Assembly (NCBI GenBank): GCA_025362795.1
Contig: JANYFE010000104.1
Location: 1-64,000, forward strand
Reading direction: 5' to 3'
DNA length: 64,000 nucleotides
From: Rhodobacterales bacterium
Lineage (GTDB): Bacteria; Pseudomonadota; Alphaproteobacteria; Rhodobacterales; Rhodobacteraceae
Numbering within the stretch: position 1 is the first letter of the stretch; the number at the start of each line of letters is the position of its first letter. Below the pieces are notes generated by a model, which saw nothing but the letters and a program-made list of their open reading frames with translations, was not told the DNA's origin and did not search any database. Positions 1 through 64,000 of this stretch are shown here, one piece after another. The translations under genes were made by a program, and so were the position numbers.

Positions 1-88
1 CATAGGAGCCTTGATGCTCCAGCACCATGCGGACAGCACGCGCCCGCATCTCAGGTGAATAACGATTTGATGTCTTACTCTTTTCCAT
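1..88 (-). CDS. IS3-family transposase OrfA, N-terminal 29 residues (partial)
   Basis: The ATG at 88-86 opens a frame that runs off the window edge. It begins MEKSKTSNRYSPEMRARAV, which is the usual opening of IS3-family OrfA proteins, whose helix-turn-helix binds the element's ends. Only 29 codons are present, so nothing can be said about OrfB, the programmed frameshift or activity. It is read in the same direction as the broken cfa gene next to it. Confidence 0.7.
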   Translation of the reverse strand, partial: MEKSKTSNRYSPEMRARAVRMVLEHQGSY

Positions 89-140
89 AGCCCTCATCCT
101 TAGTCAGGTTGAAGGTCTCCGGCAAACAAGGGGCGGTTCA
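1..140 (-). mobile_element. End of an IS3-family insertion sequence (truncated by window edge)
   Basis: The first 140 bases look like the left (orfA) end of an IS3-type element read on the minus strand. A transposase OrfA start lies at 88. Upstream of it the minus strand begins TGAACCGCCCC at 140, which has the TG start expected of an IS3-family terminal inverted repeat. The boundary at 140 is supported because the cyclopropane synthase reading frame is recognisable up to that point and is replaced by unrelated residues beyond it. The other end lies outside the window, so target duplication cannot be checked. Confidence 0.7.
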
Positions 141-820
141 ATGTAATGGATCAATGCCACCCCGTCCGGCGTCAGCAACGCTTCCACCTTGCGGAAATAG
201 GTGGCCAGATGCGGACGGCCGACATGTTCCATCATGCCCACCGATACGATGCGGTCAAATGGTCCCGTCACTTCGCGGTAGTCCTGCAACCGGAACTCCA
301 CCCGGTCGGCCACGCGCGCCGCAACCGCCCGGCTCCGCGCCTCGGCCAGTTGCACATCTGACAGCGTCACGCTAACCACCCGCGCCCCTTAGTCCCGCGC
401 CAGCGTAATCACCAAACTGCCAAAACCGCAGCCGATATCAAGCACCAGAATTCCCTTTTAAATCATCATCTTGCGCTCGATATGGGCTATCTTGGCCGCT
501 TGCGCCTGTTCCAGCGTCATGCCCGGTGCGCGAAAATATGCGCAGGTGTATTGCTTGTTTTCATCCAGAAACAGCCCTTACAGTTCAGGCGATATATCAT
601 ATAATGATGCGCCACATTGGCTCGGGCTCTGGATATCGAATTCAAATCACTCAACCGCATCCGCATCTTGTTCAGCCGCACCAGCCATCCCGCCGCCGGA
701 TCCAAACTGCTCCACCCGGCCATTCGGCAAGGTCAGGACCAAAGACCCGACAGTGACGAAACTGCGTAAAATCCAAACCAGCAAGTCGTCCCAAATGGCA
801 AGACCTCAAGCTCTCCGCAT
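141..820 (-). pseudogene. Decayed cyclopropane-fatty-acyl-phospholipid synthase
   Basis: Fragments of a CFA synthase, which methylates unsaturated membrane lipids using SAM, can be followed along the minus strand. Near 775-710 there is an N-terminal piece (VGSLVLTLPNGRVEQFG). Near 640-600 there is the RARANVAHHY motif that precedes the methyltransferase domain. Near 450-420 lies the SAM-binding motif VLDIGCGFGS, and at 379-141 the segment VVSVTLSDVQL to GVALIH. In-frame stops interrupt it (TAA between LARD and GARVV, another before GILVLDIG). The spacing between the N-terminal piece and NVAHHY is about 100 residues too short, and the 3' end is cut by the IS element at 140. The gene is certainly non-functional. 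Confidence 0.85.
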
Positions 821-882
821 CGTGTCAATTGACGCGACAGGCAAAGATTAATTCATCAAAGCCAAAACGAACAGTGGGACTG

Positions 883-1656
883 TCAGCTTCCCGAAAACCG
901 CGCCACCCGCTTTTCCAGAAACGCGGCCACCCCTTCTCGGAAATCGTCGCTCTTGCCGCATTCGCCTTGCAATTGCGCTTCCAGTGCCAGCTGCGCCGCA
1001 AGATCGTTGTCAAAACTCGCCCGCAGCGCCCGCTTCACCCCCCGGTATGCAATCCCCGGCCCCAGCGCCAAACGCGCCGCCTGTCCGCGCCAATGGGCGG
1101 CAAAGGTGTCATCCGGCACGGCTTCCCAGATCATCCCCCACTCCGCCGCCTGCCGCGCTGTCACCCGTTCGCCAAACAGCATTGCCCCCATCGCCCGCGC
1201 CATACCGACCTGACGCGGCAGCCAGTACGACCCGCCCGCATCCGGCACCAAGCCGATCTTGGTAAAGCTTTGCGCGAAGCTGGCACTTTCCGCTGCGATT
1301 ACGACATCACAAGCCAGCGCCAGCCCCGCCCCTGCCCCCACAGCGGCCCCGTTCACGGCCGCAATCACCGGCAACGGGCACTGCGCAATCCCTTGCAGCA
1401 ACGGTTCGTACTCGTCACGCAACACCGCCTCCAGATCGACGCGCGCCATGTCGACATCTGCCAGATCCTGCCCTGAACAAAATCCCCGCCCCGCGCCGGT
1501 CAGCACGACGACCCGCGCCTGAACCTCTGCTCGGGCCAAAGCCGCCCGCAACTCGGCCCGCAACTCCGCCGATAAGGCGTTCATCACCGCAGGTCGGTTC
1601 AACGTGATCACAGCCACGCCGTCATTCATCTCGTAAAGAACCGTTTCCATCGTCAC
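883..1656 (-). CDS. Enoyl-CoA hydratase/isomerase family protein (PaaG-like)
   Basis: This 257-residue crotonase-fold protein acts on acyl-CoA thioesters in the cytoplasm. The CoA and oxyanion-hole segments are visible at residues 58-68 (GFCSGQDLADV) and 101-111 (VNGAAVGAGAG). The stretch GLVPDAGGSYWLPR near 136-148 resembles PaaG, the ring-1,2-epoxyphenylacetyl-CoA isomerase, whose catalytic Asp sits at the equivalent position. No other phenylacetate degradation gene is nearby, so the true substrate is unknown and it may be a general enoyl-CoA hydratase. Its ATG overlaps the ccmH stop by four bases, so it is probably the last gene of the ccmF-ccmH transcript, an arrangement common in Rhodobacterales. 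Confidence 0.85.
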   Translation of the reverse strand: MTMETVLYEMNDGVAVITLNRPAVMNALSAELRAELRAALARAEVQARVVVLTGAGRGFCSGQDLADVDMARVDLEAVLRDEYEPLLQGIAQCPLPVIAAVNGAAVGAGAGLALACDVVIAAESASFAQSFTKIGLVPDAGGSYWLPRQVGMARAMGAMLFGERVTARQAAEWGMIWEAVPDDTFAAHWRGQAARLALGPGIAYRGVKRALRASFDNDLAAQLALEAQLQGECGKSDDFREGVAAFLEKRVARFSGS

Positions 1657-2099
1657 TTCTGCAACAACTCCGCCAGTCTCGCTTGATCCTCCACGGACAA
1701 TGCCTCAGCCTCGGCATCGCGTGACCGCCGCCGCACCATCGCCACCGCCACAACACCGCCGCCCAGCACCATCAGCGGTCCGGCCAGCCACAGCAGCAGA
1801 TTCCCCCCAGCGGTGGTCGGCCGCAGCAGAACAAACTCACCGTAACGGTCCACGATAAACGCCACCGCCGCCGCATCCGTATCGCCCGCCAGCAAACGCT
1901 CCCGCAGCAGCACCCGCAGATCATGCGCCAGACCGGCGTCAGAATCGTCAATACTTTCGTTGCGACACACCAGACAGCGCAACTCTTGCGATATTGCCCG
2001 CGCCCGCGCCTCCATCACCGGGTCCGGCAGCATCTCGGCCGGCAGAACCGCAAACACCGGTCCAGCCATCAGCAGCCAGGCGACGAAAACCCACCTCAT
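1653..2099 (-). CDS. ccmH: Cytochrome c-type biogenesis protein CcmH
   Basis: CcmH (Ccl2/CycL) is a membrane-anchored periplasmic thiol oxidoreductase that keeps the CXXCH haem site of apocytochrome c reduced for ligation with CcmF. The 148-residue protein has an N-terminal signal/anchor (about residues 2-18), the diagnostic LRCLVCRNESI motif with redox cysteines 42 and 45, and a C-terminal membrane segment near 100-122 followed by a short Arg-rich tail. The ATG at 2099 overlaps the ccmF stop by four bases, which fixes the start; a longer frame upstream is a shadow of ccmF. The N-terminal redox domain is followed by no TPR domain, as in other alphaproteobacterial CcmH proteins. Confidence 0.93.
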   Translation of the reverse strand: MRWVFVAWLLMAGPVFAVLPAEMLPDPVMEARARAISQELRCLVCRNESIDDSDAGLAHDLRVLLRERLLAGDTDAAAVAFIVDRYGEFVLLRPTTAGGNLLLWLAGPLMVLGGGVVAVAMVRRRSRDAEAEALSVEDQARLAELLQK

Positions 2100-4069
2100 T
2101 CTGCCGCCACCGCCATCCGTCGCCGCCGCGTCGCCGCCGCCGCAATCCGGTAGCGCCGGTCCGACAGGCTCAGCATGCCGCCCAACGCCATCAACAGCGC
2201 CCCGCCCCACAGCCAATCGGCAAATGGCTTGATATACGACCGGACTGCCCAGCCGCCGCCGTCCTGCGGATCCCCGATCACCAGATACAGATCGCCAGCG
2301 ACCGACTGCCGTATCGCCGCCTCGGTGGTCGCCATACCCGCCACCGGATAGGCCCGTTTTTCAGGATACATCGTGGCGATCTGGGCCCCGCCCCTCGTAA
2401 CCCGCATCTCTGCCCGACGCGCCGTATAATTCGGCCCTTGCACCTCGGTTACGGCCACCAATTGCACCTGATATGGCCCCAGATCATACGAGCCGCCCTT
2501 CTGCACCACCCGGATATCTTCCGTCACCCAGGTCGACATCGCTGCCACCCCGAATATCAAGATGCCAAAGCCGCCATGCGCCACCGCTTTGCCCCAGTCG
2601 CCGCGCGGCAACCGGCGCAACCGCGCGGTGCGCGTTGAAAAATCGCCACGCCCAGTGCAGTTCAACAGGTCCAGACCCGCGCCCAGAACCACCCAGACCG
2701 CCAGCATAACACCGACCGGCCCCAAAGCCGACCGCCCGGTCTGCACTGCGTAAATCAGCAGGCCCAATGCCACCGCAAGCACGGCAGCCGCCCGAAAGGC
2801 CCGCGCCGACTTTGCGAGATCCGCCCGCTTCCACGGCATGACCGCCCCAATTGGCAGGATGACCGCCAGCGCCGCCATGAACGGCGTGAATGCGGCATCA
2901 AAAAACGGCGCCCCCACACTCAGCGCCCGTCCCATCACGATCTCTGCCACCAAAGGCCAGATCGTGCCGACAAACACCACGAACGCCGCCACCGTCAGCA
3001 ACAGATTGTTCGCGACCAACGCCGACTCGCGGCTGACCATCGCAAACACGCCCTTGGCCTCCAACGCCCCGGCACGCGCCGCGAACAAAGTCAGCGCACC
3101 TCCCATGAACACAGCCAGGATCAGCAAGATGAAAACTCCGCGCTCGGGGTCATTGGCAAAGGAATGGACGCTTGTGATGACCCCGGACCGCACGATGAAC
3201 GTCCCAATCAAAGAGAAACCGAACGCCAGTATCGCCAGCAAGATCGTCCAGGCCTTCAACGCCTCCCGCTTCTCGACGACGATCGCCGAATGCAGCAGTG
3301 CGGTCGCAATCAGCCAAGGCATGAATGACGCATTCTCCACCGGATCCCAGAACCAGAAACCACCCCAGCCAAGCTCGTAATAGGCCCACCACGACCCCAT
3401 TGCGATGCCGATGGTCAGAAATACCCAGGCCAGCAGCGTCCAAGGCCGCACCCAACGCCCCCAGGCTGCATCAACCCGTCCCTCGATCAGCGCGGCCACC
3501 GCAAACGAAAACGCCATACTCAGCCCGACATAGCCCAGATACAAAAAGGGCGGATGGAAGGCCAAACCGGGGTCTTGCAACAAGGGGTTCATGTCCTGCC
3601 CGTTCATCGGCGGGCTGTCCAGCCGCCAGAACGGGTTCGAGGTCAGCAGCATGAACGCCAGAAACGCCACGCCAATCGCCGCCTGCACCGCCAGCACCCT
3701 CGCCTTCAAGGCGGCTGGCAGGTTACCGCCAAACCAATGCGCGCAGGCTCCAAAGAAACTCAGGTCAAGCACCCAAAGCAGCAGCGAACCCTCGTGGTTG
3801 CCCCAGACCCCCGCCACCTTGTACAACATCGGCTGCAACGTATTGGAATTGTTGACCACCAATCGCAACGAGAAATCATCGGTCACAAAGGCATAAGTCA
3901 GCGCCCCGAACGCCACCGCAATCAGCAAAAACTGTGCCGTCGCGGCCGGCCCCGCCAGTGCCATCAGCGCCCCATCCCGTCGCTGCGCCCCGATCATCGG
4001 CAGCGTCATTTGCACAACCGCCACGCAAAACGCGAGGATTACCGCAAAATGCCCAAGTTCAACAATCAT
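2096..4069 (-). CDS. ccmF: Haem lyase subunit CcmF (cytochrome c maturation)
   Basis: CcmF is the large membrane subunit that attaches haem to apocytochrome c on the periplasmic side, receiving haem from holo-CcmE. The 657-residue protein has many membrane helices, the WGNHEGS motif at residues 89-95 and the tryptophan-rich WWD haem-handling motif at 235-246 (WGGFWFWDPVEN), both diagnostic of the CcmF/CcsA superfamily. Length is typical. It is translationally coupled to ccmH. ccmE, often directly upstream, is absent: only 62 bases separate the ccmF start from an unrelated small gene. Confidence 0.95.
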   Translation of the reverse strand: MIVELGHFAVILAFCVAVVQMTLPMIGAQRRDGALMALAGPAATAQFLLIAVAFGALTYAFVTDDFSLRLVVNNSNTLQPMLYKVAGVWGNHEGSLLLWVLDLSFFGACAHWFGGNLPAALKARVLAVQAAIGVAFLAFMLLTSNPFWRLDSPPMNGQDMNPLLQDPGLAFHPPFLYLGYVGLSMAFSFAVAALIEGRVDAAWGRWVRPWTLLAWVFLTIGIAMGSWWAYYELGWGGFWFWDPVENASFMPWLIATALLHSAIVVEKREALKAWTILLAILAFGFSLIGTFIVRSGVITSVHSFANDPERGVFILLILAVFMGGALTLFAARAGALEAKGVFAMVSRESALVANNLLLTVAAFVVFVGTIWPLVAEIVMGRALSVGAPFFDAAFTPFMAALAVILPIGAVMPWKRADLAKSARAFRAAAVLAVALGLLIYAVQTGRSALGPVGVMLAVWVVLGAGLDLLNCTGRGDFSTRTARLRRLPRGDWGKAVAHGGFGILIFGVAAMSTWVTEDIRVVQKGGSYDLGPYQVQLVAVTEVQGPNYTARRAEMRVTRGGAQIATMYPEKRAYPVAGMATTEAAIRQSVAGDLYLVIGDPQDGGGWAVRSYIKPFADWLWGGALLMALGGMLSLSDRRYRIAAAATRRRRMAVAAE

Positions 4070-4131
4070 TCAGCCGCCCCCGTTTGGTGTGATCCTAGGG
4101 CGAAAACGCAAGGCTTCCAATGCCCGCCCGA

Positions 4132-4407
4132 TCACGTCACCGTCGCCCGTACCGCGTCCCACTCGGCCTCGATGGTCGCTGCCCGAACCCAAGGCGACAA
4201 TCCTCGATACCAATAGTCCCGGTTGCCCAGATCGCCTTCGATCCAGTGGCACAACGCATGGACCAGATCATAGTCGCGGTTGCCCTCGTGCAGCTGGCAC
4301 AATGCATGCGCCCGCTGCCAGTCCGGCCCCAGACCAAAACCGCCCTTCTTGAGCCACCAAAGTGCCTCTTGCGGTGGCGAAAGATCGGGCGGCGCCTGCT
4401 GCGTCAT
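4132..4407 (-). CDS. Conserved small protein of unknown function
   Basis: This encodes a 91-residue acidic, Trp- and His-rich soluble protein with no signal peptide or membrane segment. The pattern ALWWLKKGGF ... WQRAHALCQ ... YDLVHALCHWIEGD ... YWYRGL looks like a family I have seen in alphaproteobacteria without a known function. The regular spacing of aromatic and His residues suggests a helical-repeat (TPR/Sel1-like) fold, but that is inference. It lies upstream of ccmF on the same strand, separated by 62 bases, and could share its transcript. The codon usage and high GC agree with a real gene. Confidence 0.65.
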   Translation of the reverse strand: MTQQAPPDLSPPQEALWWLKKGGFGLGPDWQRAHALCQLHEGNRDYDLVHALCHWIEGDLGNRDYWYRGLSPWVRAATIEAEWDAVRATVT

Positions 4408-4489
4408 GTTCTGTCCCCTGCAATACCGGCAGGTGCCAGCCCGCCAATGTCGACCAGCCCCGCGTAAACCAATTCTTCCCGCAACCCCG

Positions 4490-4921
4490 TCATCGCCGCC
4501 CGGCCCGGCGGGTTGACAACAACAGGTTGGTCTCTGAATGCATCACGCCTTCGATGTCCCGGATACGGTTGATCACCTCATCCAGTTCCTGCAACGACTG
4601 CGTCCCCAGTTCCGCGATCAAAGACCACGCGCCATTGGTCGAATGCACCGCCTGAACAGCGGGAATCCCGGTCAGTCGCACCAGCACCTTGTTACTGTTG
4701 CGCCCCTCCACACGGATCAGCATCAACCCGCGCACCGGCGCCGCAGTGACATCGCTGCGGGTCAGCACGGTAAATCCGGCAATCTCGCCGCGTGTCGTCA
4801 GCCGCTCCATCCGCGCCCGCACCGTCGCCCGGCTCAACTCCAGCCGTTCCGCCAGATCCGACAGCGACGCCCGCCCATCGCGCCTCAGTTCTGCCAGCAA
4901 CCTCTGATCTGCATCGTCCAT
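4490..4921 (-). CDS. Lrp/AsnC-family regulator, probably of arginine catabolism
   Basis: This is a 143-residue feast/famine regulator. An N-terminal winged helix-turn-helix (about residues 3-50, LAERLELSRATVRARMERL) is followed by the C-terminal RAM/AsnC ligand domain (about 60-135). The start MDDADQRLL is chosen because this is the canonical Lrp opening; a start ten codons upstream is less likely. It is divergent from the arginase-ornithine cyclodeaminase pair across a 107-base gap. In alphaproteobacteria the linked Lrp (PutR/ArcR-like) usually activates such a pair in response to arginine or ornithine; here that is inferred from position only. Confidence 0.88.
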   Translation of the reverse strand: MDDADQRLLAELRRDGRASLSDLAERLELSRATVRARMERLTTRGEIAGFTVLTRSDVTAAPVRGLMLIRVEGRNSNKVLVRLTGIPAVQAVHSTNGAWSLIAELGTQSLQELDEVINRIRDIEGVMHSETNLLLSTRRAGRR

Positions 4922-5028
4922 TCTGGGCAGCCCCCATGACGTTTTGCTCAAAGCTTAATGCCAAATGACCATATCTCGCGTAGAACTTCCCGCAAGTCGG
5001 AAAGAAGCTCCGCCAAAAGGAATCGCAC

Positions 5029-5952
5029 ATGCCCAATACCATTCTGATCGGCGCGCCCATCGACGACGGCCAACGCCGCCAGGGCTGTGTCATGGGGCCA
5101 GCCGCCTACCGCGTCGCGGGCATCGCCGCCGCGATCCGCGATCTGGGCCACGGGGTCGAGGACTGGGGCGATCTTACCCTGTCAACCCTGCCCGAAGCCA
5201 TTTGCGCAAATCCCGCCGTCCATTCTCTCGCTCAGGTTCTTGCCTGGACCGACCTCCTGTCCGACCGGGTCGATGACGCGCTCAGCGCCGGTGCCCTGCC
5301 GATCATCCTTGGCGGCGATCACTCTCTGGCCTTGGGAACTGTCACCGGCGCTGCAAACTACGCCGCCCGACAGGATCGCCCGCTGTTCCTGCTCTGGCTC
5401 GACGCGCATTCCGACTTTCACACCCCGATGACCACAACCTCTGGCAACCTGCACGGCACCCCTGTCGCCTACATCGCCGGTCGTGGCGGTTTCGCTCCGT
5501 TCCCGCCCTTCCCCAAACCGATCCCGGCCGAACGCATCTGCCTTTACGGCATCCGCTCGGTCGACCCCGCCGAACATGCCGCCCTCTTGCAACACGACAT
5601 CGCCATCAATGACATGCGCGTGCTCGACGAACGCGGCATTGTTGCCCCTTTGCGCGAATTTCTCGACAGCGTGCGCACAGCGCAGGGCATGCTCCACGTC
5701 TCGCTTGACGTCGATTTCCTCGACCCCGCAATTGCCCCCGCCGTCGGCACCACCGTTCCCGGTGGCACGACCTTCCGCGAGGCCCATCTTGTCATGGAGC
5801 TTCTTCACGAAAGCGGCCTCGTAACATCCCTCGATCTGGTAGAACTGAACCCCTTCCTTGACGACCGCGGTAAAACCGCCCTCTTGATGGTTGATCTGGT
5901 CGGCTCGCTGATGGGCCGCAAAGTCTTTGACCGCCCGACCCGGAGCTATTGA
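5029..5952 (+). CDS. rocF: Arginase
   Basis: Arginase hydrolyses L-arginine to ornithine and urea using a binuclear manganese site. In the 307 residues all three ureohydrolase signatures are visible: GGDHSLALGT at 95-104, DAHSDFHT at 125-132 and SLDVDFLDPAIAP at 225-237, supplying the His and Asp metal ligands. The true arginase family is favoured over agmatinase by the downstream ornithine cyclodeaminase, which consumes its product. The ATG has an AAAAGGA ribosome-binding site at proper distance. The stop abuts the next ATG with no gap, so the two genes are one operon, divergent from an Lrp-type regulator. Confidence 0.93.
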   Translation: MPNTILIGAPIDDGQRRQGCVMGPAAYRVAGIAAAIRDLGHGVEDWGDLTLSTLPEAICANPAVHSLAQVLAWTDLLSDRVDDALSAGALPIILGGDHSLALGTVTGAANYAARQDRPLFLLWLDAHSDFHTPMTTTSGNLHGTPVAYIAGRGGFAPFPPFPKPIPAERICLYGIRSVDPAEHAALLQHDIAINDMRVLDERGIVAPLREFLDSVRTAQGMLHVSLDVDFLDPAIAPAVGTTVPGGTTFREAHLVMELLHESGLVTSLDLVELNPFLDDRGKTALLMVDLVGSLMGRKVFDRPTRSY

Positions 5953-6996
5953 ATGATCACGCCCTCCCACCTTGCTTTCGTGCCTTTCGTCTCTGTTCAC
6001 AACATGATGAAACTCGTGCATCACATTGGCCTGGAACGAGTTCTCACGGAAATGGCCGCAGAGATCGAGGCTGACTTCCGGCGCTGGCCCGATTTCGACA
6101 AGACCCCCCGCATCGCCGCACACAGCGATGTCGGCGTCATCGAACTGATGCCCACCTCTGATGGCGAAACCTATGGCTTCAAATACGTCAACGGCCACCC
6201 CGGCAACATGAAGCGCGGTCTGCAAACGGTCACGGCCTTTGGCCTGCTGGCCGATGTCGCCACCGGCTACCCGGTCTTGCTGTCCGAAATGACCATCCTG
6301 ACCGCGCTGCGGACCGCCGCCACGTCTGCCATGGCCGCCAAATTCCTCGCTCCTCCCGGTGCCGCCACGATGGCCCTCATCGGCAACGGTGCCCAAGCAG
6401 AGTTTCAAGCGCTCGGCTTCAAGGCAATCTGCGGCGTCACCGAGGTGCGCCTTTACGACATCGACGCCGCAGCCACAGCAAAATGTGCCGACAACCTCGC
6501 CGGCCGCGGCCTCAAAGTCGTCACCTGCACCACCGCCGAAGACGCTATTCTGGGCGCACAGATCATCACCACCGTCACCGCTGACAAGCAATATGCGACG
6601 ATCCTGACCGACAACATGGTGGGCAGCGGGGTCCACATCAACGGCGTCGGCGGCGACTGCCCCGGCAAGACCGAACTGCACCGCGACATCCTGCTCCGCT
6701 CAACCATCTTCGTTGAATACCCGCCACAAACCCGCATCGAGGGCGAGATTCAGCAGCTTTCGCCTGAACACCCCGTCACTGAACTCTGGCAAGTGATCAT
6801 GGGCACCGCTCCAGGCCGCAGCACTGTGCAGGAAGTCACCCTGTTCGACTCTGTAGGCTTTGCCATCGAAGACTTCGCCGCCCTGCGTTACGTCCGCTCC
6901 AAACTCGCAGAGACCGGCCTTTTCACCCAACTTGACATGATCGCCGACCCCGACGACCCGCGCGACCTTTTTGGCATGTTGATGCGGGCAATCTGA
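5953..6996 (+). CDS. Ornithine cyclodeaminase
   Basis: This 347-residue NAD-dependent enzyme of the mu-crystallin family converts L-ornithine to L-proline and ammonia. The sequence shows the substrate-binding KYVNGHPGN region at 77-85, LSEMTILTALRTAA at about 110-123, and the dinucleotide-binding GNGAQAE at 144-150, followed by the VTADKQYATIL and GVHINGVGGD segments. Together with arginase directly upstream it completes arginine to ornithine to proline. The start codon directly follows the arginase stop, indicating co-transcription and translational coupling. Length and motif order match the long bacterial OCD subgroup. Confidence 0.92.
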   Translation: MITPSHLAFVPFVSVHNMMKLVHHIGLERVLTEMAAEIEADFRRWPDFDKTPRIAAHSDVGVIELMPTSDGETYGFKYVNGHPGNMKRGLQTVTAFGLLADVATGYPVLLSEMTILTALRTAATSAMAAKFLAPPGAATMALIGNGAQAEFQALGFKAICGVTEVRLYDIDAAATAKCADNLAGRGLKVVTCTTAEDAILGAQIITTVTADKQYATILTDNMVGSGVHINGVGGDCPGKTELHRDILLRSTIFVEYPPQTRIEGEIQQLSPEHPVTELWQVIMGTAPGRSTVQEVTLFDSVGFAIEDFAALRYVRSKLAETGLFTQLDMIADPDDPRDLFGMLMRAI

Positions 6997-7132
6997 CCCC
7001 GTCCAAATTGCCCAATCGTATCCCTGCCGTGCGCGTCGAACTGCATTAAGACAGAACGTCCCCTGCAAGACATCGCCTACCCTCCCCCTCGTGAGAGGGT
7101 CGGGGCGCGGCCTCCGATACGATCCGACCATG

Positions 7133-7408
7133 TTAATGGACCCGGAATTCCCCGGTGACATTGCGCCATTCCCCAGGTGCTATCAGCTTGCAATGGGTGA
7201 ATCGCACCGAATGTAGCGGGCCCTCGATCTTGTCCTGCCAGAACTCGATGAACTTGAACAAGGTCGGATAATCCGGGGCCAGATCATAGTCCTGCCAGAC
7301 GAAGGTATTGAGAACATTGCGATAATCGGGAATCCGGTAGAACAGTTCCGCCGTCAGCAACCCGTAACCTTTCAACATCAATTCCGTCTCGTTAGGGCGC
7401 ATTCGCAC
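7133..7408 (-). CDS. usg: Usg family protein
   Basis: A 91-residue protein of the Usg family (first seen beside trp genes in proteobacteria). Its core LTAELFYRIPDYRNVLNTFVWQDYDLAPDYP is divided between residues 18 and 47, followed by KFIEFWQDKIEGPLHSVR and a conserved EWRNVTGEFR ending. No enzymatic residues are known for the family and its function is unsettled. It stands alone on the minus strand, opposite gyrA and not next to trp genes in this genome. The start is the first ATG that keeps family length. Confidence 0.8.
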   Translation of the reverse strand: MRMRPNETELMLKGYGLLTAELFYRIPDYRNVLNTFVWQDYDLAPDYPTLFKFIEFWQDKIEGPLHSVRFTHCKLIAPGEWRNVTGEFRVH

Positions 7409-7591
7409 CTCCTTTGATGGCTCGATAGAATCATCATGCGCCTAATGATTTTATTTTCAATGAAAACAATGTGTTATCAATGTGGCTTTGCGGCTGCCAA
7501 AGCCCCGCCTGATGTGCCATTGCACCCCAAATGCGGGATAGTGTAAGGTTGCGCCAACAACATGTTGTCCCAACAGGAAGGCGCGGCCCCA

Positions 7592-10312
7592 GTGACCGAC
7601 ATCCCGGATACCCCTGACGCCACCGACGAAATTCCCGACCGCCCGGTTTCTCACGGCCCGCAAATCGACATCGTGGCGGAAATGAAGACCGCCTATCTCG
7701 ACTATGCCATGTCGGTCATCGTCAGCCGCGCCATTCCCGATCTGCGCGACGGGTTGAAACCGGTCCACCGTCGCATCCTGTTTGCGATGCAACAAGTCGG
7801 CAACACCCATGACAAGCCCTACCGCAAATCCTCGCGCCCGGTCGCCGACACGATGGGCCAATACCACCCCCACGGCGACAGCGCGATCTACGACGCCCTC
7901 GTCCGCATGGCGCAGCCCTTTTCGATGAGCCTCGTCCTCCTTGATGGACAGGGCAACTTCGGCTCGATGGACGGCGATCCGCCCGCCGCCTTCCGCTATA
8001 CCGAGGTTCGGATGGGCAAGCCCGCCAACTTCCTCTTGGCGGATATCGACAAGGACACCGTCGACTTTCAGGACAATTACGACGGCAAACAGCAGGAACC
8101 CACCGTTCTGCCCGCCCGCTTTCCCAACATGCTGGTCAACGGTGCCGAAGGCATCGCCGTCGGCATGGCCACCCGCATCCCGCCGCACAATCTGGGCGAG
8201 GTCATCGACGGCACGCTTGCCCTGATCGAAAACCCCGATCTCTCCACCGAAGCCTTGATGGACATCATCCCGGCCCCCGATTTCCCCACCGGTGCCACGA
8301 TCCTCGGCCGCTCCGGTGCCCGCAAAGCCTATCTCGAAGGCCGCGGTTCCATCATCATCCGCGCCAAGGTCCGGGTCGAAGAACTGCGCAAAGACCGCTA
8401 CGCCATCGTCATCGACGAAATTCCCTATCAGGTGAACAAGGCCCGGATGATCGAAATCATCGCCGAACAAGTGCGTGAGAAAAAGATCGAAGGCATCGCC
8501 CATGTCCAGGACGAATCCGACCGGATCGGCGTCCGCGTGGTGATCGAGCTGAAACGTGATGCCACCGCCGATGTGGTCCTCAACCAGCTCTGGCGCTTCA
8601 CCCCCATGCAGACCTCTTTCGCCTGCAACATGCTCGCCCTGAACGGTGGCCGCCCTGAAACCCTCGCGCTCCGCGACTTCCTGACCCATTTCATCACCTT
8701 CCGTGAAGAGGTGGTCGCCCGCCGCACCGCGTATGAACTCCGCCGCGCCCGTGAACGCAGCCATATCCTGTGCGGTCTCGCCGTCGCCGTCTCCAACGTC
8801 GATGAAATCGTCCGCACCATCCGCGCCTCCGCCGACGCGGGCGAGGCGCGTGAAAAACTGATGACCCGCCGCTGGCCCGCCCATGACATTCTGGCCTACA
8901 TCAAGCTGATCGACGACCCGAGCCACACCGTCAACGACGACGGCACCTACAACCTCAGCGAAATTCAGGCCCGCGCAATTCTCGATCTGCGCCTGCAACG
9001 CCTGACCGCTCTGGGCGTCAAGGAAATAACCGACGAGTTGGAAGAACTGGCTGGCAAGATCAAGGATTACCTGGATATCCTCGGCTCCCGCGACCGCATC
9101 ATGGCGATCATTTCTGACGAGTTGCGCGAAGTCAAAACCGCCTTCGCCGTCCCCCGCCGCACCGAAATCGTCGACTGGTCTGGCGATATGGAGGATGAAG
9201 ACCTCATCGAACGCGAAGATATGGTCGTCACCATCACCTCCGGCGGCTACATCAAACGTACGCCCCTCGCCGAATTCCGCCAGCAAAACCGGGGCGGCAA
9301 GGGCCTCGCGTCAATGTCCACCAAGGAAGATGACGTTGTAACGACGCTTTTCGTCGCCAATACCCACACCAACCTGTTGTTCTTCACGACCGACGGCATG
9401 GTCTACAAACTGAAAACCTGGCGCCTGCCGCTGGCTGGCCGCACCGCCAAAGGCAAGGCGATCATCAACCTTCTGCCCATCGCCAACGGCATTTCGATAG
9501 CCGCGCTGATGCCAGTGGACGCGCCAGAGGAGGAATGGGAAAACCTGCAAATCGTCTTCGCCACCTCTGACGGCGACGTGCGGCAGAACGACCTGTCCGA
9601 CTTCACCAATGTCAAACGCAACGGCAAGATCGCGATGAACCTGCCCGAAGGCGTCTATCTCATCAACGCCGCCATCGCCGACGATCAGGACGATGTGATG
9701 CTGGTGACAGCCCTTGGCCGCGCCATCCGCTTTTCCACGACCGACATCCGCGTCTTCAAATCGCGCGGCTCAACGGGCGTGCGCGGCATCCGTCTGGCCA
9801 AGGACGACAGCGTGGTCAGCATGGCCATCATCCGCCATTTCGAGGCTGACCCCGCCGAACGCGCCCTCTATCTCAAACAACGCCGCCTGATCGCCGGTGC
9901 CCCGGATGAGGCCGAATCCGACGACGAAGACGAAGCGACAGCCGAAGGCCAGCTTTCCCCCGAACGCTACGCCGAAATGTCCGCCGCCGAGGATCTGATC
10001 CTGACCATCACCACCTCCGGCACCGGCAAACTGTCGTCCTCGCACGACTACCCCGTCAGGGGCCGAGGCGGCATGGGCGTCAAGGCGATGGACGGTGCCA
10101 TGCGCGGCGGCAATCTGATCGCGAGTTTCCCGGTCGCGATCACCGACCAGATCATGCTCGCCACCTCCACCGGCCAGTCGATCCGGGTGCCCGTCGCCCA
10201 GATCAGCTTCCGCTCGCGCTCGGCAGGCGGCGTCAAAGTCCTGAACACCGGCGGTGCAGAAGAAGTGGTTTCGGTGGCGAGGGTGGCGGAACAGGGCGAT
10301 GACCCCGCTTGA
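7592..10312 (+). CDS. gyrA: DNA gyrase subunit A
   Basis: GyrA is the breakage-reunion subunit of DNA gyrase. From the GTG at 7592 the protein is 906 residues. I prefer this start because AGGAAGG lies ten bases upstream and the resulting N-terminus matches related proteins; an in-frame ATG at 7562 with a weaker site is the alternative. The quinolone-resistance region [10 protein letters not shown] keeps the wild-type Ser97 and Asp101 (E. coli 83 and 87), and the catalytic Tyr136 sits in FRYTEVR. The GyrA box reads QNRGGKG near residue 566 instead of QRRGGKG. An acidic insert ([12 protein letters not shown], about residues 780-790) lies in the C-terminal pinwheel domain. Confidence 0.97.
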
Positions 10313-10619
10313 ATCCGCACTGCACGACCTTACCGCGAGGGGCCAGACCACCACCTACGGCACCCTCGCCCGCGACCTTGGCCTGACCGGCCCCGCCACC
10401 ATCGCCCAACTGACCAGCGCACTCGAAACCCTGATGGACCAAGACGCCGCCGCAAACCTCCCCTTCCGCGCTGCCCTCGTCAGCGGTCGCCTGAACAACA
10501 ATCTCCCCGCCCAAGGCTTCTTCGCCAAAGCCGCCGCCCTTGGCCGCTATGACGGCTCTGACGCCTCCGTCTACATCGCGACAGAACGCCGATGCCTCTT
10601 TCAATTCATCCGTTCATAA
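10299..10619 (+). CDS. Hypothetical protein translationally coupled to gyrA
   Basis: A 106-residue soluble protein starting at the ATG at 10299, 14 bases inside the end of gyrA. It opens with a short helix-rich segment ([26 protein letters not shown], residues 2-26) that resembles a small helix-turn-helix or MGMT-like DNA-binding start, then a region PFRAALVSGRLNNNLPAQGFF and GRYDG near the end. I do not recognise the family with certainty. The overlap with gyrA indicates coupled expression, and a strong hairpin directly follows its stop codon. Confidence 0.6.
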   Translation: MTPLESALHDLTARGQTTTYGTLARDLGLTGPATIAQLTSALETLMDQDAAANLPFRAALVSGRLNNNLPAQGFFAKAAALGRYDGSDASVYIATERRCLFQFIRS

Positions 10620-10656
10620 ATATCCTCGGGGGCCCGGGGGTGGAAAACCCCCGGCG
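10618..10656 (+). repeat. Intergenic ATATCCTCGGGGG element with hairpin
   Basis: Directly after the stop codon lies AAATATCCTCGGGGG followed by a 7-bp perfect stem (CCGGGGG at 10634-10640, CCCCCGG at 10648-10654, loop of seven). Closely similar elements occur at 50556-50600 and 52588-52627. It probably ends transcription or stabilises the 3' end of the gyrA transcript, although no run of T follows. The remaining bases up to trmFO (10657-10795) hold no gene I can see. Confidence 0.6.
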
Positions 10657-10795
10657 CTTGCCGCCGATTCCGCCGCCGCCAATCCGCGCCACCGCCTCCC
10701 AAGACCGAAAAGCGTAGAGACGCAAGCAAGACGCAGGCAAGACGCCAACAAGACACCCGCTTTTCATCCCCGCCAAAACCCCCTAAACCCCCGCC

Positions 10796-12127
10796 ATGAC
10801 CGAAACACTTCACATCATCGGCGGCGGCATGGCCGGGTCCGAAGCCGCCTGGCAAGCTGCCCAACAGGGCGTCCCGGTGACGATCCACGAGATGCGCCCC
10901 GCCAAGGGAACCTTCGCCCACCGCACCGGCGATTTTGCAGAAATGGTCTGCTCCAACTCCTTCCGCTCCGATGACGACACCCGCAATGCCGTGGGCCTTT
11001 TGCACTGGGAAATGCGTGCCGCAGACGGCTTGATCATGGAAATGGCTACCGCTCACCGGCTCCCCGCTGGCGGTGCCCTTGCCGTTGACCGCGATCCGTT
11101 CGCCGCCGCCGTCACCGCAAAACTCCTGTCCCATCCGCTGATTTCCACGTCTTATGAGGATGTTACCGAACTTCCCTCATCAGGAAATTGGATCATCGCC
11201 ACCGGCCCTCTGACGTCAACCGGCCTGGCTCAGTCAATCCGTCAAGCCACCGGCGCCGATGCCTTGGCCTTCTTCGACGCCATCGCCCCCATCGTCTATG
11301 CCGACACAATCGACATGTCCGTGGCCTGGCTGCAATCGCGCTACGACAAGGGCGAAACTGTTGAAGAACAGACCGCCTACATCAACTGCCCGATGACCCG
11401 CGACCAGTATAACGCCTTCGTCGACGCGCTCCTTGCCGCCGACAAAACCGAATTTCACGAGGGCGAAACGGCTGGCTATTTCGACGGCTGCCTGCCCATC
11501 GAGGTGATGGCCGAGCGCGGCCGCGAAACCCTGCGTTTTGGCCCGATGAAGCCGGTCGGCCTGACCAATTCTCATGATCCGCAGGTCAAACCCTACGCCG
11601 TTGTCCAACTCCGCCGCGACAACAAACTTGGCACGCTTTACAACATCGTCGGCTTCCAGACCAAGATGAAGTACGGCGCACAACTTGTTGTTTTCAAACT
11701 CATTCCCGGCCTTCACAACGCCAGTTTTGCCCGCCTCGGCGGAATTCACCGCAACACATTCATCAATTCCCCCACGCTGCTCGACAGCCAGATGCGCCTG
11801 AAATGCCATCCGCATATCCGCTTTGCAGGCCAGATCACCGGCGTCGAAGGCTATGTCGAATCCGCTGCGATGGGCCTTCTTGCAGGTCGCATGGCCGCCG
11901 CCGAACTGCAAGGCAGAACCCTTGACCCACCACCGTCTGAGACCGCTACCGGCGCGCTCATCACCCACATCACCGGTGGCGCGGATGCCAAAACCTTCCA
12001 GCCGATGAACGTCAACTTCGGCCTGTTCCCCCCGATCGACGCCAAAGGTGGCCGCAAAGGCCGCAAGGACCGCTATCTCGCCTACACCGACCGCGCCAAG
12101 GCTGCGTTCACTGAATGGCTGTCGTAA
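10796..12127 (+). CDS. trmFO: tRNA (uracil-5-)-methyltransferase TrmFO, folate- and FAD-dependent
   Basis: TrmFO makes 5-methyluridine at position 54 of tRNA using methylene-tetrahydrofolate and FADH2. The 443-residue protein opens with a Rossmann FAD site ([12 protein letters not shown], residues 7-18), then [12 protein letters not shown] with Cys52 and [13 protein letters not shown] with Cys198, the two cysteines used in catalysis. GLLAGRMAA and the C-terminal NVNFGLFPP region complete the GidA-like family pattern. The 3' end overlaps gluQ by 13 bases, so two tRNA-modifying genes are coupled. Confidence 0.95.
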
Positions 12128-13041
12128 CCCGCTTCGCCCCCAGCCCCACAGGCCCCCTGCATCTGGGCCATGCCTATTCTGCATTGCTGGCCCATGACAT
12201 GGCACGGGCCGAAGGCGGCGTCTTCCTGCTGCGAATCGAGGATATCGACCCACAGCGCTGCAAGCGCGAATGGGAAGCGCAATTGATCGACGATCTCGGC
12301 TGGCTTGGCATCACCTGGGATTCCGAACCCCACCGTCAGTCAGAACGCCTGCCAGTCTACCAACAGGCCCTCGACAGCCTGTGGCAACGCGGACTTTTGT
12401 ACCCCTGCACCTGCACCCGTCGTGACATCGAAGGCGCCCTGTCTGCACCACAAGAGGGGGTCGCCTTCCCCGCAGGTGCGGACGGGTTGATCTATCCGGG
12501 GACGTGCCGCGACACGTTGCAGCTTGAACGCAGTTTCCCCGAAGCCCATCCCCGCCCGACGGAGGCGACATTGCGTGTTGATATGGGGTTGGCGGTCCAC
12601 GCAAACAGCATTTTCACGCATCGCATCGACACCCCGGAAGGGGGATGGCATTGGTATGCGGGCTATCAGGAAACCAGCCATGGGCCTGACCGCAGGTCCG
12701 GGCTGATCGAGTTTACGCCGCAGGACATGATTCAGGGCGTGGGCGATTTCGTGATCGCCCGGCGCGAGATGGGCACCTCCTACCACCTTTCTGTGGTCCT
12801 CGATGATGCTGCCCAAGGCGTAAACCTTGTGGTCCGTGGCGAGGATCTGGCAGCGGCCACACGGATCCATGTCGTTCTGCAAAACCTCCTCGGCCTGCCC
12901 ACCCCCACCTATCACCACCACCGCCTGATTCGCGACGATCAGGGAAAGCGCCTGGCCAAGCGCGACGACGCCCGCGCTCTGTCGAAATACCGGGCCGAAG
13001 GTGCGACCCCCGCCGATATTCGCCGGATGGTCGGCGTGTAG
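12115..13041 (+). CDS. gluQ: Glutamyl-Q tRNA(Asp) synthetase
   Basis: This GluRS paralogue attaches glutamate to queuosine 34 of tRNA-Asp. The 308-residue protein is only the catalytic Rossmann half: [13 protein letters not shown] at 7-19 is the HIGH region, and KRLAKRD at 278-284 replaces KMSKS. The zinc-site cysteines (PCTCTRRD and YPGTC) characteristic of GluQ are present, and the anticodon-binding domain is absent, which separates it from gltX at 36.8 kb. Its start lies inside trmFO. A hairpin terminator follows immediately after the stop codon. Confidence 0.93.
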
Positions 13042-13065
13042 GTCGGGGTTCACCCCGACTCTTCT
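13042..13065 (+). terminator. Likely intrinsic terminator after gluQ
   Basis: GTCGGGG at 13042-13048 pairs perfectly with CCCCGAC at 13053-13059 across a TTCA tetraloop, followed by the T-rich TCTTCT. It begins the base after the gluQ stop. The T-tract is imperfect, so partial termination is possible. The region between 13066 and 13116 separates it from the convergent tdh gene. Confidence 0.65.
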
Positions 13066-13116
13066 CATGTCGTATATAATTATATCAATGCCTTACCAAA
13101 TATTTCACGCGTGCAA

Positions 13117-14142
13117 TCACCCCCAGTCCAGCACCACCTTGCCCGACAACCCCGACCGCATCACCTCGAACCCCGTCGCAAAATCCGCCACCCCGAACCG
13201 GTGCGTGATCACCTTCCGCACGTCTAGCCCGTTTTCCAGCATGGCGATCATCTTGTACCAGGTCTCGAAAATCTCCCGCCCATACACCCCCTTGATCGTC
13301 AGCGCCTTGAACACGATCCGGCTCCAGTCGACCGGAGATTTGCCAGGCGGTATCCCCAGCATGGCAATCTTGCCGCCCATCACCATCGCCTCGATCATCT
13401 GATCCAAAGCCTGCTGATTTCCAGACATCTCCATCCCGACATCAAACCCTTCCGACATCTTCAGCCGCGCCATAACGGTCCGCAAATCCTCGACAGCCAC
13501 ATTCACCGGTGTCACATCCGCCACGTCTGCCGCCAAAGCCAACCGCGCTGCATTCACGTCGGTGATCACCACATGGCGCGCGCCCACATGCCGTGCCACC
13601 GCCGCCGCCATGATCCCGATTGGTCCGGCGCCCGTGATCAGCACGTCCTCGCCAATCAAATCAAAGCTCAACGCCGTATGCACCGCGTTGCCCAACGGGT
13701 CCAGAATGGCCCCGATCTCATCGTCGATTGCATCGGGCAACGGCACGACATTGAACGCCGGCAGCCGCAGATATTCCGCAAACGCGCCCGCCTCATTGAC
13801 TCCAATGCCCCGCGTCGCAGGGTCCAGATGGAATTTCCCCGCCCGCGATTGCCGCGACAGTTTGCCAATCAGATGCCCCTCGCCCGAACATCTTTGCCCG
13901 ATGGCAAGCCCCTGCACCAAAGCCCCCATTGCCACGATCTCGCCCGCAAACTCATGCCCCGTGACCAGCCCCACCGGCACCGTCCGCGCCGCCCATTCGT
14001 CCCAGTTCCAGATGTGAATGTCCGTGCCGCAAATTCCGGTCTTCTTGACCTTGATCAGCACATCTTCCGGTCCGATCTCCGGCTCCGGACGATCCTCCAT
14101 CCACAGCCCGACTTCACCGCGCGACTTTGCCAGAACCTTCAT
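13117..14142 (-). CDS. tdh: L-threonine 3-dehydrogenase, lacking structural-zinc cysteines
   Basis: Tdh oxidises L-threonine to 2-amino-3-ketobutyrate with NAD; kbl next to it cleaves the product. The 341-residue MDR protein keeps the catalytic zinc ligands Cys38, His63 and Glu64, Thr40 and His43 of the proton relay, and the NAD motif GAGPIG at 171-176. The lobe that binds structural zinc in E. coli Tdh through Cys93, 96, 99 and 107 has Gly93, Ser96, Ser99 and Asp107 here, so that zinc cannot bind as usual. Length and remaining motifs are normal. The start overlaps the kbl stop by four bases (ATGA). Confidence 0.93.
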
Positions 14143-15326
14143 GCCAACACCCCAGTTTCCCGCCCCGCCTCGGCAAAGGCCGCCAAAGCAAAATCCAGAT
14201 CAGCGCGGGTCAACGCCGCATTCATCTGCGTCCTGATCCGCGCCGCCCCCCGTGGCACCACCGGGAAAAAGAACGCCGACACCATCACACCCCGCGCGTC
14301 CAGCGCGCGGGCAAATGCCTGCGCCAGCGGTGCCTCACCCATCATAACCGGAATGATCGGATGTTCCCCCGCCAGCAGCCTGAACCCCAGACCCGCCAAA
14401 CCCGCCCGCCAATAGTGCGCGTTTTCAAACAGTTGCGCCCGCTGCGTATCTGCCGCCTCCACGATATCCAGTGCCGCCAGCGCCGCGCCGACCACCGCAG
14501 GCGGCAGCGCGTTCGAGAACAGATACGGCCGCGCCCGCTGTCGCAGTAGATCCACAACCGGTGCAGAGGCCGCGACATAGCCACCCAGGGCGCCGCCCAA
14601 AGCTTTGCCCAAAGTCCCGGTCAGAATGTCTACCTTGACCCCGGCGTGTGCAGGTGTTCCGCGCCCCTGCGGCCCGATGAACCCGGTTGCATGGCAATCA
14701 TCCACCATCACAATCGCATCAAACTTATCCGCCAACACCCTGATTTCTTTTAGTTTCGCCAGATATCCGTCCATAGAGAACACGCCATCTGTCGCGACCA
14801 GAATGTACCTCGCACCTTCCGCCCGCGCCTTGACCAGTTGCGCCGCCAGATCCGCCATATCCGAATTCGCATAGCGATAGCGTCGTGCCTTGCACAACCG
14901 GACCCCATCAATGATCGAGGCATGGTTCAGACTGTCAGAGATGATCGCGTCCTCCTCTCCCAAAAGCGGCTCGAACAGCCCGCCATTGGCATCGAAACAT
15001 GACCCGAACAGAATCGCCGCCTCCATCCCCAGAAACTGCGCCAACCGGGCTTCCAACGCGGCATGAATATCCTGCGTCCCGCAGATAAACCGCACCGAGG
15101 CCATGCCGAACCCATGGCCCCGCATCGCCACCTCTGCAGCCGCAATCAACCGGGGATCGTCAGCCAACCCAAGGTAATTGTTGGCACAAAGGTTAAGCAT
15201 TGATCGCCCGCCAACCGTCACATGTGCGCCCTGAGCGCCCTCGATAAAGCGTTCCCGCTTGACCAGACCCTCGGCCTCGATCCCACTCAGCACACCTCGC
15301 AAGTGCTCCAAAAACCCATCAGCCAT
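14139..15326 (-). CDS. kbl: Glycine C-acetyltransferase (2-amino-3-ketobutyrate CoA ligase)
   Basis: Kbl is a PLP enzyme of the alpha-oxoamine synthase family that splits 2-amino-3-ketobutyrate with CoA into glycine and acetyl-CoA. The 395 residues contain [16 protein letters not shown] at 45-60, [11 protein letters not shown] at 131-141, the VDDCHATG motif at 208-215 and the PLP lysine K241 in [10 protein letters not shown]. The ATG at 15326 is chosen because the protein then starts like E. coli Kbl and leaves room for a promoter about 65 bases upstream; the frame remains open further upstream. It is the first gene of the kbl-tdh operon. Confidence 0.95.
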
Positions 15327-15389
15327 CACATAAATCCCTCCACGTTGACCTCGCCCAGCAGCCGACCAACCGCGATGTCCATATAACGG

Positions 15390-15419
15390 ATTATATTCCG
15401 TAATCACGGAATCTTTCAA
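15390..15419 (-). promoter_or_regulatory. kbl-tdh promoter with palindromic operator in the spacer
   Basis: Read on the minus strand, TTGAAA (15419-15414) and TATAAT (15395-15390) are separated by 18 bases, a near-consensus sigma-70 promoter. The spacer and flanks hold a perfect inverted repeat, ATTCCGTGATTACGGAAT (15412-15395): 7-bp arms separated by GATT. A second half-site ATCCGT follows the -10 box. The site is placed to block RNA polymerase. The upstream helix-turn-helix/cupin regulator is the natural candidate to bind it, by position only. Confidence 0.75.
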
Positions 15420-15468
15420 GACATTCGCTGCCAGACATTTGGGGAACTAGGCGCTGGCCCCCTCCCGC

Positions 15469-16029
15469 TCAGCTGTCCTGCACGATCAATATCGCCCGCG
15501 CCGCCCCGTCCATCGCATGAATTTCATGGTTGCGATCCGCTGGATACCGCGCCGTATCTCCCGGTCCCAGGCGAGATTCCTCTTCGCCGGAAATCACCCG
15601 CAAATTCCCCGAAATCACCGTCAAACTCTCGCGGCACCCCGGCGAATGCGGGTCCGAAACCAGCCCGCCGCCCACACCAAAGCTCAGATCATAGACCTCA
15701 TGTTCGCCCACCGCTTCGGCGGGTGACAGAATTCGGATGATCAGCCCGTGCCCGCGTCCAGCGATAATTGGGGCTGCTTCCGCCCGCACGATTTCGATCC
15801 CCGGGCGTGGCCGCCCCTCCAGAAGCCCCGCGAAGTCCACCTGCAAGGCCTGGGTCAGATTCCACAGGGTTGCCACCGTCGGGGAACTTTCGCCGCGCTC
15901 GATCTGTGACACCATCGACCGGCTGACGCCCGACAATCTCGCGACCGCGTCCAGTGACAGTCCACGGGTTTTCCGCGCTTCACGCAACGACGCTGCCAGC
16001 CGGTCATGGATTTCAGAACGTGGAGTCAT
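15469..16029 (-). CDS. XRE-family regulator with C-terminal cupin domain
   Basis: This 186-residue protein has an N-terminal helix-turn-helix (about residues 6-62; LDAVARLSGVSRSMVSQIERGESSPT) and a C-terminal cupin (about 100-180), the layout of regulators such as PuuR and SutR that sense small metabolites. MTPRSEIHDR is taken as the start; a start twelve codons upstream is possible. It lies directly upstream of kbl-tdh on the same strand, 142 bases away, and a palindromic operator lies in the gap between them. Control of threonine/glycine catabolism is therefore likely but not shown. Confidence 0.88.
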   Translation of the reverse strand: MTPRSEIHDRLAASLREARKTRGLSLDAVARLSGVSRSMVSQIERGESSPTVATLWNLTQALQVDFAGLLEGRPRPGIEIVRAEAAPIIAGRGHGLIIRILSPAEAVGEHEVYDLSFGVGGGLVSDPHSPGCRESLTVISGNLRVISGEEESRLGPGDTARYPADRNHEIHAMDGAARAILIVQDS

Positions 16030-16068
16030 GGCCCGCACTAAAGGCGACCGACGCCGGTGCGTCAACTG

Positions 16069-17457
16069 TTAGGTGCCGCAGAACGTGACATAGGGTGCCA
16101 GCCCTTCGGGTGCGGGCAAGACAAACCCCTCCCGCCCCGCTTCTGGCCCGAACGGATCGCGCACCGCCGCCAACAGCGCCTCGAACGGCGCCATGTCGTC
16201 CGCCGTCGCCGCCACCAGCGCGGCTTCTACCCGATGATTGCGGGGAATGACCGCCGGGTTGGCCGCCATGATGCGCGCCTCGAACCCCGGCTCCACACGG
16301 GCCAGCCATACCGCTCGCCATGCACGCAATTCCGGCACATCGAACAACCGCCGGAAGGTCAGCGTCCAATCCGCCCCCACCATCGCCTTTAGCAGCCCTT
16401 CAATCAGCGCCCCGTCTCCAGCATCTTCTCCCAACAGGCCAAGCTTCAACCGCATCACTTGCAGCCAGTTGCGCTGATATGTTCCGGCAATCGCCGCCAG
16501 CCGCTCATTCGCAAGATCGACAGCCTTCGCCTCATCCGCGTCAAAGAATGGCAGCAGCGTCTCGGCCAGCCGCGCCAGATTCCACGTCATTATGGCAGGC
16601 TGGTTGCCATAAGCATACCGCCCCTGCCGGTCGATAGAGGAAAATAACGTTCCGGGTGCATAGGCATCCATGAAGGCGCAGGGCCCATAGTCAATCGTCT
16701 CGCCCGACAGCGCCATGTTGTCGGTGTTCATCACGCCATGCACAAACCCCAACCCCATCCATTGTGCAATCAGCCGCGCCTGACGTGCCACAACCGCATC
16801 AAACAGGGCCAGCGCCGGAACCTCTGCCGCCGCCGCCTGTGGGTAATGCCGCGCAATCGTATAGGCCATCAGGGCGGCCAGTTTGTCTGCCTCCCCCCGC
16901 GCCGAGAAAAACTGAAAAGTGCCGACCCGGATATGGCTGGCCGCGACCCGCGCCACCACCGCCCCCGGAAGCGAACCCGCTTCGCGCAAAACATTCTCGC
17001 CCGTCGCAACCACCGCCAGACACCGCGTCGTCGGCGCCCCCAAAGCCGCCATCGCCTCGGAAATCAGGTATTCCCGCAGCATCGGCCCGACGGCGGCCTT
17101 ACCATCGCCGCCGCGCGAAAACGGCGTGCGGCCAGAGCCTTTCAGCTGCAAATCCCACCGCCGCCCATCCGGACCGCGAAACTCGCCCAGCAAATGCGCC
17201 CGCCCGTCGCCAAGCTGCGGTGAAAACCCGCCAAACTGGTGCCCGGCATAGGCCAGCGCCGCAGGCTCCGCCCCCGCTGGCACTGTCGCCCCCGAAAGCC
17301 AATTGGCAGCATCAGCCTCGGTCAGGTCCAGCCCCAGATCGTCGGCAAGTCCCCGGTTCAGCACCAACAGTTTCGGTGCCGGCGCGACAGCCGGATCCAA
17401 CCGCAGATATGTCCCCGGCAGATCGCGCAGATAACTGTTGTCAAAGCGAAAGGTCAT
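16069..17457 (-). CDS. selO: Protein adenylyltransferase SelO (YdiU family)
   Basis: SelO is a pseudokinase that transfers AMP from ATP to Ser/Thr/Tyr residues of proteins, with a role in oxidative-stress responses in E. coli. The 462-residue protein shows the family blocks YAGHQFGGFSPQLGDGRAHLLGE (split at residues 70-92), LQLKGSGRTPFSRGGDGKA, the inverted-kinase nucleotide site LREYLISEAM and the catalytic HGVMNTDN...IDYGPCAFMD. It ends in TFCGT, where Cys takes the place of the selenocysteine found in some homologues. The second of two adjacent ATG codons is taken as the start. Confidence 0.93.
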   Translation of the reverse strand: MTFRFDNSYLRDLPGTYLRLDPAVAPAPKLLVLNRGLADDLGLDLTEADAANWLSGATVPAGAEPAALAYAGHQFGGFSPQLGDGRAHLLGEFRGPDGRRWDLQLKGSGRTPFSRGGDGKAAVGPMLREYLISEAMAALGAPTTRCLAVVATGENVLREAGSLPGAVVARVAASHIRVGTFQFFSARGEADKLAALMAYTIARHYPQAAAAEVPALALFDAVVARQARLIAQWMGLGFVHGVMNTDNMALSGETIDYGPCAFMDAYAPGTLFSSIDRQGRYAYGNQPAIMTWNLARLAETLLPFFDADEAKAVDLANERLAAIAGTYQRNWLQVMRLKLGLLGEDAGDGALIEGLLKAMVGADWTLTFRRLFDVPELRAWRAVWLARVEPGFEARIMAANPAVIPRNHRVEAALVAATADDMAPFEALLAAVRDPFGPEAGREGFVLPAPEGLAPYVTFCGT

Positions 17458-17534
17458 CACATCCCCCTTGCGATCATAGGACGCCCGAAACCTCCCAGCA
17501 AGTCTTGGGCCGGCACCTGAGAACTCTGTGAAGT

Positions 17535-17611
17535 TGGTCGGGGCGAGAAGATTCGAACTTCCGACCTACGGTACCCAAAACCGTCGCGCTACCAGACTGC
17601 GCTACGCCCCG
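17535..17611 (-). tRNA. tRNA-Pro (UGG)
   Basis: On the minus strand a full cloverleaf can be folded. The acceptor stem CGGGGCG pairs with CGCCCCG, followed by discriminator A and an encoded CCA. The D-arm contains AGTCTGGTAG, the anticodon stem ACGGT/ACCGT holds the loop TTTGGGT with anticodon TGG, and the T-loop is GTTCGAATC. It decodes CCA and, by wobble, other proline codons. It stands alone between selO and a DUF192 gene. Confidence 0.97.
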
Positions 17612-17712
17612 ACTGACGGCTTCCTAATGCGCATTCCGAAAAGTGTGAAGCGGTTTTCGGGCAAAATTCGCGATAAGGTAAAACTCTGTGCTTTGCACCG
17701 TGCGAAACTCCG

Positions 17713-18192
17713 CTACTTGGCGTCGCAGGGCCACACTGCAGCTTGCTGCGCGATCACCGAAGACCGCATTGCAGCCCCCTCCGGCAGCCCCAACCGATGC
17801 GCCAGCCCGCCATTGATCTCCAGCACGTAGCGCACCGCTTCGCCCCCGTCGATCGGCGTCAGGTCTTGCGGAATCGCATTGGAATGCACGCGAGTAACGC
17901 GGCCCGATTCATCGGCGAAAATCATGTCCAGCGGGATCACGGTATTCTTCATCCAGAAATAGGCATGCACCGGGGCCGGATAGGCAAACAGCATCGCCGC
18001 AGAACTGGCCATGTGATCACGGTTCATCAACCCGGTTGCGCGCAGTTGCGGCGTATCGGCCAGTTCGACGGTGAATCGAGCTGAACCGCCATCCCACCGC
18101 AATTCGACCGCTTCAGGCGCACAAGCCGCCCCGGCTGCCGACCCAATGGTCAAAGCCAGCCCTAAACTCCACCCCGCGCCGCACCATCCCAT
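17713..18192 (-). CDS. DUF192 secreted protein
   Basis: A 159-residue protein with a Sec signal peptide (hydrophobic residues about 7-20, probable cleavage after AGA near 22) and a DUF192 domain (PF02643). The signature LADTPQLRATGLMNRDHM, AMLFAYP, FWMKNTVIPLDMIFAD and VLEINGG are all visible. DUF192 proteins are small periplasmic or archaeal beta-barrel proteins of unknown function. The start at 18192 lies 31 bases inside the cold-shock gene upstream and is preceded by AGGTGG, so the two are probably coupled. Confidence 0.87.
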   Translation of the reverse strand: MGWCGAGWSLGLALTIGSAAGAACAPEAVELRWDGGSARFTVELADTPQLRATGLMNRDHMASSAAMLFAYPAPVHAYFWMKNTVIPLDMIFADESGRVTRVHSNAIPQDLTPIDGGEAVRYVLEINGGLAHRLGLPEGAAMRSSVIAQQAAVWPCDAK

Positions 18193-18695
18193 GACACCAC
18201 CTGAACAGCCATACGGCCCCGCTTGCCATCGACGATGCGCAGACAAACCGCTTCGCCCGCTTGCAGATCGGCAAAGCCCGACACCCGCAAAACTTCAACA
18301 TGGACAAAGACATCTTCGACACGGCCAAAGACATTGGCAAAACCAAAACCCTTGCCCTTGTCAAACCATTTGACGCGGGCGGGTTCAAGCGGCAATGCCA
18401 TCACATCTTCGCCAAGCGCCGCCGCGTCTTCCTCGCCCATGATCAAATGTGTGCCCGGTGGTGGCGCAATCTCCAGCACTTCAACCGCCTGAACGCCACG
18501 GGCAGTTTGCTGCACGTTCACCGTGATGCTGGCCCCGTCGGCAATCGAGCTCTGGCCGAAATTGCGCAACACATTGGCATGCAACAGAATGTCTCCGAAG
18601 GCATCATCAGCAACGATGAAACCGAAGCCCTTGCCGGGATCGAACCATTTTACCCGCCCCTGCACCGTGAGGGTCGTCTTGTCTTCTTCAACCAT
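18162..18695 (-). CDS. Double cold-shock domain protein
   Basis: The 177-residue protein carries two cold-shock (OB-fold) domains in tandem. The first is near residues 10-75 (GRVKWFDPGKGFGFIV ... DILLHANVLRNFG), the second near 105-170 (RVKWFDKGKGFGF ... DVFVHVEVLR). Both keep the RNP1-like aromatic KGFGF motif; the second RNP2-like VFVH is also present. Such proteins bind single-stranded RNA or DNA. The start at MVEEDKTT is chosen by domain position; the frame is open upstream. The double form is common in alphaproteobacteria, whereas enterobacterial Csp proteins have one domain. Confidence 0.9.
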   Translation of the reverse strand: MVEEDKTTLTVQGRVKWFDPGKGFGFIVADDAFGDILLHANVLRNFGQSSIADGASITVNVQQTARGVQAVEVLEIAPPPGTHLIMGEEDAAALGEDVMALPLEPARVKWFDKGKGFGFANVFGRVEDVFVHVEVLRVSGFADLQAGEAVCLRIVDGKRGRMAVQVVSWDGAARGGV

Positions 18696-18833
18696 GTCGA
18701 CAGGTATTTCCCAAGAAAGTCTCGCAACAAAATTCATGCAACGAACAAAAACGAACATGCAAGAGGCAAAGTCACTTCAACTGACCAAACCTATACGGAT
18801 GGGTAGGGGGTGCCGCTGGTTCAGCTTCGCGGG

Positions 18834-19436
18834 CTATGGGTTAAGTCTGACAATTTTCCATTGATCTTCAATGCTTTGACGCGACCATTGAAAGCGGTCA
18901 TGCAATCGGAATGCGCCGTCGGCCCAGAACTCAACCTCCAGTGGCACGATGCGAAATCCGCCCCAGAATGGCGGGCGCCGCGGGTTGGTTCCCTGTGCCA
19001 AAGTTACTTTCGCAACTTCTGCCAACAGAGTTGCCCGCGATGCCAGAGGTTCAGATTGGCGCGACGCCCAGGCCCCAAGCCGCGACTTCAGGCTCCGGCT
19101 GACATAATACTCATCGGCCTGCGGTCCCTCGGCCCGCGACACAAGTCCCCGGACCCTGATCTGCCGCCGCAGACTTTTCCAGTGCAGCACAAACGCCGCC
19201 TTGCCGGATGCAGCCAACTCCTGCCCCTTGCGGCTGTCGTAATTGGTGTAGAACACGAAGGCCGCCGGTTCGATTTCCTTCAGCAGGACCATCCGCACAT
19301 TCGGCAACCCGTCCGCCCCCACCGTCGCCAGCGCCATCGCATTGGGGTCGTTGGATTCGGTCGCCTCCGCTTCGGTAAGCCAGTCCTGCGCCAGCGCAAA
19401 TGGGTCGTCACCTGCAAAAATTCCCGTCCGGTCCAT
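18834..19436 (-). CDS. pdxH: Pyridoxamine 5'-phosphate oxidase
   Basis: PdxH uses FMN and oxygen to convert pyridoxine or pyridoxamine phosphate to PLP, the last step and salvage step of vitamin B6 synthesis. The 200-residue protein has [11 protein letters not shown] and [15 protein letters not shown] (FMN and substrate contacts), [18 protein letters not shown] and the C-terminal signature [15 protein letters not shown] ... RLNP. The ATG at 19436 gives family length. It is divergent from fabI across 88 bases that must hold both promoters. Tdh/Kbl and the aminotransferase nearby use or neighbour PLP chemistry, but no operon link exists. Confidence 0.95.
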
Positions 19437-19524
19437 GCCCTGCTCCTTGCCTTGTCGCCCTTGATGCAGGCAGGTAACTCGCCTACACGTCAGGTCAATG
19501 AACAGGTTGGGTGGGGAAGACCGA

Positions 19525-20346
19525 ATGTCAACCGGACTTATGCAGGGCAAACGCGGGCTTATCATGGGCCTTGCCAATGACAAATCCATCGCCTGGGGCA
19601 TCGCCAAAACTCTGGCCGATCAGGGTGCAGAGATGGCCTTTTCATATCAGGGCGAGGCGCTGAAAAAGCGTGTAGAGCCGCTGATCGCCTCGATTGGCAT
19701 GTCCGAAATGCTGGAATGCGATGTCAGCGACGAGGCGTCGATGGATGCGCTTTTTGTCCACCTCTCGCAAGTGTGGGGCAAGATCGACTTTCTGGTCCAT
19801 GCCATCGGTTTTTCTGACAAGAACGAGTTGCGCGGCCGCTATGTCGACACCGGGCGCGCCAACTTTCTGATGACGATGGATATCTCGGTCTACTCGTTTA
19901 CCGCCGTCGCCCGTCGTGCCGCTGCGATGATGAATGCGGGCGGTTCGCTGCTGACCCTAACCTATTACGGTGCCGAAAAGGTCATGCCGCATTACAATGT
20001 GATGGGCCTCGCCAAAGCCGCACTGGAATCCTCCGTCCAGTATATTGCCGAGGATCTGGGCAAGGACGGCATCCGCTGCAATGCCATCTCTGCCGGGCCG
20101 ATCAAGACCTTGGCGGCTTCCGGCATCGGTGACTTCCGTTACATCATGAAATGGAACGAACTGAACTCGCCCCTGCGCCGCAACGTGACGCAAGAAGAGG
20201 TCGGCAAGGCCGCGCTGTATCTGCTGTCCGACCTCGGCTCCGGCACCACGGGTGAAGTTCTGCATGTGGATGCCGGCTACCATGTCGTCGGCATGAAGGC
20301 GGTTGACGCGCCCGATATCGACGTGGTGACGGGCCGCAAGGAATGA
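19525..20346 (+). CDS. fabI: Enoyl-ACP reductase (NADH)
   Basis: FabI reduces enoyl-ACP in the last step of the fatty acid elongation cycle and is the target of triclosan. The 273 residues have the FabI-specific nucleotide motif [14 protein letters not shown] at 15-28 and the catalytic Tyr157-X6-Lys164 in [10 protein letters not shown], with Tyr147 preceding it. [14 protein letters not shown] follows as in other FabI proteins. The start [11 protein letters not shown] is chosen by homology; an ATG 27 bases upstream is less likely. The stop overlaps the next gene by four bases. Confidence 0.95.
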
Positions 20347-20954
20347 CGATTGCCGCCTTCCTGACAGTGGCACTCTTGCACCTGATGGTCGCGATCAGTC
20401 CCGGCCCCGCCGTGCTGATGTCCGCACGCACCGGCGTGACCGAGGGCCTGCGGACCGGCGCGTTTCTTGCGACCGGTATCGGCGTCGGCGGCGTCGTCTG
20501 GGCCGCAGCCGCGCTCTTTGGATTGAACTTGGTTTTCCAGGCGGCGCCTGCCGTGCTGTGGACGCTGAAAATCGTCGGCGGCCTGTATTTGATCTATCTG
20601 GCCTGGGGCTTGTGGCGCGGCGCCGGCGCCCCGCTCGACATGACCGCGCGCGCCACCCCGCGCAGTCCGCTGTCCGCCTTTCGACTTGGGCTCGTCACGC
20701 AACTGGCCAACCCCAAACCGGCCGTCCTGTTTTCCGCCATTTTCATCGGCACCGTCCCGCAAGGCACGCCCGCCTGGGTCTATGCCGCACTGCTTTTGGT
20801 TGTATTTCTCAACGAAACCCTGTGGAACACCTTCGTCGCGCGGATTTTCTCTTTCAACCGCAGCCGGGCAGCATATATCAGCCTGAAATCCGCGATTGAC
20901 CGCAGCTTTGGCACCCTGCTTGCCCTGCTCGGCCTCAAGATCGCCGTTACCTGA
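20343..20954 (+). CDS. LysE/RhtB-family exporter
   Basis: A 203-residue inner-membrane protein with about six hydrophobic segments and the LysE-family motif SPGPAVLMSARTGVTEGLRTG at the first loop (split at residues 19-39). The family exports amino acids such as lysine, threonine or homoserine, sometimes other compounds; the substrate cannot be read here. TQLANPKPAVLF in the middle is the second typical family motif. ATGA overlap with fabI suggests co-expression, and gpt follows nine bases later. Confidence 0.87.
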   Translation: MTIAAFLTVALLHLMVAISPGPAVLMSARTGVTEGLRTGAFLATGIGVGGVVWAAAALFGLNLVFQAAPAVLWTLKIVGGLYLIYLAWGLWRGAGAPLDMTARATPRSPLSAFRLGLVTQLANPKPAVLFSAIFIGTVPQGTPAWVYAALLLVVFLNETLWNTFVARIFSFNRSRAAYISLKSAIDRSFGTLLALLGLKIAVT

Positions 20955-20963
20955 GGGACCACA

Positions 20964-21470
20964 ATGACCGACCGCCTGCCGCACGAAAAAGGCTTCCACG
21001 TCTCGTGGGACCAGATACACCGTGATGCCCGCGCGCTGGCCTGGCGGCTGGATGGCAAGGGGCCGGACAATGGCGCATGGAAAGCCGTGGTCGGCATCAC
21101 CCGTGGCGGCTTGGTTCCCGCGATGATCGTTGCCCGTGAACTCGATATCCGCGTCGTCGATACCGTGTCGGTCAAAAGCTACAATCACCAGTCGCAGGGA
21201 GCGACGGCCATCGTCACCAAATCGCCGCAGGCGGACTTGATGGGCGACGGCACCGGGATCCTGATCGTCGATGATCTGGTGGATTCCGGCAAAACTCTTG
21301 AACTCGTGCGCAGCCTGTACCCAAAGGCGCATTTCGCCACAGTCTATGCCAAACCCAAGGGCAAACCGATGGTCGACAGCTACATCACGGAAGTGTCACA
21401 AGATACGTGGATATTCTTCCCATGGGACATGGCTCTGCAATACGTTCAACCCTTCCGCGGTCAGGACTGA
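20964..21470 (+). CDS. gpt: Xanthine phosphoribosyltransferase
   Basis: This purine salvage enzyme converts xanthine or guanine with PRPP to XMP or GMP. The 168-residue protein carries the PRPP loop [13 protein letters not shown] at 99-111, the [10 protein letters not shown] loop at 44-53 and the C-terminal IFFPWDM purine-contacting segment. It resembles the Gpt type and not the Xpt or Hpt types. It lies in a chain of plus-strand genes (LysE-type exporter, gpt, DUF2127) with very short gaps, probably one transcript with fabI. Confidence 0.92.
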
Positions 21471-21472
21471 AA

Positions 21473-21976
21473 ATGCTGGTCCACCCGGACGGCGTTCTCA
21501 GCAAATGGCTGCACTGGCTGTTTGAGGCGAGCCTTGTGATCAAGGGGCTGCTGGCGGCCGGCGAAACGCTCAGCGGTCTTGGCCTGCTCTTGACCCCCAA
21601 CCTGACCATCATCAACTTCGTCAGCTGGCTGACCTACCACAAACTGGCGCAAAGCCCCGCGGACGACATGGCCAAATGGGTGCAGCATGTGGCCAACGGC
21701 TTTCCGGTCCATATGCAGCATTTCACCGCGCTTTATCTTCTGGCGCATGGTGCTTTGAAATTCGCGATGGTCATCATGTTGTGGCGCCGCATCCTGTGGG
21801 CCTATCCTGCGGCTATGGTCGTTTTGGCCGGTTTTGTGATCTACCAGATGACCGAACTTCTGTCCGGTGGTTCGATCGGCTTCCTGCTGCTGTCCGGCCT
21901 CGATACTGCAATGATCGTGCTGGTCTACCGCGAATGGGGCATGCTGAAACTCAAGCAGGCAAGCCAGCCGTTCTGA
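21473..21976 (+). CDS. DUF2127 membrane protein
   Basis: A 167-residue protein with four hydrophobic segments (roughly residues 13-40, 82-98, 100-125 and 128-150) and a basic C-terminal end. The LHWLFEASLVIKGLLAAGE opening and the HxxxALYLLAHGALKFAMV block match DUF2127. Function is unknown. The ATG at 21473 begins two bases after the gpt stop, so it is translated from the same message. Confidence 0.8.
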   Translation: MLVHPDGVLSKWLHWLFEASLVIKGLLAAGETLSGLGLLLTPNLTIINFVSWLTYHKLAQSPADDMAKWVQHVANGFPVHMQHFTALYLLAHGALKFAMVIMLWRRILWAYPAAMVVLAGFVIYQMTELLSGGSIGFLLLSGLDTAMIVLVYREWGMLKLKQASQPF

Positions 21977-22067
21977 TTGGCACAGGGCAACGCGCCGTGT
22001 CTGCATCATCCCTCTTGCCACCTCCGCCAAACCCATGTCCAAAGGTGCCAAATGCCCGGAGGCACCC

Positions 22068-23246
22068 ATGACCCGTCCCCTCAACCCCGCGATGGCCGCC
22101 ACCTTCCCGCCCCCGGTGATGGAGGCGCGGCGCTGGCTGACCGGCGTGACCTTTCCTGAAGCCCGCCCCCTGATCAACGTCAGCCAGGCCGCGCCGGTGC
22201 AAAGCCCACCGCTCGGTCTGCGTCAGGCCCTGGCCGATGCCGCGCTCAACAATCCCGACGCCCATCTTTACGGCCCCGTCCTCGGCCTGCCCGCCCTGCG
22301 CGGCGAAATTGCCACCCAGTGGTCCGCGGCTTACGCCGGCTTGATCAACCCCACTCAGGTCGCGATCACCCAAGGCTGCAACCAGGCGTTCTGTGCCGTC
22401 CTTTCCACCCTGGCAGGCGCCGGTGACGAGGTGATCCTGCCATCCCCATGGTATTTCAACCACAAAATGTGGCTCGACATGCAGGGCGTCAAAACCGTCC
22501 GCCTGCCGCCCGGTCCCGGCCTGATCCCTGATGCCGCCACCGCAGCCGCCCTGATCACCCCGCGCACCCGCGCCATCGTACTGGTTTCGCCCAACAACCC
22601 CGGCGGTGTCGAATACCCCGCCGATACGCTTTCTCAGTTCCGCGATCTCGCCCGCGCTCACGGCATTGCGCTGATCGTCGACGAAACCTACCGCGACTTT
22701 GACAGCCGCGTCGGACGCCCGCACGATCTGTTCACCGACCCCGACTGGGCCGACACCTTCATCCACCTCTACAGCTTTTCCAAAGCTTACCGCCTCACCG
22801 GGCACCGTGTCGGCTGCTTGGTAGCCTCCGAATCCCGCCTGGCCGAGATCGAGAAATTCCTCGACACCGTCGCCATCTGCCCCTCACAACTCGGCCAGAT
22901 CGGTGCTTTGTGGGGCATGCTGAACCTCTCGCAATGGGTCGCCGGCGAACGCGCCGAAATCCTGACCCGACGCGCCGCCATGATCTCCGGTTTCGCCGCC
23001 CTGCCCGACTGGACGCTCCTGGGCTGCGGCGCCTACTTCGCCTATGTCGAACACCCCTACGCCATGCCCTCCGACGCACTTTGCAAACGCCTCGTCACCG
23101 ACGCGGGCATCCTGATGCTGCCGGGCACCATGTTCCAGCCCGAAAACTCTACCGAAGGCAAACGCCAGATTCGCATCGCCTTTGCCAATGTCGACACCAC
23201 CGGCATCGCCGAACTGTTCAGGCGACTCTCGTCTCTGTCCTTCTGA
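22068..23246 (+). CDS. Class I/II pyridoxal-phosphate aminotransferase
   Basis: This 392-residue fold-type I aminotransferase has YGPVLGLPALRGEIA at 68-82, SPNNPGG at 174-180, IVDETYRDF at 203-211 with the PLP-ring Asp, and the Schiff-base Lys239 in SFSKAYRLTGHRVG. The family covers aspartate, aromatic and other substrates and the sequence does not single one out. The start MTRPLNP is chosen by alignment to the family and a GGAGG upstream. It stands 91 bases after DUF2127 and 124 bases before the PpiD-like gene. Confidence 0.88.
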   Translation: MTRPLNPAMAATFPPPVMEARRWLTGVTFPEARPLINVSQAAPVQSPPLGLRQALADAALNNPDAHLYGPVLGLPALRGEIATQWSAAYAGLINPTQVAITQGCNQAFCAVLSTLAGAGDEVILPSPWYFNHKMWLDMQGVKTVRLPPGPGLIPDAATAAALITPRTRAIVLVSPNNPGGVEYPADTLSQFRDLARAHGIALIVDETYRDFDSRVGRPHDLFTDPDWADTFIHLYSFSKAYRLTGHRVGCLVASESRLAEIEKFLDTVAICPSQLGQIGALWGMLNLSQWVAGERAEILTRRAAMISGFAALPDWTLLGCGAYFAYVEHPYAMPSDALCKRLVTDAGILMLPGTMFQPENSTEGKRQIRIAFANVDTTGIAELFRRLSSLSF

Positions 23247-23370
23247 CACTTTCATCTTCCGACAGTTGTTCTCGCGGGCGACCGGGGCGGAAAGCTCTCT
23301 CGCCACCTCTCATCTTGCCCCCCTGCCCGCTTTCGGCATAGACAGTCGGCGACCCAAAACAGGCAAGCCC

Positions 23371-25242
23371 ATGTCACATCCCGACGAGATCACGACCAAG
23401 AAGAAATCCGGTAGCGGCACCTCGATGATGGTATGGGTGCTGATGGCGATGCTTGTCACCGGTTTGGGCGGCTTTGGTGTCACCAACTTTGGCCGTTCCG
23501 TCAGCGCCGTTGGTTCGGTCGGCAACCAGGAAATCACCGTCAACCAATATGCAAGGGCGGTAAAGGCACAGGTCAACCAGTTGTCCCAACAGTTCGGCCA
23601 ACAGATGACCCTGAAAGAGGCGCAGATTTTCGGCGTCGATCAACAGGCCCTGCAGACCCTGATCGCCAATGCAGCGCTCGACAACGAAAACCAGCATCTT
23701 GGCCTGTCGGTCGGTGATGCCATCGTGGCGCAAAAGGTCGCTGCGGTGAAAGCGTTTCAGGATCTGAGCGGCAAGTTTTCCCGCGCCACCTATGCCCAGG
23801 TGCTTCAGCAAAATAACGTCACAGTCAAAGAATTTGAAAATGGTATCCGCGCCGACACCGCCCGGTCGGTGCTGCAAGCTGCCGTCGTTGGCGGCTTTGC
23901 GGCCCCCGACGCGTTGACCGATACAATCTATGCCTATACCGGCGAGGCGCGCAGTTTCTCCGTCCTGCATCTGACCGAGGTCGGCCTGCTCGCCAAATTG
24001 CCCACGCCAACCGATGCCGATCTCAAATCCTATTACGACGCCCATCTTGCCGCCTTCACCCGTCCGGAAGCCAAGCGCATCACCTATGCCGCCCTTCTGA
24101 ATGCCGATGTCGCCCCGTCGATGCCGGTGGATGAGGCCGCGGTGAAACAGATCTATGACGAACATCTTGCCGACTATGTGGTGCCTGAAAAGCGTCTGGT
24201 CGAACGTCTGGTCTTCCCGTCCGATGCGGATGCCGTTGCCGCAAAGGCCAAATTCGACGCCGGGGCGACATTCGAATCCCTGGTCAAGGATCGCGGGCTG
24301 GACCTGACCGATATCGACCTTGGTGACGTGACCGTGCAACAACTGGGCGCTGCCGGTGCCGCGATCTTCGCTCTGAAGGATCCGGGTGTTGTCGGCCCGC
24401 TGCCCTCCGACCTCGGTCCTGCCTTGTACCGGATGAATGGCATTCTGGCCAAACAGGAAACCACCCTGGCGCAGGCCCATGACAAGATCGCCGCAGAACT
24501 GCAGAAAACTGCCGCCGCCAAAGCTATCGCGGACAAAGTCGAGGCTGCCAATGACCTGTTGGCCGGCGGCGCCACGCTCGAAGATCTTGCCAAGGATCAG
24601 TCGATGAAGCTTGCGACCACCGATTATGCCAAAGGCGCCGACGACAATGACGCCATCAACAACGACCCGGCATTTGCCGCCGCTGCCGAAAAACTGGCCG
24701 CCGGTGATTTTCCGGAAATCATTACCCTCGCCGACGGCGGCATCGCTGCAATGCGGCTGGACAGCACCGTACCGCCAACCCCGATCCCTCTGGACAAGGT
24801 CCATGACAAACTTGTGGCCGCCTGGCACACTGACGCCCTCGCCGCCGCGCTGAAAGCCCAGGGCGAGGTCGCACAGACCGCCATTGCCGCCGGTGCAACG
24901 ATCGGCGCACAAGGCGTCGTGGATGTGGTGCGCGCCCTCACCCGCGACGCCAAATCTGACGCCGTAACACCCGAGGTGATCACCGCCGTGTTCGACATGA
25001 AACCCGCCGAAACGCGCCTCGTAACCCTGCCTGACTACGTGGCCCTCGTGCAACTGGACGGCATTACCCCTGCCGACACCACCAGCGATGCCGCCAAAAC
25101 CGCCCGTGAAAAACTTGGGGTGCAGGCCCGCCAAAGCATCGCGCAAGACGCCTACGGCCTGTTCACCACCGCGATGACCGCACAGGGCGGGCTGAAAATC
25201 GACCAGTCGGTGATCAACTCTGTCCTGTCCCAGATGAACTGA
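23371..25242 (+). CDS. PpiD/SurA-type periplasmic folding chaperone
   Basis: A 623-residue protein with a short cytoplasmic Lys-rich start, one membrane anchor near residues 19-37, a SurA-like N-terminal chaperone region (about 45-170; VGNQEITVNQYARAVKAQVNQL) and a parvulin-type region further on. It resembles PpiD, which helps newly exported outer-membrane proteins fold at the Sec exit. The parvulin active-site residues are hard to find, so prolyl isomerase activity is doubtful. Its stop overlaps the trpE ATG (TGATG), a link conserved in Rhodobacterales. Confidence 0.85.
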   Translation: MSHPDEITTKKKSGSGTSMMVWVLMAMLVTGLGGFGVTNFGRSVSAVGSVGNQEITVNQYARAVKAQVNQLSQQFGQQMTLKEAQIFGVDQQALQTLIANAALDNENQHLGLSVGDAIVAQKVAAVKAFQDLSGKFSRATYAQVLQQNNVTVKEFENGIRADTARSVLQAAVVGGFAAPDALTDTIYAYTGEARSFSVLHLTEVGLLAKLPTPTDADLKSYYDAHLAAFTRPEAKRITYAALLNADVAPSMPVDEAAVKQIYDEHLADYVVPEKRLVERLVFPSDADAVAAKAKFDAGATFESLVKDRGLDLTDIDLGDVTVQQLGAAGAAIFALKDPGVVGPLPSDLGPALYRMNGILAKQETTLAQAHDKIAAELQKTAAAKAIADKVEAANDLLAGGATLEDLAKDQSMKLATTDYAKGADDNDAINNDPAFAAAAEKLAAGDFPEIITLADGGIAAMRLDSTVPPTPIPLDKVHDKLVAAWHTDALAAALKAQGEVAQTAIAAGATIGAQGVVDVVRALTRDAKSDAVTPEVITAVFDMKPAETRLVTLPDYVALVQLDGITPADTTSDAAKTAREKLGVQARQSIAQDAYGLFTTAMTAQGGLKIDQSVINSVLSQMN

Positions 25243-26750
25243 TGAACCTGCAACCCAGCTTCGACACTTTCGAGTTGGCGTGGAACCAGGGCCAGAACCA
25301 ACTGGTCTACGCCCGTCTCGCCGCCGACCTCGACACACCGGTCAGCCTGATGGCAAAACTGGGCGAGGCGCGCACAGATACGTTCATGCTGGAATCGGTG
25401 ACGGGTGGCGAGGTGCGCGGCCGTTACTCGGTTGTCGGCATGAAACCCGACCTGATCTGGCAATGCCAAGCCACCACCAGTCGCATCAACCGCGAAGCCC
25501 GTTTCGATGCCACCGCCTTCAAACCGCAAGACGGCGCTCCCCTGGACAACCTGCGCGCCCTGATCGCCGAAAGCCGGGTTGACCTGCCGCACGGCCTGCC
25601 CGCCATCGCATCGGGCCTGTTCGGCTACTTGGGCTATGACATGATCCGGCTGGTCGAACACCTGCCCCACATCAACCCCGACCCCCTCGACCTGCCCGAC
25701 GCTATCTTGTTGCGCCCCTCGGTCGTGGCCGTGCTGGATGGCGTCAAAGGCGAAGTTACCGTCGTCGCGCCGGCCTGGACATCAAACGGCCTCAGCGCCC
25801 GCGCCGCCTATGCCCAAGCCGCCGAGCGTGTGATGGACGCCCTGCGCGACCTCGACCGCGTCCCCCCCGCCACGCGCGAACTGTCCGAAGCCAGCTCCGT
25901 CGGCGAGGCGACCTCCAACTTCACCCACGCCGACTACAAAGCTGCCGTCGACCGCGCCAAAGACTACATCCGCGCCGGTGACATTTTTCAGGTCGTCCCG
26001 TCGCAAAGGTGGAGCCAATCCTTCACCCTCCCCCCCTTCGCCTTCTACCGCTCGCTCCGCCGCACCAACCCCTCGCCCTTCATGTTCTTCTTCAACTTCG
26101 GTCCGTTCCAAGTCGCCGGAGCCTCGCCCGAAATCCTGGTTCGTCTGCGCGACGGCGAAATCACCGTCCGCCCCATCGCGGGAACCCGCATGCGCGGTGC
26201 CACACCCGAAGAAGACAAAGCCCTCGAACTCGACCTCCTTGCCGATCAGAAAGAACTTGCTGAACATCTGATGCTCCTGGACCTCGGCCGCAACGACGTC
26301 GGCCGTGTCGCCAAGATCGGCACCGTCCGCCCGACCGAGCAATTCATCGTCGAACGCTACAGCCACGTCATGCACATCGTGTCCAACGTCGTCGGTCAGA
26401 TCGCCGAGGGCCAGGACGCCCTAAGCGCCCTCCTCGCCGGAATGCCCGCCGGAACCGTCTCAGGTGCGCCCAAAGTCCGTGCCATGGAAATCATCGACGA
26501 GCTGGAACCCGAAAAACGTGGGCTATACGGCGGCGGCATCGGCTATTTCGCCTGCAACGGCGAAATGGACTTCTGCATCGCCCTGCGGACCGCCGTGCTG
26601 AAAGACGAGAAACTCTACATCCAGGCCGGCGGCGGTGTCGTCTACGACAGCGATCCCGAGGCGGAATATCAGGAAACCGTCAACAAATCCAAGGCGCTAA
26701 GAAGGGCGGCGGAGGATGCAGGGACGTTCGTCAGGCGCGGGAATTTTTGA
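25242..26750 (+). CDS. trpE: Anthranilate synthase component I
   Basis: TrpE makes anthranilate from chorismate with ammonia supplied by TrpG, the first step of tryptophan synthesis. The 502 residues include the N-terminal feedback region (LESVTGGEVRGRYSVVGMKP) and the chorismate-binding motifs DIFQVVPSQRW, GASPEILVRL, RPIAGTRMRG, LDLGRNDVGRVA and GTVSGAPKVRAMEI, then ELEPEKRGLYGGGIGY. It is separated from trpG by 2.8 kb holding an accessory patch and a deacetylase-like gene. No TrpL-type leader peptide is possible, because trpE overlaps the preceding gene. Confidence 0.96.
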   Translation: MNLQPSFDTFELAWNQGQNQLVYARLAADLDTPVSLMAKLGEARTDTFMLESVTGGEVRGRYSVVGMKPDLIWQCQATTSRINREARFDATAFKPQDGAPLDNLRALIAESRVDLPHGLPAIASGLFGYLGYDMIRLVEHLPHINPDPLDLPDAILLRPSVVAVLDGVKGEVTVVAPAWTSNGLSARAAYAQAAERVMDALRDLDRVPPATRELSEASSVGEATSNFTHADYKAAVDRAKDYIRAGDIFQVVPSQRWSQSFTLPPFAFYRSLRRTNPSPFMFFFNFGPFQVAGASPEILVRLRDGEITVRPIAGTRMRGATPEEDKALELDLLADQKELAEHLMLLDLGRNDVGRVAKIGTVRPTEQFIVERYSHVMHIVSNVVGQIAEGQDALSALLAGMPAGTVSGAPKVRAMEIIDELEPEKRGLYGGGIGYFACNGEMDFCIALRTAVLKDEKLYIQAGGGVVYDSDPEAEYQETVNKSKALRRAAEDAGTFVRRGNF

Positions 26751-26794
26751 GCCTGTCTTGGGTAAAAACTGCCCGTAAACTTTGGAAACCCCCA

Positions 26795-27226
26795 CTACTG
26801 AATCGTTAGCTGAAATCCCCAAGCCTTCTGGGCATTTGTCTGGGCTTGCGTGCAGGCTGACTTGCGATCCGCATTCAGATTGCCGCCGAGTTCGCTTTTA
26901 ACCCGCCTCCCAGTTTTCATAACCATAGTTGCCGTATCAATGAACTGTTCGTTCCACATTTGGACGCAGACACGAGTGGCATCTGCCGGCAGTTGGATCG
27001 CGATTGTGGCCGTTCCATCGGTAGCACGAACAAACGACGTCTCCTTTTGGCTTAACTGGCAGGGCGGGTCACATTCCTGAGTGTTTGCCCGTTCAATAAT
27101 GACGGCAGTGTGAACTTTCTTAGGAACGTTAGCGCCCACAAACTGCACGTAGAAATCATCTGGTGACGCTGTTACTGGTGATGCAATGGAGATCAATATG
27201 CACAGAGCCTCAAGTACTTTTTTCAT
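26795..27226 (-). CDS. Hypothetical exported protein
   Basis: A 143-residue protein with a clear signal peptide (MKKVLEALCILISIASPVTA, then SPDD) and a secreted part with five cysteines (in QECDPPCQLSQ, RVCVQ and SACTQ) that could form disulfides. I recognise no family. The stretch is visibly more AT-rich and uses different codons from the flanking trp genes, and it sits antisense between trpE and the rest of the cluster, so it is probably acquired. An ATG twelve bases upstream is an alternative start. Confidence 0.6.
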   Translation of the reverse strand: MKKVLEALCILISIASPVTASPDDFYVQFVGANVPKKVHTAVIIERANTQECDPPCQLSQKETSFVRATDGTATIAIQLPADATRVCVQMWNEQFIDTATMVMKTGRRVKSELGGNLNADRKSACTQAQTNAQKAWGFQLTIQ

Positions 27227-27384
27227 CCGGCATCCCAACCCAATATAGTTTTTTCCCCAGTCGCAGTATGCGACAGGCGATATCTTTTACGGATCGTGCA
27301 TCCGGCTTATCGAGTCAATTTAATTATCACGCGTTAATGCCGAGCGCCGTGGTGCGTTTGATGTCTCGCGCCATATCTCGGGCG

Positions 27385-27573
27385 CTAGACCATCTCCTCC
27401 CTTAGCCTTTTCCCGGCCACCGCCGCATATTTCCGCAGTGTCTCGATGGTCGGCGACACCCCGCGAGCCTCCAGCCGGGCAATCGCAGACTGCGTCATCC
27501 TAGCCCGCACCGCAGCCGCGCCCTGCATCAGTGCAACCCTGCAACAATCCCGCCCTGTAGGCTGTGCATTCAT
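27385..27573 (-). pseudogene. Remnant of an XRE helix-turn-helix protein
   Basis: The last 37 codons of this short minus-strand frame read as the second half of a helix-turn-helix domain (MTQSAIARLEARGVSPTIETL, split, then RKYAAVAGKRL), as in HigA/HipB-type antitoxin or phage regulators. The recognition helix is there but the first helices upstream, normally LRxxRGLTQxELA, are lost or scrambled. The residues before MTQSA do not match. I take it to be the decayed 3' end of a regulator gene in the same accessory patch as the exported protein. Confidence 0.6.
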
Positions 27574-27702
27574 TGAGCACCACGCAGCTTACAAAGTTGG
27601 GTAACACACCAAAACCCTACCAACTCTTTAACAGCCCTCTCCCCAACTCCTTGAAATTCCTCACCTCACCCCACCAACCCATCCAGATCCGGGCCGCCCA
27701 AT

Positions 27703-29424
27703 CTACCGTCCCAAAACCGCCGTCAGCGGGGCCAGCGTCACGCTAGATGCCCGCCCCTCCACCGTCCATTCCAGAATCGCCGCCACCGTATCGGCGCGGG
27801 TGTCGCCGATCACCACGACCCGCCCCTCCTGCGCCGCCTTGAACGCCGCCCGGTCCAGATAGCGGCGGATCGTGGCTTTGGTCTCGTTCTCGCCGTCCAG
27901 CCGCCGAAAGATCACGGCGCTTGGCACCCCATCGCGCCGTGCAATCTGGTCCGCCGCATTCAGCCCCCGGTCATAGGTGACCAACCCACGCCCCTCGTCT
28001 TGCAGGATCGGCAACACCAGCCCCGCCAAAGGCCGATTATCCTGAAACCCGCCCAGATCCTGATCAATCACCGCGACACTCTCGGGCAATATCGCCGTCA
28101 GGGTCTGGAACGTCTCGGCAAGATCGCTCGCCTCTGCACCGGCCGGGATTCCGTTGGCCAGCGTCACGACTTCCTGCCCGGCCGCCCGGTACGCCAGCGC
28201 CGCCGCTTTGGCATCGGAGGCCAGCGGGTCCACCACGAAACTCACCGGGAACGGCAGCTTGGCCAGTGCGTCCCGCGCCATGCCCGCCGATCCGACATCC
28301 TGCAACAAGATCACGAACAACGGCTTGCCCGCGCCAGCGTCAAACTCGCGGGCAAACCTGACCACGGGCCGCAGGTCCGCGACCGGAGCCTCGACAATTG
28401 GTATTTCACCAATATGCGGAAGCAGGCCGACCTCGACGCCGGGGGCCTGTCCAATTCCCTTCGGCACCTTGTCGGTCAGCGGCTTGACCGGAGGCAGCGT
28501 CGGCACCTGCGCCTCGATCGTCGTGGCTGGGCTTTCCTTGGGCGGCGTCTCGACCTCGGGCACCGGCACAGCGATCGGGAGCACCGCGGCCATCGCAGGC
28601 TCATCGGCAGGGGCAATCTGTGGCAAATGCGCAGGCTCGGCCTGTCCCGGTTGCAGCGTGGGGGCCAGAAGCGCGTCCTTGGCGCCCTCGGGTTCCGGTG
28701 GCAACGGGGCCACGGGCGCCACCTCTGATCCGGGGGCGGTCAATGCCGGTTCCAGCCCGGCCAGCGTCGGCGGCGCTTCGGGCACTGCCGGCAAATCGGG
28801 CAAAGGCGCGGTCGGGGCGGCGGCGGCCATACCGGTCCCCACATCCAGCTGCGGCGTTTCAGGCTGCGCGACAACCACCGGCGCCGGCACCACGGCAGCC
28901 ACCTCCGGCACAGGCTTCGCGCCATCGACCGCTTTCGTGTTGGGCGCGACGGGAATTGCAACAGTCGGCGCAGGCGTCATAGCCGGGGGCACCGCCGCTT
29001 CGGCCCCCGACTTCTGATCTGGCGCAAGACCCGGTGCGGCGTCTGCGACTTGGTCCGCGACCGGGGCGGGCACCGCGGTCGCCGGCGCTTCCGCCACATC
29101 TTGGGCGGGCGCCTGTGGCGTATCGGTCATGACGGGCGCAGGTTCTGCAGCCTTCGGCAATTCCGCCTTATCCGAAACCACAGGAGCCTGCACCACATCC
29201 GGCAACGCAGTCGCCGTCACGCTGTCTATGACAGGTGCGGCTGGCGCAGGCTTCGGCGGTGCAACGGCCGCGTCATTCGCCACCTTGGGCACCGCCGTTT
29301 GCGCCGCTTGCTGCACCGGCGCCAGTTGCGACAGAACAACCAGTCCGGCCCCCATCACGATGCAGCCCCACAGCGCCCCGGTTACAAATCCTCGTGCCAC
29401 GCTATGCCCCCGCCTCTGCCCCAT
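27703..29424 (-). CDS. Divergent polysaccharide deacetylase family protein (YibQ-like)
   Basis: The 573-residue protein has a cytoplasmic start, one N-terminal membrane segment (about residues 12-34; GFVTGALWGCIVMGAGLVVL), a Pro/Ala-rich low-complexity linker of about 300 residues, and a C-terminal domain (about 350-573). In the domain, PLFVILLQDVGSAG, FPVSFVVDPLAS, TLANGIPAGAEA and VAVIDQDLGGFQDN resemble the YibQ/DUF610 divergent deacetylase family, which is linked to the cell envelope. The linker would let the domain span the periplasm. The start MGQRRGHSV is chosen by the membrane segment position. It is divergent from trpG. Confidence 0.82.
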   Translation of the reverse strand: MGQRRGHSVARGFVTGALWGCIVMGAGLVVLSQLAPVQQAAQTAVPKVANDAAVAPPKPAPAAPVIDSVTATALPDVVQAPVVSDKAELPKAAEPAPVMTDTPQAPAQDVAEAPATAVPAPVADQVADAAPGLAPDQKSGAEAAVPPAMTPAPTVAIPVAPNTKAVDGAKPVPEVAAVVPAPVVVAQPETPQLDVGTGMAAAAPTAPLPDLPAVPEAPPTLAGLEPALTAPGSEVAPVAPLPPEPEGAKDALLAPTLQPGQAEPAHLPQIAPADEPAMAAVLPIAVPVPEVETPPKESPATTIEAQVPTLPPVKPLTDKVPKGIGQAPGVEVGLLPHIGEIPIVEAPVADLRPVVRFAREFDAGAGKPLFVILLQDVGSAGMARDALAKLPFPVSFVVDPLASDAKAAALAYRAAGQEVVTLANGIPAGAEASDLAETFQTLTAILPESVAVIDQDLGGFQDNRPLAGLVLPILQDEGRGLVTYDRGLNAADQIARRDGVPSAVIFRRLDGENETKATIRRYLDRAAFKAAQEGRVVVIGDTRADTVAAILEWTVEGRASSVTLAPLTAVLGR

Positions 29425-29529
29425 CGGTCTTTTAAGGCCGTCAGTTTCCCTTGACGCCCCAAGACCTTCCTGCCCATGTATAGCCCGACCTCTCCCGGGG
29501 TTCACCCCCTTCCGTGAAGGCTTGGCATT

Positions 29530-30111
29530 ATGCTGCTACTGATCGACAACTATGACAGCTTCACCTACAACCTTGTGCATTATCTGGGCGAATTGGGCGC
29601 AAATGTACGGGTCGTGCGCAATGATGCACTCGATGTACAGCAGGCGATGGCGCTCCAACCGGAAGCCATTGTGCTCTCCCCCGGCCCCTGCGACCCCGAT
29701 CAGGCGGGGATCTGCCTGTCCCTGACCCTCGCCGCAGCCGAGGCTGGCATCCCCTTGCTCGGCGTTTGCCTCGGCCACCAGACCATCGGTCAGGCTTTCG
29801 GCGGCCGCGTCGTGCGCTGCCACGAAATTGTCCATGGCAAGATGGGTCACATGCATCACGCGGGCCAAGGCGTCTTTGCGGGCCTGCCCTCGCCTTTCGC
29901 GGCGACCCGTTACCATTCTCTGATCGTCGAACGCGCGACATTGCCGCCCGAACTGGAAGTCACCGCTTGGCTGGAAGACGGCACCATAATGGGCCTGCGC
30001 CACCGGACCAAAGCCATTGAAGGGGTGCAGTTTCATCCCGAAAGCATCGCCTCCGAGCACGGCCATCACCTGTTGAAAAACTTTCTGAACCTGGCCCGCG
30101 TGCCCGCATGA
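29530..30111 (+). CDS. trpG: Anthranilate synthase component II (glutamine amidotransferase)
   Basis: TrpG releases ammonia from glutamine for TrpE. The 193 residues show the class I triad: Cys80 in GVCLGHQ, His169 and Glu171 in FHPES, with the SPGPCDP oxyanion loop at 50-56. The ATG at 29530 is followed by [15 protein letters not shown] as in other TrpG. Its stop overlaps trpD by four bases, so trpG and trpD are translationally coupled, and it heads the trpGDC-moaC-moeA transcript. Confidence 0.95.
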
Positions 30112-31118
30112 CAGACCTGCGCACCCTGATCGGCGTGGCCGCAGACCGGGCCCTGACCCGTGCAGAGGCCGAAACCGCATTTGAAGCGCTGTTCGAAGGC
30201 ACCGCCACCCCCGCGCAAATGGGCGGCCTTCTCATGGCGCTCCGAACCCGTGGTGAAACCGTCGACGAATTCGCGGCTGCGGCCTCGGTAATGCGTTCCA
30301 AATGCCACCGCGTCACAGCGCCAGAGGGCGCGATGGACATCGTCGGCACCGGCGGTGATGGTAAAGGCACGCTCAACATTTCTACCGCCACTGCCTTTGT
30401 CGTCGCAGGTGCGGGCGTTCCGGTCGCCAAACACGGCAACCGCAACCTGTCCTCCAAATCCGGCGCTGCCGACGCGCTGACCGAAATGGGCCTGAACGTG
30501 ATGATCGGCCCCGATCTGGTAGAGCGTTGCCTGACCCAGGCCGGCATCGGTTTCATGATGGCACCGATGCACCACCCCGCGATGCGCCATGTTGGCCCGA
30601 TCCGCGCCGAATTGGGCACCCGCACCATCTTCAACATCCTCGGCCCCCTGACCAACCCTGCCGGTGTCAAACGCCAGCTCACCGGCACATTCTCAGCGAC
30701 CTTGATCCGCCCGATGGCCGAAACCCTGTTTGCGCTCGGCAGTGAAAAAGCCTGGCTCGTCCACGGCGGCGATGGCACCGATGAAATCTCCATCGCCGCG
30801 CCGACCCAGATTGCCGCGCTGGAAGAGGGTAAAATCCGCGAATTCACCTTGCACCCGGAAGAGGCGGGCCTGCCGCTTCATCCGTTCGAGGCGATCATGG
30901 GCGGCACCCCGTCCGAAAATGCCACGGCATTCCGCGCCCTGCTTGATGGCGCTGCCGGAGCCTACCGCGATGCCGTTCTTCTGAACGCCGCCGCCGCCCT
31001 CATGGTCGCCGACCGTGTGAAAACCCTGAAAGAGGGTGTGGCCCTCGCCCGCACCTCTATCGACAGCGGTGCCGCGAAAGCCAAAATTGCCGCCCTCGCC
31101 CGCATCACCCACGCCTGA
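30108..31118 (+). CDS. trpD: Anthranilate phosphoribosyltransferase
   Basis: TrpD joins anthranilate to PRPP in the second step of tryptophan synthesis. The 336 residues contain the PRPP/Mg-binding glycine-rich loop [19 protein letters not shown] (about residues 81-99), the [12 protein letters not shown] loop at about 108-119 and the [21 protein letters not shown] region (split) that holds anthranilate. The ATGA overlap with trpG and the same direction as trpC place it in the operon. The 188-base gap after it separates it from trpC. Confidence 0.95.
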
Positions 31119-31306
31119 ACCGCCGCGCCGGCTTGCGCATTTACCCTTTGCAAAATACTCCCGCCGGAGGCCCTTTGACAAAAACGAGGTTAACGGAACG
31201 TGAACGCGGCCTTGCAACCCACTGACATCGTTTGGTTTATCAATCTTTGCACGCGTGCAATCGCCTGCCACTTCCCTTCCGCGCCCCTTTTGGCTACCAC
31301 ATTCCC
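31119..31306 (+). promoter_or_regulatory. trpD-trpC intergenic region with LacI-like palindrome
   Basis: These 188 bases hold no gene. They contain a TTGACA hexamer at 31175-31180 without an obvious -10 partner and a perfect 14-bp palindrome TTGCACGCGTGCAA at 31247-31260, centred on CG as in many LacI/GalR-type operators. It stands 47 bases before the trpC start. A related sequence CACGCGTGCAATC occurs at 13106-13118 at the tdh end. An internal promoter for trpC-moaC-moeA is likely but not proven. Confidence 0.45.
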
Positions 31307-32119
31307 ATGAACACCATTCTAGACCGCATCAAGACCTATAAACTGGAAGAGATCGCCGCCCGCAAAGCTGCGCGACCGCTCCGGCTTGTCGAGGAAGCCG
31401 CCCTCTCCGCACCTGCCCCGCGCGGCTTTGCCAAATCCCTGTCTCTGGCTGCCGCGACGGGCTACGGCCTGATCGCCGAGATCAAGAAAGCCAGCCCGTC
31501 CAAAGGCCTGATCCGCGCCGACTTTGATCCGCCTGCCCTCGCGAAAGCCTACGAGGCAGGCGGTGCCACCTGCCTGTCCGTCCTGACCGACACCCCGTCA
31601 TTTCAGGGCGCCGATGTTTTCCTGACACTCGCCCATCAGGCCACCAAACTGCCCTGCCTGCGCAAGGATTTCGTATACGATCCCTATCAGGTGGCAGAGG
31701 CCCGCGCCTTGCATGCCGATTGTATCCTGATCATCATGGCGTCCGTCTCCGACGCACAAGCGGCCGAACTGGAGTCCGCCGCGACGAAATATGGCATGGA
31801 TGTCCTGATCGAGGTCCACGACCGCGCCGAACTTGATCGCGCCACACTTCTGAAATCTCCGCTGATCGGCATCAACAACCGCAACCTGCATTCGTTCGAA
31901 GTCACGCTGGACACCACCCGCCAACTGGCCCGCCATGTCCCCGAGGGCCGCCTGATCATCTCCGAATCCGGCCTGAACAGTCCCGCCGACCTTGCAGAAC
32001 TGGCCCGCTACGGTGCACGTTGCTTCCTGATCGGCGAAAGCCTGATGCGGCAGGACGACGTGGCCGCCGCCACCCGCGCCATCCTTGCCAGACCCCTGAC
32101 CTCGCAGGGTGGCGCATGA
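31307..32119 (+). CDS. trpC: Indole-3-glycerol phosphate synthase
   Basis: TrpC closes the indole ring in the fourth step of tryptophan synthesis. The 270-residue TIM-barrel protein has the signature [53 protein letters not shown] and IISESGL, covering the catalytic Lys and Glu residues. It is monofunctional, not fused to TrpF. The ATG at 31307 is preferred over an upstream in-frame ATG that would overlap the palindrome region. The stop overlaps moaC by four bases. Confidence 0.95.
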
Positions 32120-32586
32120 CCCTCAGCCATTTCGACGCCAACGGTCAGGCCCATATGGTCGACGTTTCGGGCAAACCCGTTACCGACCGCATCGCCACGG
32201 CCGAAGGGTTGGTCCGCATGTCCGCCGAAACCCTGGCTATCATCACCGAAAACCGTGCAAAAAAGGGCGACGTTTTGGCCGTGGCCCGTCTTGCCGGCAT
32301 CATGGCAGCGAAGAAAACCGCCGATCTGATCCCGCTGTGCCACCCGCTGCCCCTGACCAAAGTGTCGCTCGACCTCACCCCTGACCCCAGCCTCCCCGGC
32401 GTTCGCATCACAGCGACTGTAAAAACCCAAGGCCTGACCGGGGTCGAGATGGAGGCGTTGACAGCAGTCTCTGTCGCCTGCCTGACCGTCTATGACATGC
32501 TGAAGGCCGTGCAAAAGTCCATGCAGATCGATGGCATCCGCCTGCTTCTCAAAGATGGCGGCAAGTCCGGCCTATATCAGGTCTGA
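32116..32586 (+). CDS. moaC: Cyclic pyranopterin monophosphate synthase MoaC
   Basis: MoaC converts the MoaA product 3',8-cyclo-GTP into cPMP, the first stable intermediate of molybdenum cofactor. The 156 residues include HMVDVSGKP at the start, [21 protein letters not shown] (split; about residues 59-79) and [19 protein letters not shown], with the active-site Lys/His/Asp residues of the family. The start overlaps trpC, and moeA follows two bases after the stop. The trpC-moaC-moeA link is a conserved Rhodobacterales feature. Confidence 0.95.
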
Positions 32587-32588
32587 CG

Positions 32589-33782
32589 ATGATCACAGTC
32601 GCCGACGCCCTTGCCCGCTGCCTCGACCTTGTCACCCCGCTGACCACTGAACCCGTCGCACTGCGCCATGCCGCAGGCCGCATGATGCCGGCCCCCGCCA
32701 CTGCCCGCCGCGACCAGCCGCCGTTTGCCGCATCGGCGATGGATGGCTATGCCGTCGCGGGCGAACCTGTCGCGGGCGAACCTGTCGCGGGCAGCCAGTT
32801 CACCCTGATCGGCGAAGCCGGCGCCGGCCATGCCTTTCAGGGCCACATCGGCCCCGGTCAGGCTGTCCGCATCTTCACCGGCGCCCCTGTCCCGCACGGG
32901 GCCACCCGCGTGATCATTCAGGAAGACATCAGCGCCAATGGCTCAACGATAACCGTCAAACCCAACGCCGACAGCGTCCTCAACATTCGTCCGCAGGGTC
33001 AGGATTTCCGGGATGGCGACACCTTGCCGCCCCGCCGCCTCGGCCCCAACGATCTTGCGCTTTTGGCCGCGATGAACCTCGGCGAGGTTCAGGTCTCGCG
33101 CCGGCCCAGCGTGGCCCTGATCGCCACCGGCGACGAACTGGTCATGCCCGGCGAAACCCCCATGCCAGATCAGATCATTGCCTCCAACACGTTCGCTCTT
33201 GCGGCGCTGATCGAGGCCGAAGGCGGTGCCGCCCGCATCCTTCCCATTGCCCGCGACACCAAAGACTCGCTCCAAGCCGTCCTCGACAGGTCGCGGGACG
33301 CCGACCTCATCATCACCATCGGCGGCGCTTCCGTCGGCGACCATGACCTTGTCGCCGCCGTGGCGCAGGACATGGGCATGGACCGCGCGTTCTGGAAAAT
33401 CGCCATGCGCCCCGGTAAACCCCTGATGGCCGGCCGCCTGCATGGCAAACCCATGCTCGGCCTGCCGGGCAATCCGGTCTCCGCCATCGTCTGCGCCCAC
33501 TTGTTCTTGCTGCCGATGGTCCGCGCCTTGCAAGCGCGTCCCGATGTCGCCCCGCAAACCCGCCGCGCCCAGCTGGCGCATCCGGTCGAGGCGAACGGCC
33601 CGCGCAGCCATTACATGCGCGCCCAGTTGCGCCTGACCGATGGCCTGCCGCTTATTACCCCGTTCGACCGTCAGGATTCCGCACTGCTGCGCATCCTGTC
33701 CGATGCAAGTGCACTACTGATCCGCCCGATTGGTGACGGACCGCGGCAGCCAGGTGACGTGGTGGATTACCTTGCACTGTGA
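32589..33782 (+). CDS. moeA: Molybdopterin molybdenumtransferase MoeA
   Basis: MoeA inserts molybdate into adenylylated molybdopterin. The 397 residues have the SAMDGYAV motif near 46-53, the IFTGAPVPHGATRVIIQED region, SVALIATGDELVMPGE, NTFALAALIEAEG and the C-terminal GLPGNPVSAIV. A 15-base in-frame tandem repeat coding VAGEP twice (32754-32783), plus a partial third copy, lies directly after the SAMDGYAV motif, so this surface loop is a little longer than usual. It is the last gene before lexA. Confidence 0.93.
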   Translation: MITVADALARCLDLVTPLTTEPVALRHAAGRMMPAPATARRDQPPFAASAMDGYAVAGEPVAGEPVAGSQFTLIGEAGAGHAFQGHIGPGQAVRIFTGAPVPHGATRVIIQEDISANGSTITVKPNADSVLNIRPQGQDFRDGDTLPPRRLGPNDLALLAAMNLGEVQVSRRPSVALIATGDELVMPGETPMPDQIIASNTFALAALIEAEGGAARILPIARDTKDSLQAVLDRSRDADLIITIGGASVGDHDLVAAVAQDMGMDRAFWKIAMRPGKPLMAGRLHGKPMLGLPGNPVSAIVCAHLFLLPMVRALQARPDVAPQTRRAQLAHPVEANGPRSHYMRAQLRLTDGLPLITPFDRQDSALLRILSDASALLIRPIGDGPRQPGDVVDYLAL

Positions 33783-33809
33783 GTCCGCAAAACGCTTGAC
33801 ACAAACCGG

Positions 33810-33824
33810 GAACACGGGCAGAAC
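33810..33824 (+). promoter_or_regulatory. LexA (SOS) box
   Basis: GAAC-ACGGGCA-GAAC fits the alphaproteobacterial LexA site GAAC-N7-GAAC exactly. It lies 54 bases before the lexA ATG and nine bases downstream of a TTGACA hexamer at 33796-33801 that is a likely -35 box, so bound LexA would block its own promoter. No other such box was noticed during reading, but both strands were not scanned exhaustively. Confidence 0.88.
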
Positions 33825-33877
33825 ATTGTGTTAACATATGACCCTTAGGGTTGAACACAACTGCATCGGGGACCGGA

Positions 33878-34576
33878 ATGCTCACGCGCAAGCAGCTGGA
33901 ACTGCTAGACTTCATTCGCATCCGCATAGATCAGGACGGTGTGCCGCCGTCCTTTGACGAGATGAAGGACGCGTTGGACCTCAAATCCAAATCCGGCATC
34001 CACCGCCTGATCACGGCCTTGGAAGAACGCGGCTTTATCCGCCGCCTCGCCCACCGCGCCCGCGCGTTGGAGATTGTGAAACTGCCAGAGGCAATGGAAC
34101 GTCCCGGCTTCCAGCCCAAGGTCATTCTGGGCAGCAAACCTGCCGGTCCGCCGCCGCGCCCCGCCGCCGCGCTGAATGTGGCCGCAGTCGACGCGATGGA
34201 CATCCCGATGATGGGCCGCATCGCCGCCGGTGTGCCGATCGAGGCGATTGCCCATATCTCGCATCACGTCGCGGTGCCGGGGTCGCTGCTGTCGGGCAAG
34301 GGATCGCACTATGCCCTTGAAGTCAAAGGCGACTCTATGATCGAAGCCGGGATCAACGATGGCGATATCGTGGTGATCCGCGAAACCGAGACGGCCGAAA
34401 ACGGTGATATCGTGGTGGCCCTGGTTGAAGATGCCGAGGCGACGCTGAAACGATTCCGTCGCCGTGGCACGATGATCGCGTTGGAGGCCGCAAATCCGGC
34501 CTATGAAACCCGGGTTTTCCCCGATCACATGGTCAAGGTGCAAGGCAAACTCGTCGGTCTGATCCGCAGTTACTGA
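33878..34576 (+). CDS. lexA: LexA repressor
   Basis: LexA represses SOS genes and cleaves itself when RecA filaments form. The 232-residue protein has a winged helix-turn-helix (residues 1-65; [21 protein letters not shown]), a Pro-rich linker, the cleavage bond Ala117-Gly118 in RIAAGVP, and the Ser153/Lys191 dyad in GDSM and ATLKRF. A LexA box sits in its promoter. The start [10 protein letters not shown] is chosen because it is the standard LexA opening. The 3' end overlaps comEC by seven bases, convergently. Confidence 0.97.
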
Positions 34577-36681
34577 TCCGCTGCCAGCCGGTTTGTGTCG
34601 ACCTGCAAAACGATGCTCTGCGCGACGTTGCGATGGCCAAGCCAGATCCGCGCCACCCCGCGCACCGGGATCAGACGCAACCCGCCGGGCTCTGGTCGCA
34701 GTTCCAGCGCTCCGCTGGCATCCAGCAAGGCACGGTCGATGACCAGACAGCCCTCGGGCGGGTGTGGCACCGCGCCCAGTGCCGCCGGCACGACCACAAT
34801 CTGCGCCCCTGCACAGGCCGGATCGACCGCTGCAAGTGCATCCTTGCCGCTCAACACCACCCCACGAAACCCGTTCAGTTCAAAGGCCCGTGCAATTTTC
34901 GGCCCCGTAAACCCGGCTCGCAGCGCCGCCTCTGCCGGCAGGGCCAGATCTCCATCATCCGCCAACCAGCTTTGTGCCGAAAACCCGGCCCCTTTGGGCG
35001 ATGACAACGCCCGCCCTTCCGGCCCCAGCAACCCTGCTAGTACGCCATCCGAAGAAATCAGCAGCGCGGGCCGTTCCACATTGACCCACAGCACCAACGC
35101 GACCATCATCGGTGCTACGCCGCCAAATCGGGCCCGCCCCGGCCACAACGCCAGCCACAGCGCACCCAATGCCATCAGCGGCATCACCCAGGGCCCCGGC
35201 GACGGTATCGGCGTGATCGCGCCGTCCAACCTGGCAACCCAATGCGCCACGAACAGGATCCAGCGCGAAGCCTGCGCCATCACCCACAACGCCGGCCCTG
35301 CCAGCCCAAAAGGCGCCAACAGCGCCGCGACCGACCCAGCCCCCATCAAAAGGCTCATCACCGGTACCGTCAGCAGGTTGGCGAACAGGCCATAGTCGGT
35401 GAAGCGGTTGAACGTCGCTGCCGAAAACGGCGCCGTCGCCACCCCGGCAATCAGCGAGGTGGCAACCAGCATGCCAAACGGCAACAGCCAACCCGGCAAC
35501 CGTGACTTCATCCATCGCTGGCTTGGCCCGAACCCGGCGATCAGCGCCACCGTCGCGGCAAATGACAGCTGGAACCCCGGTTCGGTCAGGCTTTCGGGCT
35601 GCACCAGCAACAGCAAAATCGCCGCCAGCGCCACCGACCGGAACGACAACGCCCGCCGATCCAGCAGCACCGCCCCCAGCATGACGCTGACCATCAGAAA
35701 GGCCCGTGTCGTCGCCACATTGGCCCCTGACAGCAGCAGGTAGAACAGCGCCACGCCAAATGCCACCACCGCCGCCAGTTTCTTGGCATTGATCCGCAGC
35801 GCCAGGGGCGGGATCAACGCCGCGCCATAGCGCATCACCGCAAAGACAAATCCGGTCAGAAACGCCATGTTCATTCCCGAAATCGCCAGAAGATGCGCCA
35901 ATGACGAAATGCGCAAATCCGTCACGACCGCCGCCGAGATGTTCGACCGGTCTCCTGTCATCACCCCGCTGGCAAAAGCCCCGGCATCGCCCGGCACTGC
36001 CGCCTCGATCGCTGCCGAAAGCCGGCTGCGCAGCCGGTTGATCACCGCAGTCCCCGGCGCGGCTGCGGCCCACAGCACAACCGGGCTGGCGGTATAGCCC
36101 ACCGCACCAAGCTGGTTGAAATAGGCCATGCGGCGAAAGTCGAATCCATCCGGCTCCGCAGCACTTTCGGGGGCTGCCAGCCGTGCCGAAACCATCACCA
36201 CCTGCCCCGGTTCATAGGGCAAGACCGGCGGCGGACCGTGCAGCGACACCCGCACCGTGACGGGAGTGCGGTCCGGCGACACATCGGACAGCACAACCTG
36301 ATCCAGCGTCAGGCGCAGCGCATCCGATTGTGACCGGTCAATGTCGATGATCCGGCCCTGCACCGGACCGTAATAGCGAAACTCCAGCATCGGCGCTTCG
36401 ATCAGATGGGCCCGCGCACCACAGGCCAGCACACCCGCTGCCATGCAGCCGAACGCCACGACAAAAGGCTGCATCCCTTCGGGCCCGAACCGCCACAGCA
36501 CGACGGCCAGAGCCAGCCCGGTCGCCACAGCGCCATATAGCGGGATTCCCGGTTCGAACGGCAGCGCGAACCACAGACCAATACCGCAGCCGATGCACAC
36601 CGGCACAAACGGAAACAGCAGCCCCCGCGCCGCAGCCAACGCCTCCAGCGGTCTGACCCACGCCACCTTGTCGTCCCCCAC
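34570..36681 (-). CDS. comEC: ComEC/Rec2 DNA uptake channel protein
   Basis: ComEC is the inner-membrane channel that carries single-stranded DNA into the cell during transformation. This protein of about 703 residues has an N-terminal DUF4131/OB region ([13 protein letters not shown] ... VTVRVSL), the competence domain with its typical [17 protein letters not shown] block, and about ten membrane helices. The C-terminal part is a shortened beta-lactamase-like nuclease region without an HxHxDH motif, so nuclease activity is doubtful. The start is uncertain: a GTG at 36681 leaves room for a promoter, while the ATG at 36744 would end 12 bases before gltX. It is convergent with lexA. Confidence 0.88.
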
Positions 36682-36756
36682 CTTGCCATGACCGCGGTGA
36701 ATGCCTAGAACTTCGCCGATCTTAGCGCCCAGATGGTTTCCCAAAGGTTAATACCA

Positions 36757-38202
36757 ATGCCCGCCGACTTGCCCGCCGACTCGTCCGCCGTCCAGATTGT
36801 GACCCGTTTTGCCCCGTCGCCTACCGGCTATCTGCACATCGGCGGGGGGCGGACTGCCCTTTTCAACTGGCTCTACGCGCGCGGTCGTGGCGGCAAAGTC
36901 CTGCTGCGGATCGAGGATACCGACCGCGACCGTTCCACCCCCGAAGCCAGCGCTGCCATCCTGCGCGGCCTAACCTGGCTGGGGCTGGACTGGGACGGCG
37001 ATGTGGTCAGCCAGTTCGACAGCAAGGACCGCCATGCCGCAGTGGCCCACGAGATGCTTGCCCGTGGCACCGCTTACAAGTGCTTCAGCACGCAGGGCGA
37101 AATCGCTGCCTTCCGGGCCGAGGCCGAGGCGCGCAATACCTATGCCGTATTCCAAAGTCCGTGGCGCGATGCCGATCCTGCGACCTATCCGGACGCGCCC
37201 TACGTCATCCGCATGCGTGCCCCGCGCAGCGGCGACACCGTAATTGACGACAAGGTGCAGGGGCAGGTCCGCATCGCCAATGCCCAGCTCGATGACATGA
37301 TCTGTTTACGTTCCGATGGTATACCGACCTACATGCTGGCCGTGGTGGTCGATGACCATGACATGGGTGTCACGCATGTGATCCGCGGGGACGACCATTT
37401 GAACAATGCCGCACGTCAGCAGATGGTCTACGATGCGATGGGCTGGAGAATCCCGGTCTGGGCCCATATCCCATTGATCCACGGCCCCGATGGCAAGAAA
37501 TTGTCCAAACGCCATGGTGCCGTTGGGGTCGAGGAATATCAGAAGATGGGCTACCCCGCCGCAGGCATGCGCAACTATCTGACACGGCTCGGCTGGGCGC
37601 ATCTCGATGCCGAAATCTTCACGACCGAAGCCGCGTTGCAGATGTTTGACCTGGAGGGCATCGGCCGCGCGCCGGCCCGGCTTGACTTTAAAAAGCTGGA
37701 AAACACCTGCGGCCACCACATTTCGATGTCGGCTGATGCTGCACTGCTGCATGAATTGCAGGCTTTTCTGGCAGTCACAGGCAAACCGCCATTGACCGAA
37801 CCTCAGCAAGACCTGCTGCTCAAGGCCATTTATTGCGTCAAAGATCGCGCGAAAACTTTCCCGGAACTTCTTGATAAGGCTCATTTTGTGCTGGTATCAC
37901 GGCCCATTGCGCGGGATGATGCAGCCACCAACTCGCTGGACGCCGCCGCTTGCGCCATTTTGCAGTCGCTGGTGCTGCAACTGCAAAATCTCCACTGGAC
38001 AAAGCCCGAGTTGGAGATGATCCTGACGGCGGCGGCGACCGCAAATGGCATCGGGTTTGGCAAACTCGCCGCAGCGTTGCGGGCGGCCCTTGCCGGACGC
38101 ACCATCGCGCCAAGCGTCTATGACATGATGCTGGTGCTCGGGCGGGACGAGACGATTGAACGGCTGGCCGAGGCGGCAAACACCGCGCAAAGCCTGGGGT
38201 GA
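36757..38202 (+). CDS. gltX: Glutamyl-tRNA synthetase
   Basis: GltX charges tRNA-Glu with glutamate. The 481 residues have [21 protein letters not shown] near 20-40 (split), a HIGG version of HIGH, and KLSKRHG as KMSKS, followed by a C-terminal anticodon-binding domain. A full-length protein distinguishes it from gluQ. Alphaproteobacteria often carry two gltX copies, one of which also serves tRNA-Gln; which this is cannot be read. gltA follows 64 bases downstream. Confidence 0.95.
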
Positions 38203-38266
38203 CCGCACGCCCCGACACGGATGCCGCCCTGTCCTGCCGGACGGGTGCCTAAACGGGGGAAGACTG

Positions 38267-39562
38267 ATGACCGCTTCGACCAGAATTGCCAAGCTGATGT
38301 TGGATGACAAAAGCTTTGACCTGCCGGTGATGTCGCCGACGCTGGGGCCTGACGTGCTGGACATCCGCAAACTTTACGCCCAGGCTGACGTGTTCACATT
38401 CGATCCCGGCTTCACCTCGACTGCCGCTTGCGAAAGTGCGATCACCTATATCGATGGCGACAAGGGCGAACTCTTGTATCGCGGCTATCCGATCGAACAG
38501 CTTGCCGCCAAATCCTCGCATCTCGAAGTGTGCTACCTGCTTTTGTATGGTGAACTGCCGACCGCCGGCCAACTGGCCGATTTCACCAAGACGGTGACAC
38601 GCCACACCATGGTGCATGAACAGATGCACAACTTTTTCCGGGGCTTTCGCCGGGATGCGCATCCGATGGCCACGATGGTCGGCGTCGTTGGCGCGATGAG
38701 CGCGTTTTACCACGACAGCCTTGACATCAACGACCCTTGGCAACGCGAAGTGGCCTCGTTTCGTATGATCGCCAAACTGCCAACGATTGCCGCGATGGCC
38801 TATAAATATTCGGTTGGCCAGCCCTTCGTCTATCCCAAGAATTCGCTCAGCTATGCCGGCAACTTCCTCAACATGTGCTTTTCGGTCCCGGCAGAGGAGT
38901 ATGTGGTCAGCCCTATCCTCGAAAAGGCGATGGACCGGATCATGATGCTGCATGCCGATCACGAGCAAAACGCCTCGACCTCAACGGTGCGTCTGGCGGG
39001 CTCCTCTGGGGCGAATCCCTTCGCCTGCATTGCGGCAGGGATCGCCTGTCTGTGGGGCCCGGCGCATGGCGGCGCCAATCAGGCGGCGCTGGAACAATTG
39101 CGTGAAATCGGCACCGTTGACCGTATTCCGGAATTCATCGCCAAGGCCAAAGACAAGAATTCGGGCATCAAACTGATGGGTTTCGGCCACCGGGTCTATA
39201 AAAACTTCGACCCCCGCGCCACTGTGATGAAGGAAAGCGCCGACGAGGTGCTGGATCTTCTGGGGATCCACAACAACCCGACCCTGCAAGTCGCCAAGGA
39301 ACTGGAACGGATTGCCCTGCAGGATGATTACTTCATCTCGAAAAAGCTGTACCCGAACGTCGATTTCTATTCCGGCATCATTCTGGATGCGATGGGCTTT
39401 CCGACCTCGATGTTCACGCCAATCTTCGCCATCGCCCGCACCGTCGGCTGGATCAGCCAGTGGAAAGAGATGATTGCCGAACAGAACCAGAAAATCGGCC
39501 GTCCCCGCCAGCTGTATGTCGGCCCGACACAGCGCGATTACACCGGCGTGGCAAAACGCTGA
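38267..39562 (+). CDS. gltA: Citrate synthase
   Basis: GltA condenses oxaloacetate and acetyl-CoA at the entry of the TCA cycle. The 431-residue type II protein keeps the catalytic residues His267 (WGPAHGG), His308 ([14 protein letters not shown]) and Asp366 (VDFYSG), equal to His264, His305 and Asp362 of E. coli. The N-terminal domain of the hexameric, NADH-sensitive type is present. The start [10 protein letters not shown] follows GGGGAAGA. The 227 bases after it hold no gene apart from the promoter-like duplicated segment described below. Confidence 0.96.
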
Positions 39563-39689
39563 CCGCTGTAACCCGGTTTTTTGGGGCCGCGCCCCGCCAA
39601 CACCGCAACCCGCTTCTTGCGCGGGTCACAACAGGCACAGATGCCATATGAGGCAGTCGCAGCGCCACCAGACTGCCGGTCCCTGCGGT

Positions 39690-39820
39690 CAGAACTTGCC
39701 AAACGCCGCGTTTTGCCCTGATATGGTGCGGCGTCGGGCGCGGTTGCGGTCTGGCTTGCAAAGACCGGCACTTCTGAAAGGACGACAGCGTGGCGCGAAC
39801 CCTTTACCTGCACATCGGCA
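39690..39820 (+). repeat. Direct repeat copy 1: promoter, RBS and 5' end of sulfotransferase gene
   Basis: About 130 bases upstream of and into the first sulfotransferase-like gene are repeated at 41240-41366 with roughly four of five bases identical. Shared blocks include AACTTGCCAAAC, TTTTGCC-TGATAT, GCGGCGTC-GG, GGAAAGGACGACAGCGTGGCGC and TTACCTGCACATCGG. This copy leads into the intact gene. It includes the AAAGGA ribosome-binding site and the GTG start at 39790. Confidence 0.8.
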
Positions 39821-41091
39821 TGCACAAGACCGGCACCACGTCATTGCAGCGTGCGCTGGCCGCGAACAAGGCTGCATTGGCTGCGCAGGGCTTCGCCTAT
39901 GTCACCGGCTTCAACGACAATAACCTCCACGAATTTGTCGGAAAACGTGAGGAAGAGGTACTGGCGGACTCCGGCTTTCACCTGAAAAAGCGCGAAGAGT
40001 TCATCAAGGTTTTAACCGCGCCCACTGAAACCAAGATCATCGGCTCGTCTGAATCGTTTTCCTACTTCTTCCGCCGCGTTGCCATCCAGAACCTGGAAAA
40101 ACTTCTGCGCCCGCATTTCAAAGACATTCGCATCATCTGCTATCTGCGCCGGCAAGATCAGCTTGCGATTTCGCACCACCAGGAAGGGGCCAAACCGCAA
40201 GACAAACCCGCCGCTAAAATATACGGCCATTCGCCAACCGCCTTGCCGCAGCATACCGAAATGTCGCCGCTGTATCTCGATTATGCCACGCGGATCGGTC
40301 ACTGGGCCGTTGTGTTTGGCGATGCCGCGATCACCTTGCGCATCTTTGACCGCAGCCTAATGAAAGATGGCGATTCCATCACTGATTTTCTGGAAGTCGT
40401 CGGCTTGGACCGCAGCGCTTTCGAGCCAACCGAAAATCTCAACGTTTCGATGGGGATGGCGCGCACCAAACTTGGCCATATCCTGAACGAACTGGTCGAT
40501 CACCAGCAGACAAAAGTCCGAATTCTGGCCAATTTGCCGGACGAAGGCAAACTTTTGCCGCGGCGCGAAGATGCGGTGAAATACGTGGCGCAATTTGCCG
40601 AAGGCAACCGCGCGCTGAACGCAAGGTTCAATATTACCTCGCAACCCACGCTTTTTTCCGATGATTTTTCGACCTATCCAGAGGCGGGCAATGAACTCTG
40701 GACCGAAGCCACCGCCGACAGCGCCCTGCGCGGCATGGCGAAGGTTGTGAACACCCTGACTCAAGGCCAGCTGCCGCTCACCGTGCAAGACTTGCTGGAT
40801 GGCGCGCGTGCCGTCTCCGGAAAGGCCCCTGAAACTGCCATGAAGTTTCTGAAAGCCGCGCTGATCCTGCGCCCTGACGGCGAGGTCGTCAAGAAACGGA
40901 TCGCCGCGTTGAAAGAACGCTTGTCCGACCTGCGCAAAGCCCGTGGTGGGCCCGAGACGCCGGATGGTGCAGATCAGCCCAGTCCCAAAAGGCCCATGAA
41001 GGCCAAAACCGGGGCCCGGCGTCGGGCGGGAGGTAAGGCCAAGTCCCAGAACAGCCCCGCCAGTCCCGCCACCCCCGATAGTGCCACTTAG
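39790..41091 (+). CDS. Sulfotransferase-like P-loop protein 1
   Basis: The 433-residue protein begins MARTLYLHIGMHKTGTTSLQ, where HKTGTTS at 12-18 is the 5'-phosphosulfate-binding loop of PAPS-dependent sulfotransferases, and IICYLRRQDQLAISHHQ near 110-128 resembles the 3'-phosphate-binding segment. The C-terminal 120 residues are Lys/Arg/Pro-rich and not part of the fold. Substrate is unknown; such genes in roseobacters often sit in surface polysaccharide regions, but no glycosyltransferases are near. The GTG start is supported by AAAGGA seven bases upstream. Composition is more AT-rich than flanking housekeeping genes. Confidence 0.75.
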   Translation: MARTLYLHIGMHKTGTTSLQRALAANKAALAAQGFAYVTGFNDNNLHEFVGKREEEVLADSGFHLKKREEFIKVLTAPTETKIIGSSESFSYFFRRVAIQNLEKLLRPHFKDIRIICYLRRQDQLAISHHQEGAKPQDKPAAKIYGHSPTALPQHTEMSPLYLDYATRIGHWAVVFGDAAITLRIFDRSLMKDGDSITDFLEVVGLDRSAFEPTENLNVSMGMARTKLGHILNELVDHQQTKVRILANLPDEGKLLPRREDAVKYVAQFAEGNRALNARFNITSQPTLFSDDFSTYPEAGNELWTEATADSALRGMAKVVNTLTQGQLPLTVQDLLDGARAVSGKAPETAMKFLKAALILRPDGEVVKKRIAALKERLSDLRKARGGPETPDGADQPSPKRPMKAKTGARRRAGGKAKSQNSPASPATPDSAT

Positions 41092-41239
41092 GGGCACGAC
41101 GGCCCGTTCTGACGGTATCAGTCGACCGACGCGCATTTCCGCAATCCTGCGCCGTTTAACGCACCGCCGGACATTGTCTGCGCTTTGCGATCAATGGTGC
41201 GGCGCGTTGCGCCAGTGTTCATTTCCGTGCCGCCCCGCC

Positions 41240-41366
41240 CATAACTTGCCAAACCGAACATTTTGCCATGATATAGCGCGGCGTCAGGCACGGTTGCGGA
41301 TTGGTTTTCAAGGATTGACACATCGGAAAGGACGACAGCGTGGCGCACCCCTTACCTGCACATCGG
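41240..41366 (+). pseudogene. Direct repeat copy 2: broken 5' end of a sulfotransferase gene
   Basis: This copy of the 39690-39820 segment keeps the same ribosome-binding site and GTG (41340), but after GTGGCGC it has lost two bases and then one more, so the frame reads VAHPLPAHRSSHG and stops near 41380 instead of VARTLYLHIGMH. It therefore looks like the debris of a third, earlier gene copy, or of a duplication that placed the second sulfotransferase gene. The true second gene starts 50 bases further on. Confidence 0.72.
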
Positions 41367-41414
41367 TCTTCGCACGGCTGATCTGATCGAAAACCCCAAA
41401 GATCGGAGATTAAT

Positions 41415-42596
41415 TTGGCAAAATCCGTCGTTTTCCATATCGGCGACCCCAAGACGGGTTCGTCATCCATTCAACGCGCATTGTTTTCCGGAAACTGGTC
41501 CTGCCCGTCCCTGACCGTGGAATACACCAAACAACCCAGCTCTTTTCCAATTGCAAATGCTTTGGCGGCGCCGGTCAACGCCGCGAAAAAAAACAAAATT
41601 CTTATGAAGGCCAAACATTGGCTCGACAATTCAGCGGCCGACCTTTGTATTCTATCTGCCGAACAATTCTGTCGGGTCGACCCTGTGGAACTTAATAGCG
41701 CCATTGCAGAATTCATGCCAAGCCATTTGGCCTCAGCCCGCGTCGTGGCCTATGTCCGGCCCCACACCCAACGGTTCATCGCTTCGTTCATGCAGCGGGT
41801 CAAGACGGGTGGGTTTTTCGATGACATGGAAAACTTCTTCGCGCACACACTGAAACAGCAGACGTTTTTTTTCGCGCCGCGCTTTTCGTCCTGGAAATCG
41901 GTATTCGGAAATCGCTTTATCTTGCGTCCGATGGTGCGCGATGAATTGCTGAATGGTGATGTGGTGGCTGATTTTCTGAATACCGTTCTTGAAGGCGCCC
42001 CGTTCAACCTGCCCGCGTCTGACATCAGAAACGAATCATTGTCCACAGAAACACTCTCCGGATGGCGCGAGGTGCAGCTGATCTTGAAGCAAGGCAATGT
42101 TTCGTCAAAGGTCCGCCATGCGATTGGCGGGTATATGGGCTATGCTCTGAACGAGACAAAAGGTGCAAAAGCGACCAAATGGCGCCTTGACCCCGGACTG
42201 TATGACAAAATCGCAAAAACCTATCGGGAGGATGCGCGGTCGCTGGATAGGGAATTTTTCGAAGGACAGATTATGGAACGCGCCCTTGACGCAGCTTCCG
42301 CGGACCTGGCCGAAACTACGCTCCGAATAGACGCGGCTTATCACCTCTCCAGCGAGGCCATCGCAGCGGTGCAAGAACGCGGGCGGGCCCTTCTGGCGCT
42401 GTTGGAAGAGGATTCCATGTCGTGGCGGACCAAATACGCCCGAGAAAAGGGGCAAACCTTGAAACCCGCGCGAAAAAAAGCCAGAAAATTGGCTGAAAAA
42501 AGCAATGCCGACACGGTGCAGGCCGTTCTCGACGATCTGGCCCGAACGATCATCAACCAGACCCTGCCACCCGGCCCGGGTAGTAACGCCCTGTAA
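41415..42596 (+). CDS. Sulfotransferase-like P-loop protein 2
   Basis: The 393-residue protein opens MAKSVVFHIGDPKTGSSSIQ, with PKTGSSS at 12-18 matching the phosphosulfate loop of the upstream gene, and ARVVAYVRPHTQRFIASF near 98-115 as the second PAPS segment. Apart from these segments it differs greatly from protein 1, so the two are distant paralogues. It ends in a Lys-rich helical stretch (KPARKKARKLAEK). The start is a TTG with GGAG seven bases upstream; the ATG further in would remove the P-loop. Substrate unknown; codon use suggests acquisition. Confidence 0.72.
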   Translation: MAKSVVFHIGDPKTGSSSIQRALFSGNWSCPSLTVEYTKQPSSFPIANALAAPVNAAKKNKILMKAKHWLDNSAADLCILSAEQFCRVDPVELNSAIAEFMPSHLASARVVAYVRPHTQRFIASFMQRVKTGGFFDDMENFFAHTLKQQTFFFAPRFSSWKSVFGNRFILRPMVRDELLNGDVVADFLNTVLEGAPFNLPASDIRNESLSTETLSGWREVQLILKQGNVSSKVRHAIGGYMGYALNETKGAKATKWRLDPGLYDKIAKTYREDARSLDREFFEGQIMERALDAASADLAETTLRIDAAYHLSSEAIAAVQERGRALLALLEEDSMSWRTKYAREKGQTLKPARKKARKLAEKSNADTVQAVLDDLARTIINQTLPPGPGSNAL

Positions 42597-42735
42597 CCAA
42601 TCCACCGGTTTGCGCAGATCAACTGCGGGGTTACATGGCATTCAGGCCAAAGTTGCAGCCCCAACCAATACCCGAAAACCCGGCAGGCAGGCGGGCGAGG
42701 TGAAATTCCCGCAATCCGACCCAAATGAACGCCGC

Positions 42736-43830
42736 TCAGACTTGCCGGCCGAACAACCCAAACCACCGCCCCGCGGGTCGCCGCTCCAGCACCGACTGAT
42801 GCAGGCGTTCCGACGCATCCCGGCCAACCCGCCGTTTGTGGCGGATCAGAAAAAACTTGCCCCAGCTGCGCCAGGTTCCCACCATCGGCGCATTCACATC
42901 GCAGGCAAACCGCGCTCGCCAACCTGCAGGCAGTTCCAGCCCGACGGTTTCCGCCCGCTCCAGCATCCAGACCAGCGGGATGTTCGCCAGAGGCCGCGCC
43001 GCGCCAAGGTCGCCAATCTGCCCGCCGATGTCGCCATGCGCCCCGCAAAACCACACCTGCTCGATGTTGCTCTCCCAGCCCGGCGGACATTCCCACAGCA
43101 CCGGCGCAAAGGCATTGCGCGTCTCGTTCAACGCCAGTGCGTGAAATCCGTGGCGGATCGACGGACCCAAAGTATGGTTGTGGAAACTGGTCTTGTCCTG
43201 CACCAAAAGCCACAACAGCGGCACCTTGATCCCCAGCGATTTCACCGTGTCAAACACCCCGACCATTTCGATCGGTGCCTCGTGATGGCAAAAACGATGT
43301 GAAAATGCCAGCGACGCGGTGCTGCCCGGATCGCTCTGGTAGTGCCGGTAAACCAGTGTGACGCCACGCTCGGTTGCATGTTCGCGCTTCAACAGCCCGA
43401 CCCGGTCAATCACGCCCGCGAGCGACCGCACACCATAGGCCCCCCGCGAATAGCCGATCAGATAGATCCGGTCGCCTTCGCGGTAATGGCTCGCAAGCCA
43501 GCCATAGGCGCGCTTGATCGTGCTGTCGAACCCGCGGCCCTGAATGATATCCCAACCATGCCGCCAGCCTTCCCACTGCAGCCCCGGCTCGTAATAGACA
43601 TTGCGCTGCGCCGTCCGCCCGCCTTCGCGCAGCAGCCGCAGGATTTGTCCGGCATTGGTTTCCATTCCGACTCCCAGCGTCGAGAATGTGCCGTCCAGGA
43701 TGATGACATGATCGACAACCCCACGCTGCCGCCCGGCAGGCACAACCACCGCCGTTTCGGTCGCGGACACCGGATGGCCCCGCCACCAGCTGCGAAATCG
43801 GTCAAACAGGGCCAGGGCCACTCCTCCCAA
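42736..43830 (-). CDS. DUF2235 alpha/beta-hydrolase (Tle1-like phospholipase family)
   Basis: The 364-residue protein fits DUF2235, the fold of Tle1 type VI lipase effectors and of many housekeeping homologues. VIILDGTFSTLG near 43-54 is the opening strand, GYSRGAYGVRSLAG with nucleophile Ser128 is the elbow, VGVFDTVKSLG near 190 holds a likely catalytic Asp, and GAHGDIGG the His. There is no signal peptide, immunity gene or T6SS gene nearby, so I do not call it an effector. It lies just after the decarboxylase terminator, on the same strand. Confidence 0.83.
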   Translation of the reverse strand: MGGVALALFDRFRSWWRGHPVSATETAVVVPAGRQRGVVDHVIILDGTFSTLGVGMETNAGQILRLLREGGRTAQRNVYYEPGLQWEGWRHGWDIIQGRGFDSTIKRAYGWLASHYREGDRIYLIGYSRGAYGVRSLAGVIDRVGLLKREHATERGVTLVYRHYQSDPGSTASLAFSHRFCHHEAPIEMVGVFDTVKSLGIKVPLLWLLVQDKTSFHNHTLGPSIRHGFHALALNETRNAFAPVLWECPPGWESNIEQVWFCGAHGDIGGQIGDLGAARPLANIPLVWMLERAETVGLELPAGWRARFACDVNAPMVGTWRSWGKFFLIRHKRRVGRDASERLHQSVLERRPAGRWFGLFGRQV

Positions 43831-43864
43831 ATGTCATCGGATCAGGCTATTGCCCGATTGCGGC

Positions 43865-43926
43865 AAAAAACAAGCCTCGCGCAGAAAAGGCTAACCCCCC
43901 GTCCGGATTTGTCCAGACGAGGGGCT
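43865..43926 (-). terminator. Terminator after ornithine decarboxylase gene
   Basis: Reading the minus strand after the decarboxylase stop, a first hairpin (CCCC-CGTC-GG arms, 43926 to 43895, with one bulge and one G-T pair) is followed by a smaller one (AGCCT/AGGCT, 43892-43888 with 43877-43873) and then TTTTTT at 43870-43865. The last hairpin plus U-tract is a standard intrinsic terminator. It ends 35 bases before the DUF2235 start. Confidence 0.75.
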
Positions 43927-43950
43927 CATGGTAACGCGATAGTGGTTAAT

Positions 43951-45096
43951 TTACAGCTTTAAGGACAGCGCGGTGCAACGCCCCAACTCGCCGAAGCCGT
44001 TGAAACGACTGTTGGTAACGGTGGAATAGGCACCCATGCCCTGAAACACGACATAGTCACCCTCTTCGATGTCAACCGGCAGCGGCACGTCGCCGGGCAA
44101 ACGGTCCACCGAGTCACAGGTCGGCCCAAATACGATATGACCCTGTAACGCGCCGCTGCGGCGCTGGCCCTGAGGATCCAGCACGTCGATCCGGTCGATG
44201 ATGCCAATCTGGCTGAACTCCAAAAGCGATCCGTAGATGCCATCGTTCAGGAACACATGCGCCCCGTCGCGCAGCGCCTTGACCTTGGCCGCCACCGCAA
44301 ACGCATCGCCGCACAACCCACGCCCCGGCTCGCACACCAGCGCGGGACGCGCCTCGCCAAAGGACTCGGTCGTGACCCGGTCAATCGTCGCGAAAATCGC
44401 CTCCAGCTGCGGCAGCACGCCAAGCGCCCGATGATTCGGGAACCCGCCGCCCACATTCAGCCGCGCAATCCGCACGCCCGCATTGTGCGCGATCACCGCC
44501 GCCTCGCGGATATACGACCCCCAGGCGTTCGGATCGGTGCATTGCGTGCCCGGATGGAACGTGATCGAGGCGATATAGCCCGCCGCCGCCACCGTCCTCA
44601 GCAGTTCCACCGCCACATCCTCGGTCGCGCCAAACTTGGCCCCGAAGTTATAGGCAGCGCCCGCGACTGGCAGCTTGAAGCGCACCGAAATCTCGACACC
44701 CGCGCTTGGCACCATCTCGATCAGCTTGGCCAGTTCGCTGGCCGAATCCACCGAATAGGACATGACCTTGCGTTTGACCGCATGCTCGATCTCGACGCGC
44801 GACCGCACCGGGTTGTTGTAATGGATCGCCGCATCGGGGGCGAGCCTGCGGATCAGGTCAATCTCGAACGGCGAGGCGCAGTCAAAGCCATTGACGCCCG
44901 CAGCCACCAGATTCTCGACCACTTCCTCACCCGGATTGCTTTTCACCGCATAGGTGACAAGCCCCGGAAAACCCTCCAGAAACCGCCGTGCCGTGGCTTG
45001 CACCACAGGCGGCGAGAAAAACAGCACCGGGTTTTCCGGCTGCTGGTTGCGAAGAAATTCGGTCGGGTTGGTCCATATTGTCTTGGACAGTCCCAT
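43951..45096 (-). CDS. Ornithine/lysine-type decarboxylase (alanine racemase fold)
   Basis: This 381-residue PLP enzyme is a group IV (fold III) decarboxylase. Lys52 in TYAVKSNPGEE is the PLP lysine; FHPGTQC, NVGGGFP, CEPGRGLCG and GPTCDSVD with Cys327 are the family motifs that place the catalytic Cys/Asp across the dimer. It makes putrescine from ornithine; lysine or both may also be used in this family. The start MGLSKTIWT is chosen by homology, with AGAAAGG upstream. A long structured leader precedes it and a divergent Lrp regulator lies beyond. Confidence 0.92.
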   Translation of the reverse strand: MGLSKTIWTNPTEFLRNQQPENPVLFFSPPVVQATARRFLEGFPGLVTYAVKSNPGEEVVENLVAAGVNGFDCASPFEIDLIRRLAPDAAIHYNNPVRSRVEIEHAVKRKVMSYSVDSASELAKLIEMVPSAGVEISVRFKLPVAGAAYNFGAKFGATEDVAVELLRTVAAAGYIASITFHPGTQCTDPNAWGSYIREAAVIAHNAGVRIARLNVGGGFPNHRALGVLPQLEAIFATIDRVTTESFGEARPALVCEPGRGLCGDAFAVAAKVKALRDGAHVFLNDGIYGSLLEFSQIGIIDRIDVLDPQGQRRSGALQGHIVFGPTCDSVDRLPGDVPLPVDIEEGDYVVFQGMGAYSTVTNSRFNGFGELGRCTALSLKL

Positions 45097-45300
45097 CGGC
45101 GTGATCCTTTCTGCCAACAAGATGCAAGTCCCTTTCCGCTGCTCGAACAAACGGGCGGCACCTGCATGGTTTTTTTCAACCAGGCCAGGTGCGTATGAGC
45201 CGCCCTTTTCCTGCAACGAGTTTGCCGCATATGCGCTACATCCTCACCAGTTAAAACACTATAAATGCCGAAAAACTCCGTTATAATGACGAAAAAGGAC
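45097..45300 (-). promoter_or_regulatory. Structured leader of the decarboxylase gene (speF-type candidate)
   Basis: The roughly 200-base leader contains a long hairpin: GGGCGG (45205-45200) pairs with CCGCCC (45158-45153), CACCTG (45191-45186) pairs with CAGGTG (45164-45159), and TGGTT/AACCA close the loop, with an eight-base bulge on one side. A start-stop ATGTAG and then an open frame from ATG 45230 (MRQTRCRKRAAHTHLAWLKK) precede and run through the hairpin, ending inside the decarboxylase gene out of frame at 44943. Alphaproteobacterial ornithine decarboxylases are known to carry a conserved speF RNA leader; this fits it in place and form, but I cannot run the covariance model. Confidence 0.55.
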
Positions 45301-45310
45301 GGCACATTGT

Positions 45311-45742
45311 ATGGATGACCTCGACCGCAACATTTTGGGCCTGCTGGGGGCCGATGCCCGTATGTCGGTGGCCACTTTGGCGCGGCGACTAAAGGTTGCG
45401 CGCTCTACCATCCAGGCGCGGCTTGAACGGCTGGAGACAACCGGCATCATCGCGGGCTACACCTTGAAGCTGGGGGAAGAGGCCCGTCAAGGCCGCCTGC
45501 GCGCCAGCGTTCTGCTGACCATCGAACCCCGCGCCCAGGCCGGAATCCTGTCGCGCCTGAAATCCATCGCAGAGGTTGAACGGGTTTTCACCACCTCCGG
45601 CCGCTTCGATCTGCTGCTGCAAATCGCCGCCCCCAACACGCAAGTCCTCGATCAGGTTCTTGACCAGATCGGCGCTCTGACCGGAGTCAAATCCTCCGAA
45701 AGCCTGATCCATCTGTCCACAAGGATCGACCGGGCGGTATGA
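45311..45742 (+). CDS. Lrp/AsnC-family regulator next to the decarboxylase
   Basis: A 143-residue Lrp-type regulator: winged helix-turn-helix at about 3-50 (LARRLKVARSTIQARLERLETTGII) and RAM domain at about 65-138 (SVLLTIEPRAQAGILSRL ... GRFDLLLQI). It is a different protein from the Lrp at 4.5 kb. It is divergent from the ornithine decarboxylase across its leader, so control of polyamine or ornithine use is probable by position. The VOC-type gene follows after 102 bases on the same strand. Confidence 0.88.
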   Translation: MDDLDRNILGLLGADARMSVATLARRLKVARSTIQARLERLETTGIIAGYTLKLGEEARQGRLRASVLLTIEPRAQAGILSRLKSIAEVERVFTTSGRFDLLLQIAAPNTQVLDQVLDQIGALTGVKSSESLIHLSTRIDRAV

Positions 45743-45844
45743 CGCGGACTTTCGCCAAAGGTGAACAAACCAAAAACGCTTTGATTGATTTTCGCGCAAC
45801 TTCGCCGCACTCTGGCCAAAGTGACTTGGCTTCAGGAGGCTTGC

Positions 45845-46609
45845 ATGACCCAACCTTTTCACGGCGCACCTTGCTGGTACGAACTGTCCACCAGCGACAT
45901 CGCCGCCGCTCAGACATTTTACGCCGCCATCCTGGATTGGCGCGTCAGTGACAGCGGCACCCCCGGCATGGATTACCGTCTGGCCAAACGCGATGACGCG
46001 ATGGTTGCCGGGATGATGGCGGCGGCCCCGGGCATGCCCACAGCCTGGACGCTGTATTTTGCCGTCAGCGGCTGTGACGAGACCTTCGCCCAAGCCACCG
46101 CTCTTGGCGCACAGCCCATCGTCCCGCCTGCCGACATCCCCAACACCGGTCGCTTTGCCCTGCTGCTCGACCCGCAGGGTGCCGCCTTTGGCATTTTGGA
46201 ACCGCTGCCGATGCCAGATGGCAGCATCGGCGGCGCGTTCAACCAACAAAAACCGGGCCACGGCAACTGGCACGAGATCATCACCCCGGACCCCGCCGCG
46301 GCGCTGGCCTTTTACGGCAAGCTCTTCGGCTGGACCCTGACCCGCTCGATGGCGATGGGGCCGGATATGACCTATCACCTCATCGGCTGGAACGGCCTTG
46401 AGATCGGTGGCAGCTTTGCCCCGAACCCGCCTGCCCCCGCCTATTGGAAACCCTATTTCGGCACCGATTCCACTGCCGCCGCCGTGATCCGGGTGCCCAA
46501 AGCCGGCGGTCGCATTCTACACGGTCCCGATGAAGTGCCCGGCGGCACCTTCACCTTGCAAATCACCGACCCGCAAGGCGTACGGCTGGCCCTTGCCGGA
46601 CCTGCCTAG
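45845..46609 (+). CDS. Two-domain VOC (glyoxalase-fold) protein
   Basis: The 254-residue protein has two glyoxalase/bleomycin-resistance modules, about 8-122 (CWYELSTSDIAAAQTFYAAILDWRV) and 137-252 (NWHEIITPDPAAALAFYGKLFGW). The first module starts FHGAPCWYEL with a Trp/Glu pair in place of the His metal ligand, so metal binding may be only partly kept. Function within the family ranges from antibiotic binding to dioxygenases; none is assigned. AGGAGG lies eight bases before the ATG. Confidence 0.83.
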   Translation: MTQPFHGAPCWYELSTSDIAAAQTFYAAILDWRVSDSGTPGMDYRLAKRDDAMVAGMMAAAPGMPTAWTLYFAVSGCDETFAQATALGAQPIVPPADIPNTGRFALLLDPQGAAFGILEPLPMPDGSIGGAFNQQKPGHGNWHEIITPDPAAALAFYGKLFGWTLTRSMAMGPDMTYHLIGWNGLEIGGSFAPNPPAPAYWKPYFGTDSTAAAVIRVPKAGGRILHGPDEVPGGTFTLQITDPQGVRLALAGPA

Positions 46610-46682
46610 GTCCGGCATGCGTCCCGCCCAAACTGGGTTTCCGGACGCCCGCGCCAAAAGCCGTCGTGCTTGAAGCGCAGCG

Positions 46683-47426
46683 TCAAAGCCTGGTGCCAGC
46701 GGCTGATCGCGTCCCGCTGTCGCCCTCCCAGACCGCAGGCAACCGGCCCTCGGGATCGGCATAGACCGTGATCGCAGCACCAACCTCGGGCAAATAGACC
46801 TGTCGCTGCATCCGGCATTGGCCTGCCGCGCCCGCCTCATCCCGCCAGCGCATCACCCAAAGCTGAATGCCGTTGACCCTTGTGTTCGACCGCTCCACTG
46901 CCGTCACCACCGCCCCCCGCAGCGCCCCGGTGTCGCGCAACCGGGTCAACCGCGCCGCCATCCGCATCCGCGCCGCCAGCCCCATCGCCCCCGGCACCAG
47001 AAACAGCAGCGCCACGACCCATAGTCCCACCGCCCCGATCAGCGTGGTGCCGAAATCCACCTCATAGGTCGCCGGATCGCCCGAGACATAGCGCACCCCG
47101 ATCGTCCCGCCTTCGCGCAGCCCGCCATAAACTGCCGCCGTGACCGAGGCCGTCCCGACCTGCCGCACGCCCGCCGCATCAAACCCAAATCCGACGTCAA
47201 ACTCGGCGCAACTGTCCAGATTGTTCCTGCCGCAAGAACGGGTGCCCTGCGCCCGTGATGTGATTTGCCCAGTCACCTCGACGCCGCTGGCCTGCAACCG
47301 TATCCCAGACCACAGCGCGGATGCGGCCGGGCCCGCCAAAACCAGCCCAACCCCGATCAGCACCAGAAAAATCCAACCCGCAACCGACAGGATCAACCAT
47401 ATCTGCCCCCGCTTCGGATAACGCAT
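46683..47426 (-). CDS. DUF3592 membrane protein
   Basis: A 247-residue protein with an N-terminal membrane segment (about residues 10-35), a periplasmic DUF3592-type domain (VEVTGQITS ... [11 protein letters not shown] ... [19 protein letters not shown]) with two cysteines in [11 protein letters not shown], a second membrane segment near 128-150 and a cytoplasmic domain with [16 protein letters not shown] at the end. Function is unknown. It is divergent from valS with a short gap of 77 bases. The ATG at 47426 is chosen; one five codons upstream is possible. Confidence 0.75.
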
Positions 47427-47503
47427 GCCCTGCCCGCCCATTTGGCTTTTCCCTTGGCCAAAGTCCCGCTAAAGAACTGCCAAAGCAAGTCAGGAACGCC
47501 CCG

Positions 47504-50500
47504 ATGCCGATGGAAAAGACCTTCAACGCCGCAAAAGCCGAGGCCCGCATTTCCGCGCTCTGGATCGACCAGAAAGTCGGTCGTGCCGGTGAGGGGCGCA
47601 GGCTCAATCCCGATGGCACTCCCCCAGAAGCCTTTTCCGTAATGATCCCGCCGCCCAATGTCACGGGCTCCCTCCACATGGGCCACGCCTTCAACAACAC
47701 GCTGCAAGACATACTCGTCCGCTGGCACCGGATGCGCGGCCATGACACGCTGTGGCAGGTCGGCACCGACCACGCCGGTATCGCCACGCAGATGGTGACA
47801 GAGCGGGAACTGGCAAAGACCAATCGCCGCCGCACAGACTTCACGCGAGAACAGTTCACGTCCCTCGTCTGGGAGCAAAAGCAAAAGTCTCGCGGAACGA
47901 TCATTGGTCAGTTGCAGCGCCTCGGGGCAACCTGTGACTGGGATCGCGAAGCTTTTACTATGTCCGGCGCTCACGGCGCACCAGCCGGAGAGGAGGGTAA
48001 CTTCCACGACGCGGTGATCAAAGTCTTTGTCGAAATGTACAACCACAAAGACAAAGACGGAAACCCCGATCCCCTGATCTATCGCGGCAAACGCCTCGTC
48101 AACTGGGATCCCCATTTCGAGACTGCCATTTCCGACCTCGAAGTCGAGAATATCGAAACCGCAGGCCATATGTGGCACTTCAAATACCGACTCGCGGGCG
48201 GCGAAACCTATGAATACATTGAAAAAGACGCCGAAGGCGCCGTCACCCTGCGAGAGGTGCGCGACTATATCTCCATCGCCACCACCCGTCCCGAAACCAT
48301 GCTGGGGGATGGTGCCGTCGCCGTCCACCCCTCTGACGCCCGCTATGCCCCCATCGTCGGCAAAATGGTCCACCTGCCGCTCTGCGACCGCCTGATCCCG
48401 ATCATCACCGACGAATACCCCGACCCGACCTTCGGCTCCGGTGCGGTGAAAATCACCGGCGCGCATGATTTCAACGACTATCAGGTCGCCAAACGCAACA
48501 ACCTGCCGATGTACCGCCTGATGGACACCCGCGGCCAGATGCGCGCCGACGGTGCGCCCTATGATCAAGCCGTCCAGCGCGCCCGCGAAATCGCCGCAGA
48601 CTCCCCAACCACCGAAAGCGAAGTCGACACCCTGAACCTTGTCCCCGAAAAATACCGTGGGCTGGACCGCTTTGCCGCCCGCAAACTGGTGGTCGAAGAC
48701 ATCACCGCCCAAGGCCTCGCCGTCTCCACCCTCATGAAATCGCTCGACGAGGAAACCGGCTCCGAACACCTGACGCTGGTGCCTTTCGTCGAGTCCAAAA
48801 AGATCATGCAACCCTTCGGCGACCGCTCCAAAGTCGTGATCGAGCCGATGCTGACCGACCAATGGTTCGTCGACACCGCCAAAATCGTCCAGCCCGCCAT
48901 CGACGCCGTCCGCAACGGCGACACCCAAATCATCCCCCAAAGCGGCGAGCGCACCTATTTCCACTGGCTGGAGAATATCGAGCCTTGGTGCATCTCGCGC
49001 CAACTGTGGTGGGGGCATCAGATCCCGGTTTGGTATGACGTTGAAGGCAATCGGTTCTGTGCCGCCACTTTTGAAGAAGCGCGCAAAATGGCTCTGGGGC
49101 ATCATGGTGCGGGTGTATCCGTAATTGAACGTCAGAATATCGACCTTGGTTACCTTGGAAAGGGCGGTTTAGCCAAACAAGCAACACCAGTGTCGGTCCG
49201 ACAGGCAGGCGGCAGTGGTGGTCTGATCGAAGTGCAACTTGCTCGCGACCCCGACGTCCTCGACACCTGGTTCTCCTCCGGCCTCTGGCCCATCGGCACC
49301 CTCGGCTGGCCCGACAACACCCCTGAACTGCAAAAGTATTTCCCCACCTCCACCCTCATCACCGGGGCGGATATCATCTTCTTCTGGGTCGCCCGGATGA
49401 TGATGATGCAGCTGGCCGTGGTGGATCAGGTGCCGTTCAAGACGGTTTACCTGCACGGCCTCGTCCGCGATGCCAAGGGCAAGAAGATGTCCAAAAGTCT
49501 GGGCAACGTCATCGACCCGCTGGAGATCATCGACGAATACGGCGCAGACGCCTTGCGCTTTGCCAATGCCGCGATGGCCTCGCTCGGCGGCACGCTGAAA
49601 CTGGATACCCAACGCATCGCGGGCTACCGCAACTTCGGCACCAAACTGTGGAACGCCTGCCGCTTCGCCGAAATGAACGGCGTGTGGGAAGGCCACGCGA
49701 CGGGCCCGATGCCAACCCCGACAGCAACTGTAAACAAATGGATCATCAACGAATGCGCCAATACACGTGAATTCTTAGATCTTGTTCTTGAAAACTATCG
49801 CTTCGATAACGCCGCCAACGAACTTTATGCGTTTGTCTGGGGCAAGGTGTGCGACTGGTATGTCGAATTTGCCAAACCTCTGTTTGATGGTCCCCAAGCG
49901 CAGGAAACGCGCGAGACCATGGCTTGGGTTCTCGACCAGTGCATGATCATGTTGCATCCGATGATGCCGTTTATTACGGAGGAGTTGTGGTCCATTACTG
50001 GCAAGCGCGAAGAATTGCTCGTCCTCACCGAATGGCCAGATTACGGCATTGGCAATATGGACCCTATTCCGGCAATCGAGATGAACTGGGTCATCACCCT
50101 GATCGACGCCATCCGTTCCGCCCGCATGGAAATGCACGTCCCCGCCGGTGCGAAGCTGCCGATGATCGCAACTATGCTGACCCCGCGTGCCCGCGCCATA
50201 TGGCAGAAAAACGAGACCCTGATCCTCCGCCTCGCTCGAATCGAAAGCCTGACCGAAGGCCCCGTCCCTAAAAGAGCCCTCAGCATCACCGCCGAAGGCG
50301 CCGCCTTCGCCATCCCGCTCGACGGCGTCATCGACATCGCCGAAGAAAAAACCCGCCTCACCAAAACCCTCGAAAAACTCACCAAGGAAATCTCGGGCCT
50401 TAAAGCTCGCCTCAACAACCCCAACTTCGCCGCCTCCGCCCCCGAAGAAGTCGTGGACGAAGCCAAAGCCAATCTCGAAGCCCGCGAAGACGAAGCCGCC

Positions 50501-50542
50501 AAACTCACCGCCGCCCTGCAACGCCTGTCCGAAATCGGCTGA
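47504..50542 (+). CDS. valS: Valyl-tRNA synthetase
   Basis: ValS charges tRNA-Val and edits mischarged threonine. The 1012-residue protein carries [13 protein letters not shown] with the HIGH box at 58-61, the CP1 editing domain ([17 protein letters not shown]), [18 protein letters not shown] near residue 661 and a C-terminal coiled-coil arm (about 930-1005, rich in Glu/Lys/Leu) typical of ValS. The start MPMEKTF has AGGAAC upstream; the MEKTF two codons later is an alternative. Around 49080-49200 the base composition is a little AT-richer, but the frame is intact. Confidence 0.96.
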
Positions 50543-50555
50543 CATCAACTGTCCC

Positions 50556-50600
50556 TAAATATCCTCGGGGGGTAGGGGGGGCAGACAGCCCCCCTGCGAC
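50556..50600 (+). repeat. ATATCCTCGGGGGG element with hairpin
   Basis: TAAATATCCTCGGGGGG is followed by a 7-bp stem (AGGGGGG at 50574-50580 with CCCCCCT at 50589-50595), like the element after the gyrA-coupled gene at 10618. It directly follows valS and probably stabilises or ends the message. Confidence 0.55.
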
Positions 50601-50619
50601 GCCAGCCAAAGGAGCCGCC

Positions 50620-50869
50620 ATTTCAGAACTGGAACGCCTCATCGAACGCCAGATCCTCAAAGCCATGGCGACAGGCCAACTGAAAAACCTGGCTGGCGAA
50701 GGCAAACCCCTGCCCGATGAAATCACCCACAAAAAGCCGCAGCCGCCCAACGCGCCCATCTCGCAACCCTGACTGACGCAGCCGAACGCAATCAGGCAAT
50801 GCCGGACCTTGCCCAGATCGAACTCCGCCGGGCCATCGCCGAAGAAGCCCGCCGCAAATTCCGCAAATA
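50620..50869 (+). pseudogene. DUF1992 (DnaJ-C28-type) gene, broken
   Basis: The sequence ISELERLIERQILKAMATGQL then NLAGEGKPLPDE is the start of the DUF1992 family, and LTDAAERNQ ... LAQIELRRAIAEEARRKFRK its end. Three lesions are visible. The expected ATG is ATT at 50620 although AAAGGAG precedes it. About 30 residues are missing between LPD and EI. The frame shifts at an A5 run near 50731, so frame one stops at 50772 (TGA) while the conserved C-terminus continues in another frame to the TAA at 50867-50869. An old, non-functional gene is the best reading; translation from ATT is very unlikely. Confidence 0.8.
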
Positions 50870-50891
50870 AGCCGGGGTTCCGCGCCGTCCT

Positions 50892-51251
50892 TCACCATCC
50901 CACCAAAACCGCCAGCAGCGCCAACGCGCCCGGCACCGCCTGCACGAACAGGATGCGGCGGCTGGCGGTCAGCGCCCCAAACACCCCCGCCACCACCACA
51001 CAAGCCAGAAAGAACAGCGCGACGGCAAAGCCCCCGCTGCCAATTCCCAACCATAAAGCCCACAGCAAACCCGCCGCCAGAAACCCGTTGTAAAGCCCCT
51101 GATTGGCCGCCAGCACCCGCGTCGCGCGGGCAAACTCCACGCTTGTCCCAAACGCCGCCCGCGCCCGCGGCGACTGCCACAGCAGCATTTCCAGCACCAT
51201 GATATAAAGATGCAGCACTGCGATCAGCGCCACCAGCACCACGCCAACCAT
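50892..51251 (-). CDS. DUF1304 small membrane protein
   Basis: A 119-residue protein with four hydrophobic segments. The first segment VLVALIAVLHLYIMVLEMLLW (split at 4-24) and ATRVLAANQGLYNGFLAAGL are the DUF1304 signature. Function unknown. The start MVGVVLVAL is preferred because GGAGG lies just upstream and it matches the family opening; the frame stays open upstream to a TTG. The protein ends next to the DUF1992 remnant on the opposite strand. Confidence 0.85.
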   Translation of the reverse strand: MVGVVLVALIAVLHLYIMVLEMLLWQSPRARAAFGTSVEFARATRVLAANQGLYNGFLAAGLLWALWLGIGSGGFAVALFFLACVVVAGVFGALTASRRILFVQAVPGALALLAVLVGW

Positions 51252-51345
51252 CCAGCCTCCAAACATCCTGGTTAACAATTTCCGAATCAAATAGGTCAAC
51301 CATATGATATTAAACGATCATAAAAAGTGTCCACATGTGGACGGC

Positions 51346-52509
51346 TCACCCCGGCATCCGGGTCTCGACCATCCCCGCATACCAGCTTGACCCGAACGGG
51401 ATCGCTTCGTCGTCAAAATTATAGGCCGGATGATGCACCATCGCCGTATCGCCATTGCCCACGAATATATACGCCCCCGGCCGCTCCATCAGCATGAACG
51501 AAAAATCCTCCGCCCCCATCAACGGTGCCGTCTCGCGGTCCACGCGACCCGAGATCGCTTCGGCCACATCCGCCGCAAAGCGCGTGTTCTCCTCGGCATT
51601 CACCGTCACCGGATAACCGCGATGATAGGTAACCACCGCCACCGCCCCCAAAGCCAGCGCCACACCCGCGGCGATCTCCGCCACCCGCCGCTCGACGTAG
51701 TTCTGCACGGCAAAGTCCATGGTCCGCACGGTCCCCTTCATCTTCACCACCTGCGGGATCACGTTATGCGCCGTCGAATCCGTCGCTACCGTGCAGACCG
51801 ACACCACCACCTGCTTCAACGGGTCAACGCCCCGCGACGCAATCGTCTGCAACGCGACGATGATCTGCGCCGCCACCACGACCGTATCAATGCAGTCATG
51901 CGGCTTGGCCGCGTGCCCGCCCTTGCCCGTCAGCACGATCTCGAACTGATCCGCCGCAGCCATCATCGCACCCGCCCGGATCGCAAACGCCCCCACCGGA
52001 ATTCCCGGCATGTTGTGCATCCCGTAAACTTCCTGAATGCCAAAGCGGTCCATCATGCCATCGGCACACATCTCGCGCCCGCCACCGCCACCCTCCTCGG
52101 CCGGTTGAAAGATGCACACCGCCGTCCCGTCAAAATTCCGCGTCTCCGCCAGATATTTAGCGGCTCCCAGCAGCATTGACGTATGCCCGTCATGGCCGCA
52201 GGCATGCATCTTGCCCGGTACGGTCGAGGCATAATCCACCCCGGTCTGCTCAATAATCGGCAGCGCATCCATATCGGCGCGCAAGCCGATCACCCGCCCC
52301 GCCGTATCCGACTTGCCCCGGATCACCGCGACCACCCCCGTGCGCCCGATGCCTTCTGCCACCTCGTCACAGCCGAACGCCCGGCACAACTCCGCCACCC
52401 GCGCGGCGGTCCGCTGGACGTCAAACAGCAACTCGGGATGCGCATGGAAATCGCGCCGCCACGCCGTGATCTCGGGCAGCAAATCGGCAATGCGGTTCTT
52501 GACGGGCAT
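51346..52509 (-). CDS. M20-family amidohydrolase (hippurate hydrolase type)
   Basis: The 387-residue cytoplasmic metallopeptidase belongs to the HipO/AbgA-type amidohydrolases that cleave N-acyl amino acids. Metal site residues are visible: MHACGHDGHTSMLLG near 98-112, the EE pair in QPAEEGGGGG near 137, and GAEDFSFM near 348 with the later HHPAYNFDDEAIP. Substrate is uncertain; hippurate, N-acetyl amino acids or IAA conjugates are used by relatives. The start MPVKNRIADLLP follows GGAGAC. Confidence 0.9.
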   Translation of the reverse strand: MPVKNRIADLLPEITAWRRDFHAHPELLFDVQRTAARVAELCRAFGCDEVAEGIGRTGVVAVIRGKSDTAGRVIGLRADMDALPIIEQTGVDYASTVPGKMHACGHDGHTSMLLGAAKYLAETRNFDGTAVCIFQPAEEGGGGGREMCADGMMDRFGIQEVYGMHNMPGIPVGAFAIRAGAMMAAADQFEIVLTGKGGHAAKPHDCIDTVVVAAQIIVALQTIASRGVDPLKQVVVSVCTVATDSTAHNVIPQVVKMKGTVRTMDFAVQNYVERRVAEIAAGVALALGAVAVVTYHRGYPVTVNAEENTRFAADVAEAISGRVDRETAPLMGAEDFSFMLMERPGAYIFVGNGDTAMVHHPAYNFDDEAIPFGSSWYAGMVETRMPG

Positions 52510-52587
52510 GGGGTGTCTCCTTTGCGGATAGCTTCCGCCAATCCACCGAGTCCTGCAAGCCCGCGCGAAACTGCAGTCATCTCTTCT

Positions 52588-52627
52588 TGAGTATCCCACG
52601 GGGGTCTGGGGCGGTGAAACCCCCGGT
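52588..52627. repeat. Hairpin element related to the ATATCC repeats
   Basis: GAGTATCCCACGGGGGTC followed by GGCGGTGAAACCCCCG forms a 7-bp stem (CGGGGGT at 52599-52605, ACCCCCG at 52619-52625). It lies just after the Hsp70-like gene on the opposite strand and is the most divergent of the three copies. Confidence 0.45.
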
Positions 52628-52631
52628 GTCG

Positions 52632-53885
52632 TCAGCCAAACCTCCGCCGCGCTTCCAGCGACAGCCCCGCGCCCACCGACCCCAGCATATCCCCGGTCGC
52701 AATCGCCACCCCCGGCAGAACTGCGGCCACCACGCCGCGCAGCACCGGCAACCCGCTCGACCCGCCCGTCATGAACACCGTGCCGATCTGCCCCGCCGAC
52801 AAACCCGCCTGGCCCAGAACTTCGCCAATCCGCGCCCGCACCCGCGCCACCGGCACGGCCACGGCGGCCTCGAACCGCGCCCGCCGCGCCATCGGATTGG
52901 GGCCGCCAGTAAATTCCGACATCGCAATCCGCGCCACCTCGGCGTCCGACAGCGCGATCTTCGCCGCCTCCACCGCCATTGCCAGCGCGTGACCATGCCG
53001 CCCCGCCACCACCCGGCGCATGCGGGCAATCAACTCGGGCCGATCCGCCGCCTGCTCCAGCGCCTTCAAATCCGCCGCGACCCTTTGGGTGTATAAAAAG
53101 TTGATCCGGTGCCAGGTCGCCAGATCCAGATAATAATGTCGCGGCATCAACGCCTTGCCCTTGCCGGTCGATGTCAGATACCCCAAATGCGGCATCACCT
53201 CCGCCAAACTCAACAGCCGGTCAAAATCTGTCCCGCCAACGCGAATCCCGTCGCTGGCCAGAATATCCGCCGCCCGCTCGGCTGCCCGCGCCCGTTCCGG
53301 CGAAACCCGCACCACCGAAAAGTCCGACGTGCCGCCACCGATATCGACGATCAACACCAGTTCCTCGCGCGTCACGCCCCGCTCATATTCCAGCGCCGCC
53401 GCGATTGGCTCGTATTGAAACCCGATGTCGCGAAATCCCTGCGCCCGCGCGATGTCTTCCAGCACCGCTTGCGCCTTCAAATCGGCCGCGTCATCGTCAT
53501 CGACAAAATGCACCGGACGCCCCAGAACAACCTGTGTCATCCCGCCCGTCGCGGCATCCAGTTGCCGTTTCATATGGCCAAAGAACCGCCCCAGCACGTC
53601 CTTGAAACTGACTGCGCGACTGCCAATCGCGGTTTTCTCGTCGATCAGGCCTGTCCCGAGCGTCGATTTCAGACCGCGCATCAACCGCCCGTCATCGCCG
53701 CGCATATAGGCCGCAATCGCTGCCCGGCCGAACTCCGGCGGCCCGCCGTCAACCTCCCAGAACACCGCCGACGGCAGCGTGACCTCGCTGCCTTCCAGCG
53801 GCAGCAGCCGCGACCGCTGCCCATCGGCCAGCGACACCGTCGAATTGGACGTGCCGAAATCAATCCCGCAAAACAGGTCCGCCAT
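52632..53885 (-). CDS. Hsp70-family protein (YegD-like)
   Basis: The 417-residue protein is the actin-like ATPase half of Hsp70 only: FCGIDFGTSNSTV near 5-17 is the phosphate-1 loop, LVLIVDIGGGTSDFSV near 177-192 phosphate 2, and VFMTGGSSGLP near 371-381 the adenosine motif. It lacks the substrate-binding domain, as in YegD of E. coli. Its role is unknown. The start MADLFCGID fits the family; upstream the frame continues six codons. Confidence 0.9.
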   Translation of the reverse strand: MADLFCGIDFGTSNSTVSLADGQRSRLLPLEGSEVTLPSAVFWEVDGGPPEFGRAAIAAYMRGDDGRLMRGLKSTLGTGLIDEKTAIGSRAVSFKDVLGRFFGHMKRQLDAATGGMTQVVLGRPVHFVDDDDAADLKAQAVLEDIARAQGFRDIGFQYEPIAAALEYERGVTREELVLIVDIGGGTSDFSVVRVSPERARAAERAADILASDGIRVGGTDFDRLLSLAEVMPHLGYLTSTGKGKALMPRHYYLDLATWHRINFLYTQRVAADLKALEQAADRPELIARMRRVVAGRHGHALAMAVEAAKIALSDAEVARIAMSEFTGGPNPMARRARFEAAVAVPVARVRARIGEVLGQAGLSAGQIGTVFMTGGSSGLPVLRGVVAAVLPGVAIATGDMLGSVGAGLSLEARRRFG

Positions 53886-54024
53886 GCCGCGCCCTTTCAG
53901 CAAAACGCCGGGGTTATCCGGTTGAGCGCGGGCTGTAAAGCAGCCGCGATTCAGGCCCCCCAGCTTTCATCGCTCTTTACCGAAGACGCCTGTCAGGCCG
54001 GATGATCGCCGCAAACCCTGCCCC

Positions 54025-55368
54025 TCAAATCGTCGGCCCCGGCACCAGTTTCGAGCCATCGCTGAACCGGCTCAACCGGAACCGGGTCAGGTCATGCCCG
54101 ACGTCAGCCCCCGCCACCAGATCCGCGACGATCCGCCCATAGGCCGGCCCGATTCCAAACCCGTGCCCGCACATGCCCGTCGCAATCACCAGCCCGGGCA
54201 CAGCGGCCACCCGGCCCACCACCGGCACGACATCGGGCAGCGTATCAATCATCCCGCCCCACGCCGCCTTGATTTCGGGCCGCCCCAATTCCGGCAAGGC
54301 CCGCGCAAACTCGTCCTGCACGCGCGCCAGCGCGCTCATGTTCGGTGCCGGGTTCAGAACCCTGATCCGTTCAAACGGCGACACCTGATCCGCCGCCCAT
54401 TTTCGCGCCGTGCCCCAGGCATCCGGATAGCCCGCAGGTGCCGCCAACCGCAGTTTGGTCTTGCGGAAATCCTTCACGAACGTCGGCAGATACGTCGCCA
54501 GATTCCGAAACGCATCCGGTCCAAGGTAAAAATCATGGGCAGACCCCGGCGCAATCGTATAGCCGCCGTCCACCCTGCGCCGGAACGCAAACCGGTCATC
54601 CGCCGCGCCGCCGCCGAACACCTCCGCCATGGGCTGGGTCTGCGCCACCGAGGCCAGCACCGCCAGTTGCGGTATTCTGACCCCCTCGCGGCGCAGAAAC
54701 ATCGACGACCACGCCCCGCCCGCCACCACCACCTGACCGCAGGCGATCCGCCCCAGTTCCGTCACCACGCCAGCCACGCGGCCGCCCACCCGGTCCAGCG
54801 CCCGCACCGCGCAATTCTCGACAATCACCGCCCCGCGCCGCACCGCGCCTGCCGCCAGCATCGGCACCGCGACCCAAGGCTCGGCGCGGGCATCCGACGC
54901 GGTGAAAAGCCCGCCGACCCATTGCACCGCAGCGCCCTTGATCCGGTCATGCACCTGTCCGCTGGATTGCAGGCCAACGTCCAGCCCCAACCCCCGCGCC
55001 TGCACCATCCAGTCCTCGAACCCCGCCATCTCGGCATGACTCCGCGCCAGATACAGCACCCCCTCTTGCCGAAACCCCAGACCCCGCCCGCATTCCTTGG
55101 ACAATGCCTTCCAAAGCTCCAGCGCTTCCATCATGATCGGCAACTCGGCCAGGTCGCGGCCCTGCTGGCGGATCCAGCCCCAGTTCCGACTTGATTGCTC
55201 TCCGGCAATCCGGCCCTTTTCACACAAAGTTACCGAAAAGCCGCGCTCGGCCAGATGCCACGCCGTCATCACGCCAATGATCCCGCCGCCCAGGACCACC
55301 ACGTCACATTGCGCTGGCAAAGGCCCCGGGTATTTGACCGGCGTGCTTTCGGAAATCGGAAAGGCCAT
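54025..55368 (-). CDS. FAD-dependent oxidoreductase (D-amino-acid dehydrogenase type)
   Basis: A 447-residue flavoenzyme of the DAO family: the FAD motif VVLGGGIIGVMTAWHLAERGF (split; about 24-44) opens the protein, SSRNWGWIRQQGRD follows as the region that contacts FAD and substrate, and GMCGHGFGIGPAYGRIVADL closes it. Such proteins oxidise amino acids or amines. The ATG overlaps the ArgE stop (TGATG), so the pair is one operon, divergent from the peptide transporter, and likely handles its cargo. No membrane domain is seen. Confidence 0.88.
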   Translation of the reverse strand: MAFPISESTPVKYPGPLPAQCDVVVLGGGIIGVMTAWHLAERGFSVTLCEKGRIAGEQSSRNWGWIRQQGRDLAELPIMMEALELWKALSKECGRGLGFRQEGVLYLARSHAEMAGFEDWMVQARGLGLDVGLQSSGQVHDRIKGAAVQWVGGLFTASDARAEPWVAVPMLAAGAVRRGAVIVENCAVRALDRVGGRVAGVVTELGRIACGQVVVAGGAWSSMFLRREGVRIPQLAVLASVAQTQPMAEVFGGGAADDRFAFRRRVDGGYTIAPGSAHDFYLGPDAFRNLATYLPTFVKDFRKTKLRLAAPAGYPDAWGTARKWAADQVSPFERIRVLNPAPNMSALARVQDEFARALPELGRPEIKAAWGGMIDTLPDVVPVVGRVAAVPGLVIATGMCGHGFGIGPAYGRIVADLVAGADVGHDLTRFRLSRFSDGSKLVPGPTI

Positions 55369-56537
55369 CAGGTCAGACTTTCCAGCAGCCGCAGCATGAA
55401 CGCCTGCCCGGCATGGAACTCGCTCACTTCCAGATATTCGTCCACCTGATGCGCCTGCGCAATATCGCCCGGCCCGCAGATCACCGCCGAATAGCCGGCT
55501 TCCTGAAACTGCCCCGCCTCGGTGCCATAGCTGACAACCCCGGCGTTATTCGCCCCGGTCAGCTGAGCGACCAAAGCCTCTGCCGTGCCCCCAACCTCCG
55601 GCTGCAGCCCCGGAACGCGAAAGAACCGCGTCAGACAGATGGCAGCCTCTGGCCGTACCGCTTGCATGCCCGCCTCGATCCGCGCCGCGGCGGCCATGAC
55701 CTCTGCCGCCCATGCCTCCTCATCCTCACCCGGCACCACGCGCATCTCGATGGCAAACCGGCATTGCGCCGCAGTGATGTTCTGCGCCGTGCCGCCCTCG
55801 ATCATCCCCACATGCAACGTGGTAAACGGCGGATGGAACGCCACCGCAGCCGGCCCCGGCACCGCCGCCTGTATCTCGGCATTCCGGTCATTGACCCACT
55901 GGATCAACCGCGCCCCTTCCATCACCGCCGAGACGCCATAAGGCAGTAGCGATGAATGCACTTCATAGCCCTGCACCACCACTTCAAACCCGGCGCCGCC
56001 CTTGTGGCCGTTGACCAGCTGCATCCGCGACGGCTCGCCGATCAGTGCCACCGACGCCTTGGGAACCACCCCCTGCATCGCTGCAATCATCGGCGGAGCA
56101 CCCGTGCAGCCCAGCTCCTCGTCATAAGACAGCGCCAGTTGCAAGGGCCGCCGCACCCCGCGCTTTTGCGCCTGCACCAGCGCCCAGACCGCCAGTGCCA
56201 CATATCCCTTCATGTCGCAGGTGCCGCGTCCATAATACCGCCCGTCCCGCTCCACCACAGTCCACGGGTCCGTCGCCCAGACCTGCCCCGCCACAGGCAC
56301 CACATCGGAATGGCCCGACAACAATACACCCCCCGCAATCCACGGTCCGGCATGGGCGAAAAGCGCCGCTTTGGTCCCGTCTTCGTTCCAATGCCGATGG
56401 CTCTGCACGCCGTGCCCCGCCAGATAGCCTTCCAACCAATCCACCAAATCCAGATTTGATCCGGCCGAGACTGTGGGAAACCCCACCAGCCGGGTCATCA
56501 GTTGCAGCGGCGTCATTTCTTCCATCGCGACACCCAT
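55368..56537 (-). CDS. argE: Acetylornithine deacetylase / M20 peptidase (ArgE-type)
   Basis: The 389-residue zinc enzyme has LLSGHSDVVPVAG and WTVVERDGRYYGRGTCDMKG with the first metal ligands near 80-110, and SYDEELGCTGAPPM with the catalytic Glu near 134. It fits the ArgE/DapE-like M20A subgroup; EMRVVPGEDEEAW and the C-terminal HQVDEYLEVSEFHAG end match ArgE. Because the neighbours are a transporter and an oxidase, a catabolic deacylase role is also plausible. Start taken at MGVAMEEM; the ATG four codons on is possible. Confidence 0.85.
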   Translation of the reverse strand: MGVAMEEMTPLQLMTRLVGFPTVSAGSNLDLVDWLEGYLAGHGVQSHRHWNEDGTKAALFAHAGPWIAGGVLLSGHSDVVPVAGQVWATDPWTVVERDGRYYGRGTCDMKGYVALAVWALVQAQKRGVRRPLQLALSYDEELGCTGAPPMIAAMQGVVPKASVALIGEPSRMQLVNGHKGGAGFEVVVQGYEVHSSLLPYGVSAVMEGARLIQWVNDRNAEIQAAVPGPAAVAFHPPFTTLHVGMIEGGTAQNITAAQCRFAIEMRVVPGEDEEAWAAEVMAAAARIEAGMQAVRPEAAICLTRFFRVPGLQPEVGGTAEALVAQLTGANNAGVVSYGTEAGQFQEAGYSAVICGPGDIAQAHQVDEYLEVSEFHAGQAFMLRLLESLT

Positions 56538-56768
56538 CTGAAGTGACCCCATATCTTGTGCCAAGCCTGCTCGCCCGTGGCAGGGGTGTCAATATCTGGC
56601 AATCTGTAGCGCCCGACACGCAATCTGCTCGAAATCCCGCATGGCATGCGCACAAGAATCAGGATTGATAGCAAGGGCGAAATCGGAAAGACTTTGCGCC
56701 AAGGCACAAGCGGCAGAAGCCGCAGGCCGCAAGAACAAGAATAAAAACAAAGACCTGGGGAGTATCAC

Positions 56769-57779
56769 ATGCCCGATGGGGGCGACGCTGTACTTGATGT
56801 CAGGGGCCTCAAGACCGTGTTCCGCACCCGCGGTGGCGAGGTGCATGCCGTCAACTCGGTGTCTTTTCACCTGAAAAAGGGCGAATTGCTAGGCGTCGTG
56901 GGCGAATCCGGCTCCGGCAAATCTGTCACCATGATGTCGCTGATCGGCCTTTTACCCTCGCCGCCCGCCGATGTCCGCGCCGGGACCGTGATGCTGGGCA
57001 ACCGCGACCTGCTCAAGATTTCGCCCGACGAACTGCGCGACGTGCGCGGCGCGAAAATTGGCTTTGTGTTCCAAGACCCGATGACCAGCCTCAATCCGGT
57101 GTTCACCGTCGGCAGTCAGATCATGGAGCCGCTGATCCGCCATCTGGGCCTCACGAAAGATCAGGCGCGCAGCCGCGCGATCGATCTGCTGGAACTTGTC
57201 GGCATTTCCGACGCCGCCAACCGCCTGCAAAGCTTTCCGCATCAGTATTCCGGCGGCATGCGCCAGCGCGTGATGATTGCAATTGCCCTGTCCTGCGATC
57301 CCGATGTGCTGATTGCCGATGAACCGACCACCGCGCTGGATGTCACGATTCAGGCCCAGATCCTCGAACTGGTCAAAGGCCTGCGCCAGAAACTCGGGAT
57401 GGCGATCATCTGGATCACCCATGACCTTGGCGTCATCGCCGGCATCGCCGACCGGGTGATGGTGATGTATGGCGGGCAGGTCGTGGAACAGGCCCCCGTC
57501 AAGGAACTGTTCGCCCATCCCCAGCATCCCTACACGCGGGCGCTGTTGAAAACGATCCCCTCGCTCACCGGCACCCGCGCCGCCCGCCTGCAGGTGATCG
57601 AAGGCCAGCCGCCAATCATGATGGCGGAACCCGCGTCCTGTCCGTTCTGTGACCGCTGTGCGCATGTGTTCGACCGCTGCCGCCGCGAAAATCCGGTCCG
57701 CCGCGGCATCGACACCCGCCCCGTCGGCTACGGCCACGACGTCGCCTGCCACTGGACCCCGGAGGCCGCCGTTGCGTAA
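56769..57779 (+). CDS. Peptide ABC transporter ATPase (DppD-type)
   Basis: The 336-residue ATP-binding subunit has Walker A GESGSGKS at 45-52, the signature YSGGMRQR near 162, Walker [13 protein letters not shown], and the C-terminal oligopeptide-type domain with a cysteine cluster ([15 protein letters not shown]) that in relatives binds an iron-sulfur cluster. It partners with the DppF-type protein downstream. It is the first of a five-gene operon (ATPase, ATPase, binding protein, two permeases), divergent from the argE/oxidoreductase pair across 231 bases. Confidence 0.93.
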
Positions 57780-57862
57780 ACCGCCCGCTCTTCCGCCCTG
57801 TCAGGCGTCATCCCTCCCGCCAGAAGCGCCCGTCAGGCAGCGCCGGGCGCGCGGAGGCCGTC

Positions 57863-58915
57863 ATGCTTGATGCAACCCCGGCGCCCTTGGTCAAAGTGCG
57901 CGGCCTCAAGATGTATTTCCCGGTCTATACCGGCATTCTGCGCCGCCACACCGGCGATGTGAAAGCGGTGGACGGCGTCTCCTTCGACATTCTGCAAGGC
58001 GAAACCCTTGGCCTCGTCGGCGAATCCGGCTGCGGCAAATCCACCGTGGGCCGTGCGCTGCTGCGCCTCTATGACCTGACGGGTGGCTCTGTCGAAATCG
58101 ATGGCGAAGACATTGCCAAACTCTCGCCCGAAGCCCTGCGCAAAAAGCGTCCGACCATGCAGATGGTCTTTCAAGACCCGCAAGCCAGCCTCAACCCCCG
58201 CATGACCCTTGCCCAGATCGTCGGCGAACCCTTGGTGGAACATGCCGACCTCAGCGCCACCGACCGCGACGCCCGCATCCACCAGCTGATGGATCAGGTC
58301 GGCCTGAACCGCCGATTTGCCAACCGCTTTCCGCACGAATTTTCCGGCGGCCAGCGTCAGCGCATCGGCATCGCCCGCGCACTGGCGCTCAACCCCAAAT
58401 TCATCGTCTGCGACGAACCCATCACCGCTCTCGACGTATCCATCCAGGCCCAGGTCGTCAACCTCCTGGAAGACCTGCAAGACCGCCTTGGCCTGACCTA
58501 CCTGTTCATTTCCCACGATCTCAGCATGGTGCGCCACATCGCGGACCGCGTGGCCGTGATGTATCTGGGCCGCATCGCCGAACTCAGCCCCCGCGACGCC
58601 CTGTACGACCGCCCGCTGCACCCCTACGCCGAGGCGCTGCTGTCCGCCGTCAACGAGCCTGATCCCAACCTCGCCCGGCGTGAACGCATCATCTTGCAAG
58701 GCGACGTGCCCTCGCCCGCTAAGCCGCCCAAAGGCTGCAATTTCAACACCCGCTGCCCGCGTGTCATGGACATCTGCCGCAGCGTTAAACCCGAACTGGC
58801 CCAGGTCGAACCGGGCCGTCTGGTCGCCTGCCACCTTTATTCCAATATCCCGCACGCCGGATCAACCGGCGGCCCCGAGGTTTACGAGCACCTGCAACAA
58901 GGAGTGAACACATGA
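57863..58915 (+). CDS. Peptide ABC transporter ATPase (DppF-type)
   Basis: The 350-residue ATPase has [26 protein letters not shown] at the start, Walker [10 protein letters not shown] near 55-63, signature FSGGQRQR, Walker [13 protein letters not shown], and the oligopeptide C-terminal domain with GCNFNTRCP. It forms the heterodimeric motor with the DppD-type protein. The 83-base gap before it holds GGAGG. Its stop overlaps the ATG of the binding protein gene by four bases. Confidence 0.93.
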
Positions 58916-60616
58916 AATTCAGAACCGCCCTTCTGGGGGCAGCCTGCACGTTCGCAATGGCCCCTGCGGCCTTTTGCCGACCGTGGTAGTGACGGCGAGG
59001 TCAAACTGACCTTCCCGCAAGCCGTGTCGATCATGAACCCCTATCTGTCGTCGGGCACCAAGGACGTCTATGCCGCATCGATGGTCATCGAACCGCTCGC
59101 GGGCTTTGACGACACCGGCACGATCATCCCCAAACTGGTGACAGAGATCCCGACCGTCGAAAACGGCGGCATTTCGGCTGACCTGACCACGATCACCTGG
59201 AAACTTATCCCCGGTCTGAAATGGTCCGATGGCTCGCCGGTGACCGCCGATGACGCCGTATTCACCGCGCAATATTGCATGGACCCGGCAGGCGGCTGCG
59301 CGGAACTGTCGAAATATGACGGCGTCAAGACCGTGGAGGCCGTCGATGCCTCGACGATCAAGGTGACGTTCACGGGACCCAAGACCAACCCCTACACCGC
59401 GTTCGTCGGGGCACTTGCGCCTCTGCTGCAAAAGGCCCAGTTCGAAAAGTGCCTCGGCGCTGCGGCCCCGACCTGCACCGATCAGAACAACATGCCGATC
59501 GGCACCGGCCCCTTCATGGTGACGGGTTTCACCGTCAATGACACCGTGCAGATGTCCGCCAACCCTAACTACCGCGACCCGGCCAAACCGGCCTTCGCGA
59601 CCGCCTTGATCAAAGGCGGCGGCGACGCCGAAAGCTCTGCCCGCGCCGTGATGGAAACCGGCGAATTCGACTACGCCTGGAACACCCAGATCCCGCCGGA
59701 TTCACAAGCCTCGATGACCGCCGCTGGCAAGGGCGAATTCGTCGTCGCCTTCGGCACCTCGGTCGAACGGATCGAGATCAACATGACCGACCCCTCGGCC
59801 GAATGGCCGGAAGGCGAACGCTCCACCGCCAAACACCCGCATCCGATCCTGTCTGACATCAAGGTCCGCACCGCCCTTTCGATGGCGATCGACCGTCAGA
59901 TCCTGTCGGATGTCGGCTACGGCGCCGGTGGCAAGCCCACGTGCAACGTGGTGCCCGCCCCGGAAGTCTATGTGTCCGCCGACAATACCGGCTGCCTGAA
60001 ACAAGATCTGGAAGGCGCCAAGAAACTGCTGGACGAGGCCGGCTGGATTCCCGGAGCCGATGGCATCCGCGAAAAGGGCGGCAAGAAGCTGCATCTGCTG
60101 TACCAGACCACGGTCAACCCGGTCCGTCAGGACTTCCAGGCTCTGATCAAGGATTGGTGGACCTCGATCGGTGTCGATGTCGAACTCAAGGCGATTGATC
60201 CGGGCGTGTTCTTTGGCGGCGACGCCGGTTCGCCCGATACGTTCCAGAAGTTCTATGCCGATGTCGAAATGTTCACCAACAACTTCGATGGCACCGATCC
60301 GGAAACCTATCTTGCCCAATACCTGTGCGCCAAGGCGCCAAGCCCGGCAAACCAGTGGCAGGGCGAGAACATGAACCGCTACTGCGACCCGGCCTATGAC
60401 AAGATGATGGGGGAATTCTCCAGCACCCGTGATCCGGCACAACGGGCGGCCATGGCGAAAACCATGAACGACATGGTGACGAAAGACACCATGACGGTGA
60501 TTCCGCTGGTCCACCGCGGCACGCTTTCGGCCCATTCCAACGCCCTGGGCGGCGTCAAGATCAACGCTTGGGACAGCGAGATGTGGAACGCCGCCGATTG
60601 GTTCCGCGTGAAGTGA
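58912..60616 (+). CDS. Extracellular peptide-binding protein, frameshifted in the signal peptide
   Basis: The gene begins ATGAAATTCAGAACCGCC, giving a typical Sec signal peptide ([21 protein letters not shown]). At 58972-58975 there is TTTT where TTT would keep the frame; read as written it stops at the TAG near 58988. With one T removed the frame continues ADRGSDGEVKLTFPQ to the TGA at 60616, a protein of about 567 residues of the SBP family 5 type (STIKVTFTGPKTNPY, MPIGTGPFMVTGF, KVRTALSMAIDRQIL). This is either a sequencing error, a recent inactivating change or a phase switch. An internal start at 59024 would lack the signal peptide. Confidence 0.8.
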
Positions 60617-60687
60617 TCTGAACCCGGGCGGGGCCGCAATCGTGGCCCCGCCCGCCTTTCCCCCTTGGATCCGAGGCGTCACCGCGA

Positions 60688-61695
60688 ATGCTCGTCTTTA
60701 CCTTGCGCAGGCTTTTGGTGGCGATTCCGACGCTGCTGGTCATCTCGCTGGTGATCTTCCTCCTGGTGGATTTCGCGCCCGGCAGCCCGATGTCCGAAAT
60801 TCCGCTGACCGTCCCGCCCGACGTGCGCCAGAAGATGATTGCCGCCCTCGGGGCCGATCAGCCGGTTCTGGTGCGCTATGTGCTATGGCTGCGCCAGTTC
60901 TTCTGGGTCGAGCCCGCAACCCTGTTTGACGGCATTTTCGGCACCCACCTCGCGGGCAACGAACAGCGCATCCTGTCCTGGCAGTCGCGCAGCCCGGTGT
61001 TCTCCATCATCGGCCAGCGCATGCCGCAAACCCTCACCGTGATCGGCACCGCCTATCTGGTCGGCATTCTGATCGCGCTGCCGATCGGCATCTATTCCGC
61101 CTACCGCCAGTATTCCTGGTTCGACCAGCTTGGCACCCTGTTTGCGATGATCGGCTTTTCGGTCCCCACCTTCTTTTCCGGCACTTTGTTCATCATCGTC
61201 TTCGCGGTCTGGTTCGGCTGGTTTCCCACCAAATACGACACCACGCTGCATGTGACGGACTGGGCCAGCTTTCTCAAACAGCTTAAACAAATGGCCATGC
61301 CGGTGATGACCCTCGGCCTTGCCAACGCCGCCACGATCAGCCGCTACATGCGGTCCTCGATGCTCGAGAATATGGGTCAGGACTATGTCCGCACCGCCCG
61401 TGCCAAAGGCATGACCGAACGCACCGTGGTGCTGAAACACGTGTTGCGCAACTCGCTGATCCCGGTGGTGACGGTCATCGCCCTTGGCATCCCCTCGATC
61501 TTCGGAGGGGCGATCATCACCGAAAACCTGTTTGGCGTGAACGGCATCGGCGCCGCCCTGATTGGCGCGATCCATGCCAATGACCTGCCGATGGTGCAAA
61601 CGCTGGCCTTCATCTTCGCCGTGCTGATCGTCACCTTCAACCTGATCGCCGATGTGCTTTATGGCTTTCTTGATCCAAGGATCCGCTATGACTGA
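60688..61695 (+). CDS. Peptide ABC transporter permease (DppB-type)
   Basis: The 335-residue inner-membrane permease has an N-terminal helix (LRRLLVAIPTLLVISLVIFLL), six or seven segments in all and the ATPase-coupling EAA loop YVRTARAKGMTERTVVLKHVLRNSLIP near 232-258. It pairs with the next gene product to form the channel. The stop overlaps the next start by eight bases. Confidence 0.92.
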   Translation: MLVFTLRRLLVAIPTLLVISLVIFLLVDFAPGSPMSEIPLTVPPDVRQKMIAALGADQPVLVRYVLWLRQFFWVEPATLFDGIFGTHLAGNEQRILSWQSRSPVFSIIGQRMPQTLTVIGTAYLVGILIALPIGIYSAYRQYSWFDQLGTLFAMIGFSVPTFFSGTLFIIVFAVWFGWFPTKYDTTLHVTDWASFLKQLKQMAMPVMTLGLANAATISRYMRSSMLENMGQDYVRTARAKGMTERTVVLKHVLRNSLIPVVTVIALGIPSIFGGAIITENLFGVNGIGAALIGAIHANDLPMVQTLAFIFAVLIVTFNLIADVLYGFLDPRIRYD

Positions 61696-62608
61696 CCTTC
61701 GGGCTGCAGCGCAGGCCTCCACCAGACCCGAAAGCCAGTGGCGCGCGATCTGGCAGCAGTTCCGCACCCACAAAGGTGCGGCCTTCGGTCTGGTGGTGCT
61801 GGCGATCCTGATCCTGGCCGTGCTGATCGGACCCTTTGTCTGGCACCCCGCCAAACTGACCGTGGTCGAGGCGATAAAGTCCAAGAACCTCGGTCCGACC
61901 TGGCGGTTTCCGCTTGGCACCGATCAGATCGGCCGCGACATGCTGGGCCGGATGATCCAGGCCGGCAAAGTCTCGCTGGCGGTCGGCTTTGTCGCCATGC
62001 TGATTGCGCTGACCTTCGGCACCACGATCGGCATCCTGGCGGGCTACTTCAAACGCCTCGACGGCCCCCTGATGCGGCTGACTGACATCTTCTTGTCGCT
62101 GCCGCTGATCCCTCTGCTGCTGGTTCTGGTCATGCTGTTTCGGGACAATGTGGCGGGCATTCTGGGGCCGGAACTCGGGGCCTTCACACTGATCGTCTTT
62201 GCCATCGGCATCACCTCATGGATGCAAGCGGCCCGCATCGTGCGCGGCGAGGTGCTGGCGCTGAAAGAGCGTGAATATGTCATAGCCTCCCGCTCGATCG
62301 GCGCCCCGGCCCGCCGGATCATCCTGCGTCACATCCTGCCCAACGTCATCTCGCCCGTGATGGTCGCAGCCACCCTGGGCATTGCCGATGCCATCATAAC
62401 CGAATCCGTTCTGTCCTTCCTCGGCCTCGGCTTTCCGCCCGACTTCCCGACCTGGGGCCGCCTGCTGTTCGACGGCCTCAGCTACCTGCAACTTTACCCC
62501 GAGCGGGTGATCTGGCCCGGCCTCGCCATCTCGCTGACCGTGCTGTCGGTCAATTACATCGGCGACGGGCTGCGCGACGCGCTCGACCCCAGGATCAGAG
62601 GGCGCTAA
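61688..62608 (+). CDS. Peptide ABC transporter permease (DppC-type)
   Basis: The 306-residue permease begins with a short cytoplasmic region, then helix GLVVLAILILAVLIGPFV near 34-51, followed by FPLGTDQIGRDMLGRMIQAGKVSLAVG (DppC signature) and the EAA loop REYVIASRSIGAPARRIILRHILPN near 199-223. It ends with the typical DALDPRIRG. It completes the transporter. The start follows the overlap with dppB; 146 bases without a gene separate it from the next gene. Confidence 0.92.
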   Translation: MTDLRAAAQASTRPESQWRAIWQQFRTHKGAAFGLVVLAILILAVLIGPFVWHPAKLTVVEAIKSKNLGPTWRFPLGTDQIGRDMLGRMIQAGKVSLAVGFVAMLIALTFGTTIGILAGYFKRLDGPLMRLTDIFLSLPLIPLLLVLVMLFRDNVAGILGPELGAFTLIVFAIGITSWMQAARIVRGEVLALKEREYVIASRSIGAPARRIILRHILPNVISPVMVAATLGIADAIITESVLSFLGLGFPPDFPTWGRLLFDGLSYLQLYPERVIWPGLAISLTVLSVNYIGDGLRDALDPRIRGR

Positions 62609-62754
62609 GGCGCGGCGCTTTTTCCGGACGGATCAAATCGTGTGGCCTGAATGACTTTTCGCAGAAAGTCGCGCGAATTCTTGGACTTCGTCAGAAATAC
62701 CAACCCATTCATTTCACATGCTTCTGCAAAACGTCTGAACCCGGGCGCGTCGCG

Positions 62755-64000
62755 TCAATGAACCCCCGCCCTGATCCGCCGCACCATACCCCACACGGCC
62801 AAAATCACCAGAGGCGTCAGCAGGGCCATGGCCCAGGGCTTCTTCATCCCCCAGCGCTCCAGCAACGGCGCCGCCACATAGGCCGCCAGACTGACTGCAT
62901 AATAGCTGATCGCGACCACCGACAATCCCTCCACCGTGTGCTGCAACCGCAGGGCCAGATCGGCCCGCCGGTCCATGCTTTCCAGCAGCTTCTGGTTCTG
63001 CGCCGACCGCTCCACATCCACCCGGGTCCGCAACAGTTCTGCCGCGCGCTGCGCCCGCTCTGCCATCGACCGCAACCGGCCATCGGTCGATTTCACGGTC
63101 CGCATCGCAGGATCATAGCGCCGCATCATGAACTCGCCAAAGGTCTGCCGCCCGCCCAGCCGTTCCTCGCGCAGAACCTCGATCCGCTGGTTGACAATCG
63201 CCTCATAGGCCAATGTCGCGCCGAACCGGAACGACATCCGCACCGCCAGACTTTCCAGCTCCGACGCGATCGTCAGCAGGTCGTGCAGCGCGGTTTCCGC
63301 AGGCCGGTCCTCTGCATCCAGCCCCGTCACCAGCGCCGACAACCGCGGGTCCAGAATGTTCAGAACACCCGTCAACTCCCGCGCCCGGATCAGGCCCAGC
63401 ATCGACATGGCGCGGTATGTCTCGATCTCGCACAGCCGCTGCACGATCCGGCCGATCCGTCGCGCCCCGGTGTCAGGCCGCACGAACACCGCAAACCGCA
63501 TGTGGCCCGCCGGATCAATCCGGAAATCCCCGGCAACCACCGCCGCCCGGTCCACCACCCAGGCCACCGCCAGACTTTCCGCGACAAACCAGTCATCCAG
63601 CCGTGCCGCGATCTCTGTCACGTCCTCGGGCATGACCTCGACCCGCACCAGGACCGACGCGATCCGTTTGCCCGGTGCCGCCGCCAGCCAATTCTCGGGA
63701 AAGACCTCGGCCTCGAACGGATCAAATGGCCGGGCCGACCGCCCGGGCGTAAAGGCCGAATAGGTCACGAACTCGGTATGGCTTTCCCATTTCACGTCAG
63801 ACCGGCCCAGCGGACCAGAGAAATGGGTGGCCTCCGGCTGCGGATGGACCGACCCGTGCCGGTCCAGCAAGTCCACCAGATGCGCCCGGTCCTGTGCCCG
63901 GTCCCGCCCAGCCGAATCTCCCGGCTCCTTGATCGCCACAAACACCGCCATGCAGGGTGCTACCAGCACCGGGAACGGCCGCGCATGCAACTCGTTCACC
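62755..64000 (-). CDS. DUF3422 protein (partial, cut by window end)
   Basis: The visible 414 residues begin VNELHARPFPVLVAP, the DUF3422 opening motif NELHARPFP, so only a short start (about 10-25 residues) lies outside the window. A coiled-coil region (about residues 290-355) is followed by two C-terminal membrane helices (about 360-385 and 388-405). The domain is found in many alphaproteobacteria; function is unknown. The membrane anchors and coiled coil suggest an inner-membrane protein with a large cytoplasmic domain. Confidence 0.85.
   Translation of the reverse strand, partial: VNELHARPFPVLVAPCMAVFVAIKEPGDSAGRDRAQDRAHLVDLLDRHGSVHPQPEATHFSGPLGRSDVKWESHTEFVTYSAFTPGRSARPFDPFEAEVFPENWLAAAPGKRIASVLVRVEVMPEDVTEIAARLDDWFVAESLAVAWVVDRAAVVAGDFRIDPAGHMRFAVFVRPDTGARRIGRIVQRLCEIETYRAMSMLGLIRARELTGVLNILDPRLSALVTGLDAEDRPAETALHDLLTIASELESLAVRMSFRFGATLAYEAIVNQRIEVLREERLGGRQTFGEFMMRRYDPAMRTVKSTDGRLRSMAERAQRAAELLRTRVDVERSAQNQKLLESMDRRADLALRLQHTVEGLSVVAISYYAVSLAAYVAAPLLERWGMKKPWAMALLTPLVILAVWGMVRRIRAGVH

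Follow-up and report, generated by a model that had tools for sequence, protein, structure and literature searches.

The window (the whole 64,000-nucleotide stretch of Rhodobacterales DNA that was analyzed) carries on its minus strand the genes kbl and tdh of the threonine dehydrogenase pathway, preceded by a gene for a probable repressor. The first target gene, kbl (14139-15326, start at 15326), encodes glycine C-acetyltransferase (2-amino-3-ketobutyrate CoA ligase) and tdh (13117-14142), which shares 4 nt with the end of kbl, encodes L-threonine 3-dehydrogenase; kbl and tdh score above the curated cut-offs for NF005394 and NF003808. Directly upstream and in the same direction, as an earlier note on this DNA had claimed, lies a gene (15469-16029) for an XRE-cupin regulator of 186 aa, in which both an HTH_3 domain (PF01381, 58.5 bits, cut-off 23) and a Cupin_2 domain (PF07883, 30.5 bits, cut-off 27.2) are recognized. 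Upstream of the regulator is a conserved neighbor of the YdiU/SelO family (16069-17460, minus strand), selO, that we have used as a synteny mark for loci from which the regulator has been lost.

The best solved relative of the regulator is PDB 1Y9Q, an HTH_3-family regulator of Vibrio cholerae, which matches over nearly the full length (profile E 7e-33, Foldseek E 1.8e-18). Identity to the regulator model is 31% (Foldseek), with TM-scores near 0.5, an rmsd of 17.6 and mismatched relative placement of the domains; the structure prediction itself has a mean pLDDT of 80 and a pTM of 0.51, so that its domain placement is unreliable. The region of the recognition helix is near-invariant across 17 aligned orthologs. 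An exact assignment to PuuR (NF007408) is not supported, the score being 28.4 bits versus a cut-off of 211. Homologs at E<=1e-30 are found in 15/16 genomes of the genus, 54/149 of the family and 11/289 of the class, four of these 11 belonging to the regulator's own family. Paracoccus benzoatiresistens has two copies of equal identity (L202, L207) on separate contigs, with kbl found beside neither.

Between the regulator gene and kbl there is a single sigma-70-like site within 15320-15520, the kbl-tdh promoter (15390-15419, minus strand), with 11 of 12 consensus matches (mean for shuffles, 0.1). It consists of TTGAAA (15414-15419) and TATAAT (15390-15395) separated by a spacer of exactly 18 nt (15396-15413), as described previously, and its transcription start is predicted near 15383. 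The 7-bp inverted repeat that had been reported in the spacer is present as well: the palindrome ATTCCGTGATTACGGAAT (15395-15412, minus strand), referred to as O1 in what follows, is perfect (7-bp arms, 4-nt loop), reaches one base into TATAAT and leaves a single base of the spacer uncovered. O1 is the upstream of two predicted operator units of the class TCCG-N6-CGGA; the second, O2 (TCCGTTATATGGAC, 15377-15390, minus strand), was missed in the first reading and contains the predicted start. When the 21 local bases are shuffled 200,000 times, an inverted repeat with 7-bp arms and a loop of 0-4 nt appears in 337 cases; the window holds three repeats with such arms and loops of 4 nt, and 38 if loops of 0-8 are allowed. 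Palindromes by themselves are thus common in the window, and it is position and conservation that count. The string ATTCCGT-N4-ACGGAAT has a single occurrence in the 3.84-Mb genome.

We have compared 80 regulator loci of named relatives, in 60 of which kbl lies downstream and co-directional. The perfect palindrome is uncommon in the regulator-kbl intervals of relatives, and the recurring unit is a degenerate TCCG-N6-CGGA. A fixed layout is seen in 56 of the 60 loci, with O1 separated, mostly by 6 nt, from an O2 whose right half supplies the TTGAC of the -35 element (TTGAC follows a half-site in 58/60); O2 lies ∼21 bp beyond O1 and the -10 element ∼17 bp past the TTGAC, placing O1 near -57 and O2 near -37. 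In 58/60 a third unit, O3 (TCC-N8-GGA), covers the -10 element and the Shine-Dalgarno region, no more than 70 nt ahead of the start codon. More distant family members repeat the units differently, and by eye the last of these contains a probable -10 element, TATGnT. A stretch resembling GTATTTGGGCCAAGATGAA recurs after GC-rich CCCCGG runs in the regulator-kbl interval of many relatives (L024, L163, L173, L206 and others), and GTATTTNNNNCAAGATGAA has no match in the window with <=3 mismatches. In two loci from another alphaproteobacterial family (L072, L073) a regulator of 36-39% identity is divergent from tdh-kbl and units resembling ATCCAGTATAATGGAA lie between them; the operator code may thus predate the family.

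The expectation that ACGGAAT palindromes would mark the regulator did not hold in that literal form. TTCCGTN4ACGGAA is found in 18/149 family genomes, in three of them (G000, G078, G138) at the regulator/kbl locus, and a control with the pattern reversed is no less frequent. The exact string being uninformative, we used instead a degenerate 16-bp matrix built from the 56 named O1 sites and scored over the 200 nt upstream of kbl with a threshold of >=8; in the window the top score, 19.8, falls on O1. Motifs above this threshold precede kbl in 44/44 family loci with a regulator ortholog nearby (lowest score 10.2), in 8/8 family loci whose regulator lies at another genomic position and in 4/4 kbl genes of the same genus that are located away from the regulator, and in 0/34 genomes that lack the regulator (highest score 7.5). 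Some of the loci used to train the matrix are from the same species as test loci, which leaves the negative group unaffected. The earlier idea that the palindrome would follow the regulator in orthologous kbl promoters is therefore borne out for the degenerate motif, kept by 52/52 promoters whose genomes keep the regulator, with the exception of one distant locus (L100 in G004, regulator 43-46% identical) that has no motif before kbl and is excluded from this count.

Regulator and kbl also occur together. Among the 149 family genomes 53 have both, one the regulator only, 34 kbl only and 61 neither (Fisher p 8e-16, relatedness not corrected), and in the sole regulator-only genome (G147) kbl is cut by a contig end. 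In one genome of the genus (G153, 93% complete) the regulator is present and no kbl match is found at E<=1e-100. Mapped onto the kbl tree, the regulator label requires 14 changes (>=5 on well-supported branches) and the motif label 13, with regulator and motif both present in 51 cases, the regulator alone in one, the motif alone in none and neither in 34. Well-supported branches provide five independent pairs, of which four agree, none oppose and one shows no difference; the sign test (p 0.125) falls short of significance since five pairs are too few. At three loci (L121, L122, L145) selO lies directly before kbl, and both the regulator and the operator units are absent. Taken together, the comparisons strongly support the prediction that the local XRE-cupin regulator has a site at the palindrome in the kbl-tdh promoter of the window.

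A perfect palindrome filling the spacer, as the earlier note had it, is thus found in the window, while elsewhere the exact palindrome is not conserved and the filling of the spacer is confined to this one genome, because the promoter of the relatives sits 37-38 bp further downstream. At the downstream place (the TTGAC in O2 plus its -10 element) 58 named loci have 7-11 of 12 consensus matches and the window has 6; at the upstream place the same loci have 3-9 and the window 11. Only the window genome, among those compared, has a TTGAAA/TATAAT promoter at O1, with its new -35 element 38 bp upstream of the old one. The TTGACA of the relatives appears in the window as the decayed remnant TGGACA (15376-15381, minus strand), and CTGGGCGAGG (15349-15358, minus strand), located where the relatives have their -10 element and the beginning of O3, contains no recognizable form of either. 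The O2-kbl distance is ∼50 nt in the window, within the usual range (47-72 nt in the relatives), so that decay of the old promoter is attributed to substitution and not to deletion. A TGGACA-type O2 pattern occurs in 17/394 family genomes, and the 16 besides the window genome share a near-identical 24-mer unlike an operator, so that none of the other 393 genomes searched has the variant in an operator-like setting; the TTGACA form is found in 8/394. The promoter of the window genome seems to have moved and now to sit under older sites, and we infer that the new promoter is in use. We somewhat favor a history in which point changes in one lineage relocated the core promoter 37-38 bp upstream beneath unchanged operators, with repressor control kept and the old -35, -10 and O3 elements left to decay. 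The palindrome would thus have come to lie in a promoter spacer because the promoter shifted around a pair of operators that was there before it.

In 12 of the 16 genomes of the genus the O1-O2 sequence model has a single match each, at the kbl promoter; the four misses comprise one rearranged promoter (L112 in G150), two genomes with no kbl match (G151, G153) and one with a partial match (G156). In the window's own genome this model matches kbl only, and the regulon is accordingly treated as a single operon. The TCCGNNWTNNCGGA pattern has 12 strand matches in that genome, at 10 places. The second-best of its sites (L247, C53:46304, score 18.0) is intergenic, between an AraC-like gene and a gene for a peptide-transporter binding protein, and is a possible second target; another (L251, score 16.0) falls within a coding frame. 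Gene names around these two sites were assigned by eye from translations.

Units are also found at the regulator's own gene. In 30/138 regulator loci (25/104 linked to kbl, 5/34 unlinked) a unit scoring >=11 lies at the beginning of the gene or up to 150 nt ahead of it, nearly always across the regulator start codon, as in TTCCGTCATGACGGAA, a placement seen in more distant members of the family. In these loci (L079, L080, L083, L086, L103, L041 and others) a perfect or near-perfect palindrome such as TTCCGTCATGACGGAA is centered on the start codon, an arrangement which suggests tight autoregulation at the gene start, perhaps with a very short leader or none. No own-gene site was found in the same-genus loci L057-L061, and no match of >=8 precedes the regulator gene of the window.

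These comparisons make it very probable that a small local repressor of kbl and tdh binds at the palindrome, as one site of a pair. We infer that the regulator binds the sites, that it represses and that its ligand is a metabolite. In such a scheme a dimer of the regulator would occupy each TCCG-N6-CGGA unit, and the bound dimers would shut RNA polymerase out of the kbl-tdh promoter; filling of the cupin pocket by a metabolite of the threonine-glycine route, or by a by-product such as aminoacetone, would release the dimers and allow the threonine dehydrogenase pathway to be made. In the relatives O2 would act over the -35 element and O3 over the -10 element and the Shine-Dalgarno region, and it is this placement of operators on near-consensus promoters that favors repression. 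In the window genome, where the old core promoter has decayed and the new one lies over O1, the same two operators would still cover the promoter, as the new start is inside O2. Candidate ligands are threonine, glycine, aminoacetone and methylglyoxal, none of which is preferred, an amino acid or a close product being a reasonable class by analogy. An amino-acid-like ligand is plausible given the D-methionine held in the 1Y9Q cupin pocket, as stated in PMC7901475, and methylglyoxal is included because a Burkholderia regulator encoded near kbl-tdh responds to it (PMC4349456).

The main competing explanation is that the regulator activates kbl-tdh from sites upstream of and at the -35 element. 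The positions in the relatives, with O1 near -57 and O2 near -37, could also be used by an activator, and NceR is reportedly an activator of the XRE family. An activator is not called for, however, by promoters that are fairly near consensus (7-11/12 in 58/58), and O3 covers the -10 element and the Shine-Dalgarno region in 58/60 loci. On the window promoter O1 and O2 would likewise be in a position for repression if the new promoter is used, and all of the XRE-cupins studied in P. aeruginosa repress (PMC7901475). Activation therefore appears unlikely.

The link between unit and regulator comes from comparison, and the sites might in principle belong to a different DNA-binding protein that co-occurs with the regulator. 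Such a protein would have to account for sites that follow the regulator through changes of location, that are missing in all 34 genomes without it, that are lost jointly with it at syntenic selO-kbl loci and that also occur where its own gene begins in 30/138 loci, and we regard this as very improbable. A role of the palindrome as RNA, in a terminator or attenuator hairpin, would suit an inverted repeat between two co-directional genes, yet no terminator-like site or hairpin is present in 15320-15520, O1 of the relatives is upstream of the promoter and hence outside the kbl message, and the unit is retained in genomes where kbl and the regulator gene are no longer neighbors; we have rejected the hairpin, which has scarcely any likelihood left. 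Still less credible is a chance palindrome in an AT-rich promoter. The abundance of inverted repeats in the window (38 with loops 0-8) and the lack of conservation of the exact string would allow for it, but not the degenerate unit with its spacing, present in relatives with the regulator and absent in those without (G004 excepted), so that chance is rejected by the co-occurrence of motif and regulator together with the low frequency of such repeats in the local shuffles. We are left, with considerable confidence, with O1 and O2 as putative operators of the adjacent XRE-cupin repressor of kbl-tdh, released by a metabolite, and with a new promoter over O1.

The palindrome is real and, on the comparative evidence, appears to be functional. 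Across a large family, the Rhodobacteraceae as judged by the named relatives, the threonine dehydrogenase pathway gains a dedicated candidate regulator, an operator code and a regulon that probably has a single target, and for one XRE-cupin clade the ligand becomes directly testable. The comparison also provides a natural example, and a clean one, of how a promoter may shift while its operator stays in place and of how a regulator and its sites can disappear together.

Transcriptional control of kbl-tdh has a precedent in E. coli, where the operon is under the control of Lrp, a regulator of a different family from the XRE-cupin of the window. In Burkholderia, MgxR (Bxe_B3018) resembles the window regulator in being encoded near kbl-tdh and tied to the same pathway and its by-products, responding to methylglyoxal, and differs from what is proposed here in that it controls a neighboring transporter operon and not kbl-tdh; the available text of that paper (PMC4349456) contains no mention of XRE or cupin. 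We found no report of XRE-cupin control of kbl-tdh in the open-access literature searched, nor any mention of kbl in the available text of PMC7901475, and local repression by XRE-cupins is a known kind of control apparently not previously assigned to these genes. The closest parallel is with the local inhibitors of Pseudomonas, ErfA, PsdR, PauR, PA0535 and PA1359, for which PMC7901475 describes binding to palindromes within core promoters and inhibition of neighboring metabolic genes, the likely signals being pathway metabolites; a site at its own gene is reported for PauR and is not a fixed trait of XRE-cupins. The window regulator shares with these proteins an N-terminal XRE/HTH_3 helix-turn-helix and a C-terminal cupin, an adjacent metabolic target (in the window and in 60/80 named loci, unlinked in some genomes) and, as predicted by comparison, a palindromic site within the target's core promoter. 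Binding and repression have been shown for the Pseudomonas proteins, whereas here both are predicted, and the system of the window is set apart by its kbl-tdh target, by a different site and by an array of two to three units in a row.

Follow-up and report, generated by a model that had tools for sequence, protein, structure and literature searches.

The ornithine decarboxylase (ODC) gene of the window (the whole 64,000-nt stretch of contig JANYFE010000104.1 analysed here, to which all coordinates refer) is preceded by a leader of about 120 nt. Judged from sequence comparison, this leader most likely (probability roughly 0.75) controls translation initiation, whereby a signal acting on its 5′ domain and on a pseudoknot between helices P0 and P4 would change formation of a hairpin (P5) at the start codon. 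Comparison of related leaders shows the element as such, its restriction to this gene, and conservation as well as covariation of P4, P0 (in one clade) and P5. We infer that P5 represses in vivo and is switched. The leader probably represents an on/off switch not described before.

The ODC gene and its neighbourhood

The gene and its divergent neighbour are located as follows:
43951..45096, minus strand: ODC gene (fold-type III PLP decarboxylase, 381 aa), start codon ATG at 45096-45094
45311..45742, plus strand: Lrp/AsnC-family regulator gene, divergent from the ODC gene (from Pfam and gene order)

The ODC assignment made in the preceding sequence-only reading holds, since the product matches Pfam Orn_Arg_deC_N (4.6e-32) and solved ODCs match it at about 1e-34 in a PDB comparison. 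The divergent Lrp/AsnC regulator is a candidate transcriptional regulator of the ODC gene. Beside its start (about 45275-45295) lies an imperfect palindrome, TTTCGTCATTATAACGGA (TTTCGTCATTATAACGAA in relatives), a possible Lrp operator overlapping a TATAAT -10 of lrp. A Tle1-like/DUF2235 hydrolase gene (42736-43830) follows the ODC gene on the same strand, an order common to Cereibacter; the order Lrp-ODC-DUF2235 is also annotated in Cereibacter azotoformans. In the latter, the lrp-ODC block and the leader are found on a 104-kb record named plasmid pORIO5 (L238, NZ_CP089971.1 57615-62749), where the block adjoins genes for valine--tRNA ligase and citrate synthase. Genes for these two enzymes are chromosomal as a rule.

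Distribution and conservation of the leader element

For comparison, ODC homologues with upstream DNA were gathered; the 122 loci include some genomes twice (from two collections), and later counts use distinct leaders. A 33-nt block, CAGGAAAAGGGCGGCTCATACGCACCTGGCCTG (45213-45181, minus strand), is identical in 92 of the 122 loci. Its mean pairwise identity amounts to 98.5 %; the corresponding values for ODC are 75.3 % over the first 600 nt and 55.7 % at fourfold third positions.

A covariance model (R1) matched 67 of 394 Rhodobacteraceae genomes, 64 of them strongly and always with one copy per genome, i.e., the element is present in about one in six sampled Rhodobacteraceae. The element is compact and is found in the genus Cereibacter. 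All fetched R1 loci directly precede this ODC gene, except for the three weakest of the 67 matches, which were treated as chance. Across 241 genomes of alphaproteobacteria, a pattern search (3 mismatches) and model R1 matched only the window's own genome, and the exact pattern was not found in viral contigs. At gathering as well as relaxed thresholds, the leader and eight relatives matched no Rfam family, and no description of this leader RNA was found among the open-access papers searched. The loci L126-L131 represent a related ODC clade that has the divergent lrp as well as a partial promoter block (a similar TTTTCATCGGTGAA block) and no RNA element; this clade should be useful for dating the gain or loss of the element.

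Fold of the leader

The leader comprises the following elements:
45181..45213, minus strand: invariant 5′ domain of 33 nt, with P1 (45212-45210 with 45184-45182) and P2 (45205-45201 with 45193-45188, A45190 bulged)
45168..45181, minus strand: P3, GGTT (45181-45178) with AACC (45171-45168), loop variable; kept in 41/41 clade-A rows
45123..45166, minus strand: P4, TGCA (45166-45163) with TGCA (45126-45123), enclosing a variable region; compensatory changes
45137..45218, minus strand: P0, CGTTGC (45218-45213) with GCAGCG (45142-45137), crossing P4 (pseudoknot topology); compensatory changes
45091..45122, minus strand: P5, TCTTGTTGGC (45122-45113) with GCCGATGGGA (45100-45091), 10 bp, predicted to bury AUG and codon 2; pairing kept
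45110-45105, minus strand: Shine-Dalgarno sequence AAAGGA, in the P5 loop

Folded alone, the leader of the window has modest stability relative to shuffled sequences (z = -1.62, 14 of 200 shuffles as good); the fold is therefore not established by one sequence, and the case rests on comparison. In clade A (41 leaders), the P0-P5 structure contains 29 cells with both sides changed, a value reached by 0 of 500 shuffles (slid controls, 0-19), bearing in mind that related sequences can beat shuffles without structure and that the helices other than P1/P2 rest on few changing pairs. All 29 cells fall in P4 and P0. The compensatory changes of P4 comprise C-G/U-A and A-U/U-A/G-C/C-G, while its last pair is broken in 13 of the 41 rows. 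In clade A, P0 scores above all 100 permutations; in clade B it is unsupported. The pairs of P1 and P2 are intact and nearly invariant, showing no covariation; since P1, P2 and P3 hardly vary, their support is one of conservation, not covariation. The P2 loop is replaced in L115, L116, L124, L194, L196 and L197, with the lower P2 pairs, as read by eye, kept in most of these variants (L115, L116, L124, L194).

RNAalifold recovered P2 and P5 in both clades, and in our own alignments also P1. On a tool-made alignment (A2) it yielded partly different pairs, namely the 5′ TGC with the 3′ strand of P4 and an inner CC/GG helix, so that the partner assigned to P4 is provisional. Possible local competitors to the fold were seen by eye, conservation being demonstrated for none.

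A long hairpin had previously been described for this region. Its arms are indeed present in the sequence but do not form the conserved structure. Among 41 relatives, no compensatory changes occur, 57 % of cells in the GGGCGG/CCGCCC arm are paired, 21 of the 41 break the U-A pair within CACCTG/CAGGTG, and only the GGTT/AACC tip is kept. On these pair counts, the hairpin was rejected as a conserved fold. The more general proposal of a structured leader ahead of the ODC gene, probably controlling its translation, is supported and the element is real, although its fold differs from the one described. A lack of stem covariation and of upstream-frame conservation had been named as what would refute that reading. 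The outcome is split, with covariation present in a different fold and the upstream frame unconserved.

The start-codon hairpin

Most leaders form all ten pairs of P5. The computed probability of the AUG being unpaired has a median of 0.015 (window, 0.015) versus 0.475 with shuffled upstream sequence. In the outer pair of P5, GGA codons mostly go together with U-A and GGG codons with C-G, and parsimony places eight double switches between U-A and C-G on the gene tree; the four well-supported independent contrasts all point in one direction, which is not significant (sign test, p 0.125). Codon 2 is GGA in 118 of 135 cases versus 2.7 % of other Gly codons; since relatives without the leader commonly use GGA too, this bias lends weak support and was not by itself used as evidence.

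Predicted promoter and transcript start

The following promoter is predicted ahead of the leader:
45226..45254, minus strand: ODC promoter, -35 TTAACT (45254-45249), 17-nt spacer, -10 TATGCG (45231-45226)

Relatives display the pattern TTG[AT]TC or TTCATC, 17-18 nt, then TATNNN, and the end of their -10 is separated from CAGG by 11-14 nt, mostly 13. This spacing, usually 13 nt between -10 and RNA block, points to the block itself as the site of transcription initiation. In the window, the predicted promoter would place the start of the ODC transcript at about 45219.

Proposed mechanism and alternative explanations

The ODC mRNA would begin at about 45219 with the structured leader of roughly 120 nt, in which the invariant 5′ hairpin domain (P1/P2) would be followed by P3 and then by P4, whose loop would pair with the 5′ end (P0). 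P4 would abut P5, where TCTTGTTGGC would pair with the start codon and codon 2 and so hold translation down. The invariant 5′ domain and the P0/P4 pseudoknot would respond to a signal and alter P5 formation, which would relieve or tighten repression. The signal may be a metabolite or a macromolecule; candidates are ornithine, putrescine or another polyamine, an amino acid, and a protein. The leader may thus sense ornithine or polyamines.

The sequence-only reading had proposed control through a nascent upstream peptide, a mode that would be comparable to SpeFL. An ATGTAG is present at 45241-45236, as stated there, and the frame from ATG 45230 (MRQTRCRKRAAHTHLAWLKK...) is open over 95 codons, passing the ODC start out of frame; moreover, 80 of 96 CATATG-bearing leaders share one frame between this ATG and the core. 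However, neither presence, frame nor length of this reading frame is conserved: (i) ATGTAG occurs in 7 of 139 leaders, (ii) CATATG is absent from 43 of 139, (iii) CATATG, where it occurs, stands in varying frame with respect to the RNA (80/9/7), the window and its closest relatives having a shifted frame, and (iv) the peptide ranges from 4 to 116 aa, with a stop after four codons in several leaders. The predicted -10 box TATGCG includes ATG 45230, so that this ATG is probably absent from the transcript, and the promoter geometry accounts for the fixed distance. Peptide control is thus highly improbable. GGC/GGT/GGA changes at one codon also raised the possibility of a peptide encoded in the core frame (LQEKGGSYAPGLV); this was rejected, its frame, start and stop being unconserved. 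Conservation as DNA (operator plus promoter, e.g., a site for the divergent Lrp) instead of RNA would agree with the promoter-like block and the divergent Lrp gene being conserved alongside, but the predicted promoter is situated upstream of the conserved block, the compensatory changes of P4, P0 and P5 extend into coding sequence, and L126-L131 lack the RNA although lrp and a portion of the promoter block are present, rendering this explanation improbable.

Two further explanations are sub-cases of translation-initiation control by the leader, and their likelihoods are not to be added to that of the latter. In case of a metabolite riboswitch, P1/P2 and the P0/P4 pseudoknot would form an aptamer for ornithine, putrescine, another polyamine or a related compound, and the ligand would lock or free P5. 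Unpaired stretches that do not vary, occurrence at a single metabolic gene, and start-codon sequestration together with a pseudoknot-like topology point in this direction; as in riboswitches, a conserved structured domain is located upstream of a metabolic gene, and P5, as computed, provides an expression platform that hides the start site. Opposed to this are the replaceable P2 loop of the six variant leaders, the absence of a clear alternative structure, and the finding that the unrelated speF RNA bound no ornithine or polyamines by in-line probing (PMC1273637), so that one may consider an aptamer only tentatively. The more specific proposition of a new riboswitch class confined to Rhodobacteraceae, which would sense ornithine or polyamine via the invariant 33-nt hairpin and the pseudoknot of 5′ end and loop and bury the start codon to gate ODC translation, is rather doubtful. 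Alternatively, an RNA-binding protein or a base-pairing RNA could recognise the invariant AGG-AAAA-GGGCG...ACCUGGCCUGG hairpin and alter translation or mRNA stability. The extreme conservation of this short hairpin despite a varying apical loop would be compatible with such recognition, while a general RNA-binding protein would rarely have its site just once per genome and at a single gene; we regard this explanation as unlikely.

Comparison with known leader RNAs

The SpeFL/speF leader of enterobacteria also regulates an ornithine decarboxylase mRNA. It acts through a conserved nascent peptide, whereas the upstream frame is unconserved in the present leaders.

Like the speF RNA (RF00518), the present element is an alphaproteobacterial leader with structure, located ahead of a COG0019 ODC gene; as in speF RNA, conservation begins near a putative transcript start (PMC1273637). 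The identity with speF RNA suggested from the sequence did not stand: the RF00518 covariance model gave no match in the window at gathering threshold, nor around the leader to E=5, nor in eight relatives to E=0.5, and genuine speF RNAs have a sequence of their own (AAAGCAACGACGG...GGGCTTTTTTGGTCTC) and belong to a different ODC subgroup. The signal behind speF RNA was left open in its description, and in-line probing revealed no binding of ornithine or polyamines (PMC1273637). The spermidine riboswitch, a SAM-aptamer variant (PMC10853860), shares with the present element the link of a leader RNA to polyamines; as compared through Rfam alone, the two differ, since the present leader and eight relatives match no Rfam family.

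Closest in logic is the odc1 (uORF-25-1) motif of Sphingomonas echinoides, an alphaproteobacterial ODC leader in which a hairpin loop pairs with the 5′ end and the start region is sequestered, as predicted here; it possesses an 11-aa uORF and a pair of start codons with 2 nt between them, and its signal was left open as well (PMC8632094). An NTG-NN-NTG pair was not found at the ODC start in the present leaders. The odc1-like leaders (L156, L219-L237, matched to odc1 by its published description) contain a CCGGCGGACCC...GCTGCTAACGCCGG core that the present element lacks, and model R1, run with filters off against 16 odc1-like loci, gave no convincing match. In these odc1-like leaders, which come from another alphaproteobacterial family, the first start is mostly GTG, not UUG as published, and the second-frame peptide seems to run past 11 codons, unlike the published description. 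Besides speF RNA and odc1, to which its sequence is unrelated, the element described here is apparently a third RNA leader of ODC genes in alphaproteobacteria; if so, a repeated origin of RNA control of ODC is suggested.
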